64,000 nucleotides of DNA from positions 36,947 through 100,946 of the forward strand of contig NVUQ01000004.1 of NCBI GenBank assembly GCA_002401955.1, read 5' to 3'. Below, in pieces: positions 1 through 64,000 of the stretch (position 1 is the first letter of the stretch; each line of letters opens with the position of its first letter). The stretch comes from Flavobacteriales bacterium. GTDB taxonomy: Bacteria > Bacteroidota > Bacteroidia > Flavobacteriales_E > Vicingaceae. Position numbers and translations under genes: made by a program. Below the pieces are notes generated by a model. The model did not search any database. It saw nothing but the letters and a program-made list of their open reading frames with translations, and was not told the origin of the DNA.

Positions 1-1140
1 TTTTAAATTTTCATTGTCGTTATAATTTGTCATTAAATCATATCTCGGAACATTTGATGTGGTTGAGTATTGTGTATTAAGTGTAAGTAAAAAGTTCTCA
101 GAAACTTTAAAGCTAATTTTTTCAAGTAAATCGGTTTGATTATAACCTGTACCAATCTGTTTGTTAAAATCACTTTTTCTAATCAGGGTGTCTTTATCAT
201 TTATTCTGTCAGCATAATTTTTTACAACACCAAAATCAGGATAAGTAGAATTTGCTCCGCCTCCCATTTTTAAATCTTCAAACTGGCTAAAAGTTACACT
301 GGTAACCGCTGCAATTCTTTTACCTCCTAAATTAAAATCAAAATGTACTGTCTTTTCTTGATTTGCAGTAGCGTATCTTGCGTAAGCATCTGCACTGTTG
401 TTGTTAATCGTGTCTTTTTCAGCTCTAAATTTAGGTGTTTTTGTTTCGTAATGTACTACACCTCCAATAGCATCACTACCATAAATAACGGAGTTTGACC
501 CATAAATTATACTTGTTTTTTCAATAATTGAATTATCTAAGGTAATCGCATTTTGTAAATGCCCACTTCTATATATAGCGTTGTTCATCCTAACACCATC
601 AACAACCAATAAAACACGGTTGGCTTCAAAGCCCCTAATTATTGGGCTACCTCCACCCATCTGACTTTTTTGAATGTAAACGCCCCCGCTTAATTCTAAC
701 ATTTCTGCAGTTGTTTGAGGGTTATTAAACTGAACAGTTTTGGCATCAATATGATCAATTTTTGAAACCACTTCTAATGCTTTATTTTTTTCTTGTTCGG
801 CAATTATTTCAATCGTAGGGATATTTATTATTTGTTGGGTAAGGTAAATAGTGTTTCCAATGTTTAGTTTAGGAATCATAAAGGTGGCGTAGCTTTGGTG
901 GGTAAATATTAAGGTGTCCCTTTTTGAAAATTTAGAAATATCAAGAATCCCTAGCGTGTCTGAAATGGCGGATACAGATTGGTTTTTATTGTACACAAAA
1001 ACTTCACTAACACCTTTTTTGCTTTCAGAATTTTGAACTTTAATTTTTTGTGAAAAAGAGGATAAAGAGCATAAAAAGAGTATTAGAAAGCTAATTCTTT
1101 TTAATTTGTTGCTATTGTTAATAATGTTTGAAAAGGGCAT
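1..1140 (-). CDS. TonB-dependent outer-membrane receptor, N-terminal part (runs off the left edge)
   Basis: This gene is cut by the window edge, so only about 380 N-terminal residues are visible. My translation from the ATG at 1140 gives a signal peptide ending near LCSLSSFSQ (about residue 31). A short carboxypeptidase-regulatory-like domain follows (about 33-105), then a TonB plug domain containing GGSPIIRGFEANRVLLVVDG and SDAIGGVVHYETKTPKF, the region most conserved in haem/metal-type receptors. Such receptors import a ligand across the outer membrane using TonB energy; the ligand cannot be told from this part. The start overlaps the recO stop by one base (TAATG), which suggests translational coupling. 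The plug is clear and the call is firm; substrate specificity is unknown. Confidence 0.92.
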   Translation of the reverse strand, partial: MPFSNIINNSNKLKRISFLILFLCSLSSFSQKIKVQNSESKKGVSEVFVYNKNQSVSAISDTLGILDISKFSKRDTLIFTHQSYATFMIPKLNIGNTIYLTQQIINIPTIEIIAEQEKNKALEVVSKIDHIDAKTVQFNNPQTTAEMLELSGGVYIQKSQMGGGSPIIRGFEANRVLLVVDGVRMNNAIYRSGHLQNAITLDNSIIEKTSIIYGSNSVIYGSDAIGGVVHYETKTPKFRAEKDTINNNSADAYARYATANQEKTVHFDFNLGGKRIAAVTSVTFSQFEDLKMGGGANSTYPDFGVVKNYADRINDKDTLIRKSDFNKQIGTGYNQTDLLEKISFKVSENFLLTLNTQYSTTSNVPRYDLMTNYNDNENLK

Positions 1141-1871
1141 TAATTTAGGACTTCTTCTAAAATGTCTAATGTTTTTAAGTTGTCGAAATTACTTAAATGC
1201 AAACTATAATAATTCAAAATAGTACTTAAAAGCATTTTTCTTTGTTTGTTGTTAATAATTAGAGTTGTCATTGTATCAAAATTTGCACCAAAAACTTGAT
1301 ATAAAAGTGTTGAAATAGGAGGTTCTACAAAAGCACGGTGATAGGGTAATAACGTTAGAAAACAACCTTCTTGTAAATCGAAATAAAAAGAATTTGTTTT
1401 TGGTTGAGTAGAAATGTGAGGATAAAAACCTAAGTACTTGCTTAAATTAGCTAAAAAGAGAAGGTGAAAGTTTGAATATCCATTATCAGATAAATCTAAA
1501 AACTGAATAGATTGATGTAAAAATTCAAAAAGAGAGGCGTTGGCTTCCTCTTCTTTAATGGACTTGTAAAGTATTTCTGCAATAAAAAATGCGATAGATG
1601 ATTTACTGATGTCAAAAGGAATAGTCTGAAACGGAATTTCTAAATCGATTGTTTTTACACGTTGTAAACCTTTGTTTTCTTTGTGATTAGCTGTTATTTC
1701 TACCAATGATAGTGGTTGAAGGTAGGCTGCTTTGTTTTTGGCTTTTTTATTTCTTACTCCATTTAAGATGTAGGATTGTAAACCGTAATTTTCAGTATAA
1801 ACTTTGGCAATTACACTTTTTTCAGAATACTTAAAATGATGAATAATAATGCCTTTGGTAGAGGTAAGCAT
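1140..1871 (-). CDS. recO: DNA repair protein RecO
   Basis: RecO helps load RecA on gapped single-stranded DNA with RecF/RecR and anneals complementary strands. The 243-residue length fits the family. The N-terminus (MLTSTKGIIIHHFKYSEKS) is the typical RecO OB-fold opening, followed by the usual GLQSYILNGVRNKK strand and a helical C-terminal half (LFLANLSKYLGFYPH). The zinc-binding cysteines of many RecO proteins are not evident. Its ATG overlaps the porZ stop by one base, and its own stop overlaps the next start by one base, so it is the middle gene of a tightly coupled operon. Pairing of porZ with recO is familiar in Bacteroidota. Confidence 0.93.
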   Translation of the reverse strand: MLTSTKGIIIHHFKYSEKSVIAKVYTENYGLQSYILNGVRNKKAKNKAAYLQPLSLVEITANHKENKGLQRVKTIDLEIPFQTIPFDISKSSIAFFIAEILYKSIKEEEANASLFEFLHQSIQFLDLSDNGYSNFHLLFLANLSKYLGFYPHISTQPKTNSFYFDLQEGCFLTLLPYHRAFVEPPISTLLYQVFGANFDTMTTLIINNKQRKMLLSTILNYYSLHLSNFDNLKTLDILEEVLN

Positions 1872-4192
1872 TAGTGAATAAAGAGAATTTTTGCAACAGC
1901 TTTTAAATCACCATTAGGGCTTCCGTTAAAAATCATGTAAACGCCAGTATGAACTTTATTTCCATTAAAATCTTTTCCATCCCAAATGGCTTGCCCACCC
2001 AAAGAGGTTGTTTGGTAAACAATGTTTCCACTTATATCTGTTATTCTAACATCAGTATCTTTTACTAATCCTCTAATGGCAATTGTTCCAGTAAAATCAG
2101 GTTTAACAGGGTTGGGGTATACAAAAACATTGTTAAAATCTGTATCAGCTTCCGTGGCTGTTCCTTTAAAAGATATAAGTCCTTTTTCTGTTCCAAAAAA
2201 TACTTCTCCCGTTTTAGGGTTAATTTCAATATCAAAAATATTGTTAGAAAATAAAGGGCTATTTTCAGTGGTAAAATGCTCTACTTCTTCTGTACCATCT
2301 TCACTCATTAAATATACTCCAGAGTTTTGTGTTCCTATCCATTTTCTATTTGCACCATCAATTGCTATTACGGTTACAGTTTCAGTTTCTAATAACACCT
2401 GTGTTTGACCATCTTGTTGTATATAAATTTGTTCTGCCTTTATATTTTCATCAAATACAGCAGAAGAATTATAAAAAACTGCAATACCTTCATCGGTTCC
2501 GATCCAAATCTCACCGTCAAGATCTTCTTCTATTGCAAAGATTACTGTCCCTGGAACGTTAGCATCATAATATGGAAAATCAGAATTTATTGAGATTGTA
2601 TCACCAGTTAATAATACCGCTAAATCATCACTTTTGTTACTAAGGGTATTGTTATCATCAAAGACAATAATGCCTTTTGTTTGAGTGTTTATAATCCATT
2701 TATAATTATTTTTATCAATAATCATATCTTGATATTGATCTAAAGCATTTGTGAACCCTGGGAAAGAATAATTGTACCAATTATTTGTAGGAGTTTTTAC
2801 AGCTAAAATATTTTCAGTAAAGGAGTTTAAAATCCAAAGATTGTTGTCCTTGTCAAAATTTAAAGGGCCTGTAACAGTTAAGCTTCCTAGGTTATCCAAA
2901 ATAGAATTTTGAGCGTTAAAGATGTTTGTAAGGTTCCCATTATTAAACTCTAATAGACCATCTTGCCACGATGAGGCATAAACATTGCTAGTGTTTTGGG
3001 GGTTTATTGCAATATTCACTAGTTTAGCAAGATTGTTTCCTTGAGGGTTTTGAAAAGTTAGAGGTAAGTCTGACCAAGTTCTCTTAGATTGATGATTTAT
3101 AATCTTTTCATCGATTTTAATCCCATAACCCCCTGAAACTGTCCATAATTCATCATCAACAAAATCCATATTAAAAATGTTTGTTGTTGAAGGGCCGTTA
3201 AGCGTAATAATGTCACCATCATAACTATTTTTTTTACGTAGTATGCCATGCGATTCTTCAGCAATTAACATATAACCTTCATCATCTAAAACTGTTTCAA
3301 AAGGAGAAATGTTGAACAGTGATTTATGATGTGTTACAAGCCCTGTAATCGACAAAGAGACATCATATTTATTAACTTTATTATAATAATTAATAAATAA
3401 ATGATTTTGTGAAATACTTAATGAATTAATGTTAGTTCCATCAGGTAAAAATTTTTGCCAAATTCCAGAATCATTATAGTACAAGGTGTCAGCAGCCCAT
3501 ACACTGGAATTTGAGCTTGCAAATAAACGGTTAGAAAACGTTACAATGCTACTATAACTTCCTGTTCCAAGATCTGACAATAAAGACCAATTATTGTAAT
3601 CGGCAAGATTAGAATTGTATTTGTTTGCAAAAAATACACCCTGATTTGTTGCAGCATAGATGTTTAAACTATCTGTAGTAACAGCGTTAGTTATAACAAA
3701 ACTGCCTAAAGGGCCAAACATGTAAGTGTCAACTATTTCCGATTTATCTGTATCTAAAACAACAATTCCAAAACCAGTAGATAGATAAGCTAATTTACCA
3801 ACAAGGTAAATATGATTGATAGATTTACTTCCAATTATGTTGCTGTTTTTGATAAAAGAAAGGTTAGTTATATTCTTGTTTTCATCTATAATATCAATGT
3901 TCCCATTGGTGTAAGCAATTATTACTCGCTTATTATAATCATTAAATTTTATTTTTCTTAACCCAATGTCTGAGAGGCCATTAACTAAGTTTAGTCGTTC
4001 AGTAATTCCATCTTTAATGTTGTAGGTGAATACTGCAGAATTTGTAGCACAATAAACCAAGTCTTCACCGTAACTAACGGAAACAGCATCAGAATAAGGG
4101 AGATGGTCTTGCCAATCGCCAATAGGAATATCCTGAGAAAATAAGATACTCGTTTGGAGTACTAATAGTAATGTTAGAAATTTATTAATCAT
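1871..4192 (-). CDS. porZ: Type IX secretion system surface component PorZ
   Basis: PorZ is part of the outer-membrane attachment complex (PorU, PorV, PorQ, PorZ) that removes T9SS C-terminal signals and links cargo to the cell surface. The 773-residue protein begins with a signal peptide (about residues 1-19, ending ILFSQ) and the family-typical DIPIGDWQDHLPYSDAVSVS. Two-component-regulator-like beta-propeller blades follow (for example DGEIWIGTDEGIAVFYN and GANRKWIGTQNSGVYL), and it ends in a CTD-like Ig fold (VYPNPVKPDF ... ILFIH) similar to a T9SS sorting domain. It is the first gene of the operon with recO. It fits the T9SS cargo proteins elsewhere in this window. Confidence 0.93.
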   Translation of the reverse strand: MINKFLTLLLVLQTSILFSQDIPIGDWQDHLPYSDAVSVSYGEDLVYCATNSAVFTYNIKDGITERLNLVNGLSDIGLRKIKFNDYNKRVIIAYTNGNIDIIDENKNITNLSFIKNSNIIGSKSINHIYLVGKLAYLSTGFGIVVLDTDKSEIVDTYMFGPLGSFVITNAVTTDSLNIYAATNQGVFFANKYNSNLADYNNWSLLSDLGTGSYSSIVTFSNRLFASSNSSVWAADTLYYNDSGIWQKFLPDGTNINSLSISQNHLFINYYNKVNKYDVSLSITGLVTHHKSLFNISPFETVLDDEGYMLIAEESHGILRKKNSYDGDIITLNGPSTTNIFNMDFVDDELWTVSGGYGIKIDEKIINHQSKRTWSDLPLTFQNPQGNNLAKLVNIAINPQNTSNVYASSWQDGLLEFNNGNLTNIFNAQNSILDNLGSLTVTGPLNFDKDNNLWILNSFTENILAVKTPTNNWYNYSFPGFTNALDQYQDMIIDKNNYKWIINTQTKGIIVFDDNNTLSNKSDDLAVLLTGDTISINSDFPYYDANVPGTVIFAIEEDLDGEIWIGTDEGIAVFYNSSAVFDENIKAEQIYIQQDGQTQVLLETETVTVIAIDGANRKWIGTQNSGVYLMSEDGTEEVEHFTTENSPLFSNNIFDIEINPKTGEVFFGTEKGLISFKGTATEADTDFNNVFVYPNPVKPDFTGTIAIRGLVKDTDVRITDISGNIVYQTTSLGGQAIWDGKDFNGNKVHTGVYMIFNGSPNGDLKAVAKILFIH

Positions 4193-4249
4193 AAAACTTT
4201 ATGCAAGATTTTAACTGGTTTTGACAAATTATATTGTGTAAAAATAAGT

Positions 4250-4257
4250 TATATTTA
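4250..4257 (+). promoter_or_regulatory. Possible -7 box for tRNA-Arg
   Basis: TATATTTA resembles the Bacteroidota -7 consensus TAnnTTTG and lies 12 nt before the tRNA 5' end. A TTGAC stands at 4221, but 26 nt lie between its TTG and the box, wider than the usual 19-21. A similar TAnnTTTA occurs before pgk and before the OmpR-type regulator. Weak support. Confidence 0.35.
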
Positions 4258-4269
4258 CGAAAAATTAAT

Positions 4270-4343
4270 GGCTCCGTAGTTCAACTGGATAGAATGGCAG
4301 ATTTCGGCTCTGCTGGTTGGGGGTTCGAATCCCTCCGGGGTCA
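4270..4343 (+). tRNA. tRNA-Arg (anticodon UCG)
   Basis: I folded this by hand. The acceptor stem GGCTCCG/CGGGGTC has seven pairs including two G-U. The D arm is GTTC/GAAT with a GG-containing loop. The anticodon stem GCAGA/TCTGC holds the loop TTTCGGC, giving anticodon TCG (reads CGA/CGN). The variable loop is TGGTT, and the T arm GGGGG/CCCTC has loop TTCGAAT. The discriminator is A and the 3' CCA is not encoded. It lies between the divergent porZ operon and the glycosyltransferase operon, 18 nt before the latter's first ATG. Confidence 0.95.
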
Positions 4344-4361
4344 CGTTTATACTAGTTAAGA

Positions 4362-5096
4362 ATGTCAAAAAGTTGTACAATTATTATTCCTTGCTACAAC
4401 GAAGGCAATCGTATTTTATCTAATGAATTTTTAGCTTTTTTAGAGATTAACAATCACTTTTCGTTTGTGTTTGTTGATGATGGTAGTTCTGACAATACAT
4501 TTTCTATTTTACAAAAGTTAGCACAACATAGTAAAATTTCATGTTTAAGATTAGATAAAAATAAGGGTAAGGCTGAGGCTGTTAGGCATGGTATAAATCA
4601 TACAATTAAAAAAGGGATAGATGGTTATGTGGGGTTTTTAGATGCTGATTTGGCAATTCCATTAGAAGAGCTAGAAAGATTATATAGGAAACTTGTTGGT
4701 TCGGGTGATGTTGAATTTGTTTATTCTTCGAAAAACACTAGATTAAATCACAATTTGGAGACTAAATTTAAACGAGTTTTTGTTGGTAGAACACTTTCTA
4801 AAATGGTTAAATGGAGTTTAAAAATAGATGTTTATGACACTCAATGTGGTTGTAAAATAATGACAAAAAAGGTAGCTGAAATTTCTTTCAAAGATGAATT
4901 TATAAGCTCATGGTTGTTTGATATTGAAATTTTTTGGAGGTTAATTAAGGCCTATGGTAGAAATTATATTTCTACCCACACTAGCGAAATCCCATTACAA
5001 AAGTTACTTAATAGGGGAGATTCAAAGGTTAAAATGGGAGATCTAATAAGATTGCCAATGGAATTTTTAAAAATCCATCAATTTTATAAAAAATAA
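4362..5096 (+). CDS. Family 2 glycosyltransferase, dolichyl-phosphate-sugar synthase type
   Basis: This 244-residue cytoplasmic-face enzyme probably moves a sugar from a nucleotide donor to polyprenyl phosphate. Visible GT2 motifs are IIPCYNEG at the start, VDDGSSDNT (nucleotide binding), FLDADLAIP (the metal-binding DxD-like site) and DTQCGCKIM ... SWLFDIEIFWRL, characteristic of the DPM1/ALG5-like group. It has no C-terminal membrane helix. It is three nucleotides from the YfhO-like gene downstream, so the product may feed that membrane protein. It starts at the first ATG, 18 nt after the tRNA gene. Sugar and acceptor are not determined. Confidence 0.88.
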   Translation: MSKSCTIIIPCYNEGNRILSNEFLAFLEINNHFSFVFVDDGSSDNTFSILQKLAQHSKISCLRLDKNKGKAEAVRHGINHTIKKGIDGYVGFLDADLAIPLEELERLYRKLVGSGDVEFVYSSKNTRLNHNLETKFKRVFVGRTLSKMVKWSLKIDVYDTQCGCKIMTKKVAEISFKDEFISSWLFDIEIFWRLIKAYGRNYISTHTSEIPLQKLLNRGDSKVKMGDLIRLPMEFLKIHQFYKK

Positions 5097-5099
5097 AAG

Positions 5100-7166
5100 T
5101 TGACAAAAAGTAAGGTTAAAAATAGTGTAAATAATATCTTATTAAAAAATAAGTATTCTTTAGTATTAATAGTTGCCATTTTATTGTGTTTATGGCCACT
5201 TTCTTTTTTTGTATATATCCCAAAATGGGATAATATAAATGGATATTTACCTTACCGTTATTTTATTAGTGATTATTTATGGAATGGACATTTACCTTTA
5301 TGGAACCCATTTCAACGATTAGGTTATCCAGGCTATTCAGATTTACAGAGTGGTGTTTGGAGCCCTATAATGTGGGTAATAGTGCTTTTTGGAAAATACA
5401 CTATCAATTCATTAATAGTTGAATTACTTTCATGCTATGTACTTGCAGGCTTGGGAATGTTTAAGCTAGCAAATTATTTTTTTAATTGTAAAAAAACCAG
5501 TCTAATTTTAGGGTTGAGTTATGCTTTATCGGGTTTTATGGTTGGATCGGCACAGCTAATGGTTTTTTTAATAGCAGTAACTTGGTTCCCTTGGTGTATC
5601 TATGCCCTATTACAATTTTTTAAAACATACCGGTTAAAGTATCAATTACTTTCAGCATTATTTATGGCGTTGTTTATTACTGGAGCCAGTCCTGCTTATA
5701 CAATTATATTAGGATATATAGTAGTCGGAATTTTTATTTATCAGATTGTAATTCAGCGTAAAGACGTTGTTAATATTAAGAAAATACTAATTGGAGGAAT
5801 GTTAATTTTAATAGCATTAGTTATTTTAATAGCTCCTTATATAGTATCTTTTTTAGAGTTTATCCCTTATTTTAATAGGGGCGATAAATTAGAATATAGC
5901 GGGTTTTTATTATCGAACCCTTTTACTCCTGTGAGTTATATTTCTTTTTTATTTCCACATGCTGTTATTGCAAAATCTGATTGGTTTAACATTACAGATT
6001 TAAGTTTGAGAAATGGTTATTTTGGAATATTACTTTTAATAGGAGCTGTTGCTGCTTTAGGTTCAAGAATTACACGGTTAAAAATGATTCTAATAGTGTG
6101 TGTAATAATGTCGTTAATATTAGCAGCAGGCGATAAAACCTTTGTGTTTGAATTGCTTTATAACTTGCCAGGCTTCGGAATTTTTAGACACCCTTCAGTA
6201 TTTAGAGCGTTCACTATTTTTTGCTGTATATTACTTGCTGGTGGAGAATTAAAACAGGTAATAAATAATGGGGTAGAGCAGCGGCATAAAATTGCTTTTT
6301 CGGGAGTAATTGGATTGTTTTTCGTTGCTGGATTGTGGGCATTTACTAAAACCTCTTTTTCAGAAGTTAAAATGTTAATAGTTAATGCTTTTGATTTTGT
6401 AGAATTTTCAGAAAGTGCTCTATCTACTCATTTGTTGTTGAACACTATTATTACTATTAGTTTAGTAGGGTTGTTAATTGTGTCGAAGAGAGTTTTTAAG
6501 CTCTCTTGGTTTTTGAGTATGATAATTTTTATAGGGTTGGATTTAGGAATTCAAACTCAGTTAACAATTCCAACAACAGTGTGTTACAACTTTAAACAGA
6601 ATGATTTAACTCAATTCTTTAAAGAAATTCCTAACGAAATCAACCAAAAAGATAATTATACAGCTCTTAAAGAATTAAATGAGAAACAACCTCTAGTTAA
6701 AACAAATGGAATATGGCAAAATGTATCTACATTCAATAAAACACTTTCTTGCGTTGGAGTTAACCCAATGCGATTTAAAAGTTTTGATCAAGCTAAAGAA
6801 AATGGAAATTTGGCCCAATCTTTAGAGCGTAACATTATATATTTTATTGATTCTAATCTTGTATTAGACGATATTTTTGTTGGGTATAATAAGTTTTCAG
6901 CTAAAATTAATAAACCTAGTAATCAAAATCAAAAACTTGTTCTAAATCAAAATTATCATGATTTATGGAATGTTACTCTTAATGGAGAAAAAATTCCTAT
7001 CGCTAAGCATAATCAATTAACTATGGAGGTTGTTATTCCAAAAAATACTAGTGGAATAATTGAGTTTGAGTATAGGTCTTCTAAAATTATTTATGCTATA
7101 ATAATTAGCATTATGGGTTACTTTTTGTTTTTATCTTTAATTTTTAGCTTAAAATTAAAGAAATGA
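5100..7166 (+). CDS. YfhO-like polytopic membrane protein
   Basis: This 688-residue inner-membrane protein has many hydrophobic helices and a short C-terminal extracytoplasmic domain before a last helix. The N-terminal part (PYRYFISDYLWNGHLPLWNP) matches the GT-C-like layout of the YfhO family, whose Gram-positive members help glycosylate (lipo)teichoic acid from lipid-linked sugars. The upstream GT2 enzyme would be a natural source of such a donor; that is inference. The start is TTG at 5100, three bases after the upstream stop, and no in-frame ATG occurs until well inside the first conserved region. Its stop overlaps the next start (ATGA). Confidence 0.82.
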   Translation: MTKSKVKNSVNNILLKNKYSLVLIVAILLCLWPLSFFVYIPKWDNINGYLPYRYFISDYLWNGHLPLWNPFQRLGYPGYSDLQSGVWSPIMWVIVLFGKYTINSLIVELLSCYVLAGLGMFKLANYFFNCKKTSLILGLSYALSGFMVGSAQLMVFLIAVTWFPWCIYALLQFFKTYRLKYQLLSALFMALFITGASPAYTIILGYIVVGIFIYQIVIQRKDVVNIKKILIGGMLILIALVILIAPYIVSFLEFIPYFNRGDKLEYSGFLLSNPFTPVSYISFLFPHAVIAKSDWFNITDLSLRNGYFGILLLIGAVAALGSRITRLKMILIVCVIMSLILAAGDKTFVFELLYNLPGFGIFRHPSVFRAFTIFCCILLAGGELKQVINNGVEQRHKIAFSGVIGLFFVAGLWAFTKTSFSEVKMLIVNAFDFVEFSESALSTHLLLNTIITISLVGLLIVSKRVFKLSWFLSMIIFIGLDLGIQTQLTIPTTVCYNFKQNDLTQFFKEIPNEINQKDNYTALKELNEKQPLVKTNGIWQNVSTFNKTLSCVGVNPMRFKSFDQAKENGNLAQSLERNIIYFIDSNLVLDDIFVGYNKFSAKINKPSNQNQKLVLNQNYHDLWNVTLNGEKIPIAKHNQLTMEVVIPKNTSGIIEFEYRSSKIIYAIIISIMGYFLFLSLIFSLKLKK

Positions 7167-8407
7167 TTCTTGAGCGTAAAAGGTTAACTCCTCTTATCTT
7201 GTGTCTGTTGTTAACACTTTTTAGTTTGGTGTTACATACTCTTCCTCAGGTTAATACAATGATAAATTATGTTAAAGAGGGAGAACCTAAACAGGCAGGG
7301 TTGAAAATATCGAATCGTTTTTTGTCTTATGCAGTTAATTACCATAAGACTCTTCCTGATTTTCAAAAAAGGCAAGTTACTACGACCATAATAGAGTGGG
7401 TAGCGAATGTTTTTAATCTAAGGATTGCTGTTTCTTTCGTTTGGGTTAATTTTTCTTTTCTCTTCTTTTGCGGGCTACTTGTTTATTATTTAGGACAACT
7501 TTATGCATTAACTCATTCTCAATCATTATGGAGTATTGTATTTTTTTATTGTAGTTTTTCTGTTTTACTTGCTTATTTTATTCCAATAGCAACTTATGAT
7601 GAGTCAATTCAATACTTTTTTATTTTATTGAGTTTGATTGCCTTAAATAAGGATAAAAAGATTTTGTTTGTTGTTGCTTTTACATTAGCCACATTAACCC
7701 GAGAGAGCTCGTTAATACTGCTTCCTGGAATCGCTTTTTTTCTGCTTAATATTGATTTTAAAAATGCCATTCAAAAAAAGTTGAAAACGGTTTTTAAAAT
7801 AATTCCTGTTGCTCTTCCTGTTGTTTTTTATATTCTTTATCTATTGTGGTTTTACAAAGAAAATCCAGAAACTTACGAACAAACTAAAGTAGTCATGGCA
7901 GCCAAATCATCTGTTTATTTAAAGAATTTTGGGAGTGTTAAAAATCTTAGTAGAACTATTTTGTTTTTTATATCAGTTTATCTTTTACCCATGTTCTTTC
8001 TTCTTTTTTATAAAAAACAACACTTTTTTTCTCCTTTTGAATCTAAGTTAATCCGAGCTTTCGTTATCACTTTTTGCATTAATACTCCCTTTATTTTAGC
8101 ATTTGGATATGCAGAGGAATGTCGTGTTTTTACTCTTCCGTTACTTTTCCTTTTTCCAGTTTTTGGAAAAATAGTCAGAGAATTATTGCCTTTTTCACTA
8201 AGCTTTTTTGCCTACCTAATTCATCCAAAAAGATTGGGGTTTTTAATAGGCTCAGCAGTAATGGGATGGATGTTTTTCGATTATGCATTTGGCTTAGCTA
8301 ATCTAATGGAAGAGAATTTTTATCGAGAATACAATACTATTTCTATCACTATTATATCATTAATAACGATATGGAGTTATAAAAAAAATGTCTCTAACCC
8401 AAAATAG
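7163..8407 (+). CDS. Polytopic membrane protein, possible GT-C type glycosyltransferase
   Basis: This 414-residue protein has about nine predicted membrane helices. A short loop reads [12 protein letters not shown], followed by an arginine-rich turn ([15 protein letters not shown]), as seen in GT-C superfamily enzymes that use lipid-linked sugars. I do not recognise a specific family. It overlaps the YfhO-like gene by four bases (ATGA), so it is the third gene of the operon beginning with the GT2 enzyme. Its end overlaps the convergent pgk gene by 14 bases. Function is inferred mostly from context. Confidence 0.68.
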
Positions 8408-9584
8408 CTTTAATCCCAGGTAAATCTTTCCCTTCCAAATATTCTAACATTGCTCCTCCACCAGTACTTACGTGACTAACTTTGTCTGCTAAATTAAACT
8501 TGTTCACAGCCGCAACAGAATCACCACCACCAACAAGAGAAAAAGCACCATTTTTGGTAGCTTCTACAACAGCTAAAGCAACCTGTTTGGTTCCTTCCTG
8601 AAAGCTTTCTATTTCAAAAACGCCCATAGGACCATTCCATAAAATAGTTTTTGAATTTTTAATACATTTAGAATATTCATTAATTGCATTTACACCAATA
8701 TCTAATCCCATCCAACCATCAGGAATTTCAGTGGTAGAACAAGTTTGTTTATTGGCTTCATTACTAAAGTTGTCAGCAGCAACAGTATCACTTGGGAGTA
8801 AAATAGAAACGTTATTAGCATTAGCTTTTTCTAAGATTTCTTTAGCCGTAGGGATAAAATCATCCTCAACCAAAGAATTTCCTGTTTTACCACCTAATGC
8901 TTTTGCAAAAGTGTAAGCCATTCCTCCACCAATAATGATGTTATCAACTTTCTCTAATAAATTTTCAATAATGGTTAATTTAGAAGATACCTTTGCACCA
9001 CCAACAATCGCAGTAATTGGATGTTTTCCTTCAGTTAAAACTTTGTTAACACTTGTTATCTCTTTTTCTATTAAGTATCCAAACATTTTTTCAGTTGGAA
9101 AAAATTTAGCAATAACAGCTGTAGAAGCATGAGCTCTGTGAACTGTTCCAAAAGCATCATTTATATAAACATCACCGTGTTTAGCCAATTGTCTCGAAAA
9201 ATTTTGATCTCCGGCAGTTTCATGCTTGTAGAAACGTAAATTTTCTAGCAAAAGAATTTCACCATTATTTAAGTTAGAAGATGTGGTAATGGCATCTTCA
9301 CTAATACAATCATCAACAAAATTTACTTTAGTTTCAGTTAGTTCAGAAATTCTATTTACAATATGTTTTAATGAAAATTTATCATTAGGACCACTTTTTG
9401 GTCTACCTAAATGAGACATAAGAACAACAGCTCCACCATCGTTAAGTACTTTTTTAATAGTTGGTATTGCTGCACGAATTCTTGTGTCGTCAGTAATTTC
9501 CATACTTTCATTTAAAGGAACATTAAAATCTACACGTATTAAAGCTTTTTTATTGTTGAAATTGTAATCGTTAATGTTTTGCAT
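8394..9584 (-). CDS. pgk: Phosphoglycerate kinase
   Basis: It converts 1,3-bisphosphoglycerate and ADP to 3-phosphoglycerate and ATP in cytosolic glycolysis. The 396-residue length is standard. Motifs in order are RVDFNVPLN near the N-terminus, [16 protein letters not shown] (substrate-binding arginine and lysine), [19 protein letters not shown], and the nucleotide-binding [11 protein letters not shown] and GGGDSVAAV at the C-terminus. It is monocistronic and convergent with the membrane-protein operon. A TAACTTTA sequence (read on the minus strand near 9605-9612) may be its -7 box. Confidence 0.98.
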
Positions 9585-9654
9585 CTCAGAAAAAATATTG
9601 GAACGTAAAGTTAAAGTTTTGGATCATAATGAGACTATCAAACTCAATATTAAT

Positions 9655-9662
9655 TACTTTTG
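9655..9662 (+). promoter_or_regulatory. TAnnTTTG -7 box before the beta-barrel gene
   Basis: TACTTTTG matches the Bacteroidota -7 consensus 52 nt before the ATG at 9715. The surrounding sequence is a degenerate copy of the region around the holB start 1.1 kb downstream. No convincing -33 TTG is seen. Confidence 0.45.
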
Positions 9663-9714
9663 AGAGTGATGGAATTCAAGAGGTTATAAGTTAGTAAAAT
9701 TATTTAGTTTTAAA

Positions 9715-10596
9715 ATGAGGAAAAGAGTATTACTATTATTAGTAAATATTATTGTGGTAAGCCAGTGTTTTTCACAGATGTATGTAAAGCTAAATCCTAG
9801 CTACAATAGGTCGTTGGGAGGACAGGTATTAGCACAAAACACATATTTAGAATATGTCTCTGGGTTAGATCAGGTTAAAGAAAAGGTTGACAATGTACGT
9901 TCTAGTCTTGGGCAAGGCTATATGGCTAGTTTTTCAGTTGGATATGGTTTTACTCCTCAGTTTAGTATGGAATTGGGGGCATCATACTTAAAGGGGAAGG
10001 AATCACAGTCGAGTCTTACCTTGAGGTACACAAATTCGGAAGAAAAGTCAACTTACACTTTAACAGGGCGACTATTCTCTATCGATCCAGCTTTTGTATT
10101 TTCTTCAAAAGAAAAAGATGCTTTTGGAACCTATGTTTCTTTAGGATTTCCGATAAATTTTATTTCATTTGATTCGTATTATGTTGGCAAAGAACCTGGC
10201 TCTTATAAAACTTCCGAGATACATAGAAGGTATACAGGCTCTGTCAGTGTTGGAGTTTCTACTAAATTAGGTGTTTCAGCGAAGTTAAATGAAAGCCTCA
10301 AAATATTTGGAGAGATAGGATTTACTTACATTAATTTTTCTCCAAACGAAAGTGAGGTTACTTCATATGATATTGGTGGGCATGATTCTTTATCAGCTTT
10401 CAGCGCATCTGAATTAAAGACTGTTTATAAGGAGAATGTTGTCAAAGATTATGATTATATTGATGGTCAGTGGGTGGAAGACTATAATACTAACAAACCT
10501 AAGGTTCGTCAAAAGTTTGACACTCCTTTTTCATATCTCTCTTTTTCTTTAGGGATCAAGTTTTACTTTTTTAAGAAGAGGCACGATAGTGAATAA
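9715..10596 (+). CDS. Outer-membrane beta-barrel protein
   Basis: This 293-residue protein of unknown function has a signal peptide (MRKRVLLLLVNIIVVSQCFSQ). Alternating hydrophobic strands rich in Gly and aromatic residues follow (GYMASFSVGYGFTPQFSMEL, FGTYVSLGFPINFISFDSYY, VGVSTKLGVSAKL). It ends in a strand finishing SLGIKFYFFKKRHDSE. This pattern is that of an OmpA-like or OprF-like eight- to ten-strand barrel. It stands alone between pgk and holB. The flanking duplication of the holB start region suggests it was inserted there. Confidence 0.72.
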   Translation: MRKRVLLLLVNIIVVSQCFSQMYVKLNPSYNRSLGGQVLAQNTYLEYVSGLDQVKEKVDNVRSSLGQGYMASFSVGYGFTPQFSMELGASYLKGKESQSSLTLRYTNSEEKSTYTLTGRLFSIDPAFVFSSKEKDAFGTYVSLGFPINFISFDSYYVGKEPGSYKTSEIHRRYTGSVSVGVSTKLGVSAKLNESLKIFGEIGFTYINFSPNESEVTSYDIGGHDSLSAFSASELKTVYKENVVKDYDYIDGQWVEDYNTNKPKVRQKFDTPFSYLSFSLGIKFYFFKKRHDSE

Positions 10597-10774
10597 ATCG
10601 GTGGAAAATGAATTTTCCTTAGCCTGCTAATTTAATTCGAAAACCCCTAGGAGAGAGATGTTAATGGAATTAGATCAACAGGGCTAAAATTCTATGGAAA
10701 ACAGTAAGTACCTCTAAAATAATAAGTCGATATAAAATTAAATTATAAAGAGGAGAGCTAACCCCAATAATAAT

Positions 10775-10782
10775 TACTTTTG
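10775..10782 (+). promoter_or_regulatory. TAnnTTTG -7 box at the holB start (possible leaderless mRNA)
   Basis: TACTTTTG is a consensus -7 box only six bases before the ATG at 10789. A start site four to seven bases after the box would give a transcript beginning at or next to the start codon. Confidence 0.45.
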
Positions 10783-10788
10783 AAAGCG

Positions 10789-11940
10789 ATGCAATTTAAA
10801 AAGATCATAGGGCACCAAAATGTAAAAAAACGATTAATTAATTCAGTTAACGAAGGACGAATTAGTCACGCACAATTGTTTTTAGGACCAGAAGGGTGTG
10901 GTAATTTGCCTCTGGCAATTGCTTATGCCCAATATATTTCTTGTTTAGAAAAATCTGAAATGGATTCTTGTGGCGAATGTCAATCTTGCATTAAATATGA
11001 GAAATTGATACATCCAGATTTGCACTTTGTATTTCCTGTTGCATCAAGTGCTGAGGTAAAAGATAAGCCAACCAGCACTAAATATATTGCACAATGGCGC
11101 GAAGCAATTTTAGATGAGCCTTATTTATCTTTAGCTCATTGGCAAAATAGAATTGAAACGGGAAATAAACAACTTTTAATCTCTAAAAATGAAAGTGAGG
11201 ATATTCTAAAAATCTTAAGCCTTAAAACCTATGAATCGGAATATAAAGTGATGATTATTTGGTATCCAGAAAGGTTTAATATTGCCTCAGGAAATAAACT
11301 GTTAAAGATTATTGAGGAGCCACCAAATAAAACATTGTTTATATTGGTTGCACAGGATTCGGAACAAGTTTTAACCACTATTTTATCACGAACACAACTT
11401 GTTAAAGTTGGTAGAATTCAAGAAGAAGTTTTGCAGGCTGAATTGGTAAAAAAGTATAGTTTAGAAGCTTCAGTTGCACATAAAATAGCACACCAATCGG
11501 ATGGAAATTTTATTACAGCTCAAAAACTAATTGAACATTCGGCAACAGAAGAAGAATTCCATGATTTGTTTAAAGATTGGATGCGTTCTGCCTTTAAAGG
11601 CAATGTTGCAGGTTTAATTATTTGGTCAGAAAATATGGCAAATATTTCTTTTGGAAGAGAAAAACAAAAGCAATTTTTAAAATATTCTTTACATATTTTT
11701 AGAGAAAGTTTAATGAAGAATTATGGTGATGCTGAAATGGAAAGAGTTGCCAGTAATGAAGTGAAATTTTTATCCAATTTTTCACCTTACATTCATGGAG
11801 CAAATTGCATTGAAATTATTGAGTTGTTTAATGATGCCTCTTACCATATTGAAAGAAATGCCAACCCTAAAATTTTGTTTTTAGATGTTTCTTTAAAACT
11901 CACCAAACTATTGCGTGTTGAAGCTCCAGTTGGGACTTAA
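10789..11940 (+). CDS. holB: DNA polymerase III delta-prime subunit (clamp-loader AAA+ protein)
   Basis: It is part of the clamp loader that places the sliding clamp on DNA. The N-terminus QFKKIIGHQNVKKRLINS is typical. The P-loop is degenerate (GPEGCGNLP, with the catalytic lysine lost), which favours delta-prime over tau/gamma. A zinc module follows (C-x2-C-x2-C in CGECQSC plus an upstream Cys), then EEPPNKTLFIL and ILSRTQ at the sensor region. I prefer the ATG at 10789 to the TTG three codons earlier. That TTG overlaps a consensus -7 box, so transcription would start after it. The gene lies upstream of ricT, gldH and the PBP. Confidence 0.92.
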   Translation: MQFKKIIGHQNVKKRLINSVNEGRISHAQLFLGPEGCGNLPLAIAYAQYISCLEKSEMDSCGECQSCIKYEKLIHPDLHFVFPVASSAEVKDKPTSTKYIAQWREAILDEPYLSLAHWQNRIETGNKQLLISKNESEDILKILSLKTYESEYKVMIIWYPERFNIASGNKLLKIIEEPPNKTLFILVAQDSEQVLTTILSRTQLVKVGRIQEEVLQAELVKKYSLEASVAHKIAHQSDGNFITAQKLIEHSATEEEFHDLFKDWMRSAFKGNVAGLIIWSENMANISFGREKQKQFLKYSLHIFRESLMKNYGDAEMERVASNEVKFLSNFSPYIHGANCIEIIELFNDASYHIERNANPKILFLDVSLKLTKLLRVEAPVGT

Positions 11941-11995
11941 CAATTTATTCTTTAAAAATCATAAACATCAGTTAAAATTTAGCCTACAAATATGC

Positions 11996-12003
11996 TATAT
12001 TTG
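11996..12003 (+). promoter_or_regulatory. -7 box inside an inverted repeat upstream of ricT
   Basis: TATATTTG matches TAnnTTTG about 66 nt before the ricT ATG. It forms the right half of a perfect 8-bp inverted repeat (ACAAATAT, 3-nt gap, ATATTTGT; 11986-12004), which could be an operator. A second hairpin (AGTTTTTT/AAAAAACT, about 12031-12049) lies in the leader. Confidence 0.5.
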
Positions 12004-12068
12004 TGAGGAACAATAAGTTTAACGATTCGTAGTTTTTTAATAAAAAACTCACAATATATAGAATTTGA

Positions 12069-13340
12069 ATGGGATGTAGTGGATGTAGTACTGAGAGGGG
12101 TTGTGGAACATCATCGAAAGGGTGTAAAAGCAAAACTGGCAGTTGTAATAAATTAAATGTTTTTGATTGGCTAAAGGATATTGAATTGCCTCACGGTCAG
12201 AAAATGTTTGATTGTGTAGAAATTCGTTTTAAAAATAGCCGAAAAGAATTTTATAGAAACATAGATGAATTAAGCCTAAATATTGGTGATGTTGTTGCTG
12301 TAGAATCTTCTCCAGGCCATGATATGGGAACGGTTTCTTTAACAGGAGAATTGGTTAAAAAGCAAATGCGAAAACGTAAAGTTGCTTTTGATTCTGAAGA
12401 AGTAAAAAAGATTTATCGCCAAGCAAAAAAGACAGACATTGATAAGTGGATGGAAGCTCAATCTTTAGAGACTGACACCATGTACAAAGCAAGAACACTT
12501 GCAATTGATCTAGGCTTGCAAATGAAAATTAGCGATGTTGAATATCAAGGAGATAGATCTAAAGCAACTTTTTATTATACAGCCGAAGGACGAGTTGATT
12601 TTAGAGAATTGATAAAAAAATTAGCTGGAGAATTTAAGATAAGAATCGAGATGAAACAGATTGGTGTTCGTCAAGAAGCGAGTAGAATAGGAGGGATTGG
12701 CTCTTGTGGAAGAGAACTTTGTTGTTCTACTTGGTTAACTGATTTTAGATCCGTTTCAACCTCTGCTGCACGTTACCAACAGCTTTCTTTAAATCCACAA
12801 AAATTAGCAGGACAATGCGGTAAGTTAAAGTGTTGTTTGAATTATGAGTTGGATAGTTATGTTGATGCATTAAAAGATTTTCCGAACACTAACCTGAAAT
12901 TAAAAACGAAAAAAGGAAATGCATTTTACCGTAAAATGGACATTTTTAAAAATGTAATGTGGTATTCTTATCAAGATGAACCGTTAAAATTTATTGAGTT
13001 AAAACTCGATAGAGTTAATGAGATTGTTGAAATGAATAAACAAGAGGAGAAACCAAACGATTTAATGGATTTCGTTGTGTTGAAAGAGGTTGTGAAAGAA
13101 CCAGAATATGGTAATGTTGTTGGTCAGGATGATTTAACTCGTTTTGACAAACCTAAAGGAGGAAACAAGAAGAACAAAAACAAGAAACGTAAGTTTAGTA
13201 ATTCTAATAAACCGAATAATAGCGGGAATAAGCAAGGAGAAAAACCTAAAGGGTCTAAGTCAAACAATAACCCGAATAGAACCAGAAATAATAATAACAA
13301 AGGAAAAGGAAATAAACCTCAAGCAAAGAAGAATGATTAA
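12069..13340 (+). CDS. ricT: RicT/YaaT family PSP1-domain protein
   Basis: RicT belongs to a small Fe-S-containing complex that affects RNase Y-dependent mRNA processing in Bacillus; the role in Bacteroidota is less clear. The 423-residue protein has a cysteine-rich N-terminus (C3, C6, C12, C19, C26). The central PSP1 domain carries paired motifs SCGRELCCSTWL and GQCGKLKCCLNYE, probable cluster or metal ligands. The last 65 or so residues are a very basic Lys/Asn/Gly tail (KKNKNKKRKF ... RNNNNKGKGNK) that may bind RNA. Its end overlaps gldH by eight bases. This pairing with gldH is known in Bacteroidota. Confidence 0.9.
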   Translation: MGCSGCSTERGCGTSSKGCKSKTGSCNKLNVFDWLKDIELPHGQKMFDCVEIRFKNSRKEFYRNIDELSLNIGDVVAVESSPGHDMGTVSLTGELVKKQMRKRKVAFDSEEVKKIYRQAKKTDIDKWMEAQSLETDTMYKARTLAIDLGLQMKISDVEYQGDRSKATFYYTAEGRVDFRELIKKLAGEFKIRIEMKQIGVRQEASRIGGIGSCGRELCCSTWLTDFRSVSTSAARYQQLSLNPQKLAGQCGKLKCCLNYELDSYVDALKDFPNTNLKLKTKKGNAFYRKMDIFKNVMWYSYQDEPLKFIELKLDRVNEIVEMNKQEEKPNDLMDFVVLKEVVKEPEYGNVVGQDDLTRFDKPKGGNKKNKNKKRKFSNSNKPNNSGNKQGEKPKGSKSNNNPNRTRNNNNKGKGNKPQAKKND

Positions 13341-13812
13341 TGGTTCTTTTAAAATAATAGGAATTATTTTGGTGCTTGTTGGATTGGTTTCTTGCGATGG
13401 CAACAAAGTGTTTGAAGAATATATTGAAGTAAAAAAGGCCAATTGGCAAAAAGAGAATGTAGCAAGTTTTGAATTTGAAGCAAAAGACACAACAGTTCTT
13501 CATAATTTATACATTAACATTCGCAATACTGGAGATTATGCATATAGCAATATTTACCTCTTTGTTACCATGAAAGGTCCAAATGGAGGGCTGTTAAAAG
13601 ATACAGTAAATTGTGTGTTGGCAGATAATAGAGGGAAATGGTTGGGAAAAGGAGTTGGTGATTTATGGGATTTAAGAATTCCTTATGTTGGAGGTTTTAA
13701 GTTTGCTCAATCAGGAAAATACATTATTTCTTTAGAACAAGCAATGCGAGTTGAAGATGGATTAAAAGGAATAACTGATGTTGGACTAAGAGTTGAAACG
13801 ACAAATAAATAA
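13333..13812 (+). CDS. gldH: Gliding motility lipoprotein GldH
   Basis: GldH is a lipoprotein required for gliding in Flavobacterium johnsoniae and is associated with T9SS function. I chose the ATG at 13333, which gives 159 residues with a clean lipoprotein signal: a hydrophobic stretch, then LVSC with the lipidated Cys at position 21. A longer in-frame version from 13144 would run antiparallel to this logic, through the basic tail of ricT. Family-typical text includes YINIRNTGDYAYSNIYLFV and GDLWDLRIPYVGGFKFAQSG. It overlaps ricT by eight bases and the PBP1A start by one (TAATG), so the three genes are coupled. Confidence 0.93.
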   Translation: MINGSFKIIGIILVLVGLVSCDGNKVFEEYIEVKKANWQKENVASFEFEAKDTTVLHNLYINIRNTGDYAYSNIYLFVTMKGPNGGLLKDTVNCVLADNRGKWLGKGVGDLWDLRIPYVGGFKFAQSGKYIISLEQAMRVEDGLKGITDVGLRVETTNK

Positions 13813-16292
13813 TGACAAAGCAAAAAAATACAACAAACAATAGAAAAAGACTTATGTTTTTTTGGATGCTAGTATTTGTGCCAGTTTTTTTATTTTTTAT
13901 TGCAATGTGGGGAGCAAAAACAGGTAATTTAGGCTTTGATCCACTACCAGATTTAATAGAATTAGAAAATCCAAAAAGCAACTTGGCATCAGAAATTATT
14001 ACTGCTGATGGTAAAATTATAGGAAAGTATTTCTTTCAGAACAGAACAAATGTTAAATATGAAGATTTATCTCCTTTTTTAGTAGATGCTTTAATAGCTA
14101 CTGAAGATGAAAGATATAGAACTCATTCAGGAATAGATTTGCGAGGTTTAGTAAGGGCTGTAGCTAATTTAGGACAGGCAGGAGGAGCAAGTACCATTAC
14201 GCAACAATTGGCTAAAATGATGTTTGAACATAAAGCTAAAAATCTAATAGAACGAATAAAACAAAAATTACAAGAACAAATCTTAGCGGTTGAATTAGAG
14301 AAAAGGTATACTAAAGATGAAATCATTACAATGTATTACAATCAGTTTGATTTTATTTACAATGCTGTTGGGATTAAGTCTGCAGCAAGAGTTTATTTTA
14401 ACAAAACTCCAATAGAGTTGGATATTGAAGAAGCCGCTGTTTTGGTTGGGATGGCAAAAAACCCATCAAGATATAATCCGAAAAGATTTCCAGAGAATGC
14501 AATGAAGCGAAGAGAAGTTGTTTTTGCTCAAATGAAACGAAGCGAATTGATTACGCAAGAAGAATACGACTCATTAAGAGTATTACCTATAGTATTAAAT
14601 TATCAAGCTGTAGATCATAGAGAAGGGATTGCTCCTTATTTTAGAGAAACATTAAGATTGAAAATTCAAAAAATGTTTAAGGAGAAAGATGCAGACAGTA
14701 ATTATATTTATGCTAAATCAGACGGAAAGCCTTATGACATTTATAAAGATGGATTAAAAATATTTACAACAATAAATTCTCGAATGCAAAAACATGCAGA
14801 GTTTGCTGTAGAAGAGTATATCGCAAAAACCTTACAAGGGCAGTTTGATAGGCATTTAAAACGTTATAGAACAAACCGTTACCCTTACGATGGAAGTCAT
14901 AAAGGGATTTCAAAAAAACAATATCTTTCTCTTTTAAAATCATCAAAAGAAAAAACACCTCGTTATCGAATTTTGGCGGGTAAAGAATGTTTTAATTGTG
15001 GAAGAAGGGGTTCTAAAAATGTAAAAAAAGAGGGTAAGTATTATGTTTGTCAGGCGAATACTGATGATTGCGGTAAAAAGAGATGGGCCACCAACAAGGA
15101 TTCTATAGATATTATTTTTGATAAAAAGATACAAATGAAAGTGTTTGCTCATTCTGGAGCAATAGACACCTTACTATCGCCAAATGATTCTATTAAATAT
15201 TACAAAACTTTTTTACATACAGGCTTAATGTCTGTAGACCCACATACTGGTTATATTAAAGCTTGGGTTGGAGGAGTAAATTATGAGCAATTTGCTTATG
15301 ATCATGTTACAAGTACCCGACAAGTTGGTTCTACCTTTAAACCTTTTGTGTATGTAACGGCTATTCAAAACGGTTATTCACCTTGCTATGAAGTGCCAAA
15401 CACTAAAATCACTTTTAATAAAGGAGAGTTTGGATTATTAAAAGATTGGACACCAAGAAATGCGGATGGAGTTTATAATGGATGTCATGTTTCTTTAAAA
15501 TATGCCTTAGCAAATTCTATGAATACAATTACTGCATGGATTATGAAACAGTTTGGTCCTGAAGCAGTAATGCAACAAGCAAGAAATATGGGGATAAAAA
15601 ATAAATTAGATCCAGTTCCATCACTATGTTTAGGGGTTGCCGATTTAAGTGTTTACGAAATGGTAGGGGCCAATGCAACTTTTGCAAATAAAGGAGTTTA
15701 CATAGAGCCTACCATGTTTACGAGAATTGAGGATAAACATGGCAATGTAATTATGGATGTAAATCCTGAGACCAAAGAAGCAATGAGTGAAGAAACGGCT
15801 TATTTAATGTTAGATTTAATGAAGGGAATAGTTCAGGGGGAATACAATAAATGTATGGGAGACAATATGAAAGAAAGGGGTAAGAAAGGAATATATACTA
15901 ATGGAACAGGGGTAAGGTTACGTGGAACTATATCTAAATCAAGACCTTATGTGGGGCATCATTATCCCATAGCTGGAAAAACAGGAACCACAAATAATCA
16001 GTCTGATGGGTGGTTTATGGGTTTAACCCCAGATTTAGTAACTGGAGTTTGGGTAGGTGCTGATGAAAGGGCTGTTCGTTTTGCGACTATATCTATGGGG
16101 CAAGGAGCCAATACAGCTTTACCTGTCTGGGGTTATTATATGCAAAAAGTAAAAGCAGATAAGAAATTAAATTACCCTGATAAAGATTTTGAAAAACCAG
16201 ATAAACCATTAAGTATGGAATTAGATTGTATTAAATATAATCTGATGAATAATGGAGGAGGAGACTTTGGTTCTGAACCTCAAGAGTATTAA
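13812..16292 (+). CDS. mrcA: Bifunctional penicillin-binding protein 1A with four-cysteine insert
   Basis: It polymerises and cross-links peptidoglycan at the periplasmic face of the inner membrane. The 826 residues comprise a short cytoplasmic tail, a TM helix (about 16-33) and a GT51 domain with the catalytic Glu98 in [12 protein letters not shown] and [12 protein letters not shown]. The transpeptidase domain has the active Ser507 in STFK, SMN, and [15 protein letters not shown]. Between them (residues about 390-422) lies an insert with CFNC (393, 396), C413 and C420, spaced like a zinc ribbon or disulfide module. The start overlaps the gldH stop by one base. The insert is unusual for the family as I know it. 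Confidence 0.95.
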
Positions 16293-16303
16293 AAAATAAA
16301 ACT

Positions 16304-17008
16304 ATGGCAATAAACAAAGTTGTTACAAACGCAGAAGAAGCAACTAAAGGAATTGAAGATGGAATGACCTTGATGTTAGGAGGTTTTGGCTTATGTGGTA
16401 TTCCTGAAAACTGCATTTCTGAAATGGTAAATATGAATGTAAAAGGATTAACCTGCATTTCTAATAACGCAGGGGTTGATAATTTTGGATTAGGGTTATT
16501 GCTTCAGAAAAAACAGATCAAAAAAATGATTTCTTCTTATGTTGGAGAGAATGATGAGTTTGAAAGCCAAATGTTAAGTGGAGAGTTGGAGGTGGATTTA
16601 ATACCTCAAGGTTCTTTGGCAGAGAGATGTAGAGCTGGTGGTGCTGGAATTCCAGCATTTTTTACACCTGCTGGTTATGGAACTGAAGTGGCAGAAGGAA
16701 AAGAAGTAAGAGAATTTAATGGCAAACCACATATTTTAGAAAGTGCTTTAACAGCAGATTTTGCTATTGTAAAAGCTTGGAAAGGAGATACTGCGGGTAA
16801 CTTGGTTTATAAAGCTACCGCACGTAATTTTAATCCTATGATGGCAATGGCAGGAAAAACTACCATTGCTGAGGTTGAAGAATTAGTTCCTGAAGGAACA
16901 TTAGATCCAAATACAATACATACACCAGGAATATTTGTACAACGAATTTTCCAAGGAGTGGATTATGAAAAAAGAATAGAGCAGAGAACTACTCGCATGC
17001 GCGAATAG
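16304..17008 (+). CDS. scoA: 3-oxoacid CoA-transferase subunit A
   Basis: It is the alpha subunit of succinyl-CoA:3-ketoacid CoA transferase, which activates acetoacetate or other short 3-oxo acids using succinyl-CoA. The 234-residue length is standard. The N-terminal motif [15 protein letters not shown] and the later [20 protein letters not shown] and [16 protein letters not shown] are characteristic. Its partner scoB normally follows directly, but here a four-helix-bundle cassette of about 450 bp separates them. It starts 12 nt after the PBP1A stop and may share that transcript. Confidence 0.95.
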
Positions 17009-17047
17009 TTAAATGTAATAATTGATTAATTCTTTAATGTAACAATT

Positions 17048-17398
17048 ATGGACAAGAAAGAAAATGTTATACTTACAAAAACTATTGCTTTTTCTTTGTT
17101 AATAATTGAGTTTTGTGAAAGTTTAGAAAAGCAAAGAAAATTTGTGATTGCGAATCAATTGTTAAAATCAGGGACTTCAATTGGAGCAAACATTCATGAA
17201 GCACAAAATGCAGAAAGTAGAGCTGATTTTATTCATAAAGTAAAAATTGCAGCAAAAGAAGTTGAAGAAGTAAAGTATTGGTTGATTTTATGTAAAGAGG
17301 CAAAATCATACCCATTTGATGAGAATTTAGAACATCATATTAAAGAAATTGGGTTGATTATTTATAAGATATTAAGTAGTAGTAAAAAATCAATGTAG
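17048..17398 (+). CDS. Four-helix-bundle protein (23S rRNA intervening-sequence family)
   Basis: This 116-residue protein is all alpha: ENVILTKTIAFSLLIIEFCE, KFVIANQLLKSGTSIGANI, RADFIHKVKIAAKEVEEVKY, and a final helix before SSSKKSM. The signature SGTSIGANIHEAQ ... DFIHKVKIAAKE is that of the S23/IVP family, first seen in intervening sequences of 23S rRNA. Biochemical function is unknown; members are small oligomeric bundles, and related Avd proteins act with diversity-generating retroelements (no such element is seen here). The ATG follows the left inverted repeat directly. It splits the scoAB operon, so it would be co-transcribed. Confidence 0.9.
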   Translation: MDKKENVILTKTIAFSLLIIEFCESLEKQRKFVIANQLLKSGTSIGANIHEAQNAESRADFIHKVKIAAKEVEEVKYWLILCKEAKSYPFDENLEHHIKEIGLIIYKILSSSKKSM

Positions 17399-17401
17399 CA
17401 G

Positions 17402-17441
17402 TTTTCTAATGTAACAATAGAATAATTGTTACATTAGAAAA
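17402..17441. repeat. Perfect 17-bp hairpin before scoB
   Basis: TTTTCTAATGTAACAAT (17402-17418) is perfectly complementary to 17425-17441 with a six-base loop. The right arm is also part of the right cassette repeat, so it can pair either locally or with 17035-17047 upstream of the four-helix gene. It lies 25 nt before the scoB start and could act as a terminator or processing site. Confidence 0.75.
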
Positions 17442-17466
17442 TTGTTTAATTATTACATTATATAAG

Positions 17467-18123
17467 ATGTTAGATAAAGTAGGTATAGCAAAAAGAATTT
17501 CACAAGAATTAAGAGATGGTTGGTACGTTAATTTAGGTATTGGAATACCTACTTTGGTTGCTAATTTTGTTCCAGATGATATTACGGTAGAATTCCAATC
17601 TGAAAATGGAATTTTAGGAATGGGACCTTTTCCTTATGATGGAGAAGAAGATGCAGATTTAATTAATGCAGGAAAACAAACGGTAACCTTACAACCTGGT
17701 GCATCCGTATTTGATTCTGCAACGAGTTTTGCTATGATTAGAGGACAACATGTACAGTTAACGGTTTTAGGTGCAATGGAAGTTTCAGAAAATGGAGACA
17801 TTGCCAATTGGAAAATTCCTGGTAAAATGGTAAAAGGAATGGGAGGAGCAATGGATTTAGTTGCTTCAGCTGAAAATATTATTGTTGCAATGATGCATAC
17901 CAACAAAAAAGGAGAAAGTAAGTTGCTGCCTTCTTGTTCTTTACCCTTAACAGGAGTTGGCTGTGTTACAAGAGTTATAACCAATTTGGCCGCATTAGAA
18001 ATTAAAGATGGAGCATTTCATTTGCTAGAACGAGCACCAGGAGTTTCTGTTCAAGAAATACAAGCTGCTACTGCAGGAAAATTGATTGTAGAAGGAGATA
18101 TTCCTGAGATGCAGATTAGCTAA
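17467..18123 (+). CDS. scoB: 3-oxoacid CoA-transferase subunit B
   Basis: This is the beta subunit of the CoA transferase whose alpha subunit is at 16304. The catalytic glutamate that forms the enzyme-CoA thioester lies in SENGILGMGPFP (about residue 46). YVNLGIGIPTLVANF at the N-terminus and PLTGVGCVTRVITNLA towards the end are also family hallmarks. It has 218 residues, a normal length. Its ATG is only six bases past the right inverted repeat of the inserted cassette, so pairing in the mRNA could mask or free its start. Confidence 0.95.
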   Translation: MLDKVGIAKRISQELRDGWYVNLGIGIPTLVANFVPDDITVEFQSENGILGMGPFPYDGEEDADLINAGKQTVTLQPGASVFDSATSFAMIRGQHVQLTVLGAMEVSENGDIANWKIPGKMVKGMGGAMDLVASAENIIVAMMHTNKKGESKLLPSCSLPLTGVGCVTRVITNLAALEIKDGAFHLLERAPGVSVQEIQAATAGKLIVEGDIPEMQIS

Positions 18124-18352
18124 TAGATTCATAGGATGACTATTTATCAATAGTTACTAGTTATCCGATGAATAAGATTGTTAAATGGCCTCTTAGCAAT
18201 TCAGTAGTCATTATTTTTTATTTATTAGATGATGAAGATATTCCTAAATGAAATTGGATTAGTTTTAACAATTCAATAATCACCATATTTTTATTTAAAC
18301 TGTTTGCTTTATAAGCAACTAATTGCCTAAATTTCAGTCTTTAAAGTAGTTA

Positions 18353-18465
18353 TACCGATTTGTAATCAAAATGCCCGATAAGTTCGTTACTCTCATTCTC
18401 AGGCTTTGATTATCTATCGGCATTATACAAAAACCATTGTTGGGTGTTTTGAAATTAAATTGGTA
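18353..18465 (+). mobile_element. 113-bp MITE, copy 1
   Basis: A second copy of the same length stands at 61440-61552, with about seven differences by eye. The ends are TACCGATTTG and AAATTGGTA. An imperfect terminal inverted repeat of about 24 bp includes CAAAATGCCC against GGGTGTTTTG, with a nested AATGCC/GGCATT pair. TA at both ends fits a TA target duplication as made by IS630/Tc1-type transposases. It has no coding capacity. Confidence 0.75.
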
Positions 18466-18488
18466 CTATTATTTTAAATAATAGTACC
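18462..18488. repeat. 13-bp perfect palindrome upstream of the giant T9SS gene
   Basis: GGTACTATTATTT and its exact reverse complement AAATAATAGTACC are separated by one base. It overlaps the last four bases of MITE copy 1 and ends 23 nt before the TTG start at 18512. It could be a terminator, an operator or a MITE-related hairpin. Confidence 0.55.
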
Positions 18489-18511
18489 TTGTATAGTTCT
18501 AATAGACTGAG

Positions 18512-21500
18512 TTGAAGAAACTTTTAAACATATTATTACTTTTTACCTGTGTAAGCTCTTTTGCACAAATCTCTCATATTGAATTTATTGAGAATAAAGG
18601 TCAGTGGAATGATAATGTTGTTTTTAAAGCACATTTACCTGGAGGAAATCTTTATTTAGAAGATGATGCCATTACCTATCAGTTTTATGACGAACAAGAT
18701 ATGGCAAGGTTTCATGATTTACATCATCATGCTATTCAAGATCCAAAGCCACAAGATTATTTTATGAGTTTTCATGCATTTAAGATTAAGTTTTTGAATG
18801 CTCAAACCGATAAAATCAGTGCTACAGAACCTGTATCTGATTATGTTAACTATTTTTTAGGTAATGATAAGTCTAAATGGGCCTCTAATGTAAAGAAGTA
18901 TAGAAAAACTACTTATAACAATATTTACTTCAATACTGATTTAAAATTTTATTTGGAAGAAAATTATTTGAAGTATGATTTTGTGGTTCATCAAGGAGGA
19001 AACCCTGCCCAAATTCAAATGGATTATGAAGGAGTCGATAATATTGTTTTGAACAATGGAGAACTAAAAATTACGACTTCTGTAAATGAAATGATAGAGC
19101 AAAAACCCTACGCTTATCAAATGATAAATGGAAACCAAAAAGAGGTAAAGTGTAAATTTAAATTAGATGGAAATATTGTTTCTTTTGATTTCCCCAAAGG
19201 TTATAATAGAAAATATGATTTAATTATTGACCCTATTTTGGTGTTTGCATCGTATTCTGGATCCACAGTAGACAACTGGGGCTATACATCTACGTTTGAT
19301 GATGCCGGGCATTTATATGGTGGAGGCGTAACATTTGGAATAGGTTACCCTGTAACAACAGGAGCTTATCAAATAAACTTTGCTGGAGGAACCTCAGGTG
19401 TTTATGATTGTGATATAACAATTAGTAAATTTTCACCAGATGGAACAGCCTTAATTTATGCTACTTATCTTGGTGGTAACGACAATGAATCTCCTCATAG
19501 TTTAATTGTAAATAATGCTGGAGAATTATTGATTTTTGGAACAACGTCTTCTGCTGATTATCCAGTTTCTTTAACAGCTTATGATACGTCTTTTAATGGA
19601 GGAATTTCATATACAGGAAGTGTTCCTTATTATACCAATGGTTCGGATATGTTTGTTTCAAAATTAAATGTAAATGGATCAACATTACTTGCTTCAACTT
19701 ATGTTGGAGGGACTGGTAATGACGGTCTTAATATTAGTGATACCTTAAAATATAATTATGCAGATGCTTACAGAGGAGAGATAATTATTGATGCAAATGA
19801 TAATGTTTATGTGGCAAGTACTACTTTGTCTAATGACTTTCCAGTTTCAACAGGAGCTTTTCAAGCTACATCTTCTGGTAATCAAGATGGGTGTATTTTT
19901 AAAATGCCCTCTAATTTAAGCTCATTAGTATGGAGTTCTTACATTGGAGGAACAAAAGACGATGCAGCATATTCCTTAAAAATAAATGAATTGGGAGAAA
20001 TTGTGCTTACAGGAGGAACAACAAGCCCCGATTTCCCTACTACTTTAGGGGTACTTCATTCTAGTTTTCAATTAGGAGAATCAGATGCTTGGATAAGCAA
20101 AATAAACAGTTTAGCTACGTCAATTTTAGCAAGTACCTTTTTAGGAACATCAGAATATGATCAAGCTTATTTTATTGAAACAGACACAGCAAATAATGTT
20201 TATGTGGCTGGTCAAACTACAGGATTATATCCTATTTTTCCTTCTACGGTTTATAATAATATTAGTAGTGGACAATTTCTACATAAATTATCACCAGATT
20301 TATCTAGCACTATTTTTTCTACCACTTTTGGTACAAGCTCAGGAGAAGTAGACATTTCCTTGTCGGCATTTTTAGTAAATGAGTGTAATTATATATATGT
20401 TTCTGGTTGGGGAGGAGGATCAAATTGGGCAGTACCATCAAGCACCACCTTTGGGCTTCCAGTAACACCTAATGCAGTGCAGTTAACTACAGATGGAAGT
20501 GATTACTATTTAGCTATGTTTTCTGAAGATGCAGCCTCTTTAGAATTTGCAACATTTTTTGGAGGCAATGCTAGTAATGATCATGTAGATGGAGGAACAA
20601 GCCGTTTTGATAAAAGAGGAATTGTTTACCAAGCTGTTTGTTCGTCTTGTGGAACTGCTTTTGATGATTTCCCTACAACATCTGGAGCTTTTTCAACAGC
20701 TACGAATCAAAATGTAAATTGCAATTTAGGAGTATTTAAACTTGATTTGTCTCATTTAACTGCTGATGCTGAAGCCTATACTACTCCTTTTTATTGTATT
20801 GGTGACACCGTTCACTTTCAAAACTTAAGTAATGGAGGTATAAGCCAGACTTGGAACTTTGGAGATGGAGATACATCTACATTATTTGAACCCACGCATA
20901 TATATGATACAATGGGAACCTATAACGTTAGGCTGGTAGTTTTAGATTCTGTTTCGTGTATTCTTAGAGATACAGATTATGTTGATATTTTTATTGCAGG
21001 GCCTCCAGTTGCTAATATTTCTCCAGTTAATGGAATTTGCAAAGGAGACAGTATTCAATTGAATATAACAGGAGGTGCATCTTATTATTGGACACCGAAT
21101 TATAATATTTTAAACAACAATACAGATACACCAACAGTTTGGCCTGATACTACCACTATTTATACTGTTATTACAACGGACAGTTGTGGTATGGACACCT
21201 CTCAAATTACAGTAAATGTGTTTCAAAAAAGTATTAATATAATGGCGGATACTATGATTTGTTTGGGGCAAAATGTTCAAATTTTTGCATCTGGAGGAAA
21301 TAGTTATTTGTGGTCTCCGGCTATATCACTAAATAATTCCAATATTTCAAACCCTATTGCTACACCTTTAGTAACTACAACGTATAATGTAAGTATCACC
21401 GATTTTAATAATTGTATTTGGGATACACTTATGGAAGTTGAAGTCACTAATGCTGTTCCGGATCTATATAATGCTCATGATGTTGTTGTCTGTTTGGGAG

Positions 21501-22411
21501 ATAGCATAGAAGTATCTGTTTCAGGGATAGGTATTACAACATATAGTTGGTCACCAGGTGCAAGTTTAGTTAGTACAATTGATTCAGTAACGCAGGCATT
21601 TCCTATACAGCAAACAACATATGTAATTGAAGGGAAAAATGGTTGTGGATCCGATTATGATACACTTATTGTTAATGTAACAACCATAGAAGCGAATGTT
21701 GTTGTAGATACAGCTGTATGTATTGGAGAGCGTGTAAATTTATGGGCTTCAGGAGGTATTTCTTATTTGTGGTATTCTGCTCAAAATTCAAACCTCTCAA
21801 TAGATAGCGTTTATACACCTGTTATTCATCTTCCAACCACTTTTTTTGTTGATATAACGAATGCTGCTGGATGTACTAAAACGTTATCAGTTTTTGTAGA
21901 TACCCTCGCAAGACCACTATTAGAAATAGGTGTTGACATTAGAACAGAATGGGCTACTTTGGTAGAACTAAATCCAGTTACTGACGGGGTTAAGTTTTGG
22001 TGGAGCCCGTCAGAGGGATTAAGTTGTGATACTTGTAAAAACCCAGAAGTAACCGCTTTAACTACTTCAACATTTTATTTAATAGTAGAAAATGCTAACG
22101 GTTGTTTAACTGCTGATACCATTACCATAATTTTTGATGGAGCAATTTATGTCCCTAATTCTTTTTCGCCAGACGGAAATGGCACTAATGATGTTTTTTA
22201 TGCTTACGGAATAGATATTGTAGAATTTGAAATGAACATTTATGATAGGTGGGGAGAGTTATTATTTAATGCTAAAAACATGCTGAATGGTTGGGATGGT
22301 AATTATAAAGGGGAACTTGCTAAAAATGATGTGTATGTTTGGAAAATAAAATACAAAGACACTTTAGGAGTTAATGGAATATTGTATGGAACGGTTACGC
22401 TAATTAAGTGA
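18512..22411 (+). CDS. Giant secreted T9SS type B cargo protein (DUF7948, SBBP repeats, PKD)
   Basis: This 1299-residue surface protein has a signal peptide (MKKLLNILLLFTCVSSFAQ). It begins with ISHIEFIENKGQWNDNVVFK, the start of the domain often annotated DUF7948 in such proteins. SBBP beta-propeller repeats follow (about 240-740; each has LIYATYLGGN- or LASTYVGGTG-like cores and an FPTTSGAF-like strand). A PKD domain (WNFGDGDTSTLFEPTHIYDT, about 785-825) precedes Ig-like repeats. It ends in the gliding-associated type B sorting domain (FSPDGNGTNDVF ... IYDRWGELLF). Start is TTG at 18512. Likely an adhesin or motility-linked protein; the exact role is unknown. Confidence 0.88.
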   Translation: MKKLLNILLLFTCVSSFAQISHIEFIENKGQWNDNVVFKAHLPGGNLYLEDDAITYQFYDEQDMARFHDLHHHAIQDPKPQDYFMSFHAFKIKFLNAQTDKISATEPVSDYVNYFLGNDKSKWASNVKKYRKTTYNNIYFNTDLKFYLEENYLKYDFVVHQGGNPAQIQMDYEGVDNIVLNNGELKITTSVNEMIEQKPYAYQMINGNQKEVKCKFKLDGNIVSFDFPKGYNRKYDLIIDPILVFASYSGSTVDNWGYTSTFDDAGHLYGGGVTFGIGYPVTTGAYQINFAGGTSGVYDCDITISKFSPDGTALIYATYLGGNDNESPHSLIVNNAGELLIFGTTSSADYPVSLTAYDTSFNGGISYTGSVPYYTNGSDMFVSKLNVNGSTLLASTYVGGTGNDGLNISDTLKYNYADAYRGEIIIDANDNVYVASTTLSNDFPVSTGAFQATSSGNQDGCIFKMPSNLSSLVWSSYIGGTKDDAAYSLKINELGEIVLTGGTTSPDFPTTLGVLHSSFQLGESDAWISKINSLATSILASTFLGTSEYDQAYFIETDTANNVYVAGQTTGLYPIFPSTVYNNISSGQFLHKLSPDLSSTIFSTTFGTSSGEVDISLSAFLVNECNYIYVSGWGGGSNWAVPSSTTFGLPVTPNAVQLTTDGSDYYLAMFSEDAASLEFATFFGGNASNDHVDGGTSRFDKRGIVYQAVCSSCGTAFDDFPTTSGAFSTATNQNVNCNLGVFKLDLSHLTADAEAYTTPFYCIGDTVHFQNLSNGGISQTWNFGDGDTSTLFEPTHIYDTMGTYNVRLVVLDSVSCILRDTDYVDIFIAGPPVANISPVNGICKGDSIQLNITGGASYYWTPNYNILNNNTDTPTVWPDTTTIYTVITTDSCGMDTSQITVNVFQKSINIMADTMICLGQNVQIFASGGNSYLWSPAISLNNSNISNPIATPLVTTTYNVSITDFNNCIWDTLMEVEVTNAVPDLYNAHDVVVCLGDSIEVSVSGIGITTYSWSPGASLVSTIDSVTQAFPIQQTTYVIEGKNGCGSDYDTLIVNVTTIEANVVVDTAVCIGERVNLWASGGISYLWYSAQNSNLSIDSVYTPVIHLPTTFFVDITNAAGCTKTLSVFVDTLARPLLEIGVDIRTEWATLVELNPVTDGVKFWWSPSEGLSCDTCKNPEVTALTTSTFYLIVENANGCLTADTITIIFDGAIYVPNSFSPDGNGTNDVFYAYGIDIVEFEMNIYDRWGELLFNAKNMLNGWDGNYKGELAKNDVYVWKIKYKDTLGVNGILYGTVTLIK

Positions 22412-23713
22412 CCTTTTATTCAGAAAAAGTTCAACCACCAACCACACAATTACAATAGTATATTCAATTGTAATTAACATGTAATTTTCTTGATATGAAT
22501 CGCTGATATATGCTGAATAACTTAGTATTACCAGCATAGACCAAAGAATAGCGTAACGATAATTTCGCACAAAAACACTTAGTAATACGAGGTTGATAAC
22601 ATACCAAGGGTGAATAGTGGTTGCTAAGAGTAAATAAATAGTATAAGCAAAAAGCATCTTTTTTAAGACATCTTGCCAAGTGTTGGTTTTATAAAAATAG
22701 ACCATCATTACAATAACAAAAGTGGCAATAGATAATATTGGACCAACTTGTTGAATGATGTTGTAGCCTACACTTTTAAACCCAAGCCACCTTATTACAT
22801 AATATATACTAGCATTAAACTCAAAGGTTCTAAAATATAAATCGATGCTAGAAAAAATGTGTTCGATGAGTTGTTGATCTAAAAAAGGTAAGAATGTAAA
22901 ACCTAGAGCCAATGCTGTAATTATGTAAAACGAAATGCTTTTGGTAAACCCTAAACGCTTTAGTAAAACGGGTAAAAACAGTACTGGAATTAATTTGATA
23001 CTGATAGCCATTGCCCACCAAAAAGCAGCTCCAGCCCATTTGTTTGCCATTAGCCAGTAAATACCAACAACCATACATAAGAGCATCATTCCTTCAAAAT
23101 GTAGATTGCCAGAAAGTTCAACAATTACTAAAGGATTTAATGCGTATAAGAGCACATGATGATGAGGTAATTTTAGAGCATCTAATAATCTTCTAATGTA
23201 TTTTATGAGAAAAAATTCAGTTATAAGAATAGGAATGCGAATAGCAATGATTCCTGATAACATTCCAAACTTAGAGAAGAATCCTCCTAAAGAAAAAATG
23301 AGTTGATTAATAGGAGGGTAAACGGTGTAATACTTAGGAGAGTTTAATCCATCGTAAAGTTCTTGAGTTAATCCTGCTGTTTTAGCAATGTCTGTATTTA
23401 ATATTTCTGATGGAAGGTATAAATAAGGATTAAATCCATTGACAAAGAGTTTTCCATCCCAAATAAATCGAAAATAATCATCAGATAAACAAGGAATTGC
23501 AATTATGAAAATAAGTCTGAACAACATTGATATCCAGAGTAATTTGTCCGTTTCATTTTTGTCATTTGTAGTAAATACAAAAAAGAAATAAAGGGCAAAC
23601 CCTACGCCAAATAAAATAACTAAATGTTGAAAGTTTTCTCTTTCCAAAAAATAACCAAAGCATACATAGACTGCTGCAAAAACAATTGATAGTATGTATT
23701 TTATTGGAGACAA
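22400..23713 (-). CDS. GT-C type mannosyltransferase-like membrane protein
   Basis: This 437-residue protein has about ten to twelve membrane helices. The first large loop has the acidic motif CLSDDYFRFIWDGKLFVNG, followed by NPYLYLP and YYTVYPPINQLIF, as in polyprenol-phosphate-mannose-dependent mannosyltransferases. A helix-loop with NLHFEGMMLL also fits. It probably moves a sugar from a lipid carrier on the periplasmic side. It ends the seven-gene minus-strand run with two other glycosyltransferases (23954, 25528) and overlaps the convergent T9SS gene by 12 bases. Confidence 0.78.
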   Translation of the reverse strand: MSPIKYILSIVFAAVYVCFGYFLERENFQHLVILFGVGFALYFFFVFTTNDKNETDKLLWISMLFRLIFIIAIPCLSDDYFRFIWDGKLFVNGFNPYLYLPSEILNTDIAKTAGLTQELYDGLNSPKYYTVYPPINQLIFSLGGFFSKFGMLSGIIAIRIPILITEFFLIKYIRRLLDALKLPHHHVLLYALNPLVIVELSGNLHFEGMMLLCMVVGIYWLMANKWAGAAFWWAMAISIKLIPVLFLPVLLKRLGFTKSISFYIITALALGFTFLPFLDQQLIEHIFSSIDLYFRTFEFNASIYYVIRWLGFKSVGYNIIQQVGPILSIATFVIVMMVYFYKTNTWQDVLKKMLFAYTIYLLLATTIHPWYVINLVLLSVFVRNYRYAILWSMLVILSYSAYISDSYQENYMLITIEYTIVIVWLVVELFLNKRSLN

Positions 23714-23953
23714 TTTTTAAGTTTTATTATTTAACTACAGAGAAAGCAAAGTTTTGCGCTAAGAATGCTAAGCTTTTACAACATAAAAGTACAAAGTAAA
23801 TATTCTTTTTTTTCTAAGCTAACTTTGGGTGTTTTTAAAGTTTTTTTTCTAATTAGTCTTCTTTTAATTTAACCGCTAAGAGAGCAAAGTTTTTTCGCAA
23901 AACACGCAAAGCTTCTTTTCTTTGCGAATTCTTAAAACTCTTTGCGGTTAAGG
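23714..23953. other. Intergenic dispersed repeat (AACCGC...GCGGTTAA)
   Basis: The 240 bases have no gene. They contain TTTAACCGCTAAG-like and CTTTGCGGTTAA arms in inverted orientation (about 23868 and 23940), with inner copies of GCAAAG/CTTTGC. This is the kind of AT-rich imperfect stem that recurs in Bacteroidota intergenic DNA. It separates two glycosyltransferase genes on the same strand. Confidence 0.45.
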
Positions 23954-25426
23954 CTATTTAGCCTTTCGTGAATGGAATAGTGAATAAAAAGTCACGTATC
24001 CAAAACCCAAAAATAACATAATATGGAAAGGAATTAACACAAAATCTTGATAATGAAATGCAGAATATATTCCGAAAAGGAAATAGACAGTCATTAAGAA
24101 TTCTAACACAGTTAAAAAGCTTACGCTGCTTACTAAGTATTTGTTTTTTTTCCAAACATCTTTTTTCTCAATAATATTAAATTTTGGAGTTCTAATAAAT
24201 GGCGATTTTTTACCCATATAACCCTCTATAACTGCTATTGCATTGTGTAATGAAAGCCCCATAGAAACAGATAGAAATAGAGGGAATAAAAATATAAAAT
24301 GTATAAAAGCTCTGAGTTTATTCTCATAACTACTCGATAGGGATGTAAAGTAATAGATACTTAAGAATAACACACTTAAAATAAAGAAACTACCAAGTTT
24401 AAAGAACAGTGCATATTCCACAAAGTTGTTTTTTATTATGAGCATAGGAATACTTAATACGGCTAATAAAACAATACAAATAAAAATGGAACTGTTCATT
24501 AAATGAAACAGAGCATGTACTTTAGTGTTGAAAGGTATTTTCTTGTTTTTCAACACTTTAAGTAGGTTTTTTCGGGTGCATTCGGCAGCACCTTTAGTCC
24601 ATCTAAACTGTTGGTTTTTTAGGGCGTTCATTGCTGCAGGTAATTCTGCTGGAGATCCTAGTTTTTCGAGATACTGAAATTTCCAGCCTTTTAATTGAGC
24701 TCGATAGCTTAAATCTAGATCTTCGGTAAGTGTATCAGCTTCCCAACCTCCAGCATCTTCAATGCATGATTTTCGCCAAATACCAGCAGTTCCATTAAAA
24801 TTGATAAAATGGTTTTTAGTGTTTCTACCAGTTTGCTCTACAGTAAAATGAGCATCTAATCCGAAAGCTTGTAAACGTGTTAAGAGGGAATAGTTTTTGT
24901 TGAGGTGCTCCCATTTGGTTTGAACAACGCCTATTTTCTGATTCTGAAAATAAGGGACTGTTTTCTTTAGAAATGATGAGTCAGGTAAAAAATCGGCATC
25001 AAAAATGGCAATAAATTCTCCTTTAGAAATTGCTAACCCTTCAGCTAAAGCACCAGCTTTAAAACCAGTTCTAATTTCTCTTCGATGCTGGTAAATATTA
25101 AAACCTAAAGCTGTATATTCTGTTACTTTTTTTGCAACAATTTCAACAGTTTCATCAGTAGAATCATCTAAGATTTGAATCTCAAATTTATCTTTCGGGT
25201 AATCAAATTTAACAATAGAATCTATCAGCCTTTCTACAACATACAGCTCATTATATAATGGTAATTGAACAGTTACAAATGGAAGTTTTTCTTCAGGAAT
25301 AGTGGTTAATAATTCTGCAGGGGTTTTATGTTTGAGATAATTAATCACTAAATTAATTTGTACAATGCTATACAAAAAAATAAAAGAAAGCGTTAAGCCG
25401 TATATGATGATGAGGACTAATTCCAT
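23954..25426 (-). CDS. Membrane-bound family 2 glycosyltransferase (cellulose/mannan synthase-like)
   Basis: This processive-type GT2 of 490 residues has a helix at the N-terminus and about four at the C-terminus. The catalytic domain shows QILDDSTDET, IFDADFLPD (DxD), TEDLDLSYRAQLKGW (the TED motif) and QQFRWTKGA (the QxxRW motif), the D,D,D,QxxRW set of cellulose- or glucomannan-synthase-like enzymes. It would make or extend a polysaccharide from a nucleotide sugar at the inner membrane. No PilZ domain is present. It lies between two other glycosyltransferases on the same strand and shares the run with them. Confidence 0.9.
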   Translation of the reverse strand: MELVLIIIYGLTLSFIFLYSIVQINLVINYLKHKTPAELLTTIPEEKLPFVTVQLPLYNELYVVERLIDSIVKFDYPKDKFEIQILDDSTDETVEIVAKKVTEYTALGFNIYQHRREIRTGFKAGALAEGLAISKGEFIAIFDADFLPDSSFLKKTVPYFQNQKIGVVQTKWEHLNKNYSLLTRLQAFGLDAHFTVEQTGRNTKNHFINFNGTAGIWRKSCIEDAGGWEADTLTEDLDLSYRAQLKGWKFQYLEKLGSPAELPAAMNALKNQQFRWTKGAAECTRKNLLKVLKNKKIPFNTKVHALFHLMNSSIFICIVLLAVLSIPMLIIKNNFVEYALFFKLGSFFILSVLFLSIYYFTSLSSSYENKLRAFIHFIFLFPLFLSVSMGLSLHNAIAVIEGYMGKKSPFIRTPKFNIIEKKDVWKKNKYLVSSVSFLTVLEFLMTVYFLFGIYSAFHYQDFVLIPFHIMLFLGFGYVTFYSLFHSRKAK

Positions 25427-25457
25427 TAATAGAAGTTTGTTTTGATTTCCGTCATTG

Positions 25458-25501
25458 CGAGGAACGAAGCAATCTTAATGATGAGATTGCTTCGTTCCTC
25501 G
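25458..25501. repeat. Perfect 18-bp hairpin of the CATTGCGAG dispersed family
   Basis: CGAGGAACGAAGCAATCT (25458-25475) pairs perfectly with 25484-25501 across an eight-base loop. Related sequences with CGTCATTGCGA and GAAGCAATCT occur at about 39570, 44082-44233 and 60229-60370. It lies between two glycosyltransferase genes and could end or process the transcript. Confidence 0.8.
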
Positions 25502-25527
25502 AAATAACGTATTTTCAGACTTTCCAT

Positions 25528-26223
25528 TTAGATGTATCTAAAAATAGTTGTAATTATTTTATATCCAGCACCAATTGTGCCTTTTACTGTTCCTGATATT
25601 TTAGAAAACCCTACCCGTTTTCTATAATTTACAGCTACTTCACAACAGTTCATTTTTTGTTTGGCCGCTTTTACTTGCATTTCTACTGTCCAACCATAGG
25701 TTTTATCTTGCATATTAAGAGCGATTAAACTATCGTATTTAATTGCTCTAAAAGGACCGAGATCAGTGTATTTTACACCATAAAATAATTTCAGTAAAAA
25801 GGTAGCTAACCAATTCCCAAAAACTTGTTGAGGAGTCATAGCACCTTTTTCTAAATTTCCTAAAGCTCGTGAACCAATAACCATGTCCATATTTTGAGTT
25901 GTAATTGGAGTTATTAAATTAATAATCTCTTCAGGATAATCCGAATAATCAGCATCTAAAAAAACAACAATATTGGGATTAATTTCTTTTTTATTGAGGT
26001 GTGAAATTCCTTTTAAACAAGCATTTCCATATCCCATAGTTGCTTCTTCAATAACTGTTGCTCCCGCATTTTTAGCATTAATGGCAGTTGCATCAGTAGA
26101 GTTATTGTTAACAACAATAATTTCTCTAACGAGATTTTTAGGAAGATCATTTATTACGTTTCCAACAGAATTCTCTTCATTAAAAGCCGGGATAATTATA
26201 TCAATAATTGGATTATTCATCAT
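25528..26223 (-). CDS. Family 2 glycosyltransferase, polyprenyl-phosphate-sugar synthase type
   Basis: This 231-residue soluble GT2 has IIPAFNEENSVGNVI at the N-terminus, VVNNNSTDATAINAKNAGA, VFLDADYSDYPEEI (DxD) and the later GSRALGNLEKGAMTPQQVFG and TDLGPFRAIK. This is the set seen in DPM1-like enzymes that load a sugar onto polyprenyl phosphate. It ends in helices without a clear membrane span. Its start overlaps the upstream MORN gene by 11 bases, so the two are translationally linked. The downstream GT-C protein could use its product. Confidence 0.87.
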   Translation of the reverse strand: MMNNPIIDIIIPAFNEENSVGNVINDLPKNLVREIIVVNNNSTDATAINAKNAGATVIEEATMGYGNACLKGISHLNKKEINPNIVVFLDADYSDYPEEIINLITPITTQNMDMVIGSRALGNLEKGAMTPQQVFGNWLATFLLKLFYGVKYTDLGPFRAIKYDSLIALNMQDKTYGWTVEMQVKAAKQKMNCCEVAVNYRKRVGFSKISGTVKGTIGAGYKIITTIFRYI

Positions 26224-26695
26224 ATTCTACGACACTAATAAGTTGTCCTTTCGAATTGAGTGTAGTCCATTTTCCAGTTTTAGCATCATTTGTAAAATTA
26301 CCAGTATATTTTGGTTTTCCATTCTCATAAATGTGATGGAATCCATTTTTTACTGATCCATCGTAATGCCCTTCGTTAATTTTTTGTCCTTCTTGATCAT
26401 AAAAAATCCACCAATCAGTTTTTGAACTGTTAACATAATGCCCTTCAGATTTTGGTTGCCCATTTTCAAAATAATAGAACCAATAGTTAACTTTATTGTT
26501 GTTATATAACCATCCTTCACTCTTTAAAGTTCCATTTTGATGATAATTTTTTACATAGGAGTTCTTATTACCATCCTGATAAAGTAGAATAGATTTTACA
26601 GTATTATTTGAATAAAATGTTTTTTTTACCTTAATGTTTTGAGAAAATAAAAAGGAAGACAACAAAAATAATATGATTAGAACAGCTGATTTCAT
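26213..26695 (-). CDS. Exported MORN-repeat protein (YwqK-like)
   Basis: This 160-residue protein has a signal peptide (ending LSSFLFSQ, about residue 19). Six or seven 22-24-residue MORN-type repeats follow (YYFENGQPKSEGHYVNSSKT, HIYENGKPKYTGNFTNDAKT). Databases often label similar proteins YwqK family antitoxin, but nothing here supports a toxin-antitoxin role, since the neighbour is a glycosyltransferase. It is probably a periplasmic or surface repeat protein. It overlaps the following GT2 gene by 11 bases. Confidence 0.8.
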   Translation of the reverse strand: MKSAVLIILFLLSSFLFSQNIKVKKTFYSNNTVKSILLYQDGNKNSYVKNYHQNGTLKSEGWLYNNNKVNYWFYYFENGQPKSEGHYVNSSKTDWWIFYDQEGQKINEGHYDGSVKNGFHHIYENGKPKYTGNFTNDAKTGKWTTLNSKGQLISVVEYDE

Positions 26696-26764
26696 ACAGA
26701 TAAAGGTAGGAGTTTCCTAAAGGTTAAAGTGTCTAAAATTTGACTATAGTTTAGTTTTTTAACA

Positions 26765-27136
26765 TCATGCTTTTCTAGAAATAACAATTCGAAAACCATC
26801 GGGATCTAAAAAGGTTATTCCATTTTTTTTCCAATAGCTATTTTTAGGTTGTACTTCAACTATGTTATTGTTTTTAAGTGATGTAATTAATTCGGTATAA
26901 TGATTTTCAGAATTAGCATAAAATACTAATAAATCATCTTCATCTGGATGATGGTTGGGAGAGACTTCAGAAATAGTAAACTCTAGATGCCAATTTTCAT
27001 CCTTTAAACCTAAAAATACACCATCATACCCATCATGGTTTTCAAACGATCCCAAAATATCAAAACCTAATATTGAATGGTAGAAATTGATAATAGTATC
27101 TATTTTTGAAGTATGTCTGGCTACTCTAAATTTCAT
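26765..27136 (-). CDS. VOC (glyoxalase/bleomycin-resistance) family protein
   Basis: This 123-residue cytoplasmic protein begins MKFRVARHTSKIDTIINFYH, with later HSILGFDILGSFENHDGYDG, HLEFTISE and a closing FLDPDGFRIVISRK, the paired beta-alpha-beta-beta-beta pattern of the vicinal-oxygen-chelate fold. Metal ligand candidates are His8, Glu52 (in HLEFT) and a C-terminal acidic residue. Enzymatic activity cannot be assigned. It lies three bases after the polyferredoxin gene on the same strand and so belongs to that operon. Confidence 0.86.
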   Translation of the reverse strand: MKFRVARHTSKIDTIINFYHSILGFDILGSFENHDGYDGVFLGLKDENWHLEFTISEVSPNHHPDEDDLLVFYANSENHYTELITSLKNNNIVEVQPKNSYWKKNGITFLDPDGFRIVISRKA

Positions 27137-27139
27137 AGT

Positions 27140-28312
27140 TTAGGAATTTAACGTTATGTTTTCTTTCCCAATTAAAATAGGATTCTCTTTAATTCTTCCT
27201 GTCTCAGGAGCATTTTCTAATTTTAAAACGCCTCTTGGGCAAACAGAAGAACAAACTCCACAACCTACACATGAAGAACGCACAATGTTTTGTCCTTTTT
27301 GAGCGTAAGATCTTACATCAATACCCATTTCGCAATAAGTAGAACAATTTCCACACGAAATACATTGCCCTCCATTGGTAGTTATTCTAAAGCGTGATTT
27401 AAACCGTTGAAATAACCCCATATATGCAGCTAAAGGGCAGCCCATTCTACACCAAATTCTGCTACCAAGTACAGGGTAAAAACCAACGCCAACAACACCA
27501 GAAAATGTTGCGCCAATTAAAAATCCATAAGGTTGCTGAAAATAGGTGTAAATCTCTAATCCTAAAAAAGTAGAAGAGTTCATAAAATAGCCATAAAGTG
27601 TAGTAATAGTCATAATTACAACTAGCACTAAAACACCATGTATCATCCAGCGTTCTAATTTCCAAACAGAGACTTTTTTTGAGGATAATTGACGGAATGT
27701 ATCACCCGCTGTTTCGGCTAATCCTCCACAGCCACAAACCCAACTGCAATACCATCTTTTTCCTAAAAAATAAGTAGTAAAAGGAGTGATAACGATAAAT
27801 AAAAACAATCCAAAAACAAAGTAAAACATACCTAAGTTTCCGCCATGCTCAATCATGTTGTTAAGATGCCATTCATCAAAAAAGTAATGGTTTAATGGCC
27901 ACATATTTTTAATATCTTTCGCAAAATAATGATCAGGATTACTAAATCCTTCCAAAATTTCTGGTAATAAATAAGCAAGAATTAATTGGCAAAAAATAAC
28001 AACAGATGTTCGAATAAGTTGGTACTTATTTTCTTTGTACTTAAACATAAATTTAACACCAAAAGCTACAATAAAAAAGGTGTATATGGTACCATAAGCG
28101 AACCATTGGCTAGCAGCTTGACCTTTTAAAAAATTACTTAAAGGGTTAAATAAAGCAATAAATCCTGAATTTTCATTTCCATTTTGAGCTAGACCTAAAA
28201 TTTCTGGAAACCAATAAATTAGCACATAAAAAGTAGTTAGAATTACCCCTAAAAACCAAGCTAAAATCCCTTTGCTCGATATGCTTTTATGCCATACTCC
28301 GTTATTGTTCAT
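27140..28312 (-). CDS. Membrane-bound 4Fe-4S polyferredoxin (NapH/RdxA/NosR-like)
   Basis: This 390-residue inner-membrane electron carrier has about five or six helices. A membrane-edge cysteine motif (WYCSWVCGCGG) precedes two C-terminal 4Fe-4S motifs, CISCGNCSTYC and CVGCGVCSSVCPRG. Proteins of this build pass electrons across or along the membrane to periplasmic reductases or copper-protein assembly factors. The next upstream gene encodes an FAD/NAD(P) oxidoreductase whose stop overlaps this start by four bases (ATGA), so the two probably form one electron-transfer pair. The terminal acceptor is not visible here. Confidence 0.86.
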   Translation of the reverse strand: MNNNGVWHKSISSKGILAWFLGVILTTFYVLIYWFPEILGLAQNGNENSGFIALFNPLSNFLKGQAASQWFAYGTIYTFFIVAFGVKFMFKYKENKYQLIRTSVVIFCQLILAYLLPEILEGFSNPDHYFAKDIKNMWPLNHYFFDEWHLNNMIEHGGNLGMFYFVFGLFLFIVITPFTTYFLGKRWYCSWVCGCGGLAETAGDTFRQLSSKKVSVWKLERWMIHGVLVLVVIMTITTLYGYFMNSSTFLGLEIYTYFQQPYGFLIGATFSGVVGVGFYPVLGSRIWCRMGCPLAAYMGLFQRFKSRFRITTNGGQCISCGNCSTYCEMGIDVRSYAQKGQNIVRSSCVGCGVCSSVCPRGVLKLENAPETGRIKENPILIGKENITLNS

Positions 28313-29634
28313 TCAAAAATTCTTTGCCAACTGCGTTTTTTAACTTTTAGTTGAGTGTTGTTTTCTAAATTATATTTATTAATGATTTCGTTTTCATGCT
28401 TTTTATAAAATTCGGTATCGAAATTAGCATCTTTTAAATGTTCTAAAACAAACTCAATTGATTCGTTATTATTTAACCATTTATCAAAAACCTCATGCCT
28501 CAATCGCATATCGAAAGAGTTAACACCTTTTAATTTTTTGGTAGAAGTTTCATAAATAAAGTGGAGTGCAATCTTGCCCTTTTCGTGCTCCCAGTAAAAC
28601 TCAGAATTATTTTCTTCTAATTCATTTTTTACATTGCCATAGGTTTGGTATTCAATGTCAAAAAACTTGGCAGAATTAAACCAAACACCAGGTTTGTAAG
28701 CTGTTTTATTATCACAGACTGTTTGAGCAACTGTTTCTCCCATCATTCGTCCTGTATACCAAACTTGTTCTATGTTTTTTCTCCCTGTTGGATGTTGATG
28801 AAATTCAGCACAATCGCCAATTGCATAAACATCCTTACAGTTTGTTTCTAAAAATTCGTTTACTAATACCCCTCTGTTTAAAGCAACTTTGTTGTCTTTC
28901 ATAAAAGAAACATTAGGACTTACACCTGTTGTTAAACCAACAAATTGACATTCTATCTCTTTATTATCGTTTGTGATAACAGCCTTTGCTCGTCCATTTT
29001 CATCAGCTATAATTTCTTTTAATTCGGTATTGCAACGTAAATCAACACCATGCTCTTTCATATGGCGTTTAATTAATTCACTTTCTTGTTTTGGCAATAT
29101 ATTTCCCCAAAATCTATCTTCTCTTACTAAAAAGGTAACAGCAATTTTTCTTGATAAAAACATTTCAGCCATTTCAACACCAATCAAACCACCACCAACA
29201 ATAACTGCTCGTTTTGTAGTTGGAGAATATTTCTCCATAGCTTCTAAATCCTGATAAGAATACAACCCTTGTACAGCTTTTAGATCTTGCCCTGGCCAAC
29301 CAAATTTATTCGGTTTTGAACCAACAGCTAAAATCAATTTATCGTAACAAATTTGATTGCCATTAGCAAGGTTTAATTGTTTCTTTTGAGTGTCGATGTT
29401 TTGAACATAAGCGTTTAATAACTCAATTCTATTTTTTACCCAAAACCAATCTTCATAAGGTTTAGTGTGCTCAAACTTCATATGTCCCATGTAAATGTAC
29501 ATCAATGCTGTTCGGGCAAAGAAAAAATCTGTTTCGGCAGAAATAATCGTTATTTTTTTATCACTTAGTTTCCTAATGTGTCGAGCAGCTGTAATTCCAG
29601 AGACTCCATTTCCAATAATAACAACGTGCTCCAT
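28309..29634 (-). CDS. NAD(P)/FAD-dependent oxidoreductase
   Basis: This 441-residue flavoprotein has VVIIGNGVSGITAARHIRK (FAD-binding GxGxxG) at the N-terminus and RAVIVGGGLIGVEMAEMF (NAD(P)-binding) near residue 145. NKDVYAIGDC-like text (KDVYAIGDCAEFHQHPTGR) marks the conserved FAD-contact motif. The build is that of rubredoxin or ferredoxin reductases and nitrite reductase-type NirB N-termini. The last 130 residues are a family-specific extension. It overlaps the polyferredoxin gene by four bases and could feed it electrons from NAD(P)H. It is divergent from the gene at 29750. Confidence 0.88.
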   Translation of the reverse strand: MEHVVIIGNGVSGITAARHIRKLSDKKITIISAETDFFFARTALMYIYMGHMKFEHTKPYEDWFWVKNRIELLNAYVQNIDTQKKQLNLANGNQICYDKLILAVGSKPNKFGWPGQDLKAVQGLYSYQDLEAMEKYSPTTKRAVIVGGGLIGVEMAEMFLSRKIAVTFLVREDRFWGNILPKQESELIKRHMKEHGVDLRCNTELKEIIADENGRAKAVITNDNKEIECQFVGLTTGVSPNVSFMKDNKVALNRGVLVNEFLETNCKDVYAIGDCAEFHQHPTGRKNIEQVWYTGRMMGETVAQTVCDNKTAYKPGVWFNSAKFFDIEYQTYGNVKNELEENNSEFYWEHEKGKIALHFIYETSTKKLKGVNSFDMRLRHEVFDKWLNNNESIEFVLEHLKDANFDTEFYKKHENEIINKYNLENNTQLKVKKRSWQRIFE

Positions 29635-29749
29635 TTAGGATAAGAATTGTTTTACAAAGTAATGTAGTACAATTGAATTTACTTGTCTATATTTTGACAT
29701 AGTTATTAAAAAGTAAATGCTTTAATTTGTTACTTGATTTAATAAAAAT

Positions 29750-30628
29750 ATGAATAAATATTACAGTCTTCTTATAATTTCATTCTTATTGTTAGTACAA
29801 TTTGTTAATGGGCAAAAAGAAACGAGTTCAAAAAGTTTTCAAGACTATACACCTTCTGTTCTAATTAATAAAGGACAAACAGAGTTTAAGATGTATAATA
29901 GTTTATATACGCAGACTCAATTTTTTGATGAAGGAGGAGCAAAACAAGATGAAGGAGGAAGAAGCACGTTTTTTACTTCTATCGCAGAATATAATTATGG
30001 TGTTTCTTCTCGAGTTACTTTAGGAGGAGAAATGTGGTTTAGATCTGTTTATAAAGGCGGACCAAATACTAGCGCTACCAATGTGCTAACCTTTTCTACT
30101 TCTGAAAAATCAAGAACGGGGATTAACTTAGCAGGATTAAAAGTGAGATTTAATCCAATAAAAAAATGGCAACGCTTTAGTTTCCAGAGTACTCTTTTAT
30201 TAAGTGTTATTTCCGATCCTCAAAGCGAAAAACTAGATAGACCGTTTTTAGATAATAATCGTCATTTATGGATTTCAAAGTTTTTGTATGATAAAAAAAT
30301 ATCTAGTAAAGTTCAATTGTTTGCTCAACTTTCTACTTGGGTAAGTATTGATAAAAATTTAGCTGATAAAAATATGGGTATTGCAGTTCCTGTAGATTTG
30401 TTTGTTAGTTATTTTCCAACAAAAAAGATGACCATTTATCTTCAAAATCAGTTTTGGCCATCTCTTGGAGGGGAAGGCTTATCATCTTATTTTGTACAAG
30501 AAGGGTTGGGATTAAAATACCAAATATCTAGGAGCATTGAGCTAGAAACTTCTTATACCATGTTTGTTATAGGCAAAGATACTGGTGCTGGACAAACATT
30601 TAATTTAGGTTTGAGGCTACTCCATTAA
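29750..30628 (+). CDS. Outer-membrane beta-barrel-like exported protein
   Basis: This 292-residue protein has a signal peptide (ISFLLLVQFVNGQ). Many amphipathic strands with Gly/aromatic pairs follow (VTLGGEMWFRSVYKGG, FSFQSTLLLSVISDPQSE, GLGLKYQISRSIELETSYTM), and it ends in an odd-residue hydrophobic strand (QTFNLGLRLLH). The text resembles channel or transporter-like barrels, but I do not recognise a named family. It is divergent from the flavoprotein/polyferredoxin operon, with about 115 bases between them, so a shared promoter region is possible. Confidence 0.68.
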   Translation: MNKYYSLLIISFLLLVQFVNGQKETSSKSFQDYTPSVLINKGQTEFKMYNSLYTQTQFFDEGGAKQDEGGRSTFFTSIAEYNYGVSSRVTLGGEMWFRSVYKGGPNTSATNVLTFSTSEKSRTGINLAGLKVRFNPIKKWQRFSFQSTLLLSVISDPQSEKLDRPFLDNNRHLWISKFLYDKKISSKVQLFAQLSTWVSIDKNLADKNMGIAVPVDLFVSYFPTKKMTIYLQNQFWPSLGGEGLSSYFVQEGLGLKYQISRSIELETSYTMFVIGKDTGAGQTFNLGLRLLH

Positions 30629-30717
30629 TTCACTAGATTTTTTTAAATTTACCCTCTAACTAAAACTAATATTTTGTTTTGGCTTAATCTTTGGATTTAA
30701 GGCATAAAAATTATTGT

Positions 30718-31872
30718 ATGAAAAGAATAATATCAATTTTTATAGTCGCAATTTTATTTGCTTCATGTAAATCATCTTCCAAACAATTAGAGCGTGGAGA
30801 ATATGATGCTGCATTAGAAAAGTCAGCAAAAAAGATTAAAAGAAACCCTGGAAAAAATTTAGATGAAGTGTGGGTTTTTAATGATGCTTATAAAATGGCA
30901 ACAACTCGCGATCAGCAAGCAATTGATAGATTAAAACGAAAAGGAGACCCATCTCTTTGGGCTAAAATTTATCAGATCTACCTTAAAATGGATAAGCGTC
31001 AGAATCTAGCTATCTCTTTACCTCCAGTTGGTATTGAATTTGAGGAAATAAATTACACTCCGGAGATTAAAAATGCTAAACTTAAAGCTGCTGAATATGC
31101 TTATGCTAAAGGACTTAGATGGTTAACGAAAAACAATCGTTTTGATGCTCGTAAAGCTTATGATAGGTTTTTAGAAGCGAAACGATACAGTAAACACTTT
31201 AAAGATGTTGATGAAAAAATAGCTGAGGCTAAATTTAAAGGTATTACCAATGTGTTTTTTACAATAGAAGACCATTCTAACGTAGTCGCTCCACAAGGGC
31301 TAATTAACGAGATTCAACGCATTAATATGGATGAGCTAAATGGTAAGTGGAAAAATTATGACACTTATGTTGATACCAATAAAACCTATCATTACTCTAT
31401 ATTTTTAAATTTAAAGTTAATAGATGTTTCGCCAGAAGAGGTTAAACAAAATATGTTTATAGAAAGCAAAGAAATTGAAGATGGTTTTGATTATGTTTTG
31501 GATGAAAAAGGGAATGTGAAAAAAGATACTTTAGGAAACGATATAAAAGTACCTAGGTTTAAAACTATAACATGTCACATAAAGGAAATTCACCAACATA
31601 AAACGGCTCGTATTTCTGGAACAATAGATTATATAGACAATCATAAAAACAAATTATTAAAAAGTGAACCCATTACATCTGATGCTGTGTTTGAACACCA
31701 TTATACTACTGCAAATGGAGATTTAAATGCATTAAAACCAGAAACGAAGAAAAGATTAGGGGGAGATCCATTACCATTTCCGCATGATGAACCGCTTATT
31801 TTACAAGCTGGAGATGTTCTTAAAAAGATGACAAAAGATATTGTTGTTAGGAATAAGAGTTTTTTGAAGTAA
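30718..31872 (+). CDS. Putative lipoprotein of unknown function
   Basis: I chose the ATG at 30718 over the TTG nine codons upstream, because it gives a clean lipoprotein signal, MKRIISIFIVAILFASCKSS (lipid Cys at 17). The mature part is 369 residues of charged helices, including RGEYDAALEKSAKKIKRNPG and KAYDRFLEAKRYSKHFKDVD, which look TPR-like. A later beta region follows (TCHIKEIHQHKTARISGTIDY). No catalytic motif is seen. It stands alone, upstream of the TPR-LuxR regulator with an eight-base gap, so the two may be co-transcribed. The lipoprotein could supply or hold a signal for that sensor; this is speculation. Confidence 0.72.
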   Translation: MKRIISIFIVAILFASCKSSSKQLERGEYDAALEKSAKKIKRNPGKNLDEVWVFNDAYKMATTRDQQAIDRLKRKGDPSLWAKIYQIYLKMDKRQNLAISLPPVGIEFEEINYTPEIKNAKLKAAEYAYAKGLRWLTKNNRFDARKAYDRFLEAKRYSKHFKDVDEKIAEAKFKGITNVFFTIEDHSNVVAPQGLINEIQRINMDELNGKWKNYDTYVDTNKTYHYSIFLNLKLIDVSPEEVKQNMFIESKEIEDGFDYVLDEKGNVKKDTLGNDIKVPRFKTITCHIKEIHQHKTARISGTIDYIDNHKNKLLKSEPITSDAVFEHHYTTANGDLNALKPETKKRLGGDPLPFPHDEPLILQAGDVLKKMTKDIVVRNKSFLK

Positions 31873-31879
31873 GGATAAT

Positions 31880-33394
31880 ATGATAAAAAATTTTTTTGCA
31901 ATCGCTTTTTTTACTTTTATCATAAGTAATTCTTTACGTGCTAATTCTAATATTATAAGTCAAGATACCACCCTGAATCAATTGCTTCGAAAATTAGAGG
32001 TGGTAAAAGATGATTCAATTAATATATACCTTTTAAATGAATTAGGATGGGTTTTAAGAAACTCAAAGCCTATTCTTGCAAAGGACTATGTTAATGAAGC
32101 TATAGTATTAAACCATTTGCACGGAATAGTTAGGTTTAAATCTCGATTATTAGACAGCTATAATACTTTAGGATTAATTAATAAACATCTTGGCGAATAT
32201 CATAATGCTATAAACAATTATCTAAAAGGACTAAGAATAGCAGAATCAAATAACGACTCTTTATCCCAAAGAACTATATTGAATAATATAGGTTATTTAT
32301 ATAATCAACAAACTAATATTGAAAAGACTAAAGAGTTTTGCATGAAAGCATTAAAATTAAGTATTAGTGCTAATGATACATTAAATATGATTAATTCATA
32401 TGAGACTTTAGGGATTTTATATAGCTCGAATAAAAAAACTTATAAGGATGGTATTTTATACTTTGAAAAATCTTTACACTTAGAAAGGCTAAGAAAAAAT
32501 ACGTGGGGGATTGGTGTAACTCTTTTTAATATCGCCTGTAACAAATTGGATAATGGATATTATGAGGGGTTGTTAGAAGATTTTGAAGAATGTTTACGAA
32601 TATTCAGAGAATTAAATGAAGATTATATTGTTGCAGCTTGTTTAGGGAATATTGGGTCTTTATATATAGAGTACTATAGAGATTATTCTCAAGCTATTTA
32701 TTATTTGAACAAAAGCCAAAAGCTTGCTGAGGAATCAAAATTTGTCGATTTACAAATTAATATTTATGATAACCTATTTAAGGCCTATAATAAAAATAAA
32801 GATTATAAAAATGCTATTAAATTTTTAGAACTAAAAATAAATTTAAGTGATACTGTTCTTAGTGAATCCAAGATTAGAATAATAACAGAATTAGAAACAA
32901 AATATCAAACTGAAAAAAAAGAGCAAGAACTACTTCTTCAACAAAAAGAAATAGAAGTATTAGAGAAAGATAAAAAGATTAAGGATTATACACTTTATGG
33001 AGTTTTGATAATTTTTATTCTTTTAATCTTTGCAGGATTTGGGTGGTTTAGAAATTACAAGAATAAAAGAATTGTTGAAGAAAATGCCATTAGATACCAG
33101 TTAGATTTATACATAAAAGAGATAGAATTATTAAAAAGCAGTAAAGGACCGAAGAATATACATGAAACCATCAAACAAAATTTAAACACTATTTTAGATG
33201 ATCCTTTATCAGAAAGGGAATTGGAAGTTTTTAATGAATTATCTAAAGGAAAAACAAATAAAGAAATGGGAGAAACTTTATTTGTTTCAGTAAATACGGT
33301 TAAAACTCATTTGAAGAGTATTTATGAGAAGCTTGATGTAAAAAACAGAACACAAGCAGTAAAAAAAGTCGATGAGCTAGAAAAAGTGGGCTAA
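31880..33394 (+). CDS. Transmembrane TPR regulator with C-terminal LuxR-type HTH
   Basis: This 504-residue one-component regulator has a signal peptide at the N-terminus (about 1-22). About six TPR units follow (about 30-330; for example NTLGLINKHLGEYHNAINNYLKGLR), then a coiled-coil stretch and one TM helix (about 373-392, YGVLIIFILLIFAGFGWF). A second coil leads to a GerE/LuxR HTH (about 442-500, LSERELEVFNELSKGKTNKE ... NTVKTHLKSIYEKL). So the TPR part is periplasmic and the DNA-binding part cytoplasmic. It has no phosphoreceiver domain. It is followed by a short gene duplicating its HTH and by a 16-bp palindrome that is a good candidate for its operator. Confidence 0.88.
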   Translation: MIKNFFAIAFFTFIISNSLRANSNIISQDTTLNQLLRKLEVVKDDSINIYLLNELGWVLRNSKPILAKDYVNEAIVLNHLHGIVRFKSRLLDSYNTLGLINKHLGEYHNAINNYLKGLRIAESNNDSLSQRTILNNIGYLYNQQTNIEKTKEFCMKALKLSISANDTLNMINSYETLGILYSSNKKTYKDGILYFEKSLHLERLRKNTWGIGVTLFNIACNKLDNGYYEGLLEDFEECLRIFRELNEDYIVAACLGNIGSLYIEYYRDYSQAIYYLNKSQKLAEESKFVDLQINIYDNLFKAYNKNKDYKNAIKFLELKINLSDTVLSESKIRIITELETKYQTEKKEQELLLQQKEIEVLEKDKKIKDYTLYGVLIIFILLIFAGFGWFRNYKNKRIVEENAIRYQLDLYIKEIELLKSSKGPKNIHETIKQNLNTILDDPLSERELEVFNELSKGKTNKEMGETLFVSVNTVKTHLKSIYEKLDVKNRTQAVKKVDELEKVG

Positions 33395-33425
33395 TAATCA
33401 ATTATTTTCTTAAAATTATGCAATT

Positions 33426-33441
33426 TCACCCATATGGGTGA
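33426..33441. promoter_or_regulatory. Palindromic operator, site 1
   Basis: TCACCCATATGGGTGA is a perfect 16-bp palindrome ending 22 nt before the TAGTTTTG -7 box at 33464. A sister site (TCACGGATATCCGTGA, 53945-53960) has the same arms, the same ATAT centre and the same 22-nt spacing to its own -7 box. Its centre would be near -42, a class II activator position. Confidence 0.7.
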
Positions 33442-33463
33442 GAGAGGAATAACCTGTGTCTAT

Positions 33464-33471
33464 TAGTTTTG
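33464..33471 (+). promoter_or_regulatory. TAnnTTTG -7 box for the small LuxR/LRR operon
   Basis: TAGTTTTG is an exact match to the Bacteroidota -7 consensus, 57 nt before the ATG at 33529. No TTG is seen at the usual -33 position; the palindrome 33426-33441 abuts that region, suggesting activator dependence. Confidence 0.6.
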
Positions 33472-33528
33472 GAGTGTATTATAAAAATATGCTGATAATG
33501 AAATATAATAGATTTAAAACATTAAAAA

Positions 33529-33744
33529 ATGAATGAATGTTTTTCCCAAACTATCCCTAAAATCGTATCTTCAAAAAGATTAACAGAGAGAGAAAAGGAG
33601 ATCTATAAAGAATTATCAAAAGGGAAAACAAATAAAGAAATAGCAACAACGCTTTTTGTTTCAGTAAATACGGTTAAAACACATTTAAAAAGTATTTATA
33701 GAAAGCTCAATGTAAAAAATAGAACACAAGCAGTAAAAAGATAA
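33529..33744 (+). CDS. Small stand-alone LuxR-type HTH protein
   Basis: These 71 residues are almost entirely a GerE/LuxR HTH (LTEREKEIYKELSKGKTNKE, then NTVKTHLKSIYRKLNVKNRT). It is a near-copy of the C-terminus of the regulator at 31880-33394, and the DNA matches closely too, so it arose by local duplication. It has no sensor, receiver or membrane part. It is behind a palindrome/-7 box pair and is followed after 28 bases by the LRR T9SS gene. It could be a free DNA-binding competitor or activator that feeds back on the same sites, or a remnant that is still open. Confidence 0.75.
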   Translation: MNECFSQTIPKIVSSKRLTEREKEIYKELSKGKTNKEIATTLFVSVNTVKTHLKSIYRKLNVKNRTQAVKR

Positions 33745-33772
33745 AATATTAATTAAAAATTAAAAGGATATT

Positions 33773-35029
33773 ATGAAAACAAAAAAAATACTATTAGCAT
33801 TAACTTTTTCAATAACAGCAATTTTTTGTTCTGCTCAAACAACAGCAATTCCTGATCCTAATTTTGAACAAGCTTTAATTAACTTAGGATATGATTCTGG
33901 ACCACTTAATGGGTCTGTTTTAACCGCAAACATAAATACAGTTACATCACTTGCTCTAAATAATAATATTAGCAGTTTAACAGGCATAGAAGATTTTACT
34001 GCTCTTACGGTGCTAGGTTGTGGATGGAATCAACTAACAAATTTAGATGTGTCTCAGAATACGGCATTAACCATTTTAGAGTGTCAAAGTAATCAAATTA
34101 CAAACTTAAACCTTACGTCAAACACTTTACTAACCAGCTTGTCGTGTCGTGATAATGCTTTAAATAGTTTAAATATTACAAATTTAAATTCGCTAACTCA
34201 GGTATGGTGTGAAAATAATCAATTAACAAGTTTAAATATTTCTCAAAATTCATCTTTGGTAGATCTTGATATTTATAATAATTTATTGACAAATTTAATT
34301 ACAACTTCAACACCTACGCTAACGAAATTAGAGTGTCGGAAGAATCAGCTTACGTTTATTGATGTTAGCCAGAATACAGCCTTAACAATTTTGGATGTTG
34401 CAGAAAATCAAATCACTTCAACTATTGATGTCTCACAAAACATTAATTTACTTGAGTTCTATTGTCAAGATAATCAGCTAATTAACATAGATGTAACCAA
34501 TAACCCTTTACTTACAAATTTTGCTTGTTTTGGAAATCAAATAAATAGTTTAACCATTGCACAAAACCCTAATTTAATTGAGTTTGGGTGTCATAACAAT
34601 ATGTTAACCTGCTTAAATGCTAAAAATGGAAGCAACGCGTTAATAACAACTTTTGTATCTTCAGGAAATCCAAATTTAACATGCATTGAAGTAGATAATG
34701 TTGCTTGGTCTACAACAAATTGGACAAGTATTGATCCTGTTAGTAGTTTTAGTACGAGTTGTGTAAATCCATGTGCCGTAGGGGTTAAAGAGTATGGTAG
34801 TTCTGAGTTTTCATTATATCCCAACCCAACTACTGGAAGCATTACAATTAATGTGAAAGAGGATGGTGCTGTAGTTGAAATTTATGATATAATGGGTGAA
34901 ATAATTTTGTCTGAAAAAAATATAGCCGATCAATTAACAATTGATTTACAAGAACAACCAAAGGGAGTTTATTTTGTTAAAGTGAGTACTGAAAAAAAAG
35001 TGTCTAGTCAAAAAATTATTTATCAATAA
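33773..35029 (+). CDS. Secreted leucine-rich-repeat protein, T9SS type A
   Basis: This 418-residue protein has a signal peptide (LTFSITAIFCSAQ). Twelve or so 21-residue leucine-rich-like repeats follow (pattern LTxLxCxxNQLTxLDVSQN, residues about 40-310). It ends in a T9SS type A C-terminal domain beginning FSLYPNPTTGSITI and ending VSSQKIIYQ, which directs export and cell-surface attachment. Extracellular LRR proteins commonly bind proteins or glycans; the target here is unknown. It sits 28 bases after the small LuxR gene and probably belongs to the operon under the palindromic operator. Confidence 0.87.
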   Translation: MKTKKILLALTFSITAIFCSAQTTAIPDPNFEQALINLGYDSGPLNGSVLTANINTVTSLALNNNISSLTGIEDFTALTVLGCGWNQLTNLDVSQNTALTILECQSNQITNLNLTSNTLLTSLSCRDNALNSLNITNLNSLTQVWCENNQLTSLNISQNSSLVDLDIYNNLLTNLITTSTPTLTKLECRKNQLTFIDVSQNTALTILDVAENQITSTIDVSQNINLLEFYCQDNQLINIDVTNNPLLTNFACFGNQINSLTIAQNPNLIEFGCHNNMLTCLNAKNGSNALITTFVSSGNPNLTCIEVDNVAWSTTNWTSIDPVSSFSTSCVNPCAVGVKEYGSSEFSLYPNPTTGSITINVKEDGAVVEIYDIMGEIILSEKNIADQLTIDLQEQPKGVYFVKVSTEKKVSSQKIIYQ

Positions 35030-35044
35030 ATTAAAATAAAAGAG

Positions 35045-35881
35045 ATGAAAAAAATAGTATTAGGAATGTTAATGTTAGGGCTACTTTCAACAAGTTATGC
35101 TCAATATGGTGTGATAGTAGATTACAAGAAAGAAACATGGAAAGAATTAAAAAAGAAGACCCTCTATGTGGTTTATGATGATGAAGGAACCTCTACCTAT
35201 GATAAAGCTTTAAAAGAAGCAGTGACTTCGAATTGGAATTTTAATGAAGTAGAGTTTATTAATTATTCAAGTTATGAAGAAAAGCAGAAAGTTGAAACGA
35301 ACTTTTTTTTATTATCGGTAAACCAAACAGTGAGTGCAGCTGGGAGGTACAATGAGAGTTTAAGTTATATGTACATTATCCGAGGGTATAAAAAAGGAGC
35401 AAAAAAGGGAGATATAAGTCGTTTCCCACAATTAGCGGCAGTACAGTCGGGAAGTAACGATAGAGAAATTTACCTTCCCCTATTGATAAAACATCTTAAT
35501 AAAAGTATTGATGAGGTTGTGTCTGGTAAAATTACATCATTAGGTGCCAATACTAAGAAACTGAATGTAAATAAACGAAAAGTAAAAAGTAAGAGATTGT
35601 ATTTATTAGAATCTGATTTAAACGGTAAAATAAAAACAGAAGCAGACCTTAAGGAAGGTTATGTTGGTGAAGTATCAGTAATCTCTAAAGAAGAATTAGC
35701 TAATAAAATAAAAGCAGGAGAGGATGCTCATGTTTTTTTCTGTGCCAGATCATCAACAAAATCATATGTACACATATATAATGCAAAAACAGGAGAGGAA
35801 TATTATAACTCTTTTAATCTTGTATCAAAAAAATGGCCTGCAGGAATTATTCCGTATCATTTTAAAAAATGGAATAAATAA
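35045..35881 (+). CDS. Exported protein of unknown function
   Basis: This 278-residue protein has a signal peptide (MKKIVLGMLMLGLLSTSYAQ). The mature part has alternating basic helices and strands (TWKELKKKTLYVVYDDEGTS, HLNKSIDEVVSGKI, KRLYLLESDLNGKIKTEADL). I do not recognise a family. It lies 15 bases after the LRR protein gene on the same strand, so it is probably in the same operon. It has no T9SS C-terminal domain and no lipobox, so it is likely periplasmic. Confidence 0.72.
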   Translation: MKKIVLGMLMLGLLSTSYAQYGVIVDYKKETWKELKKKTLYVVYDDEGTSTYDKALKEAVTSNWNFNEVEFINYSSYEEKQKVETNFFLLSVNQTVSAAGRYNESLSYMYIIRGYKKGAKKGDISRFPQLAAVQSGSNDREIYLPLLIKHLNKSIDEVVSGKITSLGANTKKLNVNKRKVKSKRLYLLESDLNGKIKTEADLKEGYVGEVSVISKEELANKIKAGEDAHVFFCARSSTKSYVHIYNAKTGEEYYNSFNLVSKKWPAGIIPYHFKKWNK

Positions 35882-36015
35882 ATATCCTCTTCATTGAAAA
35901 TGAACATAATTCTAATAAGGTGTTGGAATGGCGTAGTGTAAACTGTAATTAATTAGTAGGCTCAACAATTATTTCTACATCTTCAACAGGTAGAATAGTA
36001 CTGAATAAATAATTT

Positions 36016-36693
36016 ATGAAAAAATATATACTTATTGTTTTTGCTGGATTAACAATTAGCGGGACTTCATTTGCTCAATGGAGCATAGCGCCTTCAGTCT
36101 CCTATCTTAATTTATTAGTTAAGGATGGATATGGTAATTTTGGTCTTACAATAAAGGCTGAAAAAAACATGCTTTATTTTGGGGTTGGTTATAACGCTAA
36201 AGTTAGTGGAACTAGAACTGTTTTAGCAGACACTATGGTTCTTGAACAAGGGCAAGCACAAGCCCTTTCAACGTATTCTATGAAATCATATAAACTGTTT
36301 TTAGGGGTGAAAAATTATTTTATTGGAGATTATGATAGTGATTTTGGTTTATATGGATTAGTTGATATTTCCTATTATTATCTTCCTATCACGAAAAAAT
36401 TAGATGGTCCTAAAGATTCTAAACGGTATTATCGCCATCTTCTTTTTGGAGAAAATAAAGAGTCTTATGACGACTTTGTAGAATCAGAAACATCTGAGGT
36501 GCTTCTTACAGGAGGGGTAGGATTAGGTTTAGAGAAAAAGATTAAAGGAGTTTATTTATACTCCGATGCAACAATTAAAATGACTATAACGGGACCAGAG
36601 GTACAACAAAATTCTGCAGCAGGTGAGGGTGGGACCTCTATGTTCTTTCCTTTAGAATTTAATTTAGGGATAAGAATTCCTTTGGACTATTAA
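36016..36693 (+). CDS. Outer-membrane beta-barrel-like protein
   Basis: This 225-residue protein has a signal peptide (IVFAGLTISGTSFAQ). Strands of barrel type follow (NFGLTIKAEKNMLYFGVGYN, YGLVDISYYYLPITKKL, GGVGLGLEKKIKGVYLYSD), ending in FPLEFNLGIRIPLDY. This looks like a small outer-membrane barrel. No specific family is recognised. It is 134 bases after the preceding exported protein and may be transcribed with it. Confidence 0.68.
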   Translation: MKKYILIVFAGLTISGTSFAQWSIAPSVSYLNLLVKDGYGNFGLTIKAEKNMLYFGVGYNAKVSGTRTVLADTMVLEQGQAQALSTYSMKSYKLFLGVKNYFIGDYDSDFGLYGLVDISYYYLPITKKLDGPKDSKRYYRHLLFGENKESYDDFVESETSEVLLTGGVGLGLEKKIKGVYLYSDATIKMTITGPEVQQNSAAGEGGTSMFFPLEFNLGIRIPLDY

Positions 36694-37035
36694 TAACACC
36701 AATTTTTGAAATATGAAAAAAGTCTTACCATTTTTGATAAAGGTTTTGAAACTTTGAAAGGTGATTTAGAACAAATTGATGATGTTTTCGTTATTAGAAT
36801 ATAAAACTAAGCTTAGACTAAATAAGTCTGTCTTAAAACGTAACGGAGCATAAATAGAGGAGAAATTAAAATTCAAACTCGATGTTGTTAAAATAGGTGT
36901 TTAATATCGTTTGTGGCACAGACTTTGCGAGTTCTATATCTCACACTAAAACAGACGATGTCTGAAATTATTATTGAGATACGATATTAGAAAGTTAACA
37001 CTTGCATCTCAAATTTCAGAAATGGTTATAAAAAC
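36694..37035. other. Intergenic region without a supported gene
   Basis: The 342 bases hold only short open stretches. One reads through about 30 codons (36709-36804), but it has no ATG and no recognisable product. TAATATCGT at 36903 and ACGATATTA at 36982 form an imperfect long-range inverted repeat. I see no consensus -7 box for the next gene. Confidence 0.4.
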
Positions 37036-37857
37036 ATGCTTATGAAACCTAAAAATTTAATACTCACAGCCTTTGTTGCATTGGCATTTTTCAGTTTTAC
37101 AAAACAAGATGTTCCACAGGTAGCAACAGAAGAAATCCCAACTTTAAGAAAAATAAATCATAATGCTTTTAAAGCAGGCGAACAATTAGAATACCGTTTA
37201 CATTATGGTGTTATTAATGCTGGAACTGCTAAACTTGAGGTGAAAAAATTAGATCAAAAAATTGCAGGAAGAGAAATTTACCATATTGTAGGTTCGGGAA
37301 AAACAAAAGGTGCTTTCGATTGGTTTTTTAAAGTAAGAGATCGTTATGAAACATTTTTAGATGTTGATGGAGTTTTTCCTTGGGCGTTTAAAAGAGATGT
37401 AAATGAAGGTGGCTACAAAATCAAACAAAACTACAAGTTTGCTCAAACAAAAAACAAAGTAGATAATGGTGAAGGAAAATCTTTTGAAACTCCTAACGGA
37501 ATTCAAGATATGCTTTCTGCATTTTATTATGCTCGAGCCATTGATTATTCAAACGCAAAAGTTGGCGAAGTTTTTACTATTTGGTCTTTTGTTGATGACG
37601 AGATATGGCCATTAAGAATACGATATTTAGGTAAAGATGAAATTAAAGTAAGCGGAGATAGATACAAAGCTTTAAAATTTTGCCCAGTAGTACAAGAAGG
37701 AAGGTTATTTGAAAACGAAGATGATGTTGCCGTTTGGATATCAGATGATAAAAACAAAATTCCATTATTGGCTCAAGGAAAAGTATTGATAGGCTCAGTA
37801 AAAATGGAATTAACCAAAGCAAGTGGTTTAGCCAACCCTTCAGCAAGGATTGACTAA
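37036..37857 (+). CDS. DUF3108 domain-containing exported protein
   Basis: This 273-residue protein has an N-terminal hydrophobic segment (LILTAFVALAFFSF) that is probably a signal peptide or anchor. The DUF3108-type core follows: FKAGEQLEYRLHYGVINAGT, GKTKGAFDWFFKVRDRYETF, and a C-terminal EGRLFENEDDVAVWISDDKN. Such proteins are beta-rich and periplasmic; their function is unknown. The ATG at 37036 and the one at 37042 both suit the signal peptide. It is followed by an intergenic repeat and then by an M23 peptidase gene. DUF3108 and M23 genes are often close together in this phylum. Confidence 0.84.
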   Translation: MLMKPKNLILTAFVALAFFSFTKQDVPQVATEEIPTLRKINHNAFKAGEQLEYRLHYGVINAGTAKLEVKKLDQKIAGREIYHIVGSGKTKGAFDWFFKVRDRYETFLDVDGVFPWAFKRDVNEGGYKIKQNYKFAQTKNKVDNGEGKSFETPNGIQDMLSAFYYARAIDYSNAKVGEVFTIWSFVDDEIWPLRIRYLGKDEIKVSGDRYKALKFCPVVQEGRLFENEDDVAVWISDDKNKIPLLAQGKVLIGSVKMELTKASGLANPSARID

Positions 37858-38179
37858 CAGTATAAAAAATGTTAGGGTAAACTCATATTTTATTTTTAGA
37901 AGACTAGACCTAAATAGAGTAATAAACTAGGTGGTTTTGTAGTTTTTGTCAGTTCGAGTGTTCCGTATGTTACCCTGAACACGTTTTGCGAAAGCAAAAG
38001 CCACGGAAGGTACATCGGAATGTATCGAGAACAAAAAAAGCTTATTATCGATACACTTTTGAAAGAATAACTCTAAATGATAATGATTTTTTACATCAAA
38101 TATTGACTAACAATTTTCTGTTAAAAACAATAGCAGAACTAAAGCGTTGAAGCAATTCAGTGCTTTATTTTTGTTACTT
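37858..38179. repeat. Intergenic dispersed repeat (GTTTTGCGAAAGCAAAAGC family)
   Basis: No gene is seen. From about 37949 to 38056 there is a repeat with CAGTTCGAGTGTTCCG, an ACGTTTTGCGAAAGCAAAAG hairpin, CACGGAA and GTATCGAGAAC. Close relatives occur at 44082-44233 (GTTTTGCTAAAAGCAAAAGC), 60262-60281 and inside the 5' end of the gene at 61732. It is intergenic housekeeping DNA rather than a functional gene. Confidence 0.6.
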
Positions 38180-39403
38180 ATGATTAATCATATTAAAACC
38201 ATTCTATTTTTCCTCCTTGCCGTTTCTTTGTTCTCTTGTGAAAATCCAACAGTAGAGAAAGAACCTGTAGAAATTATTCCAGAATATGAACCAACAATGG
38301 AGTACGGTTTAAATTTAGATTCATTTATTGTTCATAAAAATATAATTAAACCCAACGAATTTTTAGCGAATATTTTACTCAAACACCATGTGCCATATTC
38401 TGAAATTGATAGATTGGCTAAAGAGTCTGTTAGGGTTTTTGATGTTCGCAAAATCGCTTCAGGTAAAAACTACACCATCCTATGTAAAAAGGATTCTATA
38501 GAAAAGGCCGAGTATTTTATTTATGAACCTAATGCCATAGATTACATCATTTATGATATGTGCGATTCTTTAATTATTACCAAAGGTAAACGAGAGGTGA
38601 TAACAAAAATTAATTCTGCCTCTGGAACCATTAAATCATCACTTTATCAAACTTTAGATGATGCCAATGTAAGCCCTGTATTAGCAATAGAAATGGCAGA
38701 TGTTTTTGCTTGGACCATCGACTTTTACCGCATCCAAAAAGGCGATTGGTTTAAAGTGGTTTATGAAGAAAAATTTGTAGAAGGAAAATCTATAGGAATT
38801 GGAAAAGTTTTAGCTTCTAACTTTAACCACTACAATAAAGACTTTTTTGCTTGCCGTTTTATTCAAGATAGCATTCCTGATTATTTTGATGCTGAAGCCA
38901 ACAGTTTAAGAAGGGCATTTTTAAAATCTCCTCTTAAATTTGGGAGACTAACTTCTGGATTTACCATGAGAAGATTTCATCCTGTACAAAAAAGAAACAA
39001 ACCGCATTTAGGTACCGATTATGCAGCACCAACAGGAACCCCAATTATGGCTACAGGAGACGGGCTTGTTATTGCCTCGGCTTACTCTAAGTACAATGGT
39101 AATTATGTAAAGATAAAACACAACAGCACTTATACTACCCAGTACTTACACATGAGTAAACGTTTTGCAAAAGTTGGTCAACACGTATCTCAAAGTGATA
39201 TTATTGGAAAAGTAGGAAGTACTGGATTAGCAACTGGACCTCATGTTTGTTACCGATTTTGGAAAAATGGAAGTCAAACTAATCATTTAAAAGAAGATTT
39301 TCCTCCTTCAGAACCGGTTAAACCAAAACATTTAAAACGGTTTAAAACGAAGCTTAAAGAATATAAGTCTCAAGTGGATCAAATTAAATTAAAAACCATT
39401 TAA
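38180..39403 (+). CDS. M23 family peptidoglycan metallopeptidase (lipoprotein)
   Basis: This protein probably cleaves peptidoglycan cross-links, or acts as a LytM-type activator, outside the inner membrane. The ATG at 38180 gives a lipoprotein signal (LLAVSLFSC, lipid Cys at 23), so I prefer it to the TTG eleven codons upstream. The C-terminal M23 domain has HLGTDYAAPTGTPI (zinc ligands His and Asp), GNYVKIKHNSTYTTQYLHM, and GLATGPHVCYRFWKNG. The last matches the usual HxH motif with Cys in place of the second His. This change is seen in other Bacteroidota and may still bind zinc. The N-terminal 220 residues are a family extension. Confidence 0.9.
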   Translation: MINHIKTILFFLLAVSLFSCENPTVEKEPVEIIPEYEPTMEYGLNLDSFIVHKNIIKPNEFLANILLKHHVPYSEIDRLAKESVRVFDVRKIASGKNYTILCKKDSIEKAEYFIYEPNAIDYIIYDMCDSLIITKGKREVITKINSASGTIKSSLYQTLDDANVSPVLAIEMADVFAWTIDFYRIQKGDWFKVVYEEKFVEGKSIGIGKVLASNFNHYNKDFFACRFIQDSIPDYFDAEANSLRRAFLKSPLKFGRLTSGFTMRRFHPVQKRNKPHLGTDYAAPTGTPIMATGDGLVIASAYSKYNGNYVKIKHNSTYTTQYLHMSKRFAKVGQHVSQSDIIGKVGSTGLATGPHVCYRFWKNGSQTNHLKEDFPPSEPVKPKHLKRFKTKLKEYKSQVDQIKLKTI

Positions 39404-39975
39404 ACCTTTCCATAGGGAAGACTTTCATGTTTGTCATTCTGAATTAAATTTTCTGTTTGCTTCAGCAAACATAGAAAATGACGCTGATGAATCTTTGATT
39501 TTTAATACAGTAACTATTCTCCCCTTGAAGTGAGATTAAGAGGGGTGTTTTGTCATTCTCAGTACTACGTCATTGCGAGGCACGAAGCAATCTCATTCAT
39601 AATAGAAAGATTGTTTTAGCTTTAAATATTTATACTGTTCTTTTTCTTGAATAAAAAGAACCAAAAATCAAGACCGAATGCCAAATGCTCCACAATTTTT
39701 TACGCTCTAGGCTCACCCAACTCGGCCAATTGCTTTGCATTTCGCTCCATTCGGTCGTTCGCCCTCGCTCCTTAGATTTCGGTTATCTTTTAAACAAAAC
39801 TGTTATTCTGAACGATATTTTCTTATTGCTTTAGCAATTTAGAAAATGACATGATGAATCTTTTTAATTAAAACATCTATTCTGTAATAATTATAAAGTT
39901 TGGTCATAAATTAAAAAATCCCCAGTCAACACTTCGACTTCGCTCAGTAGGGCACTGAGGGATGACACGCAAGTT
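39404..39975. repeat. Intergenic block of mixed dispersed repeats
   Basis: The 572 bases have no supported gene. They hold two hairpins of one type (39448-39479 and 39817-39847; each ATTTTCT..., then TTGCT/AGCAA, then AGAAAAT). A CATTGCGAGGCACGAAGCAA element is at about 39570. A block starting GAATAAAAAGAACC and running through CTCGGCCAATTGC to about 39790 (unusually GC-rich here) is next. A CACTTCGACTTCGCTCAGT element with ACTGAG arm is at about 39928. The layout suggests repeated insertion of short non-coding elements at a convergent gene end. Confidence 0.6.
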
Positions 39976-42900
39976 TTACTGCACCACCAACTTCTCTATA
40001 AAGATTTTCTCTTTGGTTATCGTATTAATCAGGTAAGTTAAAAACAGACCTTTGCCTATTTCATTTTTGCTAATTTCTACTTTGTTTCCCGCAATTTTGT
40101 TAATTCGTTTTACCTCAGCACCAACAATGTTGTAAACCAATAAATCGTAATCTCCATTTAAGTTTTTATCAAACAAAATGGTAGTAGATTCACTAAAAGG
40201 GTTGGGGTAAACAATTGTTTTTAGCTGTTGCATTTCTTCAACACCAACTGACATATGAGTATAAATTACAGACTCTTTAGGACAGTTATTTGTATCAATG
40301 ACCTCAACTGTATAATCTCCGTTAGTAAGTGGCAATAAAGTATCAGCGATTGCTCCTGAAATAATAGAACCATTTAAGTACCATTGGTAAGTAAAGTTAC
40401 CCGTAACACTAGCATTTAAATATGGAAAAGTGTAACTAACCGTTGGTTGTGGAGTACCATAACACTCTATAGTGTTTATTACCGTATTGGTAATTACCGC
40501 AGGATTGGCATCAAAATAAATATGACCTGTATTATGAATAGTTGTATTAGGAAGTAAGCCTGGTTTTTGCTGTATTTTAAATCTGATGAACCCTTGGCTT
40601 CCTAAAAAATCAGCCCCACTATCTGGTAGCATAATATTTTCAAATTTAAATACAGCTTCACCATCTTGTTCTATACTAATTTGTACTGTATGACTGCTAA
40701 CTATTGGCTGTAAACTGCTCCAATCTAAATCATCATCTAATTGATCTCTTACCATAACCGTAATGGCAGTATCGTTACCCGTATTTTGGAAACGAATTAA
40801 ATATTCTAGCTCTTGGTTTTGAGAAATATAACCCTCACTACCAATTCCTTGTGGTGTTACACTTTTATCGTTAGGATCATAAGCACAAACCAAAACCTGA
40901 TTTAAAGTATCTGAATTGGTATATACAATGTTATTGCCTCCATCTAGCTCATGTACTGTTAAAATAGATGTTAAAGTATCTCCCATACTTGTAAATGGTG
41001 GCATTTGTACTTGTAGATTAATCATTTCTGAAGAAAAGAAAAACAAACTGTCATAATGCCAATAAATATTTTGACCAATAATAGAGTCGGGAGTTACAGC
41101 AGCACTGACATAGCTAATACTGTTGTCTAATTTCAAATGAATAATCCCACTAGGAAGTGTAGTGCCTTGATTAGTAAAATCTACCCAATAATTAATATTA
41201 GTATTACACCTTGGAAAAGCTCCCGTTAAAGAAGGTTCAATTACTGTTAAAAGAGTATCCGGATAAAAGCCAAAGTCTAAACTGTCTATTACAGGATTCG
41301 CTCCTGTTAATGTTCGATTATATGTTGTAGAGTCTGTAGTCAGGTTCCACATCTGAGTTGCATTATTATGATTAACTGTATAAGTCCCAGAGTCTGTTGT
41401 AAAGGAATAATATCCGTTATTGGTATAAGAATAGACATTATTAGTAGAAAGGTTCGTTTGGATAAAGTTTAACCCAAATTCCGAACTATCTTTAATCTTA
41501 TTTTGATTTAAGTCATAAAATACATCTCCTATTAATTTATAGGGGCTACCTATAAAATTTTCATACCAAGCTATTTTGTCATCACCGAGCGAAGCGGACA
41601 ACACATCCACATCACCATCACCATCCAAATCAGCCGCATAAACAGACCAGGTTCCATCTGCACTGGCCGTAATGGTTTGTTGTGGACCAAAGACTCCACC
41701 TCCTAAGTTCTCATACCATGCAATTTTATCATCACTCGATGAAGCCGACAACACATCCACATCACCATCACCGTCCAAATCAGCTGCATAAACAGACTTT
41801 GCTCCATCTGCACTGGTCGTAATAGTTTGTTGTGGACCAAAAACTCCACCTCCTAAATTCTCATACCATGCAATTTTATCATCACCCGATGAAGCCGACA
41901 ACACATCAACATCCCCATCACCATCCAAATCAGTCGCATAAACAGAATAAGCATTATCTGCACTGGTCGTAATGATTTGTTGCGCACCAAAGACTCCACC
42001 TCCTAAATTCTCATACCACGCAATTTCATCATCAAACGATGAAGCCGACAACACATCAACATCCCCATCACCATCCAAATCAGCTGCATAAACAAAATTA
42101 GATCCAAATGAGTTGGTCGTAATGATTTGTTGCGCACCAAAGGCTCCGCTTCCTAAATTTTCACTCCACACAATTTTATAACTTACCGATGAAGCCGACA
42201 ATACATCCAAATCCCCATCACCATCCAAATCAGTCGCATAAACGGAATAAGCTCCAATTGCACTAGTCGTAATTATTTGTTGTGGTCCAAAGGCTCCTCC
42301 TCCTAAATTCTCATACCAAGCAACTTTATTATCACCAACTGAAGCCGACAACACATCTACATCACCATCACCATCCAAATCAGCTGCATAAACAGAATAA
42401 GCTCCATCTGCACTGGTCGTAATGGTTTGTTGAGCACCAAAGGTTCCGCCTCCTAAATTCTCATACCACGCAATTTCATCATCAATCCATGAAGCCGACA
42501 ACACATCCACATCCCCATCACCATCCAAATCAACTGCATAAACAGATCTAGCTCCATGTGTACTAGTCGTAATTGTTTGTTGAGCACCAAAGATTCCGCC
42601 TCCTAAGTTCTCATACCAGGCAATTTTATCATCACCAAATGAAGCCGACAACACATCCACATCACCATCACCGTCCAAATCAGTCGCATAAACGGAATAA
42701 GCTCCAATTGCACTAGTCGTAATTATTTGTTGTGGTCCAAAGGCTCCGCCTCCTAAATTCTCATACCAAGCAATTTTATCATCAGCAGTTGAAGCCGACA
42801 ACACATCCACATCCCCATCACCATCCAAATCAGTTGCATAAACAGAATAAGCTCCAATTGCACTAGTCGTAATTGTTTGTTGAGCACCAAAGATTCCGCC

Positions 42901-43554
42901 TCCTAAATTCTCATACCAAGCAATTTTATGATCAAGCGATGAAGCCGACAACACATCCACATCCCCATCCCCATCCAAATCAGTTGCATAAACAGAAACA
43001 GCATTATTTGTAGTGGTCGTAATTGTTTGTTGTGGGCCAAAAACTCCACCTCCTAAATTCTCATACCAAGCAATTTTATCATCAACAGTTGAAGCCGACA
43101 ACACATCCACATCCCCATCACCATCCAAATCAGCTGCATAAACAGACCTAGCTCCATCTGCACTGGTCGTAATAACCTGTTGAGCACCAAAGGCTCCACC
43201 TCCTAAATTCTCATACCACGCAATTTTATCATCAGCAGTTGAAGCCGACAACACATCCAAATCCCCATCACCATCCAAATCAGCTGCATAAACAGAATAA
43301 GCTTCCGCGGCACTGGTCGTAATGATTTGTTGAGCACCAAAGGCTCCACCTCCTAAATTCTCATACCACACTATTTTATCATCATTAGATGAAGCCGACA
43401 ATATATCTTGATCACCATCACCATCCAAATCAAAAGCTTTTACATCTCTTGGAGTATCTGCAGACATAGTAAGGTCATTTTGCGGCCCGAACTGAGCAAA
43501 AAATGAGGGAGTAATTAGTAAAAAGACAATTGTTAAAGTGAGTAATTTTTTCAT
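39976..43554 (-). CDS. Secreted FG-GAP/VCBS-like repeat protein, T9SS type A
   Basis: I prefer the ATG at 43554 (the ORF opens 11 codons earlier), which gives the signal peptide KLLTLTIVFLLITPSFFAQ. The next 650 residues are thirteen exact 50-residue repeats (nucleotides 41542-43491) of the pattern YAADLDGDGDVDVLSAS ... KIAWYENLGGG. The DLDGDGD core is a calcium-binding loop, as in VCBS/FG-GAP propellers. A beta-rich region follows, then YDPNDKSVTPQGIGSEGYI ... LIRFQNTGND (a DUF7619-type domain) and a type A sorting domain (VYPNPFSESTTILFD). It is probably a calcium-stabilised surface adhesin. Confidence 0.88.
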   Translation of the reverse strand: MKKLLTLTIVFLLITPSFFAQFGPQNDLTMSADTPRDVKAFDLDGDGDQDILSASSNDDKIVWYENLGGGAFGAQQIITTSAAEAYSVYAADLDGDGDLDVLSASTADDKIAWYENLGGGAFGAQQVITTSADGARSVYAADLDGDGDVDVLSASTVDDKIAWYENLGGGVFGPQQTITTTTNNAVSVYATDLDGDGDVDVLSASSLDHKIAWYENLGGGIFGAQQTITTSAIGAYSVYATDLDGDGDVDVLSASTADDKIAWYENLGGGAFGPQQIITTSAIGAYSVYATDLDGDGDVDVLSASFGDDKIAWYENLGGGIFGAQQTITTSTHGARSVYAVDLDGDGDVDVLSASWIDDEIAWYENLGGGTFGAQQTITTSADGAYSVYAADLDGDGDVDVLSASVGDNKVAWYENLGGGAFGPQQIITTSAIGAYSVYATDLDGDGDLDVLSASSVSYKIVWSENLGSGAFGAQQIITTNSFGSNFVYAADLDGDGDVDVLSASSFDDEIAWYENLGGGVFGAQQIITTSADNAYSVYATDLDGDGDVDVLSASSGDDKIAWYENLGGGVFGPQQTITTSADGAKSVYAADLDGDGDVDVLSASSSDDKIAWYENLGGGVFGPQQTITASADGTWSVYAADLDGDGDVDVLSASLGDDKIAWYENFIGSPYKLIGDVFYDLNQNKIKDSSEFGLNFIQTNLSTNNVYSYTNNGYYSFTTDSGTYTVNHNNATQMWNLTTDSTTYNRTLTGANPVIDSLDFGFYPDTLLTVIEPSLTGAFPRCNTNINYWVDFTNQGTTLPSGIIHLKLDNSISYVSAAVTPDSIIGQNIYWHYDSLFFFSSEMINLQVQMPPFTSMGDTLTSILTVHELDGGNNIVYTNSDTLNQVLVCAYDPNDKSVTPQGIGSEGYISQNQELEYLIRFQNTGNDTAITVMVRDQLDDDLDWSSLQPIVSSHTVQISIEQDGEAVFKFENIMLPDSGADFLGSQGFIRFKIQQKPGLLPNTTIHNTGHIYFDANPAVITNTVINTIECYGTPQPTVSYTFPYLNASVTGNFTYQWYLNGSIISGAIADTLLPLTNGDYTVEVIDTNNCPKESVIYTHMSVGVEEMQQLKTIVYPNPFSESTTILFDKNLNGDYDLLVYNIVGAEVKRINKIAGNKVEISKNEIGKGLFLTYLINTITKEKIFIEKLVVQ
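41542..43491 (-). repeat. Thirteen tandem 150-bp coding repeats
   Basis: Spacing between equivalent bases (for example CCATCCAAATCAG at 43271, 43121, 42971 and 42821) is exactly 150 bp. There are thirteen units, the first and last being the most divergent. The middle units are very similar at DNA level, so unequal recombination could change their number. Confidence 0.9.
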
Positions 43555-43739
43555 GGTTTTAATTTCTGTTAGTACTTCGAATAACAAGATTCTTCATTTC
43601 AATTTGTTTCCCGAAATAAAATCGGGACAAATTATCATTCTGAATGACAGTTAATGCTTACGAATTTATTGAAAAATAGAGGTTTAGACTATAATGTGTT
43701 CATTTTTCTTTTAAACGGTAGGGTTTGGCTGGCAAGTGG

Positions 43740-44066
43740 TCATTTTAACTTCGGATTATTATGATGCCTGTCTTTATCACGTTTAGTTTTCTTCTCTAAA
43801 CTTTTTTGTAGTGCATCAGTTAAATCAACTCCAGTTTGGTTAGCCAAGCAGATCAAAACAAATAGGACATCGGCCATTTCTTCGCCAAGATCCTTCTTTT
43901 TGTCGCTCTCTTTTTCAGATTGCTCACCATATCTTCTTGCAATAATTCTAGCAACTTCGCCAACTTCTTCTGTTAGCATTGCCATATTGGTTAGTTCATT
44001 AAAATAACGAACGCCATTTTCTTTAATCCAATCGTCTACTGCTTTTTGAGCTTGTTCTATTGTCAT
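43740..44066 (-). CDS. MazG-like nucleotide pyrophosphohydrolase
   Basis: This 108-residue protein has the MazG metal-binding signature: LTEEVGEVARIIARRYGEQ, then DLGEEMADVLFVLICLANQ, that is EExxE and ExxD helices in the four-helix dimer fold. Such enzymes hydrolyse nucleoside triphosphates (often non-canonical ones) to monophosphates and pyrophosphate. A family short form of about 110 residues is common in Bacteroidota. The start is the ATG at 44066, just before a dispersed repeat block. It is monocistronic. Confidence 0.9.
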   Translation of the reverse strand: MTIEQAQKAVDDWIKENGVRYFNELTNMAMLTEEVGEVARIIARRYGEQSEKESDKKKDLGEEMADVLFVLICLANQTGVDLTDALQKSLEKKTKRDKDRHHNNPKLK

Positions 44067-44081
44067 TGTTTTTGGGTTTTA

Positions 44082-44233
44082 CGTCATTACGAGTGTCTCT
44101 TGAGTACGTTTTGCTAAAAGCAAAAGCTACGAGAGGAAACGAAGCAATCTCATAATAAAACAATAAGATTGCTTTACTAAATCTTTTATAGTTCGATAAA
44201 CTCACTATGACAAAGATTTAATTCGCAATGACG
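44082..44233. repeat. Intergenic CGTCATTGCGA-type repeat block
   Basis: CGTCATTACGA (44082-44092) and TCGCAATGACG (44223-44233) close a long imperfect stem with one mismatch. Inside are a GTTTTGCTAAAAGCAAAAGC hairpin and a GAAGCAATCT/AGATTGCTT pair. It belongs to the family at 25458, 39570 and 60229. It lies between the MazG gene and the YiiX-like gene, which are divergent. Confidence 0.65.
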
Positions 44234-44294
44234 AATATAAAATTACTCCTTTAATTCTATTTTGGTATTTTTAAGTTACTTAATGAAATAAGAT

Positions 44295-45839
44295 ATGCGT
44301 TTAGAGAAAAAATATTTTCCATATTATGTTACTGTTCTAGTAGTAATGATTTTAGTAGTTGGTTTTTTTGCTAGAAACAAAAAGCAGCAGCAACAAAAAG
44401 AGATCTGTTGGGCAAACATTCAATCGCAAATTAACTCTATAAACGATTTAGATTCTTTAGTAGATTACGAAATAGCTGAATTCCAAATTTTAGTAGAACA
44501 AAGCTTAATGGTTCGTGTTGAAATGATAAAAATTGCAGAAGAGATTAGACAGCACCCCGATGAGCCAATCGGCTCTAAAAACTTAGAATTTTTAAAAGAA
44601 AACACTCAGTTGTGCTTAACGTTACGTGATGAGCTTTACGCAGTAACTAACCGTTACGAATGTGCTTTAGATGCCACCAATGGCGAATTAGCAAGACAAC
44701 AAATACCAGAAATTATTAGAACCAAAGCAGTAATGCTTTCTGTGGCAGCTGCTCTTACTTTGTATGATAATTATTTGATGGGAGCATTGCTTTTTGAAAA
44801 TGATAAACGTTTGAGGCGACTATTAAATGATCCTGACAAAGGTTTTGGAATTTCTGCTAATGAATTATTAGAAATAACAATGGCAGCGAATTCTATGAGT
44901 AAACAAAAACGAATACAGGATGGAATTCTATTTTTTGAAACCAGAAAAGAAATGTTTTCCGATTTAAAAGATGATGATTTCTATTATTTAAAGCTATTAA
45001 TCTACTCGAGTCCATCTTACAACCATTTAAAAAATATTGGCGCTACAGAAATGCTGAAAAAGAAGTTTAAAATGTTTGGTAAAATTTCTAGAGATGTTGT
45101 AGCTGAAATGCGTGATGATGGCTTTGATGGTGTAAGCAAGTTTTTTGGAAATTCTGTTGGCTTAATTGAATCCAGAAAAGGTAAATTATATGGAAAAGAG
45201 GCTATTAGAAAAGAGTTGTTGAAACAATTACAACCTTTAGATATTATCTTAGAAAAAACACCTTTTAGATTAACAGACAAATTAATCCCTGGTCATTTTG
45301 GTCATGTTGCCATTTGGGTTGGAACTGAAAAAGAACTAAAAGAAAAAGGATTGTGGAATCATGAAGTGGTAAAACCGCATCATCATAAAATAACACATAA
45401 AGGAAATAATGAAACTTCTAAAGATGGTTATTTAATTGTTGAAGCCTTGCGCGAAGGGGTTAAATTAAGTTCTTTAGAAGAGTTTATGAATATTGATGAT
45501 ATTGCCATTTTAAGACCTGTTTTTTCTGATAATGTAACTGAAAAAGAAAAGGAATCATTATTACTTACTTTTAGACAAATTGGTAAAGAGTATGATTTTA
45601 ATTTTGATGTAAATACTACTGAAAAAATAGTCTGTTCTGAGTTGGCTTATGTGTGTTTTCCACAAATAGATTGGCCAACCGAAAAAACGGCTGGAAGACA
45701 TACCATTAGCCCAGATAATGTTGCTAATCTTTGTTGGAATGGTACACCTTTAGAGCTTATTTCTTTTTACCACGATGGTGAAAAGGTGGATGAAGATAAT
45801 CAATTGAATGTGATGAAAATATTGATGACTGAGAAGTAG
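44295..45839 (+). CDS. Membrane-anchored YiiX/NlpC-P60-like permuted papain hydrolase
   Basis: This 514-residue protein has an N-terminal TM anchor (YYVTVLVVMILVVGFFA, about 9-25). A helical domain of about 290 residues comes next, then a C-terminal permuted papain-like domain. Its first part has IPGHFGHVAIWVG (His of the catalytic pair) and its last part EKIVCSELAYVCFPQIDWP (catalytic Cys), the order inverted relative to ordinary papain, as in YiiX/YebB proteins. Substrates are probably amide or ester bonds in lipids or peptides, not known. It is monocistronic; a row of hairpins follows. Confidence 0.82.
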   Translation: MRLEKKYFPYYVTVLVVMILVVGFFARNKKQQQQKEICWANIQSQINSINDLDSLVDYEIAEFQILVEQSLMVRVEMIKIAEEIRQHPDEPIGSKNLEFLKENTQLCLTLRDELYAVTNRYECALDATNGELARQQIPEIIRTKAVMLSVAAALTLYDNYLMGALLFENDKRLRRLLNDPDKGFGISANELLEITMAANSMSKQKRIQDGILFFETRKEMFSDLKDDDFYYLKLLIYSSPSYNHLKNIGATEMLKKKFKMFGKISRDVVAEMRDDGFDGVSKFFGNSVGLIESRKGKLYGKEAIRKELLKQLQPLDIILEKTPFRLTDKLIPGHFGHVAIWVGTEKELKEKGLWNHEVVKPHHHKITHKGNNETSKDGYLIVEALREGVKLSSLEEFMNIDDIAILRPVFSDNVTEKEKESLLLTFRQIGKEYDFNFDVNTTEKIVCSELAYVCFPQIDWPTEKTAGRHTISPDNVANLCWNGTPLELISFYHDGEKVDEDNQLNVMKILMTEK

Positions 45840-45853
45840 AATGCCTCCACTAA

Positions 45854-46010
45854 CCCCTCCTTTGGAGGGGGATTGATTGCCACTAATGAAACATTATCTT
45901 ACTCCACCGAAATAAATTCGGTGCAAGCTTTACCCGAGAAATCGGGTATCAAGATAGAGACCTCAATTTTCGAGTAAGCTTTTGCGGCTGGATCCCTGCC
46001 TGCGCAGGGA
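45854..46010. terminator. Row of four perfect hairpins between convergent genes
   Basis: In order: CCCCTCC-TTT-GGAGGGG (45854-45870), CACCGAA-ATAAA-TTCGGTG (45905-45923), TACCCGA-GAAA-TCGGGTA (45931-45948) and TCCCTGC-CTGC-GCAGGGA (45993-46010). All have seven-base perfect stems and are GC-rich for this genome, without long T runs. They are placed to end transcription from both sides (the hydrolase gene and the OmpR-type regulator). They may equally be dispersed repeats. Confidence 0.6.
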
Positions 46011-46037
46011 AGGAATAAGAGCCAGGATATTACCATC

Positions 46038-46883
46038 TTAATTCTCCACAATCAATTTATAGCCAATACCTCTAATATTCTTCAATTCAATGGAAGAATC
46101 GTTTTCTAATTTCTTTCTTAGTTTAGAAATATATACATCCAAAGTTCGTCCAACATAATCACCTTCATCTCCCCAAACTTTATTAAGAATAGTTTCTTTA
46201 TTTACTGTTTCATTGGCAAACTCATACAATAAACTTAGCAATTCATTTTCTTTACTTGTTAGCTCAATGGTTTTCTCCTTGCGAATAAGCACCATCTTTT
46301 TTGGGTCGTAGATATAGTCGCCCAATTTAATTTTATTACTGTCTAGCTCTACTTTCTTCTTTCTGAAGAAAAACAATCCTAGAAAAAAAGGAATAATAAT
46401 TAATAAAATGTACAACCAAGTGTTTGATGACTCTTCTTCTTTTTCAAAAAACAGAATAACCACCTCATAACAATCTTCGGGTTGTGCTCTTTCCTGACAA
46501 GTAACGGGCCCCGAGAATGGAAGTGTGGAAAAGATATCAACTTCATAGCTATATACAACATCACCAGTTTCACATTTCTCAACTTTTACTAAATAACTTT
46601 TATTAAGATGGGAATTGCCTAAAATAGAATCTATTATTATTACTAGTCCTTCTGGAGGAAAACCAAAATCGGAATCAAATTGAATTCGATATTGATTCTC
46701 TTCTTTTATAATAGGCTTAACTAGAGAAATTGCATTTCCAGAACTCAACAAAATATTGTGTCCTATTTTTCGCATAATTACTTCCTCACGATCCTGTTCT
46801 ATTTCTGGTGCTGCGGTTTTACACCCTTCAAAAATTAAAAACATCAGTACTCCGAAAGTAAGTATGGGAATCCATTTTTTCAT
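46038..46883 (-). CDS. Transmembrane one-component regulator with C-terminal OmpR-type winged helix
   Basis: This 281-residue protein has an N-terminal signal/anchor with a possible lipobox (LIFEGC, Cys21). A periplasmic domain (about 22-150, with C104, C129, C138) and one TM helix (155-173, TWLYILLIIIPFFLGLFFF) follow. An OmpR/PhoB winged helix fills about 185-279: ELTSKENELLSLLYEFANE, LNKVWGDEGDYVGRTLDVYI, ENDSSIELKNIRGIGYKL. There is no receiver domain. ToxR/CadC proteins have the reverse order (DNA binding first). It is divergent from the gene at 47018, and four phased TTTACA repeats lie between them, so that gene is its likely target. Confidence 0.86.
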   Translation of the reverse strand: MKKWIPILTFGVLMFLIFEGCKTAAPEIEQDREEVIMRKIGHNILLSSGNAISLVKPIIKEENQYRIQFDSDFGFPPEGLVIIIDSILGNSHLNKSYLVKVEKCETGDVVYSYEVDIFSTLPFSGPVTCQERAQPEDCYEVVILFFEKEEESSNTWLYILLIIIPFFLGLFFFRKKKVELDSNKIKLGDYIYDPKKMVLIRKEKTIELTSKENELLSLLYEFANETVNKETILNKVWGDEGDYVGRTLDVYISKLRKKLENDSSIELKNIRGIGYKLIVEN

Positions 46884-46887
46884 ATTG

Positions 46888-46895
46888 TAAATTTA
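46888..46895 (-). promoter_or_regulatory. Possible -7 box for the OmpR-type regulator
   Basis: TAAATTTA (near TAnnTTTG) stands five bases before the ATG at 46883, so the transcript may be leaderless. The phased TTTACA repeats lie 26-76 bases upstream of it and could also affect this promoter. Confidence 0.3.
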
Positions 46896-46920
46896 TAGTT
46901 TTTGAATTTGGTGAGTATTC

Positions 46921-46964
46921 TTTTACAATGGTTTTACACTAATTTACACTTGGTTTACATTAAA
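46921..46964. promoter_or_regulatory. Four phased TTTACA direct repeats (candidate OmpR-type operator)
   Basis: TTTACA occurs at 46922, 46933, 46943 and 46954, with spacings of 11, 10 and 11 bp, one helical turn each. The full units are TTTTACAATGG, TTTTACACTAA, TTTACACTTGG and TTTACATTAAA. The last repeat ends 21 bases before the TAGATTTG -7 box, so it overlaps the -33 region. This is how PhoB/OmpR proteins bind. Confidence 0.7.
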
Positions 46965-46980
46965 ATAAGGAGGTCAGCTT

Positions 46981-46988
46981 TAGATTTG
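46981..46988 (+). promoter_or_regulatory. TAnnTTTG -7 box for the TonB_C-domain gene
   Basis: TAGATTTG is an exact match to the Bacteroidota -7 consensus, 29 nt before the ATG at 47018 and downstream of the TTTACA repeats. No TTG is found at -33. Confidence 0.6.
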
Positions 46989-47017
46989 TTCTATAATAAC
47001 ATTTAAAATAACTGATT

Positions 47018-47851
47018 ATGAAAACTCGAACAATTCTTATGGCTACCCTTTTAGTAACAGTTGGTTTTATAACCTTTGCATTTATCAATAAGCCAGTAGA
47101 TGCTGAATTAGTAGCGTGTGGAATAGATACGACTGAAATTAAACCACAAATTGACCAACGAACAGGAAATGTATATTTTGATTTTGGTATTGATGATTTG
47201 AAAAAGGGGCCAATAAAGCAAGAATTAGCCTATATAGTAAGAGGGTTTAAACATGAAGGTTTTTTCCGTCCTATAACACAACAGAAACTTAATAATGCAG
47301 AAACAATTAGTGATGTTATTGAAAACTATCCATCAAGCTGGATTAAAGATTATAACTCTGTAGTGATTTCTACAACCTACAAAGGAGAAGATATAATAGC
47401 AACTGGACCAGATGCAACATTAACAAAAGAACAAAAAAACTTATTTAAAATTGCTTCTAACATTCTTATAAATGTTCATTATCAAAAAGAAAATTACAAT
47501 GATAACGTTCAAAATAGACAAATGAATGTTTCTTTAATTGTTACTCCTGAATATCAAGCAGAATTTATTGGAGGTTATGATAAAATGATCACTTATTTAA
47601 GAGAAAATAGTTTGGATAAACTTCAATTTAAAGATTTTACTTACTTACCCCAACCTTCAATCTCATTTGTAATAAACGAGAAAGGTGAAGTTGACAGTGT
47701 TGAGTTAGATAATTCTTCTAAAGATGAAGAAATTGATAAAATTCTAGTAAAATTGATTAAAACAATGCCAAAATGGAAGCCCGCTAAAAACTCCAAAGGG
47801 GACTACATCAAACAAAAATTTGTGTTTGATATAGGTATGGATGGTTGTTAA
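47018..47851 (+). CDS. Exported protein with C-terminal TonB_C-like domain
   Basis: This 277-residue protein has a hydrophobic N-terminus (ILMATLLVTVGFITFAF), signal or anchor. The middle region is unrecognised (for example RGFKHEGFFRPITQQKLNNA). The last 80 residues resemble a TonB/energy-transducer C-terminal domain (PQPSISFVINEKGEVDSVEL, then KWKPAKNSKGDYIKQKFVF). Such domains contact outer-membrane receptors, or appear in peptidase-linked envelope proteins. It lacks the proline-rich linker of a true TonB. It is divergent from the transmembrane OmpR-type regulator and is probably controlled by it through the TTTACA repeats. Confidence 0.75.
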   Translation: MKTRTILMATLLVTVGFITFAFINKPVDAELVACGIDTTEIKPQIDQRTGNVYFDFGIDDLKKGPIKQELAYIVRGFKHEGFFRPITQQKLNNAETISDVIENYPSSWIKDYNSVVISTTYKGEDIIATGPDATLTKEQKNLFKIASNILINVHYQKENYNDNVQNRQMNVSLIVTPEYQAEFIGGYDKMITYLRENSLDKLQFKDFTYLPQPSISFVINEKGEVDSVELDNSSKDEEIDKILVKLIKTMPKWKPAKNSKGDYIKQKFVFDIGMDGC

Positions 47852-47902
47852 TACTCAAAACACTATATAAATGCGATTAGTTTTCCATTCAAAAAGAAGC
47901 AT

Positions 47903-50900
47903 TTATCTAAGAATGCTAACCTTTCCAACTTTTTCGTGATTAAGACCATTAATATCTACAAAAACGACTTTCCAAACATAGGTGTCATTAGGAACCTTTT
48001 TTCCTTTATAAGTACCATTCCACCCGTCAACTGTGTTATGAGTTTCGTAGAGTAACTCTCCCCAACGGTCGAATATAAAGAAAGAGAAATCTTTGTTTGA
48101 TAGTCCAAATCCTTTAGGAAAGAAGTAATCATTAACCCCATTACCATCAGGACTAAATGCATTAGGAATAAATATCCCGAATTCACCCTTAACTGTTACT
48201 GTATTACTTGTATTTGCTTTACATCCATTTGCATCAGTAACTGTTAAATAAATTAAATAATTTCCAGTATCTGCAGGAAATTCATACACGGGGTTTTGTA
48301 GAATACTAGAGTCAAACCCAGCAATATCCCATGCATAATCAAAAGTGTAAGGTGATGTAAATGATGTAGATTGATCTGTAAAACTAATAGTAGGATCAAA
48401 CATAGATGCTGGATTAGGATTCATTGTAAAATCAGCTATTGGATTCTTATAAATTGTAATGAAATCTGGTTTCGTTAAATGGTTACTGCAATTCCCTACC
48501 GATGATATGGTTGTAATTGTAAGTGTCACATCATAAGCACCTGGGTGTGCAGGATAAGTAGTTGATGCAGAGTCCGCATTTGGTTCAGCATAATTAGATC
48601 CTAAACCAGTTGTTCCACCTATACTAAAATTCCAAGTTAAAGTACTATCTGTAGTTTGAGCTCCTAGTTGATTAAAAGTGAATACTTGATTATCGGTTTC
48701 ACAAGCATCTATATCGTCTACGCTAAAGTTAACTGCTGGCTTAGGGCTTATAATAATTGTAGCGGTTGCTGTATCTTGACAATTACCATTGCTTACTAAT
48801 GCGTAAAAAACCTGTCCGTTATTTGAAGCATAACCATTAACAGGAACAGCAGTGGTAGTTAGAGTGATGTCTGTATACCAAGTAACTGTATTTCCCATAC
48901 CTCCATTAACGCCATTATTGTATGCCGTAAAATCTACATTTGCTGCACCACCTCCTGCAGCATCTTCACAGAATTGGCCTGGTATTGTATCAATTGCAAT
49001 AGGTGTGCTATTAACGGAATAGGTAACATTCGTAACATTAGTACAATTACCATCATTAATTTCTACATAAAAAATTTGGCCGTTAGATACGCTTACGTTA
49101 TTGGGTGTTCCAACAGCAGAAGTTAGTGCCAAGTCATTAAACCAATTATATGTAGAACCAACACCGCCATTAATCGACATGTGTAATGCAGTAAGGTCAA
49201 CCCCTGAAGCTAGCCCTGAACCAGCAACATCTTCACAAAGAGGGGCAGGAGTTTGGATGTTGGCAACTGGCATCGAATTAACGGTGTAAGTAACTGTAGC
49301 TGTATCTGAACAAGTCCCGTCATCTATTAAGGCATAAAAAACCAATCCATTCGTTATTGTTAGGTTGCTAGGCGTAGCAACTGCGTTCGTAAGTGCTGCA
49401 TCTGTAAACCAACTAAAAGTTGCTCCACCACCACCATTCATGGCTCCTTCTAAAGCTGTTAAATCAATATTTGCAACGGTTCCTGTGCCAAAAGCATCCT
49501 CGCACAAAGCTGCAGGAGTTTGATCTATGGCGGTAGGTAAAGGTATAATAGTAAAGTTAACAGCTATAGAATTGTTACAATTTCCAGAAACCACGTCAAC
49601 AAAAAACTGATCTGATACACCAGTAACAATGGTAACATTAGTAGGGGTACCAACTAAGGATGTTAATCCTGCATCGGTATACCAAGTAAATGTTGCTGCT
49701 CCACCATAGACAGTTGTTTCTAATGAAGTTAAATTTATTCCAGCTACAGAATTGCTTCCAGCCACATCTTCACAAAATGAAAGGGCAGGGTCTGTAAGCG
49801 TAATGGTGGATGTTACATTATATGTAATAGTTGCAACATTGGTACAAGTTCCATCACTCACTTCAGCAAAGAATATTTGACCATTAGAAACAGTTACATT
49901 CGTTGGTGTTGGAATTGGTGTAAGGGTATTATCATACCATGTAACAGTATTTGTTGTTGCTCCATTTACTAATACATCAAGACTAGTTAAGTCCATTGCT
50001 GCTGCTACACCTGTTCCTAAAACATCTTCACATGTAGATGGATTTTGAGGATTAGCAACTGGTAGTGGATCAACTGTATAAGTAACTGTTGCTGTATCGC
50101 TACAAGTTCCGTTATCAATAAAGGTATAAAATACTAAACCATTAGAAACGGTAACATTATTTGGTGTTGATACTGATATTGTTAACGCGGCATCACTAAA
50201 CCAAGTGAAAGTTGATCCAGCACCACCATCAATAGCTGCCTCTAAAGTAGTAAGGTCAATTCCGGTTGCTGTTCCTCCCCCAAAAACATCTTCACAGATT
50301 GCTGCAGGTGTTTGGTCGTTTGCTGTTGGCATTGAGTTTACAGTAAAAGTAATGGTTACTGTATCTTGACAATTTCCATTATCTACTTGTGCATAAAAGA
50401 TCAACCCATTGGTAACAGAAACATTGGTTGAGGTAACTACTGGGTTTGTTAAATTAGCATCTGTAAACCAGTTTACAGTTAGTCCTAAACCGCCATCAAT
50501 AGCTGCATCCCAACTTGTAAGGTCAATTCCAGTAACTGTTCCTGTTCCACTAATTTCTTCACACATTGCTGTTGGTGTTTGAGCAACACCAACGGGTATT
50601 GGGTGCCAAGTAACTGGTGTTCCTTGAGCTACTGATAAACATGGATCGCTATAATCAACCCCTCCTGCTAAATCATCATTACCGGCAACAGATGATATGT
50701 AATACGTTGTTCCGTAACTTAATGGAGGATTGCTAAAATTAAAATTAGGTGTTGTATTGGTTGCATAAATTGTTCCTGCAGTTCCACCACTATTATCGTG
50801 TAGAATGAAAATAAAATTGTCGTTTGCATCTAAAGTACTATCAACATTATGTGTAGTAATAGCTTGATCATTTTCACATAATACTAAAGGGGTAAGGTTC

Positions 50901-53389
50901 ATTGTTCCTGCATCTGTAACACAGTTGCAAATATTTACACCACTTACATTGATAGGTCCACAGCCGTTGGCATCATCAATATCAAAATCATAAGCAACTC
51001 CACTGGCAATTAAATTACTAGTCCAATTATTTACTATCCAAGCACCTCCTATTCCTCCAGGCAAGTTTTCAGTTACTGTATATGGACCTCCATTTCCTCC
51101 ACTAACATCAAAAGAAATGGTGTAATCTGTAAATGTTGCATTACATTTCGCTAAAATATTAACTACAATAGGAGGGGTGTTTAATGTGATATTAGCATTA
51201 CCACTAACAGTTCCTGCACAATTTGTTACAGCATCTACTACAGAAATTAAGGTGTAATTTGTAGTAGCTGTTGGTGAAACATTAAATATATGTGGGTTTG
51301 TAACTCCATTTAGATTAAAATTGTTCGTTCCGTCAGAGTAAACAATATCAAATGGGCCACTTCCTGTAAAAGTAATTGTTAAGTCTGTATTTCCTCCATT
51401 ACAGATTGATGCCGTTCCAGAAATGGTTGCGGTTGGTTCTTCATTCCATACAACTGGAGTACCAGCAGCTACTGATAAGCATGGGTCGTTATAATCAATC
51501 CCGCCAGCAAAATCATCATCTCCTGCAACAGCAGAAATATAATATGTTGTTCCATAACTTAATGGAGGGTTAGAGAAGTTAAAACTAGGTGTTGTATTGG
51601 TCGCATAAATTGTTCCTAGGGTTGTACCAGCATTATCGTGTAATACGAAAATAAAATTGTCTGTAGCATCTAAAACACTATCATTATTATGGGTAGCAAC
51701 CGCTGCCACACTTTCACATAAACTCAATGGTGTAACAATCATGGTACCTGCATCTGTTGTACATCCACAAGATAAAGATCCAGTAATATTTACAGGTCCA
51801 CATCCACTAGCATCATCGATATCAAAATCATAAGGAACTCCACTAGCAATTAAATTACTGGTCCAAGTAGTTCCAGCCCATGACCCTCCAATTCCGCCTG
51901 GTAAATTTTCTGTAACGGTATAAGGTCCTCCTGTTCCACCAGAAACATCAAATGTTACAGTATATCCAGTAGAGCCTATACATATTGCAACTATATTGCT
52001 TACAACTGGTATTGGTGTAACGGTAATTGTTACATCATCAGTTGCTGTACAACCACTAGTTGCTTCTGTTAAAGTAGCTGTATAAGTAGTTGTTGCAGTT
52101 GGACACGCATTAGGGGTTTGAATGTTAGCATTGTTTAACCCTGTTGCTGGGGTCCAAGCATAGTTGTAAACAGGATTGGTAGTATAGGTTATGTTAAGAA
52201 TTCCGTTTAGTGTAATGTTGTCACTAAAGGCATCATTATCAATCGATTGTATTACTATTGAAGTAATTGGTAAAAATGGCGTTAGATCTAAAGCTACAAC
52301 ATTACATTGATTTGCAGATATCGTAGTTCCATTAACTATAATATTAATAGCAGACCAAGCCGTACAAAGTCCAGAAGTAGATGCATCTAAAGATATAGAT
52401 GTAATTGTAGCCCCACCAGGAACGCAAGGGAAAGCTCCATTCCATGTAATGTTTGTTGTTTGATCACTTCCATTAGCTGTCTCTACCTCATTACAAACAT
52501 TAGTTGGTGGGTTTAATAACGTAGCATTTAAATCTGTACAAACACCCGGACAAAAATTTGTATTAAGAGCTGTTGCATCAATTATAAGATCGTTTACCAC
52601 AACCGTAATTGAGGCATTACAAGCATTTGTTCCATCAGTATATACAACATCATAGGTTGTTGTTGTTAAAGGTGTTACTGTTTGGGTCATGTTGTCTGGA
52701 GCACCAGGGATATGAGTCCAATCGTACCAATAATTACAATCTGTTGGAAATATAGTCACATTATCAATCCCCCAATGGTCATTGGTCATTGCGGAGGCTT
52801 GTGGTTGGTCCCATTGAAACATCGTATTGAGAGACCAAGCTGCAGGAGGTATCGTGAAGCAAAAACTTTGCCAATTAGAATAAGGTCCAGTGCTAGTATT
52901 AGTGCCGTCTGGAGTGAAATAAAAGATATCTATCCATGGCCCTCCGGCACCTGTAGTTGAATATTGCAAAAAGACCCCTTCGTTTAATTGATCAGGGCTT
53001 TCGCAATCAGTAAAATTTTCCCCTCCAGCAAAATCTAAATCAAAACAAATTTGACCCCCACAACTCATATCAAATCCATTGGTTGTTAAAGTTCTTGGTA
53101 GCGGAACATTACCAAACCATGCTGAAGGAGTACCATCTAAAGAAGGTCCACAAGGATCAGTAAAAAGTACAGTTACAGAAGTTGCCCATCCTGCTCCAAT
53201 AGTATTTCCGTTAAAATTAGTTGATAATGCTGGTGTTGCTGACAAGCCTAAGGCAGTTAAATCGACACTTTCACCACAATCAATGGTAATAGGATCTGGA
53301 GATATGGTAACAGTACATTGAGAATGTGCGTTAAAACTAACAGCTATTAAGCTAATTGTAACTGCTAAATATTTTAAAATAGTTTTCAT
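47903..53389 (-). CDS. Giant secreted T9SS type B adhesin with repeats
   Basis: This 1828-residue surface protein has a signal peptide (YLAVTISLIAVSFNAHSQ) and a beta-rich N-terminal domain with many cysteines. Two near-identical blocks follow (SGGTGGPYTVTENLPGGIGG and its later copy). Next come seven copies of an about 85-residue module centred on CEDVxGxGxAxGIDLTxLxxxxxGG and FYxxxDNGxCxDTxTVTYTV (nucleotides about 48745-50595). Then come two PKD-like domains and a gliding-type (type B) sorting domain (FSPDGNGVNDYFFPKGFGLS ... FDRWGELLYETHNT). It lies 21 bases after the gene at 53411, whose promoter carries a palindromic operator. Confidence 0.9.
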   Translation of the reverse strand: MKTILKYLAVTISLIAVSFNAHSQCTVTISPDPITIDCGESVDLTALGLSATPALSTNFNGNTIGAGWATSVTVLFTDPCGPSLDGTPSAWFGNVPLPRTLTTNGFDMSCGGQICFDLDFAGGENFTDCESPDQLNEGVFLQYSTTGAGGPWIDIFYFTPDGTNTSTGPYSNWQSFCFTIPPAAWSLNTMFQWDQPQASAMTNDHWGIDNVTIFPTDCNYWYDWTHIPGAPDNMTQTVTPLTTTTYDVVYTDGTNACNASITVVVNDLIIDATALNTNFCPGVCTDLNATLLNPPTNVCNEVETANGSDQTTNITWNGAFPCVPGGATITSISLDASTSGLCTAWSAINIIVNGTTISANQCNVVALDLTPFLPITSIVIQSIDNDAFSDNITLNGILNITYTTNPVYNYAWTPATGLNNANIQTPNACPTATTTYTATLTEATSGCTATDDVTITVTPIPVVSNIVAICIGSTGYTVTFDVSGGTGGPYTVTENLPGGIGGSWAGTTWTSNLIASGVPYDFDIDDASGCGPVNITGSLSCGCTTDAGTMIVTPLSLCESVAAVATHNNDSVLDATDNFIFVLHDNAGTTLGTIYATNTTPSFNFSNPPLSYGTTYYISAVAGDDDFAGGIDYNDPCLSVAAGTPVVWNEEPTATISGTASICNGGNTDLTITFTGSGPFDIVYSDGTNNFNLNGVTNPHIFNVSPTATTNYTLISVVDAVTNCAGTVSGNANITLNTPPIVVNILAKCNATFTDYTISFDVSGGNGGPYTVTENLPGGIGGAWIVNNWTSNLIASGVAYDFDIDDANGCGPINVSGVNICNCVTDAGTMNLTPLVLCENDQAITTHNVDSTLDANDNFIFILHDNSGGTAGTIYATNTTPNFNFSNPPLSYGTTYYISSVAGNDDLAGGVDYSDPCLSVAQGTPVTWHPIPVGVAQTPTAMCEEISGTGTVTGIDLTSWDAAIDGGLGLTVNWFTDANLTNPVVTSTNVSVTNGLIFYAQVDNGNCQDTVTITFTVNSMPTANDQTPAAICEDVFGGGTATGIDLTTLEAAIDGGAGSTFTWFSDAALTISVSTPNNVTVSNGLVFYTFIDNGTCSDTATVTYTVDPLPVANPQNPSTCEDVLGTGVAAAMDLTSLDVLVNGATTNTVTWYDNTLTPIPTPTNVTVSNGQIFFAEVSDGTCTNVATITYNVTSTITLTDPALSFCEDVAGSNSVAGINLTSLETTVYGGAATFTWYTDAGLTSLVGTPTNVTIVTGVSDQFFVDVVSGNCNNSIAVNFTIIPLPTAIDQTPAALCEDAFGTGTVANIDLTALEGAMNGGGGATFSWFTDAALTNAVATPSNLTITNGLVFYALIDDGTCSDTATVTYTVNSMPVANIQTPAPLCEDVAGSGLASGVDLTALHMSINGGVGSTYNWFNDLALTSAVGTPNNVSVSNGQIFYVEINDGNCTNVTNVTYSVNSTPIAIDTIPGQFCEDAAGGGAANVDFTAYNNGVNGGMGNTVTWYTDITLTTTAVPVNGYASNNGQVFYALVSNGNCQDTATATIIISPKPAVNFSVDDIDACETDNQVFTFNQLGAQTTDSTLTWNFSIGGTTGLGSNYAEPNADSASTTYPAHPGAYDVTLTITTISSVGNCSNHLTKPDFITIYKNPIADFTMNPNPASMFDPTISFTDQSTSFTSPYTFDYAWDIAGFDSSILQNPVYEFPADTGNYLIYLTVTDANGCKANTSNTVTVKGEFGIFIPNAFSPDGNGVNDYFFPKGFGLSNKDFSFFIFDRWGELLYETHNTVDGWNGTYKGKKVPNDTYVWKVVFVDINGLNHEKVGKVSILR
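48745..50595 (-). repeat. Seven tandem modules of about 85 residues in the adhesin
   Basis: Seven modules each contain a CEDxxGxG start and a D-N-G-x-C-x-D-T/N end. They differ from one another by many residues but keep this frame. A domain of this kind is common in long Bacteroidota surface proteins. Positions are approximate because the first and last borders are drawn by eye. Confidence 0.75.
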
Positions 53390-53410
53390 AGTTAGGTATT
53401 ATAGATGCGT

Positions 53411-53863
53411 TTAAAGGATCTCTTTAGTAAGGTTTCTGAATTTAAAATCAGTTAAATGTTTTTTTGACATTCCAGGAGAAAGTTTTATAAAATTAGAAAA
53501 GATGTATCTTTCCTTATATTCTTTAGTTGTACAATCACCTTCTATTGTTTGATTTGGTTCTAAGATTATAGTCATTGTATTTTCAAGTGAATTTACTTGA
53601 TGACAGTTACTACAAACATTACTTACCCATCTTTCTTCATTCCAAACAAGTTGAACTTTATTACTAGTTGTATTGGTAAATTTAAAAAGTGCCAATACCT
53701 GATTATTGATATTTGCTGTGTTACAAGGAGCATACTTATATTCAATTTTAACTCCTTCGTGAGTTAAATAATCGGTCCATGTTTTGTTAGGTTGTACTTG
53801 AGAAAATCCAGATTGGAGAATTAATAACAATAGTATCGAAGTAATAAATTTTAGTTTTTTCAT
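53411..53863 (-). CDS. Exported protein of unknown function, partner of the giant adhesin
   Basis: This 150-residue protein has a signal peptide (ITSILLLLILQSGFSQ). The mature part has strands and four cysteines (C48, a CSNC pair, and one in GDCTTK), ending in a basic segment (KKHLTDFKFRNLTKEIL). It has no lipobox or T9SS domain, so it is probably periplasmic. I do not recognise a family. It is the first gene of the operon with the 1828-residue adhesin (21-base gap) and lies directly behind the -7 box and palindrome at 53915-53960. Co-regulation with the LRR protein operon at 33.5 kb is inferred from that palindrome. Confidence 0.72.
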   Translation of the reverse strand: MKKLKFITSILLLLILQSGFSQVQPNKTWTDYLTHEGVKIEYKYAPCNTANINNQVLALFKFTNTTSNKVQLVWNEERWVSNVCSNCHQVNSLENTMTIILEPNQTIEGDCTTKEYKERYIFSNFIKLSPGMSKKHLTDFKFRNLTKEIL

Positions 53864-53914
53864 TGAAATAGCTTTAATTAATACCGTAAGAGCATTGATT
53901 TAACATTATAAAAT

Positions 53915-53922
53915 CAAATGTA
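53915..53922 (-). promoter_or_regulatory. TAnnTTTG -7 box for the adhesin operon
   Basis: On the minus strand this reads TACATTTG, an exact consensus match 51 nt before the ATG at 53863. The 22 bases upstream contain no -33 TTG at the usual place; then comes the palindrome 53945-53960. Confidence 0.6.
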
Positions 53923-53944
53923 TAGGTTAGGATTCCAATTTATC

Positions 53945-53960
53945 TCACGGATATCCGTGA
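53945..53960. promoter_or_regulatory. Palindromic operator, site 2
   Basis: TCACGGATATCCGTGA is a perfect 16-bp palindrome with the same TCAC/GTGA arms and ATAT centre as 33426-33441. It is 22 nt from its own TAnnTTTG box, exactly as in site 1. Confidence 0.7.
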
Positions 53961-54080
53961 ATTTATTTTAAAAAGATTTGTTAAAAAACTTTATCTATTA
54001 AAAAAAACATAACCTATTGTTAAATTACTAGCCTCTTATACTAAGTCGAAAAAAATAATAAAAGGTTGCTTTATAAATAA

Positions 54081-54101
54081 TTGTAGGTCTCTGACCTACA
54101 A
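54081..54101. terminator. Perfect 9-bp hairpin downstream of rnhA
   Basis: TTGTAGGTC (54081-54089) pairs with GACCTACAA (54093-54101) across a three-base loop. It lies about 50 bases beyond the rnhA stop, so it may end the marC-type/rnhA transcript. The flank beyond it is AT-rich, not a clean T run. It may also be a dispersed repeat. Confidence 0.55.
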
Positions 54102-54150
54102 CTAGTTGAGGGGGTTGTAAAAAGAAAATATTTAATGTTTTTAGTAAGAA

Positions 54151-54633
54151 TTACTTCGCATCAAACAAATTAGCTTTACCAGCTATTTGTTCATATCCTT
54201 CATCAATTAACAAGGTTGAACCTTCTGCAGCAGCAACTGCCAATTCATCGCAACGTTCATTATATATATTGCCTGCATGGCCTTTAACCCATGTGAATTT
54301 CACTTTATGCTTTGGGTAAATAACTAAAAATCGTTTCCATAGATCAATGTTTTTTTTGCCTTTAAATCCTTTTTTCTGCCAACCAAAAACCCATCCTTTC
54401 TCTACAGAATCTACCACATACTTAGAGTCAGAAAAAACTTCTACTTCTGATTTGTTTTTGATTGTTTCTAAAGCAACAATAACACTTAATAACTCCATGC
54501 GATTATTAGTGGTTAATCGAAAACCTTCTGCTAATTCTTTTTTGTGCTTTCCACTCATCATTACAACACCATAGCCTCCGTTACCGGGATTCCCTTTAGC
54601 TGCACCATCGGTATAAATTGAGATTTTTGCCAT
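54151..54633 (-). CDS. rnhA: Ribonuclease HI
   Basis: It degrades the RNA strand of RNA-DNA hybrids in the cytoplasm. The 160-residue protein keeps the four acidic catalytic residues: Asp in IYTDGAAKGNPGNGGYG, Glu in NNRMELLSVIVALETI, Asp in EVFSDSKYVVDSV, and Asp in NERCDELAVAAA, along with the HAGNIYNERCDEL histidine loop. Length and order fit E. coli-type RNase HI. It starts three bases after the MarC-family stop, so the two are in one operon. Confidence 0.96.
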   Translation of the reverse strand: MAKISIYTDGAAKGNPGNGGYGVVMMSGKHKKELAEGFRLTTNNRMELLSVIVALETIKNKSEVEVFSDSKYVVDSVEKGWVFGWQKKGFKGKKNIDLWKRFLVIYPKHKVKFTWVKGHAGNIYNERCDELAVAAAEGSTLLIDEGYEQIAGKANLFDAK

Positions 54634-54636
54634 TTG

Positions 54637-55206
54637 TTATAAGCCAATATTTGTTCTGAAAAGCTTCACTGCTATCGCCAATAAAATTACACCAAAAACT
54701 TTACGTAAAACAGCAATACCTCCTTTTCCTAATAATTTTTCAATCTTAGCAGACAATTTTAACACTCCATAAACCAACAATATATTTACTATAATTGCTA
54801 CAATTATATTCTGAACAGCAAATTCTGCTCGTAAAGAAAGTAGAGCAGTCATAGTTCCTGCTCCGGCAATTAAAGGGAAGGCTATTGGAACAATAGAGGC
54901 GGTTTCTGGAGCATCATCTTTATATAAACGTATTCCTAAAATCATTTCTAAAGCCAAGAAAAATAAAATAAATGCTCCAGCAATAGCAAAAGAGCTAACA
55001 TCAATACCAATTAAACCTAAAATAGATTCTCCAACAAACAGAAAGACAATCATAATTACCAATGCAACAAGACTTGCTTTTCCGGATTGGATGTGCCCAA
55101 TTTTTTGTTTTAAATCTAAAATAATAGGGATTGAACCTATAATATCAATTACCGCAAATAAAACCATTGTAGCAGTAGCAATTTCTTTAATATCAAAATA
55201 CATCAT
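54637..55206 (-). CDS. MarC family integral membrane protein
   Basis: This 189-residue inner-membrane protein has six helices. The signature lies in the first helix pair (AVIDIIGSIPIILDLKQ) and the central loop-helix PIAFPLIAGAGTMTALLSL. MarC/YhgN proteins were once linked to antibiotic resistance and are now thought to be transporters of unknown substrate. It is upstream of rnhA with a three-base gap. A TAnnTTTG box lies just before it. Confidence 0.88.
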   Translation of the reverse strand: MMYFDIKEIATATMVLFAVIDIIGSIPIILDLKQKIGHIQSGKASLVALVIMIVFLFVGESILGLIGIDVSSFAIAGAFILFFLALEMILGIRLYKDDAPETASIVPIAFPLIAGAGTMTALLSLRAEFAVQNIIVAIIVNILLVYGVLKLSAKIEKLLGKGGIAVLRKVFGVILLAIAVKLFRTNIGL

Positions 55207-55234
55207 AACTAATTTTTTTAAATTTTTCAGCCGG

Positions 55235-55242
55235 CAAACGTA
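55235..55242 (-). promoter_or_regulatory. TAnnTTTG -7 box for the MarC-family/rnhA operon
   Basis: TACGTTTG (read on the minus strand) is a consensus -7 match 28 nt before the ATG at 55206. I find no clear -33 TTG. Confidence 0.5.
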
Positions 55243-55357
55243 GGCAAATATTAAATACGGAAATTCTTTTTTTGATTTATTTTAAATAAAAATTCAAATC
55301 ACACCTAAATGCCTGAAGTATAAGTGTTTATTTTTTATTTTAAAAAGAGATTTACTA

Positions 55358-58300
55358 CTATGGTATTTGAATTCCAACGAGTAAGACATCATCTATTTGT
55401 TCATTATCTCCTTTCCAATCACTAAAAGTTTTTTCTACTATTTGTTTTTGAATTGCCATTGGTTCGCTACAGTTTGCAAGCAACAACTTTTTTAATCGCT
55501 CTCTTTTAAACTTCTTGTTTTTTTCACCACCAAACTGATCAGTGTATCCATCTGTAAACATATAAAGTTGATCTCCACTTTTAATTTTTATATGCTCCCC
55601 TGTAAACACTTTATCTTGATTAAACCCACCTCCAATAGAATTTCTATTGCCATTGTAAACGGTTAACTCATTATTCCTTATAAAATATAAAGGTCTATAT
55701 GCACCAGAATAATGACAGTATCCTTTATCAAGGTTAACTGCTATTAATGCCAAATCTATTCCATCCATCGATACGTTTTCTCCTGTTGTATTATTTTGTC
55801 TTAATGATCTTTGTAATTCTTCATCTAATGTTGTTAATGCTTGTTCGCAGCTTTCAACTTTATTATCTGCAACAACTTTGTTTAACAATGTTGCACCTAT
55901 CATACTCATAAAAGCACCAGGAACTCCATGTCCAGTAGAATCGGCACAAGCCATGATAAAATAATTTCCTATTTTTTCAAACCAATAAAAATCGCCACTC
56001 ACCAAATCTCGTGGTTGGTAATAAATAAATCCTTCTTTAAATTCTGCATAAAATTTATCTAAAGGAGGTAAAATAGATGCCTGTATATGCTGAGCATACT
56101 TAATGCTATCCATCACATCCTTATTTCGTTCTGATAATTCTAAATGTATATTTTCTAACTCTAACTTTTGGTTTTCAACTTTTTCTTTTGCTATGGTGAT
56201 ATCTTTTGTTCTAGCCTTTACCGTATCTTCCAACTTCTTTTTAGAACGCAACAATCTATAAGTAGCTAATTTTATACTAAAATAAATGAGGATAATAAAT
56301 GCCAAACAGTATACAGCATACGCCCATATCTCCCTGTACCATGGTGGAAGAATAACAAAAGTGAATTGATCTTCTTTGCTTATCTGATTGTAAATGTTTT
56401 TTGCTCGAACCCTAAAAATATATTCAGATTCTGGTAAATAATTATATTCTTTAGTGCTTAAATAAGTCCATTCAGACCAACCTTTATTATACCCTTCTAA
56501 ATAATATTGGTATTTATTTTCTTTTTCATTTCCATAACTAGCTGCCGAAAAAGTAAATGATGTTGCATTGTTTTTAAATGAATAAGTAAACTGTTCTAAA
56601 TTCAACATATTATTACTTCCATAAGAAATAATAGAATCAGAATGAAGGGTTACTTTCCTAATGTTTACGTTATAATCTTTTCTTTTAGAAATATCTTTAT
56701 TGTAATCATACCTAACGAGGCCTTCTCCTCCCGAGTACCAAACTATTCCATTTTCTTCTATATAAGGAGAATTGGTATGGCTCACTTTTTCGTTAATTCT
56801 AGTAAATGGATCTTCTTTAATTTTATAGGTATTATCGCCTGTTTTTAACGCTAAAAACTGACCAATTGTTTTTTCGTAATGGTAGTGTATCCATAAGTTT
56901 CCGTTGTTGTCTTTTTGCATTCTTCTAATATTAAAATCCTCAGAAAGATTTTCTATATTAAAAGAATTATCTAGTACTAACTCATCATTTTCTCCGATAG
57001 ATAATAGTCCCTTTTTAGATGTGAAAAATAATTTTTCATCAATTTTTACAATCTCCTCGCTAGATAGCTTTTCTCCATATTCAATTTTCTTAAAAGATAA
57101 AGGATAATCCTTTTCTTTATCAAACGATGAATTTTCTATTTTTATGAGGTAATCAAATGCTGTAGTTGCCCATACATTTCCGTTTTTATCTTCTTGTAAT
57201 TGATGTGTTTCGGAATCATAACCTTTAAATTGATGCACCACTTTCATCTCATCATTTTTAGTTATTTCGGCTATAGCAATACCATTTTTAAGTGCCAAAC
57301 AAATTCTGTTTGAATCAATTTTTGATTGCATTAAGTGAAAAACTGCATTAGAATTAAAATTTTTAATTTTATGAATTTTATCTCCTTTGATTTCATAAAA
57401 CCCATGACTTCCTCCAGCTAACAAATGATTTCCAACAACGAGAAAATCCCAAAATTGTTCATCTGTATTGGCAAACTGCTTAAACTTTTGTTGTAGGTTT
57501 AATTCATTTTTATCTAAATAATAAACCCCATTTCCGGTAGCAATATAAAGTTGTCCTTTATGCCTTATTACATCTCTCACAAAACCTTTTACTCCGTTTT
57601 CTGAACTAAAATAAGTTAATGGTAAGTTTAAATCAATGTAAGAAATACCAACTGCAGTTCCCACCCATAACCCACCGTAATTATCTTTAAAAACATACTT
57701 TACATTATTGTTTTGCAACCCTCTTTTTTGGTTAATGTGCATTACCAAGTTTCCGTTTTTATCAATTACATATACTCCATTTTTAAGAGTGGCATAAACC
57801 AGCTCATCGTTTTCTGAAATGGTTCCATGATAGATCTTATTACTTTTAATTTGTTCATTAACATCATTTTTAAAAGGCTCTATTTCACCTGTTTTAATGT
57901 TGTGAATTTCTAACCCTTCCTTTCTTGTTGCTACAATAATATTATCAGTACCAAAAGGTAAAATAGAAAAGATGGTTGTATTCTGATAATGCATTCCTCC
58001 ATTAACAGGAACAAATTTATCTTCTTTAAATACATGTAAGCCTCTATTTTTTAAAACCAAGTATAAATTTTCATTAACATAAAAGCCTAAATGAGCTGTA
58101 ATATCATCATATTCATAAACGTAAAGTTGTTCATTGTACCATCGGTAAATTCTTTTAAAAGAAAGGAAAAATACACCTTCGTTGGTAACATAAACATTCC
58201 AAACATCTGTAAAATCTTTATACTTTTCTTCTAAGTTCTTACTTAATGAAATATAAACAGGATGATTTAAAGAATCTTTACCAAGATAGCCAAATTCACT

Positions 58301-58597
58301 TTTAGCCCCAACATAAACAACACCATTTTTGTCAACATCTAAAGCTCTTGCAGTTGTTTGGTTATCTACTGGTATTACTTGCCATTTAGAACCATCATAT
58401 TGCAACACTCCTTCTGCTACCCCAAAGTACATTAACCCATTATTATCTTGAGTAATATCCCATATTGTTGCCGAAGAATTATACTCTTTAGGAATGTGAT
58501 TTTTGATATAAGGGTTTCCTAGTTCATTTTGAGCAAAAGCACTTGAACTAATTATGATAATTATTCCCAATAAATATGTAATGAATCTAGTAATCAT
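55358..58597 (-). CDS. Membrane sensor with propeller domain and SpoIIE phosphatase
   Basis: This 1079-residue protein has a signal peptide (1-22). A long two-component-regulator propeller (about 30-640; blades such as NGLMYFGVAEGVLQYDGSKW and NVKYVFKDNYGGLWVGTAVG) and a YYY-type Ig domain (about 680-740) follow. One TM helix (about 755-780) and a coiled coil come next, then a cytoplasmic PP2C/SpoIIE phosphatase (about 850-1079, with GDFYWFEKIGNYF and ADSTGHGVPGAFMSMIGA). It would read an extracellular signal and dephosphorylate a serine, for example on an anti-sigma-factor antagonist. No such partner is adjacent. Monocistronic. Confidence 0.9.
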   Translation of the reverse strand: MITRFITYLLGIIIIISSSAFAQNELGNPYIKNHIPKEYNSSATIWDITQDNNGLMYFGVAEGVLQYDGSKWQVIPVDNQTTARALDVDKNGVVYVGAKSEFGYLGKDSLNHPVYISLSKNLEEKYKDFTDVWNVYVTNEGVFFLSFKRIYRWYNEQLYVYEYDDITAHLGFYVNENLYLVLKNRGLHVFKEDKFVPVNGGMHYQNTTIFSILPFGTDNIIVATRKEGLEIHNIKTGEIEPFKNDVNEQIKSNKIYHGTISENDELVYATLKNGVYVIDKNGNLVMHINQKRGLQNNNVKYVFKDNYGGLWVGTAVGISYIDLNLPLTYFSSENGVKGFVRDVIRHKGQLYIATGNGVYYLDKNELNLQQKFKQFANTDEQFWDFLVVGNHLLAGGSHGFYEIKGDKIHKIKNFNSNAVFHLMQSKIDSNRICLALKNGIAIAEITKNDEMKVVHQFKGYDSETHQLQEDKNGNVWATTAFDYLIKIENSSFDKEKDYPLSFKKIEYGEKLSSEEIVKIDEKLFFTSKKGLLSIGENDELVLDNSFNIENLSEDFNIRRMQKDNNGNLWIHYHYEKTIGQFLALKTGDNTYKIKEDPFTRINEKVSHTNSPYIEENGIVWYSGGEGLVRYDYNKDISKRKDYNVNIRKVTLHSDSIISYGSNNMLNLEQFTYSFKNNATSFTFSAASYGNEKENKYQYYLEGYNKGWSEWTYLSTKEYNYLPESEYIFRVRAKNIYNQISKEDQFTFVILPPWYREIWAYAVYCLAFIILIYFSIKLATYRLLRSKKKLEDTVKARTKDITIAKEKVENQKLELENIHLELSERNKDVMDSIKYAQHIQASILPPLDKFYAEFKEGFIYYQPRDLVSGDFYWFEKIGNYFIMACADSTGHGVPGAFMSMIGATLLNKVVADNKVESCEQALTTLDEELQRSLRQNNTTGENVSMDGIDLALIAVNLDKGYCHYSGAYRPLYFIRNNELTVYNGNRNSIGGGFNQDKVFTGEHIKIKSGDQLYMFTDGYTDQFGGEKNKKFKRERLKKLLLANCSEPMAIQKQIVEKTFSDWKGDNEQIDDVLLVGIQIP

Positions 58598-58676
58598 TGT
58601 CTTATGCTAATTTACAATTTCAAATCCTTAAATCCAGTCTATTTTTTTTATTTTTACTTCCTATTAGAATAAAATT

Positions 58677-60218
58677 ATGGAAGAGAAATTTAATCAGCTT
58701 GATGCCAAAATTGAAGAAGCCAAGTTAGGTGGAGGAGAGAAAAGAATTGAATCACAACATGCTAAGGGAAAACTAACTGCACGAGAAAGAATTCACTTTT
58801 TATTAGATGAAGGTTCTTTTCAAGAAATGGGCATGTTGGTTACGCATCGTTCAACCAACTTTGGTTTAGATAAGACTAAATTTTTAGGAGATGGTGTTGT
58901 AACTGGTTATGGAAACATAAATGGAAGACTAGTTTATGTTTTTTCTCAAGATTTTACTGTTTTAGGAGGTTCTTTAGCTGAAGCTCATGCTGAAAAAATT
59001 TGCAAAGTAATGGATATGGCCATGAAAAATGGTGCTCCAGTTATTGGGTTAAACGATTCTGGTGGGGCAAGAATTCAAGAAGGTGTAGTAAGTTTAGGTG
59101 GTTATGCAGATATCTTTTATAAAAACACTTTAGCAAGTGGTGTTGTTCCTCAACTTTCTGCTATTATGGGGCCTTGTGCAGGTGGAGCGGTTTATTCTCC
59201 TGCTTTAACTGATTTTATTATGATGGTAGAAAACACTTCGTACATGTTTGTTACTGGGCCCAATGTGGTAAAAACGGTAACTCACGAAGAGGTAAGTGCT
59301 GAAGATTTAGGTGGAGCTTCTGCTCATTCAACAAAATCTGGTGTTACTCATTTAACTTACGGAAACGAGATAGAATGTATTAATGGCATTAAAGACATGC
59401 TTTCTTACATGCCTCAAAACTGTGAAGAAGATGCTCCTTCTGTTCCTTATGAAATGGGGGATGAAAATAGGGTAGGACTAAACACTATTATTCCAGAAAA
59501 TCCTAACCAACCTTATGATATTAAAGAAGTAATTGAACAAACAGTTGATGCTGATAGCTTTTATGAAATTCATAAAGATTTTGCAGAAAATATTGTTGTT
59601 GGTTTTGCTCGTTTAGCAGGAAAATCAATTGGAATTGTTGCCAATCAACCTGCTTTTTTAGCTGGAGTTTTAGACATTAAATCATCTCAAAAAGGTGCCC
59701 GATTTGTTCGTTTTTGTGATGCTTTTAATATTCCACTTTTAGTATTAGAAGATGTTCCAGGATTCTTACCTGGCACCGATCAAGAGTGGAATGCTATTAT
59801 TACTAACGGAGCCAAATTATTGTATGCATTTTGCGAAGCAACCGTTCCTAGAGTAACGGTAATTACTCGAAAAGCTTATGGTGGTGCTTATGATGTAATG
59901 AACTCTAAACACATTGGAGCAGATATGAACTTTGCTTGGCCTAGTGCAGAAATTGCTGTAATGGGAGCTAAGGGTGCTGCAGAAATTATCTTTAAAAGGG
60001 ACATAAAAGAAGCGGCTAATCCAGAGGCTAAATGGAAAGAAAAAGAAGCTGAATATGCTGAGATGTTTGCTAACCCTTACAATGCTGCTGCTCGAGGTTA
60101 TGTTGATGAGGTAATTAAACCATCACAAACAAGAGAAAAATTAATTTCAGCTTTTAAGATGTTAGAAAATAAAGTTGATACGTTACCTAAAAAGAAGCAT
60201 GGGAATATTCCTTTGTAA
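58677..60218 (+). CDS. Acyl-CoA carboxylase beta (carboxyltransferase) subunit
   Basis: This 513-residue biotin-dependent carboxyltransferase has two crotonase-fold halves. Motifs are [20 protein letters not shown] at the N-terminus, [20 protein letters not shown] and [16 protein letters not shown] in the first half (acyl-CoA and oxyanion binding), and [20 protein letters not shown] with [18 protein letters not shown] in the second. It is closest in build to propionyl-CoA carboxylase beta (PccB), but decarboxylase MmdA is similar; no alpha or biotin-carrier gene is next to it to decide. It may feed odd-chain or branched-chain catabolism. Confidence 0.93.
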
Positions 60219-60228
60219 TCTTTGTGAA

Positions 60229-60370
60229 CGTCATTGCGAATTTTTAAATTGCTCATTGAGCATGTTTTGCGAAAGAAAAAGCTACGAAATACTCAATTAA
60301 AAATAAAGCAATCTTATTCTTTTGAAAGAGAGATTGCTTCGTCATTCGTTCCTCATTTCTCGCAATGACG
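60229..60370. repeat. Intergenic CGTCATTGCGA long inverted repeat
   Basis: CGTCATTGCGA (60229-60239) and TCGCAATGACG (60360-60370) are perfect inverted copies. Inside are AAGCAATCT (60306-60314) and AGATTGCTT (60331-60339), and a GTTTTGCGAAAG segment. It follows the carboxylase gene. Same family as 25458 and 44082. Confidence 0.75.
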
Positions 60371-60391
60371 TTTATTTTGTAACTTTAGCTT

Positions 60392-60586
60392 ATGAAAGAC
60401 TTACGTTTTTGGATTAAAGTATCAAGAGCAACAATTGTCTTTGGTGTAATATTTCTTGTTGTCACTTTTTTCGATGACGGGATTAAAAATGACTATTACT
60501 ACTATTTTCATCAAACTGTTCTTTCTCTTTTATTAGTAATTTTAATTGCATCAGAAACAACAAAGTACTTTTTAAAGAAAGGATAG
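60392..60586 (+). CDS. Small two-helix membrane protein
   Basis: This 64-residue protein reads MKDLRFWIKVSRATIVFGVI, then FLVVTFFDDGIKNDYYYYF, then HQTVLSLLLVILIASETTKY and FLKKG. It has two membrane segments with a short polar loop. The composition and Met start, together with a free-standing position just past a repeat, make it likely to be a real gene of unknown function. No family is recognised. Confidence 0.55.
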   Translation: MKDLRFWIKVSRATIVFGVIFLVVTFFDDGIKNDYYYYFHQTVLSLLLVILIASETTKYFLKKG

Positions 60587-60642
60587 TCATAAAACTCACT
60601 GGATTTTCGCATAGCCCATTGGGAAGGGTTGGGGATGGGCTC

Positions 60643-61344
60643 CTACTTTTTTCCCAACTCCTCTATAGCCAATTTAGCATCAGCCATAAAATTCTTAATT
60701 GTTTTTTTAGAATATTTTGATGCTTCAATAGGTTTGCCTATTCTCACAACAACATCTCCTGGAGTAATAGTCCTGCTTTTTGCAGGCCAAACGTTATAAG
60801 TTCCATCAATGTGAATAGGAACAATACTCACCCCTGCATCTAAAGCTAAATGAAATGCTCCTTTTTTAAACGGTCCTAAAGCTCCTGTTTTAGTTCTTGT
60901 ACCTTCGGGATACATTACAACTCTTTTACCATTTTTAATTTTTACAGCTGCTTTTTTTAGACTTTCTACCGCTTTTCTTTTATTACTTCTGTCGATAAAA
61001 ATATGCCCAGCAATAAACATATACCAACCAACGATTGGAACCCAAGCCAATTCTTTTTTGCCTATAAAATGAAGATTAACGGGTAAACTCCTACATAACA
61101 CAATAATATCTAGATGTGAACAATGATTTGCCACAAAAATTACTGGTTTGTCCGTTGGCACATTTTCAACCCCATGAACTTTTAGTTTTATTCCAACAAT
61201 TTTCATTACCAAAGAAGAAAATAACGTTCTTGCAACAAACAATGGAAACTGTCTATTTAAAGTAAAAGGGATAAATAATGGTGCAATAACCATCAAGGGT
61301 AATGTCCAAAGAAACAAGAAAAATAAACGAATTGCTGATATCAT
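60643..61344 (-). CDS. plsC: 1-acyl-sn-glycerol-3-phosphate acyltransferase
   Basis: It acylates lysophosphatidic acid to phosphatidic acid at the inner membrane. The 233 residues contain an N-terminal hydrophobic segment, the catalytic NHCSHLDIIVLC (HX4D), the substrate motif FIDRSNKRKAVESLKKA, the PEGTRTKTG motif, and VPIHIDGTYNVWPAKSR. I prefer the ATG at 61344 over one ten codons upstream, because the longer form adds a charged, non-conserved tail. It lies opposite the carboxylase gene with a small gene between, and is next to the MITE and broken YCII gene. Confidence 0.92.
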   Translation of the reverse strand: MISAIRLFFLFLWTLPLMVIAPLFIPFTLNRQFPLFVARTLFSSLVMKIVGIKLKVHGVENVPTDKPVIFVANHCSHLDIIVLCRSLPVNLHFIGKKELAWVPIVGWYMFIAGHIFIDRSNKRKAVESLKKAAVKIKNGKRVVMYPEGTRTKTGALGPFKKGAFHLALDAGVSIVPIHIDGTYNVWPAKSRTITPGDVVVRIGKPIEASKYSKKTIKNFMADAKLAIEELGKK

Positions 61345-61554
61345 ACAGAATCTTTTTCGATGCAAAGATAACAACTGGAATCACATATTTTAATATCTTT
61401 AGATTTCAAACGTAATTTTTATGAGAGCCCTACTTTTTATACCGATTTGTAATCAAAATGCCCTATAATTTCGTTACTCTCATTCTCTGGCTTTGAATCT
61501 CTATCGGCATTATACAAAAACCATTGTTGGGCGTTTTGAAAATAAATTGGTATT
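61345..61554. other. Intergenic region upstream of plsC, with MITE copy 2
   Basis: The part outside the MITE (61345-61439) has no gene beyond a possible upstream plsC start. At 61422 an ATG opens 15 codons that run into the MITE and stop there. No consensus -7 box is seen for plsC. Confidence 0.45.
61440..61552 (+). mobile_element. 113-bp MITE, copy 2
   Basis: It is the same length as copy 1 at 18353-18465, with about seven differences by eye, and has the same TACCGATTTG and AAATTGGTA ends. Terminal arms CAAAATGCCC/GGGCGTTTTG pair at nine of ten positions. It directly abuts the broken YCII gene. Confidence 0.78.
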
Positions 61555-61731
61555 AGAGGGCTTTATATTTTTAATGTAACAACTGTAGAAGAAGCTAAAG
61601 CATTAACAGAAACGGATCCCGCAATTAAAGCTGGCAGTTTAACAATGGAGCTACTTCCTTGGTTTGGAACGGCTGCTCTAATGGGCGTTAATGATGAGCA
61701 TAAAAGAGTAATGAAAGCACCTATTTTTTAA
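61555..61731 (+). pseudogene. C-terminal remnant of a YCII-family (YciI-like) gene
   Basis: The 58 codons after the MITE read RGLYIFNVTTVEEAKALTET, then DPAIKAGSLTMELLPWFGTA and ALMGVNDEHKRVMKAPIF, ending in a stop at 61729. This is the conserved last half of YCII-type dimeric alpha-beta-barrel proteins. The N-terminal half is missing: the sequence before the MITE is not coding for it. So the gene was truncated, and the MITE now sits at the break. The remaining text is still undamaged, so the event is recent. Its stop is adjacent to the end of the gene on the other strand. Confidence 0.72.
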
Positions 61732-62589
61732 CTATTGCTCAATTGGTTTATTGAGCTGATCTACCACTTTACTAATAAAATTGTTATATGCTAATTCTAG
61801 TTCTTTTACGCGTAATAATTTAAATGAAGCTTCTAAATCGCTTGGTTCTTCAGCCCCCTCAGCTTTTATTTTGCCAAACCCACCAATCTGTTGCTTAAAT
61901 AAATTATAGATATCATAATCTAAATAGTGCCCTGCATATTTTGTTCTTTTTGAATGGTTTCCTTTTCTTGTAAACGATTCTTTTTGGATATCATACCAAG
62001 TAATAAAAATTACAAAATCAGCATTGTGTTGTTCTAATAATTTAGTGAAATCTGCTTCAGAAAATAGTTTTAAATCAACACCATTATAATGCTTTCCATT
62101 AAACTTTCCATACTTATATTTTACCATTTTTTTGTATGGTTTAAGTGCTGCAGCTTCAACAGGAACAAATTCAAAATTCTCATCATTGTATTTGCTAAAA
62201 GTGTTTAATAAAGCTTTCTCATAAGTAACAAAAACCTTGGCAACTGGCACATTATTTTTTTCGGCAATTACTTCTAAATCAAATTCTGAGACAAACTCAA
62301 AACGACTTGGAGGAATTACCAATACTCTTTTTTTATTAGAGGTTTGGGCAAAAGAAGATGTGATGATTAGCAAATAGGTTAATGTGAAGATTGTTTTTGT
62401 AACGCTATTACGTAGATTAAAATTATTGTCAGTTCGAGTGCGAAGCGTATCGAGAACAAAATGATTTTTAAAAACATAAGTATTCTTTTGGCAACTTCTC
62501 GATACATTTCTCATACTTCGAAACACTCGAAGTGACAAAAGAGAACTCCAACTCGCAATGACGAATTTTATATTTTTAGGTCTTCTCAT
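61732..62589 (-). CDS. Exported protein of unknown function with repeat-derived N-terminus
   Basis: The ATG at 62589 overlaps the tyrS stop by one base (TGATG) and gives 285 residues. The first 64 or so residues are the translation of a dispersed intergenic repeat (62428-62563) and are not protein-like. Only then does a signal peptide begin (KTIFTLTYLLIITSSFAQ), followed by a family-like core (KKRVLVIPPSRFEFVSEFDL, ADFVIFITWYDIQKESFT). No ATG, GTG or TTG lies in frame just before the signal peptide, so the true start is unclear: the extended form, or a rare codon such as ATT. I do not recognise the family. It may be co-transcribed with tyrS. Confidence 0.6.
   Translation of the reverse strand: MRRPKNIKFVIASWSSLLSLRVFRSMRNVSRSCQKNTYVFKNHFVLDTLRTRTDNNFNLRNSVTKTIFTLTYLLIITSSFAQTSNKKRVLVIPPSRFEFVSEFDLEVIAEKNNVPVAKVFVTYEKALLNTFSKYNDENFEFVPVEAAALKPYKKMVKYKYGKFNGKHYNGVDLKLFSEADFTKLLEQHNADFVIFITWYDIQKESFTRKGNHSKRTKYAGHYLDYDIYNLFKQQIGGFGKIKAEGAEEPSDLEASFKLLRVKELELAYNNFISKVVDQLNKPIEQ
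62428..62563. repeat. Dispersed repeat inside the 5' part of the exported-protein gene
   Basis: It holds GTCAGTTCGAGTGCGAAGCG, the inverted pair GTATCGAGAA (62447-62456) and TTCTCGATAC (62496-62505), CACTCGAAGTGAC, and a terminal TCGCAATGACGA. It belongs to the same families as 37949-38056 and 60229-60370. It is open in the frame of the gene at 61732. Confidence 0.65.
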
Positions 62590-63869
62590 CAAACCGCTTT
62601 AACTAAAAAATAATTTTTCTTTCCTCGTTGTAATAAGATATGTTTTCCATTGATCAGATCCTCTGAATTAATCGTTTTATCCTCTCCAACTTTCGCTTTA
62701 TTTACACTAATAGAATTTTCTTTTAATGCCCTTCTTGCTTCACCACCTGATTTTAAAAAGTTGGTTTGAGCTGCTAAAATGTCTACAATGTTTATACCAT
62801 TTTCAATATCAGACTTAGTTACTTCAGCCTGAGGAACACCTTCAAACACGTCTTCAAAAATGTTTGCTGGCAAACATTTTAATGCATCAACAGCTTCGGC
62901 TCCTTTTTTAAACAAAACCTCAGATGCATTTATTGCCGCATCTAAATCTGCTGCAGAGTGAACTCTTACCGTAATATCATCAGCCAATGCTTTTTGCAAT
63001 ACTCTTAAATGAGGAGCTTCAACATGTTCTTTTTCAAGTGATTCAATTTCCGCCTGATCTTTTAATGTAAAAATTCTAATGTAATTGGCAGCATCTTCAT
63101 CAGAAGCATTAATCCAATATTGGTAGAATTTGTAAGGAGATGTTTTCGTTTTATCTAACCAAACATTTCCTCCTTCTGTTTTTCCAAATTTACTACCGTC
63201 AGCTTTTTTGATAAGAGGTGTAGTACATGCGAAAGCCTCTCCTCCACCTTTTCTTCTAATCAATTCTGTTCCAGTAACAATGTTTCCCCATTGATCGGAA
63301 CCTCCTAATTGCACTTTGCAATTTTTGTTTTTATTTAACCAGTAAAAGTCATACCCTTGAACCAATTGGTAAGAAAACTCAGTAAAAGACATGCCTGTTT
63401 CTATTCTAGATTTTACAGAATCTTTAGCCAACATATAATTAATTGGAAGGTGTTTTCCTACATCACGAATAAAGTCTAAAAAGTTAAACTCCTTAAACCA
63501 ATCGTAATTGTTTACCATTTCGGCAGCGTTTTCACCACAATCGAAATCTAAAAATTGCTCCAATTGTTTTTGAATACATGCTACATTATGGTTTAATGTT
63601 TCTTCATCTAACAAGTTCCGTTCGGCAGATTTACCTGAAGGATCTCCCACCATACCAGTTGCACCACCTACCAATGCATATGGTTTATGTCCAGCATTTT
63701 GTAAATGAACCAGTATCATAATTTGAACCAAACTACCTATGTGTAACGAATCTCCTGTTGGATCAAAACCTATATAAGCCGAAGTTAATTCCTTAGCAAA
63801 TTGTTCTTCTGTTCCCGGCATCATATCGTGTATCATGCCTCTCCAACGGATTTCTTCTATAAAGTTCAT
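62589..63869 (-). CDS. tyrS: Tyrosyl-tRNA synthetase
   Basis: It charges tRNA-Tyr with tyrosine in the cytoplasm. The 426 residues follow the bacterial TyrRS order: [20 protein letters not shown] (HIGH motif as LHIGS), [17 protein letters not shown], the tyrosine-binding [14 protein letters not shown] and [31 protein letters not shown] (KMSKS as KFGKT), and a C-terminal S4-like RNA-binding domain ([20 protein letters not shown]). The start is the ATG at 63869. A TAACTTCG close to TAnnTTTG precedes it on the minus strand. Its stop overlaps the next start by one base. Confidence 0.97.
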
Positions 63870-63968
63870 TCTGTAATAATTTTATGTTGCGAAGTTAGTA
63901 ATAATGTAAGAGTTATCGACTAAAGAGATTAATTCGTATATTCGTTTATCGATGAAAATTAACTACCT

Positions 63969-64000
63969 ATGAAATTTTTTAAACGTCTTTTTGTTTTTAT
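63969..64000 (+). CDS. Start of a gene running off the right edge
   Basis: An ATG at 63969 opens MKFFKRLFVF and continues to the end of the window. The basic-then-hydrophobic text is typical of a membrane anchor or signal peptide. Only ten codons are visible, so no product can be named. It is divergent from tyrS. Confidence 0.4.
   Translation, partial: MKFFKRLFVF

Follow-up and report, generated by a model that had tools for sequence, protein, structure and literature searches.

The window analysed here, a 64-kb stretch of DNA, raises the question of what a perfect palindrome is doing between the gene for a predicted membrane regulator and an operon for surface proteins. The 16-bp palindrome that an initial annotation had placed at 33426–33441 is present there with the sequence TCACCCATATGGGTGA, as is a second at 53945–53960 (TCACGGATATCCGTGA), and these are the sole two exact matches to TCACNNATATNNGTGA within the window. 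The two differ in their inner bases and have the same arms, the same ATAT centre and the same distance to a promoter box: reading the sequence confirms that 22 nt separate the first from TAGTTTTG (33464–33471, + strand) and the second from TACATTTG (53922–53915, − strand). Both boxes are exact matches to TAnnTTTG, the −7 box of the Bacteroidota sigma-A promoter. Neither spacer has a TTG near −33, as had also been claimed; the first (33442–33463, + strand) contains none at all, and the second contains one, merely 13 nt ahead of its box.

The first palindrome and its neighbours

The gene just upstream of the first site (31880–33394, + strand) encodes a regulator of 504 amino acids with a predicted signal peptide, a TPR solenoid, one membrane helix, a coiled coil and a C-terminal GerE/LuxR HTH. 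Its matches to GerE (66.7 bits, cut-off 23.5) and TPR_12 exceed the Pfam cut-offs, and Pfam gives TPR and GerE alone, the autoinducer-binding domain of the LuxR quorum regulators being absent. The hydropathy peak is 2.5, and a structure model (mean pLDDT 84) has TPR helices up to residue 305, a helix at 309–420 that includes the predicted membrane segment, and HTH helices up to residue 503. Judged from hydropathy and this model, the protein is predicted to have the SusR-like layout of a membrane protein with an outer sensor and a C-terminal HTH; the SusR family is not among the best 25 of the 32 NCBIfam families for it.

Behind the palindrome, on the + strand, the operon begins with an HTH-only protein of 71 amino acids (33529–33744; GerE, Pfam 4.3e-21, 74.7 bits, cut-off 23.5). 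This protein is identical to the HTH of 31880 in 46 of 70 aligned residues, the recognition-helix stretch being identical, and 13 of the 46 codons for identical residues differ silently. Next come an LRR surface protein with a Por_Secre_tail (33773–35029; Pfam), a 278-aa secreted-type protein with no Pfam family (35045–35881) and a 225-aa protein (36016–36693). The small LuxR gene and the LRR protein gene, which had been taken to be controlled from this site, are the first operon genes behind it, in support of that view.

According to PMC9723704, the sigma-A box TAnnTTTG of Flavobacterium psychrophilum lies at −12 to −5. With a 22-nt gap, the palindrome would thus span −50 to −35 with its centre at −42.5, so that the spacing to the box supports the earlier placement near −42, the class II position; PMC7585371 describes the lux box as 42.5 nt upstream of the start. 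Reading the locus from its sequence, we consider it probable that the adjacent TPR-GerE regulator, 31880, binds 33426 as the class II operator (centre about −42.5) of a promoter that depends on an activator, and that this switches on the surface-protein operon. The predicted membrane-spanning regulator would bind the palindrome and aid RNA polymerase at TAGTTTTG, 22 nt away, and this help would turn the operon on; in the class II position a dimeric HTH could touch the polymerase. The TPR part would sense a signal in the periplasm, and the cytoplasmic HTH would act from the membrane. The 71-aa protein may bind the same operator as a feedback factor, with damping the more likely form of feedback because the protein has no sensor part.

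The palindrome lies 31 nt past the stop codon of the regulator gene, where a terminator of that gene might be expected, yet it has no loop and no T-run, it has no Rfam match, and such sites occur in divergent regions too. Reversed controls and shuffles gave counts near zero, which argues against coincidence. Hence a terminator, a mobile repeat or chance is an extremely improbable account of the site.

A fixed gap in a family of modules

A genome-wide search for the palindrome, which the initial annotation had proposed as a check, returned three exact copies of TCACNNATATNNGTGA in the organism's own genome (4.19 Mb, 83% complete) against none for the reversed control, and 21 against 6 when one mismatch was allowed. 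The third exact copy (G000:C97:45961, L001) is followed on its minus strand after 22 nt by GATATTTG, with one box mismatch, and by an ORF of 81 amino acids, so that all three copies found have the same arrangement of palindrome, 22 nt and box. A palindrome scan around exact and near-matching sites brought up similar palindromes, often paired and mostly 50–130 nt before large genes, most of which encode T9SS cargo (Por_Secre_tail or CHU_C, Pfam). Regulator genes stand beside several of them: TPR-HTH_24 at L060, TPR-GerE at L061 (GerE at 23.0 bits, slightly under the Pfam cut-off of 23.5) and LamG-HTH_24 at L064, the HTH_24-type paralogues being matched by models other than GerE. The genus was searched with the L064 regulator, further regulators were collected by protein similarity, and the regions behind them were examined; many of the regulators fetched by similarity have palindromes and a T9SS gene behind them on the same strand. 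Operator words vary by module (TCAACC, TCATACC, TCACTGAT, TCACGG and others).

The 22-nt rule was tested on 30 predicted membrane regulators with a TPR sensor, one membrane helix and a C-terminal LuxR-like HTH; entry required a hydropathy peak and a same-strand gene at most 700 nt downstream, and 14 other regulators were skipped. In 15 of the 30 modules a TCA-N10-TGA lies at gap 22 from a box that has no more than one mismatch, against a mean of 0.15 and a maximum of 1 over the other 40 gaps (5 to 45); for an exact box the count is 8 of 30, against 0 at every other gap. Seven of the 30 regulators came from loci fetched by motif; in the similarity-only subset the rule holds in 11 of 23 (at most one mismatch) and 6 of 23 (exact), with means of 0.125 and 0 at other gaps. 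Dinucleotide shuffles of the 30 regions average 0.05 and, for the exact box, 0.003. Twelve loci fetched for TPR proteins, one of which (L155) also contains a soluble GerE gene, gave 96 upstream regions, none of them with the arrangement. A wider count took TCA-N10-TGA with at least 5 of 8 pairs and an exact box in the 350 nt upstream of 513 ORFs of the fetched loci, some of them fetched via the motif: seven cases lie at gap 22 and none at gaps 18–21 or 23–26, and shuffles average 0.05 at gap 22. With more permissive limits (arms 5 of 6 or better, four or more pairs, at most 2 box mismatches), gap 22 is found in 21 of the 30 modules. The next gene encodes T9SS cargo in 20 of 30 modules, compared with 31 of 202 other ORFs of the same loci. 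With HTH24 regulators present in 11 of 247 genomes, this branch is of limited spread in the sample; the HTH24 regulators outside the window's family belong to G059 (two), G093, G129 and G208, and all four that have a same-strand gene fit the rule, the fifth (G059:C275) facing a convergent gene. A gap-22 operator upstream of the regulator itself, as autoregulation would have it, occurs in 1 of 40 cases, with a two-mismatch box (L252).

These counts bear on whether the bound protein activates or represses. A palindrome over −50 to −35 could hinder polymerase, and position alone does not prove activation, so the site might be that of a repressor which blocks the promoter until a signal frees it. 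Contact with polymerase nevertheless better accounts for a 22-nt gap that is strict and a spacer whose sequence is free; in a line-up of four modules the operator, the gap length and the box are alike and the spacer sequence is not. Several boxes are off consensus, as expected of activator-dependent promoters, and none of the 21 modules has a TTG at 15–20 nt before the box, although about two would be expected by chance (an estimate). For that last reason we dropped the missing −33 TTG as proof of activator dependence. Repression seems improbable, and activation by the adjacent regulator is the reading we prefer.

Several features of the modules are worth recording in their own right. Six modules keep the 22-nt gap and have another base in place of the first T in the −7 box: L100 (GAATTTTG), L172 (GATATTTG), L173 (CAGTTTTG), L137 (CATATTTG), L217 (GAATTTTG) and L219 (GACTTTTG). 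Behind the regulator at 1885–2544 (− strand) of L127 (G000:C75) lie two copies of the 15-bp palindrome TCACCCCAGAGGTGA, the second of which ends 22 nt before an exact TAATTTTG; being odd-centred, it was scored as a miss by the 16-bp count. By a loose criterion, 12 of the 21 modules have a second palindrome match, at a spacing of 26–28 or 37–38. Two of these matches are weak and AT-rich, the window's among them; we treat the window site as single. Second palindromes stand 26–28 or 37–38 nt upstream of the first in L060, L061, L100, L130, L131, L132, L133, L142, L145 and L173; the two spacing classes are about one helical turn apart. Tandem palindromes were rejected as a defining feature: the pattern occurs in 19 of 120 genomes, most matches outside the genus resemble chance, and reversed-control matches occur in five genomes.

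Not every site adjoins a regulator gene, and not every regulator has a site. Tandem palindromes precede T9SS genes with no regulator gene in front at L065:3131–3183, L062:7930–7982 and L060:5717–5760, and these are likely trans targets of regulators encoded elsewhere. In L066 the same word, TCACGTGTAAACGTGA, occurs at 5253–5268 and 10783–10798, 71–80 nt before two genes 5.5 kb apart, one of which encodes a 1695-aa PKD-CHU_C protein. The TCA palindrome is absent behind four GerE-type TPR regulators of the genus (L061:8577–10391, − strand; L099:4234–5850, + strand; L135:4646–6331 and 10703–12541, both − strand). GTC[ACGT]CCC-type repeats are found there instead, a short way ahead of an AT-rich stretch resembling TATAAATTTT and of a T9SS gene, and are perhaps a second class of operator.

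Other searches were less informative. The exact palindrome was rejected as a family-wide motif, TCACSSATATSSGTGA being present in 2 of 60 genomes, the organism's own included; its rarity reflects the variation of operator words between modules. The bare signature (TCAY-N8-RTGA, 22 nt, TAnnTTTG) is a weak genome-wide detector, with 24 matches in 16 of 60 genomes, 10 of them inside ORFs, against 7 reversed-control matches. A search of genome contigs for related loci gave three distant matches, in the HTH region alone, and solved structures, searched by sequence with the HTH24 alignment, yielded weak matches alone (best E 0.011). The idea that a sensor reads its own cargo through a shared LamG domain is unsupported, the C97 sensor and its cargo having no significant similarity (E 0.21).

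Operator words and the regulators beside them

The earlier proposal that the TPR-LuxR gene just upstream encodes the likely regulator of 33426 gains support from G016, of another genus in the same family, in which the module of regulator, TCACCC operator, gap, box and operon is kept. Behind the G016 regulator, which is 36% identical to 31880 over 470 aligned positions, come TCACCCATTCGGGTGA, a 22-nt gap, TAGTTTTG and an operon. The third gene of this operon encodes a protein 70% identical to that of window gene 36016–36693; the 278-aa protein has a weak homologue there (46% over 52 aa). An HTH-only duplicate like 33529–33744, which is first in the window operon, is absent from the G016 operon. 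In G009, of the window's genus, TCACCTATATGGGTGA lies at gap 22 from a two-mismatch box, and in the GerE modules of G007 and G004 the gap is again 22 nt and the words are different ones (TCATCAATTTTGATGA and TCATCATTTATGATGA); a second GerE regulator in G007 has no same-strand gene behind it.

Seven further distant loci, chosen by protein similarity, served as a blind test for which the 22-nt rule was predicted beforehand. G231 fits exactly (TCACCCAAACGGGTGA and TAGGTTTG). The prediction failed for both regulators of G342:C21, one of which has a palindrome, TCATCCAAATGGATGA, that is not at gap 22 from a box, and for G226 and G362. G342:C290 has no same-strand gene behind its regulator, and TCACCCACATGGGTGA lies 22 nt before TATTTTAG on the strand of a divergent T9SS gene. 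G299 has no same-strand gene either; there TCACCTATATAGGTGA, with a two-mismatch box, lies on the upstream side of the regulator. G297 gave no HTH match. In total, one of five testable downstream regions fits and four do not, plus one divergent case.

Five regulators, from five genomes, four genera and three families (the window, G016, G009, G231 and G342:C290), combine the word TCACC[CT] with the helix type NT[VI]K[TS]H, a type that was set after the operators had been seen. A near variant with R for K, in G342:C21, goes with TCATCC, which is not at gap 22. Over all 21 modules, HTH identity falls with inner-operator distance (rho −0.22, p 0.021), as it does within HTH24 (n=15, rho −0.29, p 0.006) and GerE (n=6, rho −0.67, p 0.008). 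The trend supports the view that HTH and operator change together, each regulator being paired with its own operator; for pairs below 50% identity it is not significant (rho −0.15, p 0.07), and common descent therefore explains part of it.

A search in the reverse direction, from operator to neighbour, is informative about which protein binds. Across 395 genomes of the class, TCACCY-N4-RGGTGA, 22 nt and TAnnTTTG gave 12 matches, spread over 9 genomes, and one reversed-control match. Four of the 12 (the window, G016, G231 and G294) stand directly behind a GerE-type gene, two lie inside an ORF, and the remainder adjoin other neighbours. Four such sites occur in G355, of another family (L262, L264, L265 and L266), none directly behind a GerE gene. 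Since TCACC-type sites exist away from regulators, trans targets or other binders must be allowed. One could accordingly suppose that a different factor, such as a soluble LuxR-type response regulator, binds 33426 and that the membrane regulator is a bystander: eight of the 12 sites are not directly behind a GerE gene, and the GerE gene found at the G294 site is a 203-aa ORF, not a TPR protein. Yet regulator and site are neighbours again in modules that were collected purely by regulator similarity (11 of 23), in further families (4 of 4) and, with the gene order inverted, in G342, and the operator word tracks the HTH of the regulator. We therefore doubt that the neighbour is a bystander and continue to favour 31880 as the protein that binds 33426. 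For that operator reading we count the palindrome, the fixed 22-nt gap across differing words, the adjacency of the regulator, the T9SS cargo in 20 of 30 modules and the retention of TCACC[CT] with the helix type; against it we count the blind test (1 of 5), the 4 of 12 TCACC-type sites behind a GerE gene and the four regulators of the genus that lack the palindrome.

The second window site has no adjoining regulator gene. Behind it, on the − strand, lie the genes for a 150-aa protein with no Pfam or NCBIfam match (53411–53863) and for a surface protein of 1828 amino acids with a Reelin subrepeat and a CHU_C sorting domain (47903–53389; Pfam); like the LRR protein at 33773, the latter qualifies as T9SS cargo by its C-terminal Por_Secre_tail or CHU_C domain. 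The initial annotation had joined 33426 and 53945 into a single regulon, and one regulator, be it 31880 or the 71-aa protein, might bind both if it tolerated different inner bases: the arms, the ATAT centre and the gap are shared, and no regulator adjoins 53945. This joint regulon is not supported, however. The word beside all five regulators of this helix type is TCACC[CT], never TCACGG. Site 53945 carries TCACGG and resembles sites found on C42 and at the module of a different, LamG-HTH regulator on C97. A single two-operon regulon is accordingly unlikely, and 53945 more likely belongs to the same promoter family as 33426 and is read by another, paralogous regulator. Of the circuit originally proposed, the operator, the gap, the adjacent gene as the likely regulator and the operon are supported; the joint regulon is not. 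The two window sites are two of many such operators, in which the gap is constant at 22 nt and the word changes from module to module.

Relation to known systems and significance

It is useful to compare these modules with regulators of known kinds. They share with LuxR and the lux box a LuxR-type HTH and a palindrome centred, by the position inferred here, 42.5 nt upstream of the start (PMC7585371). LuxR is soluble, belongs to the quorum regulators and has an acyl-homoserine-lactone domain, and its box is 20 nt long, whereas the operator here has 16 bp and its regulator combines a predicted membrane helix with a TPR or LamG sensor. The SusR-like regulators of Bacteroides, as described in PMC3878776, are likewise membrane proteins with a periplasmic sensor, a cytoplasmic C-terminal HTH and local targets, and their motif similarity tracks protein similarity. 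According to the same source, however, the SusR motifs consist of direct repeats whose centres lie 67 or 77 bp apart, and their targets are genes for glycan use. The palindromes seen here have 16 bp and a constant distance of 22 nt to the box, second copies, where there are any, are at 26–28 or 37–38, and the targets are mostly T9SS cargo. The L060 regulator is the only one with an NCBIfam SusR match, at 35 bits against a cut-off of 480.

GerE, CsgD, VpsT and NarL-type proteins have the HTH that the 71-aa protein matches, and GerE itself is, like that protein, HTH-only, with 74 amino acids; the NCBIfam CsgD and EpsA models match below cut-off. A TPR membrane sensor encoded next to T9SS cargo is not found among these proteins. 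PorX/SigP, too, links transcription with type IX secretion, although it does so by two-component and sigma-factor control of the secretion machine and is not known to provide one sensor per cargo gene. We found no description of the present system in the open-licence PMC literature: SusR-like membrane regulators and lux-box activators are known kinds, and their combination was not found in print there.

To our knowledge, little is understood of how Bacteroidota choose among their many T9SS surface proteins. We tentatively suggest, as a possibility rather than an expectation, that this bacterial class carries surface-protein cassettes, each made of one membrane sensor-activator, one secreted surface protein and one private palindromic operator 22 bp from a −7 box. 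After duplication, HTH and operator would diverge together and so prevent cross-talk between cassettes, and the cell could then pick its surface proteins singly through direct, kinase-free sensing across the inner membrane. With regulator, operator and target side by side, about twenty predicted regulator–operator pairs are testable at once, and the 22-nt rule offers a simple signature for finding further modules. Because HTH and operator diverge jointly, the modules supply natural variants from which a DNA-recognition code of LuxR-type proteins could be worked out, and they might also find use as independent switches in Bacteroidota.
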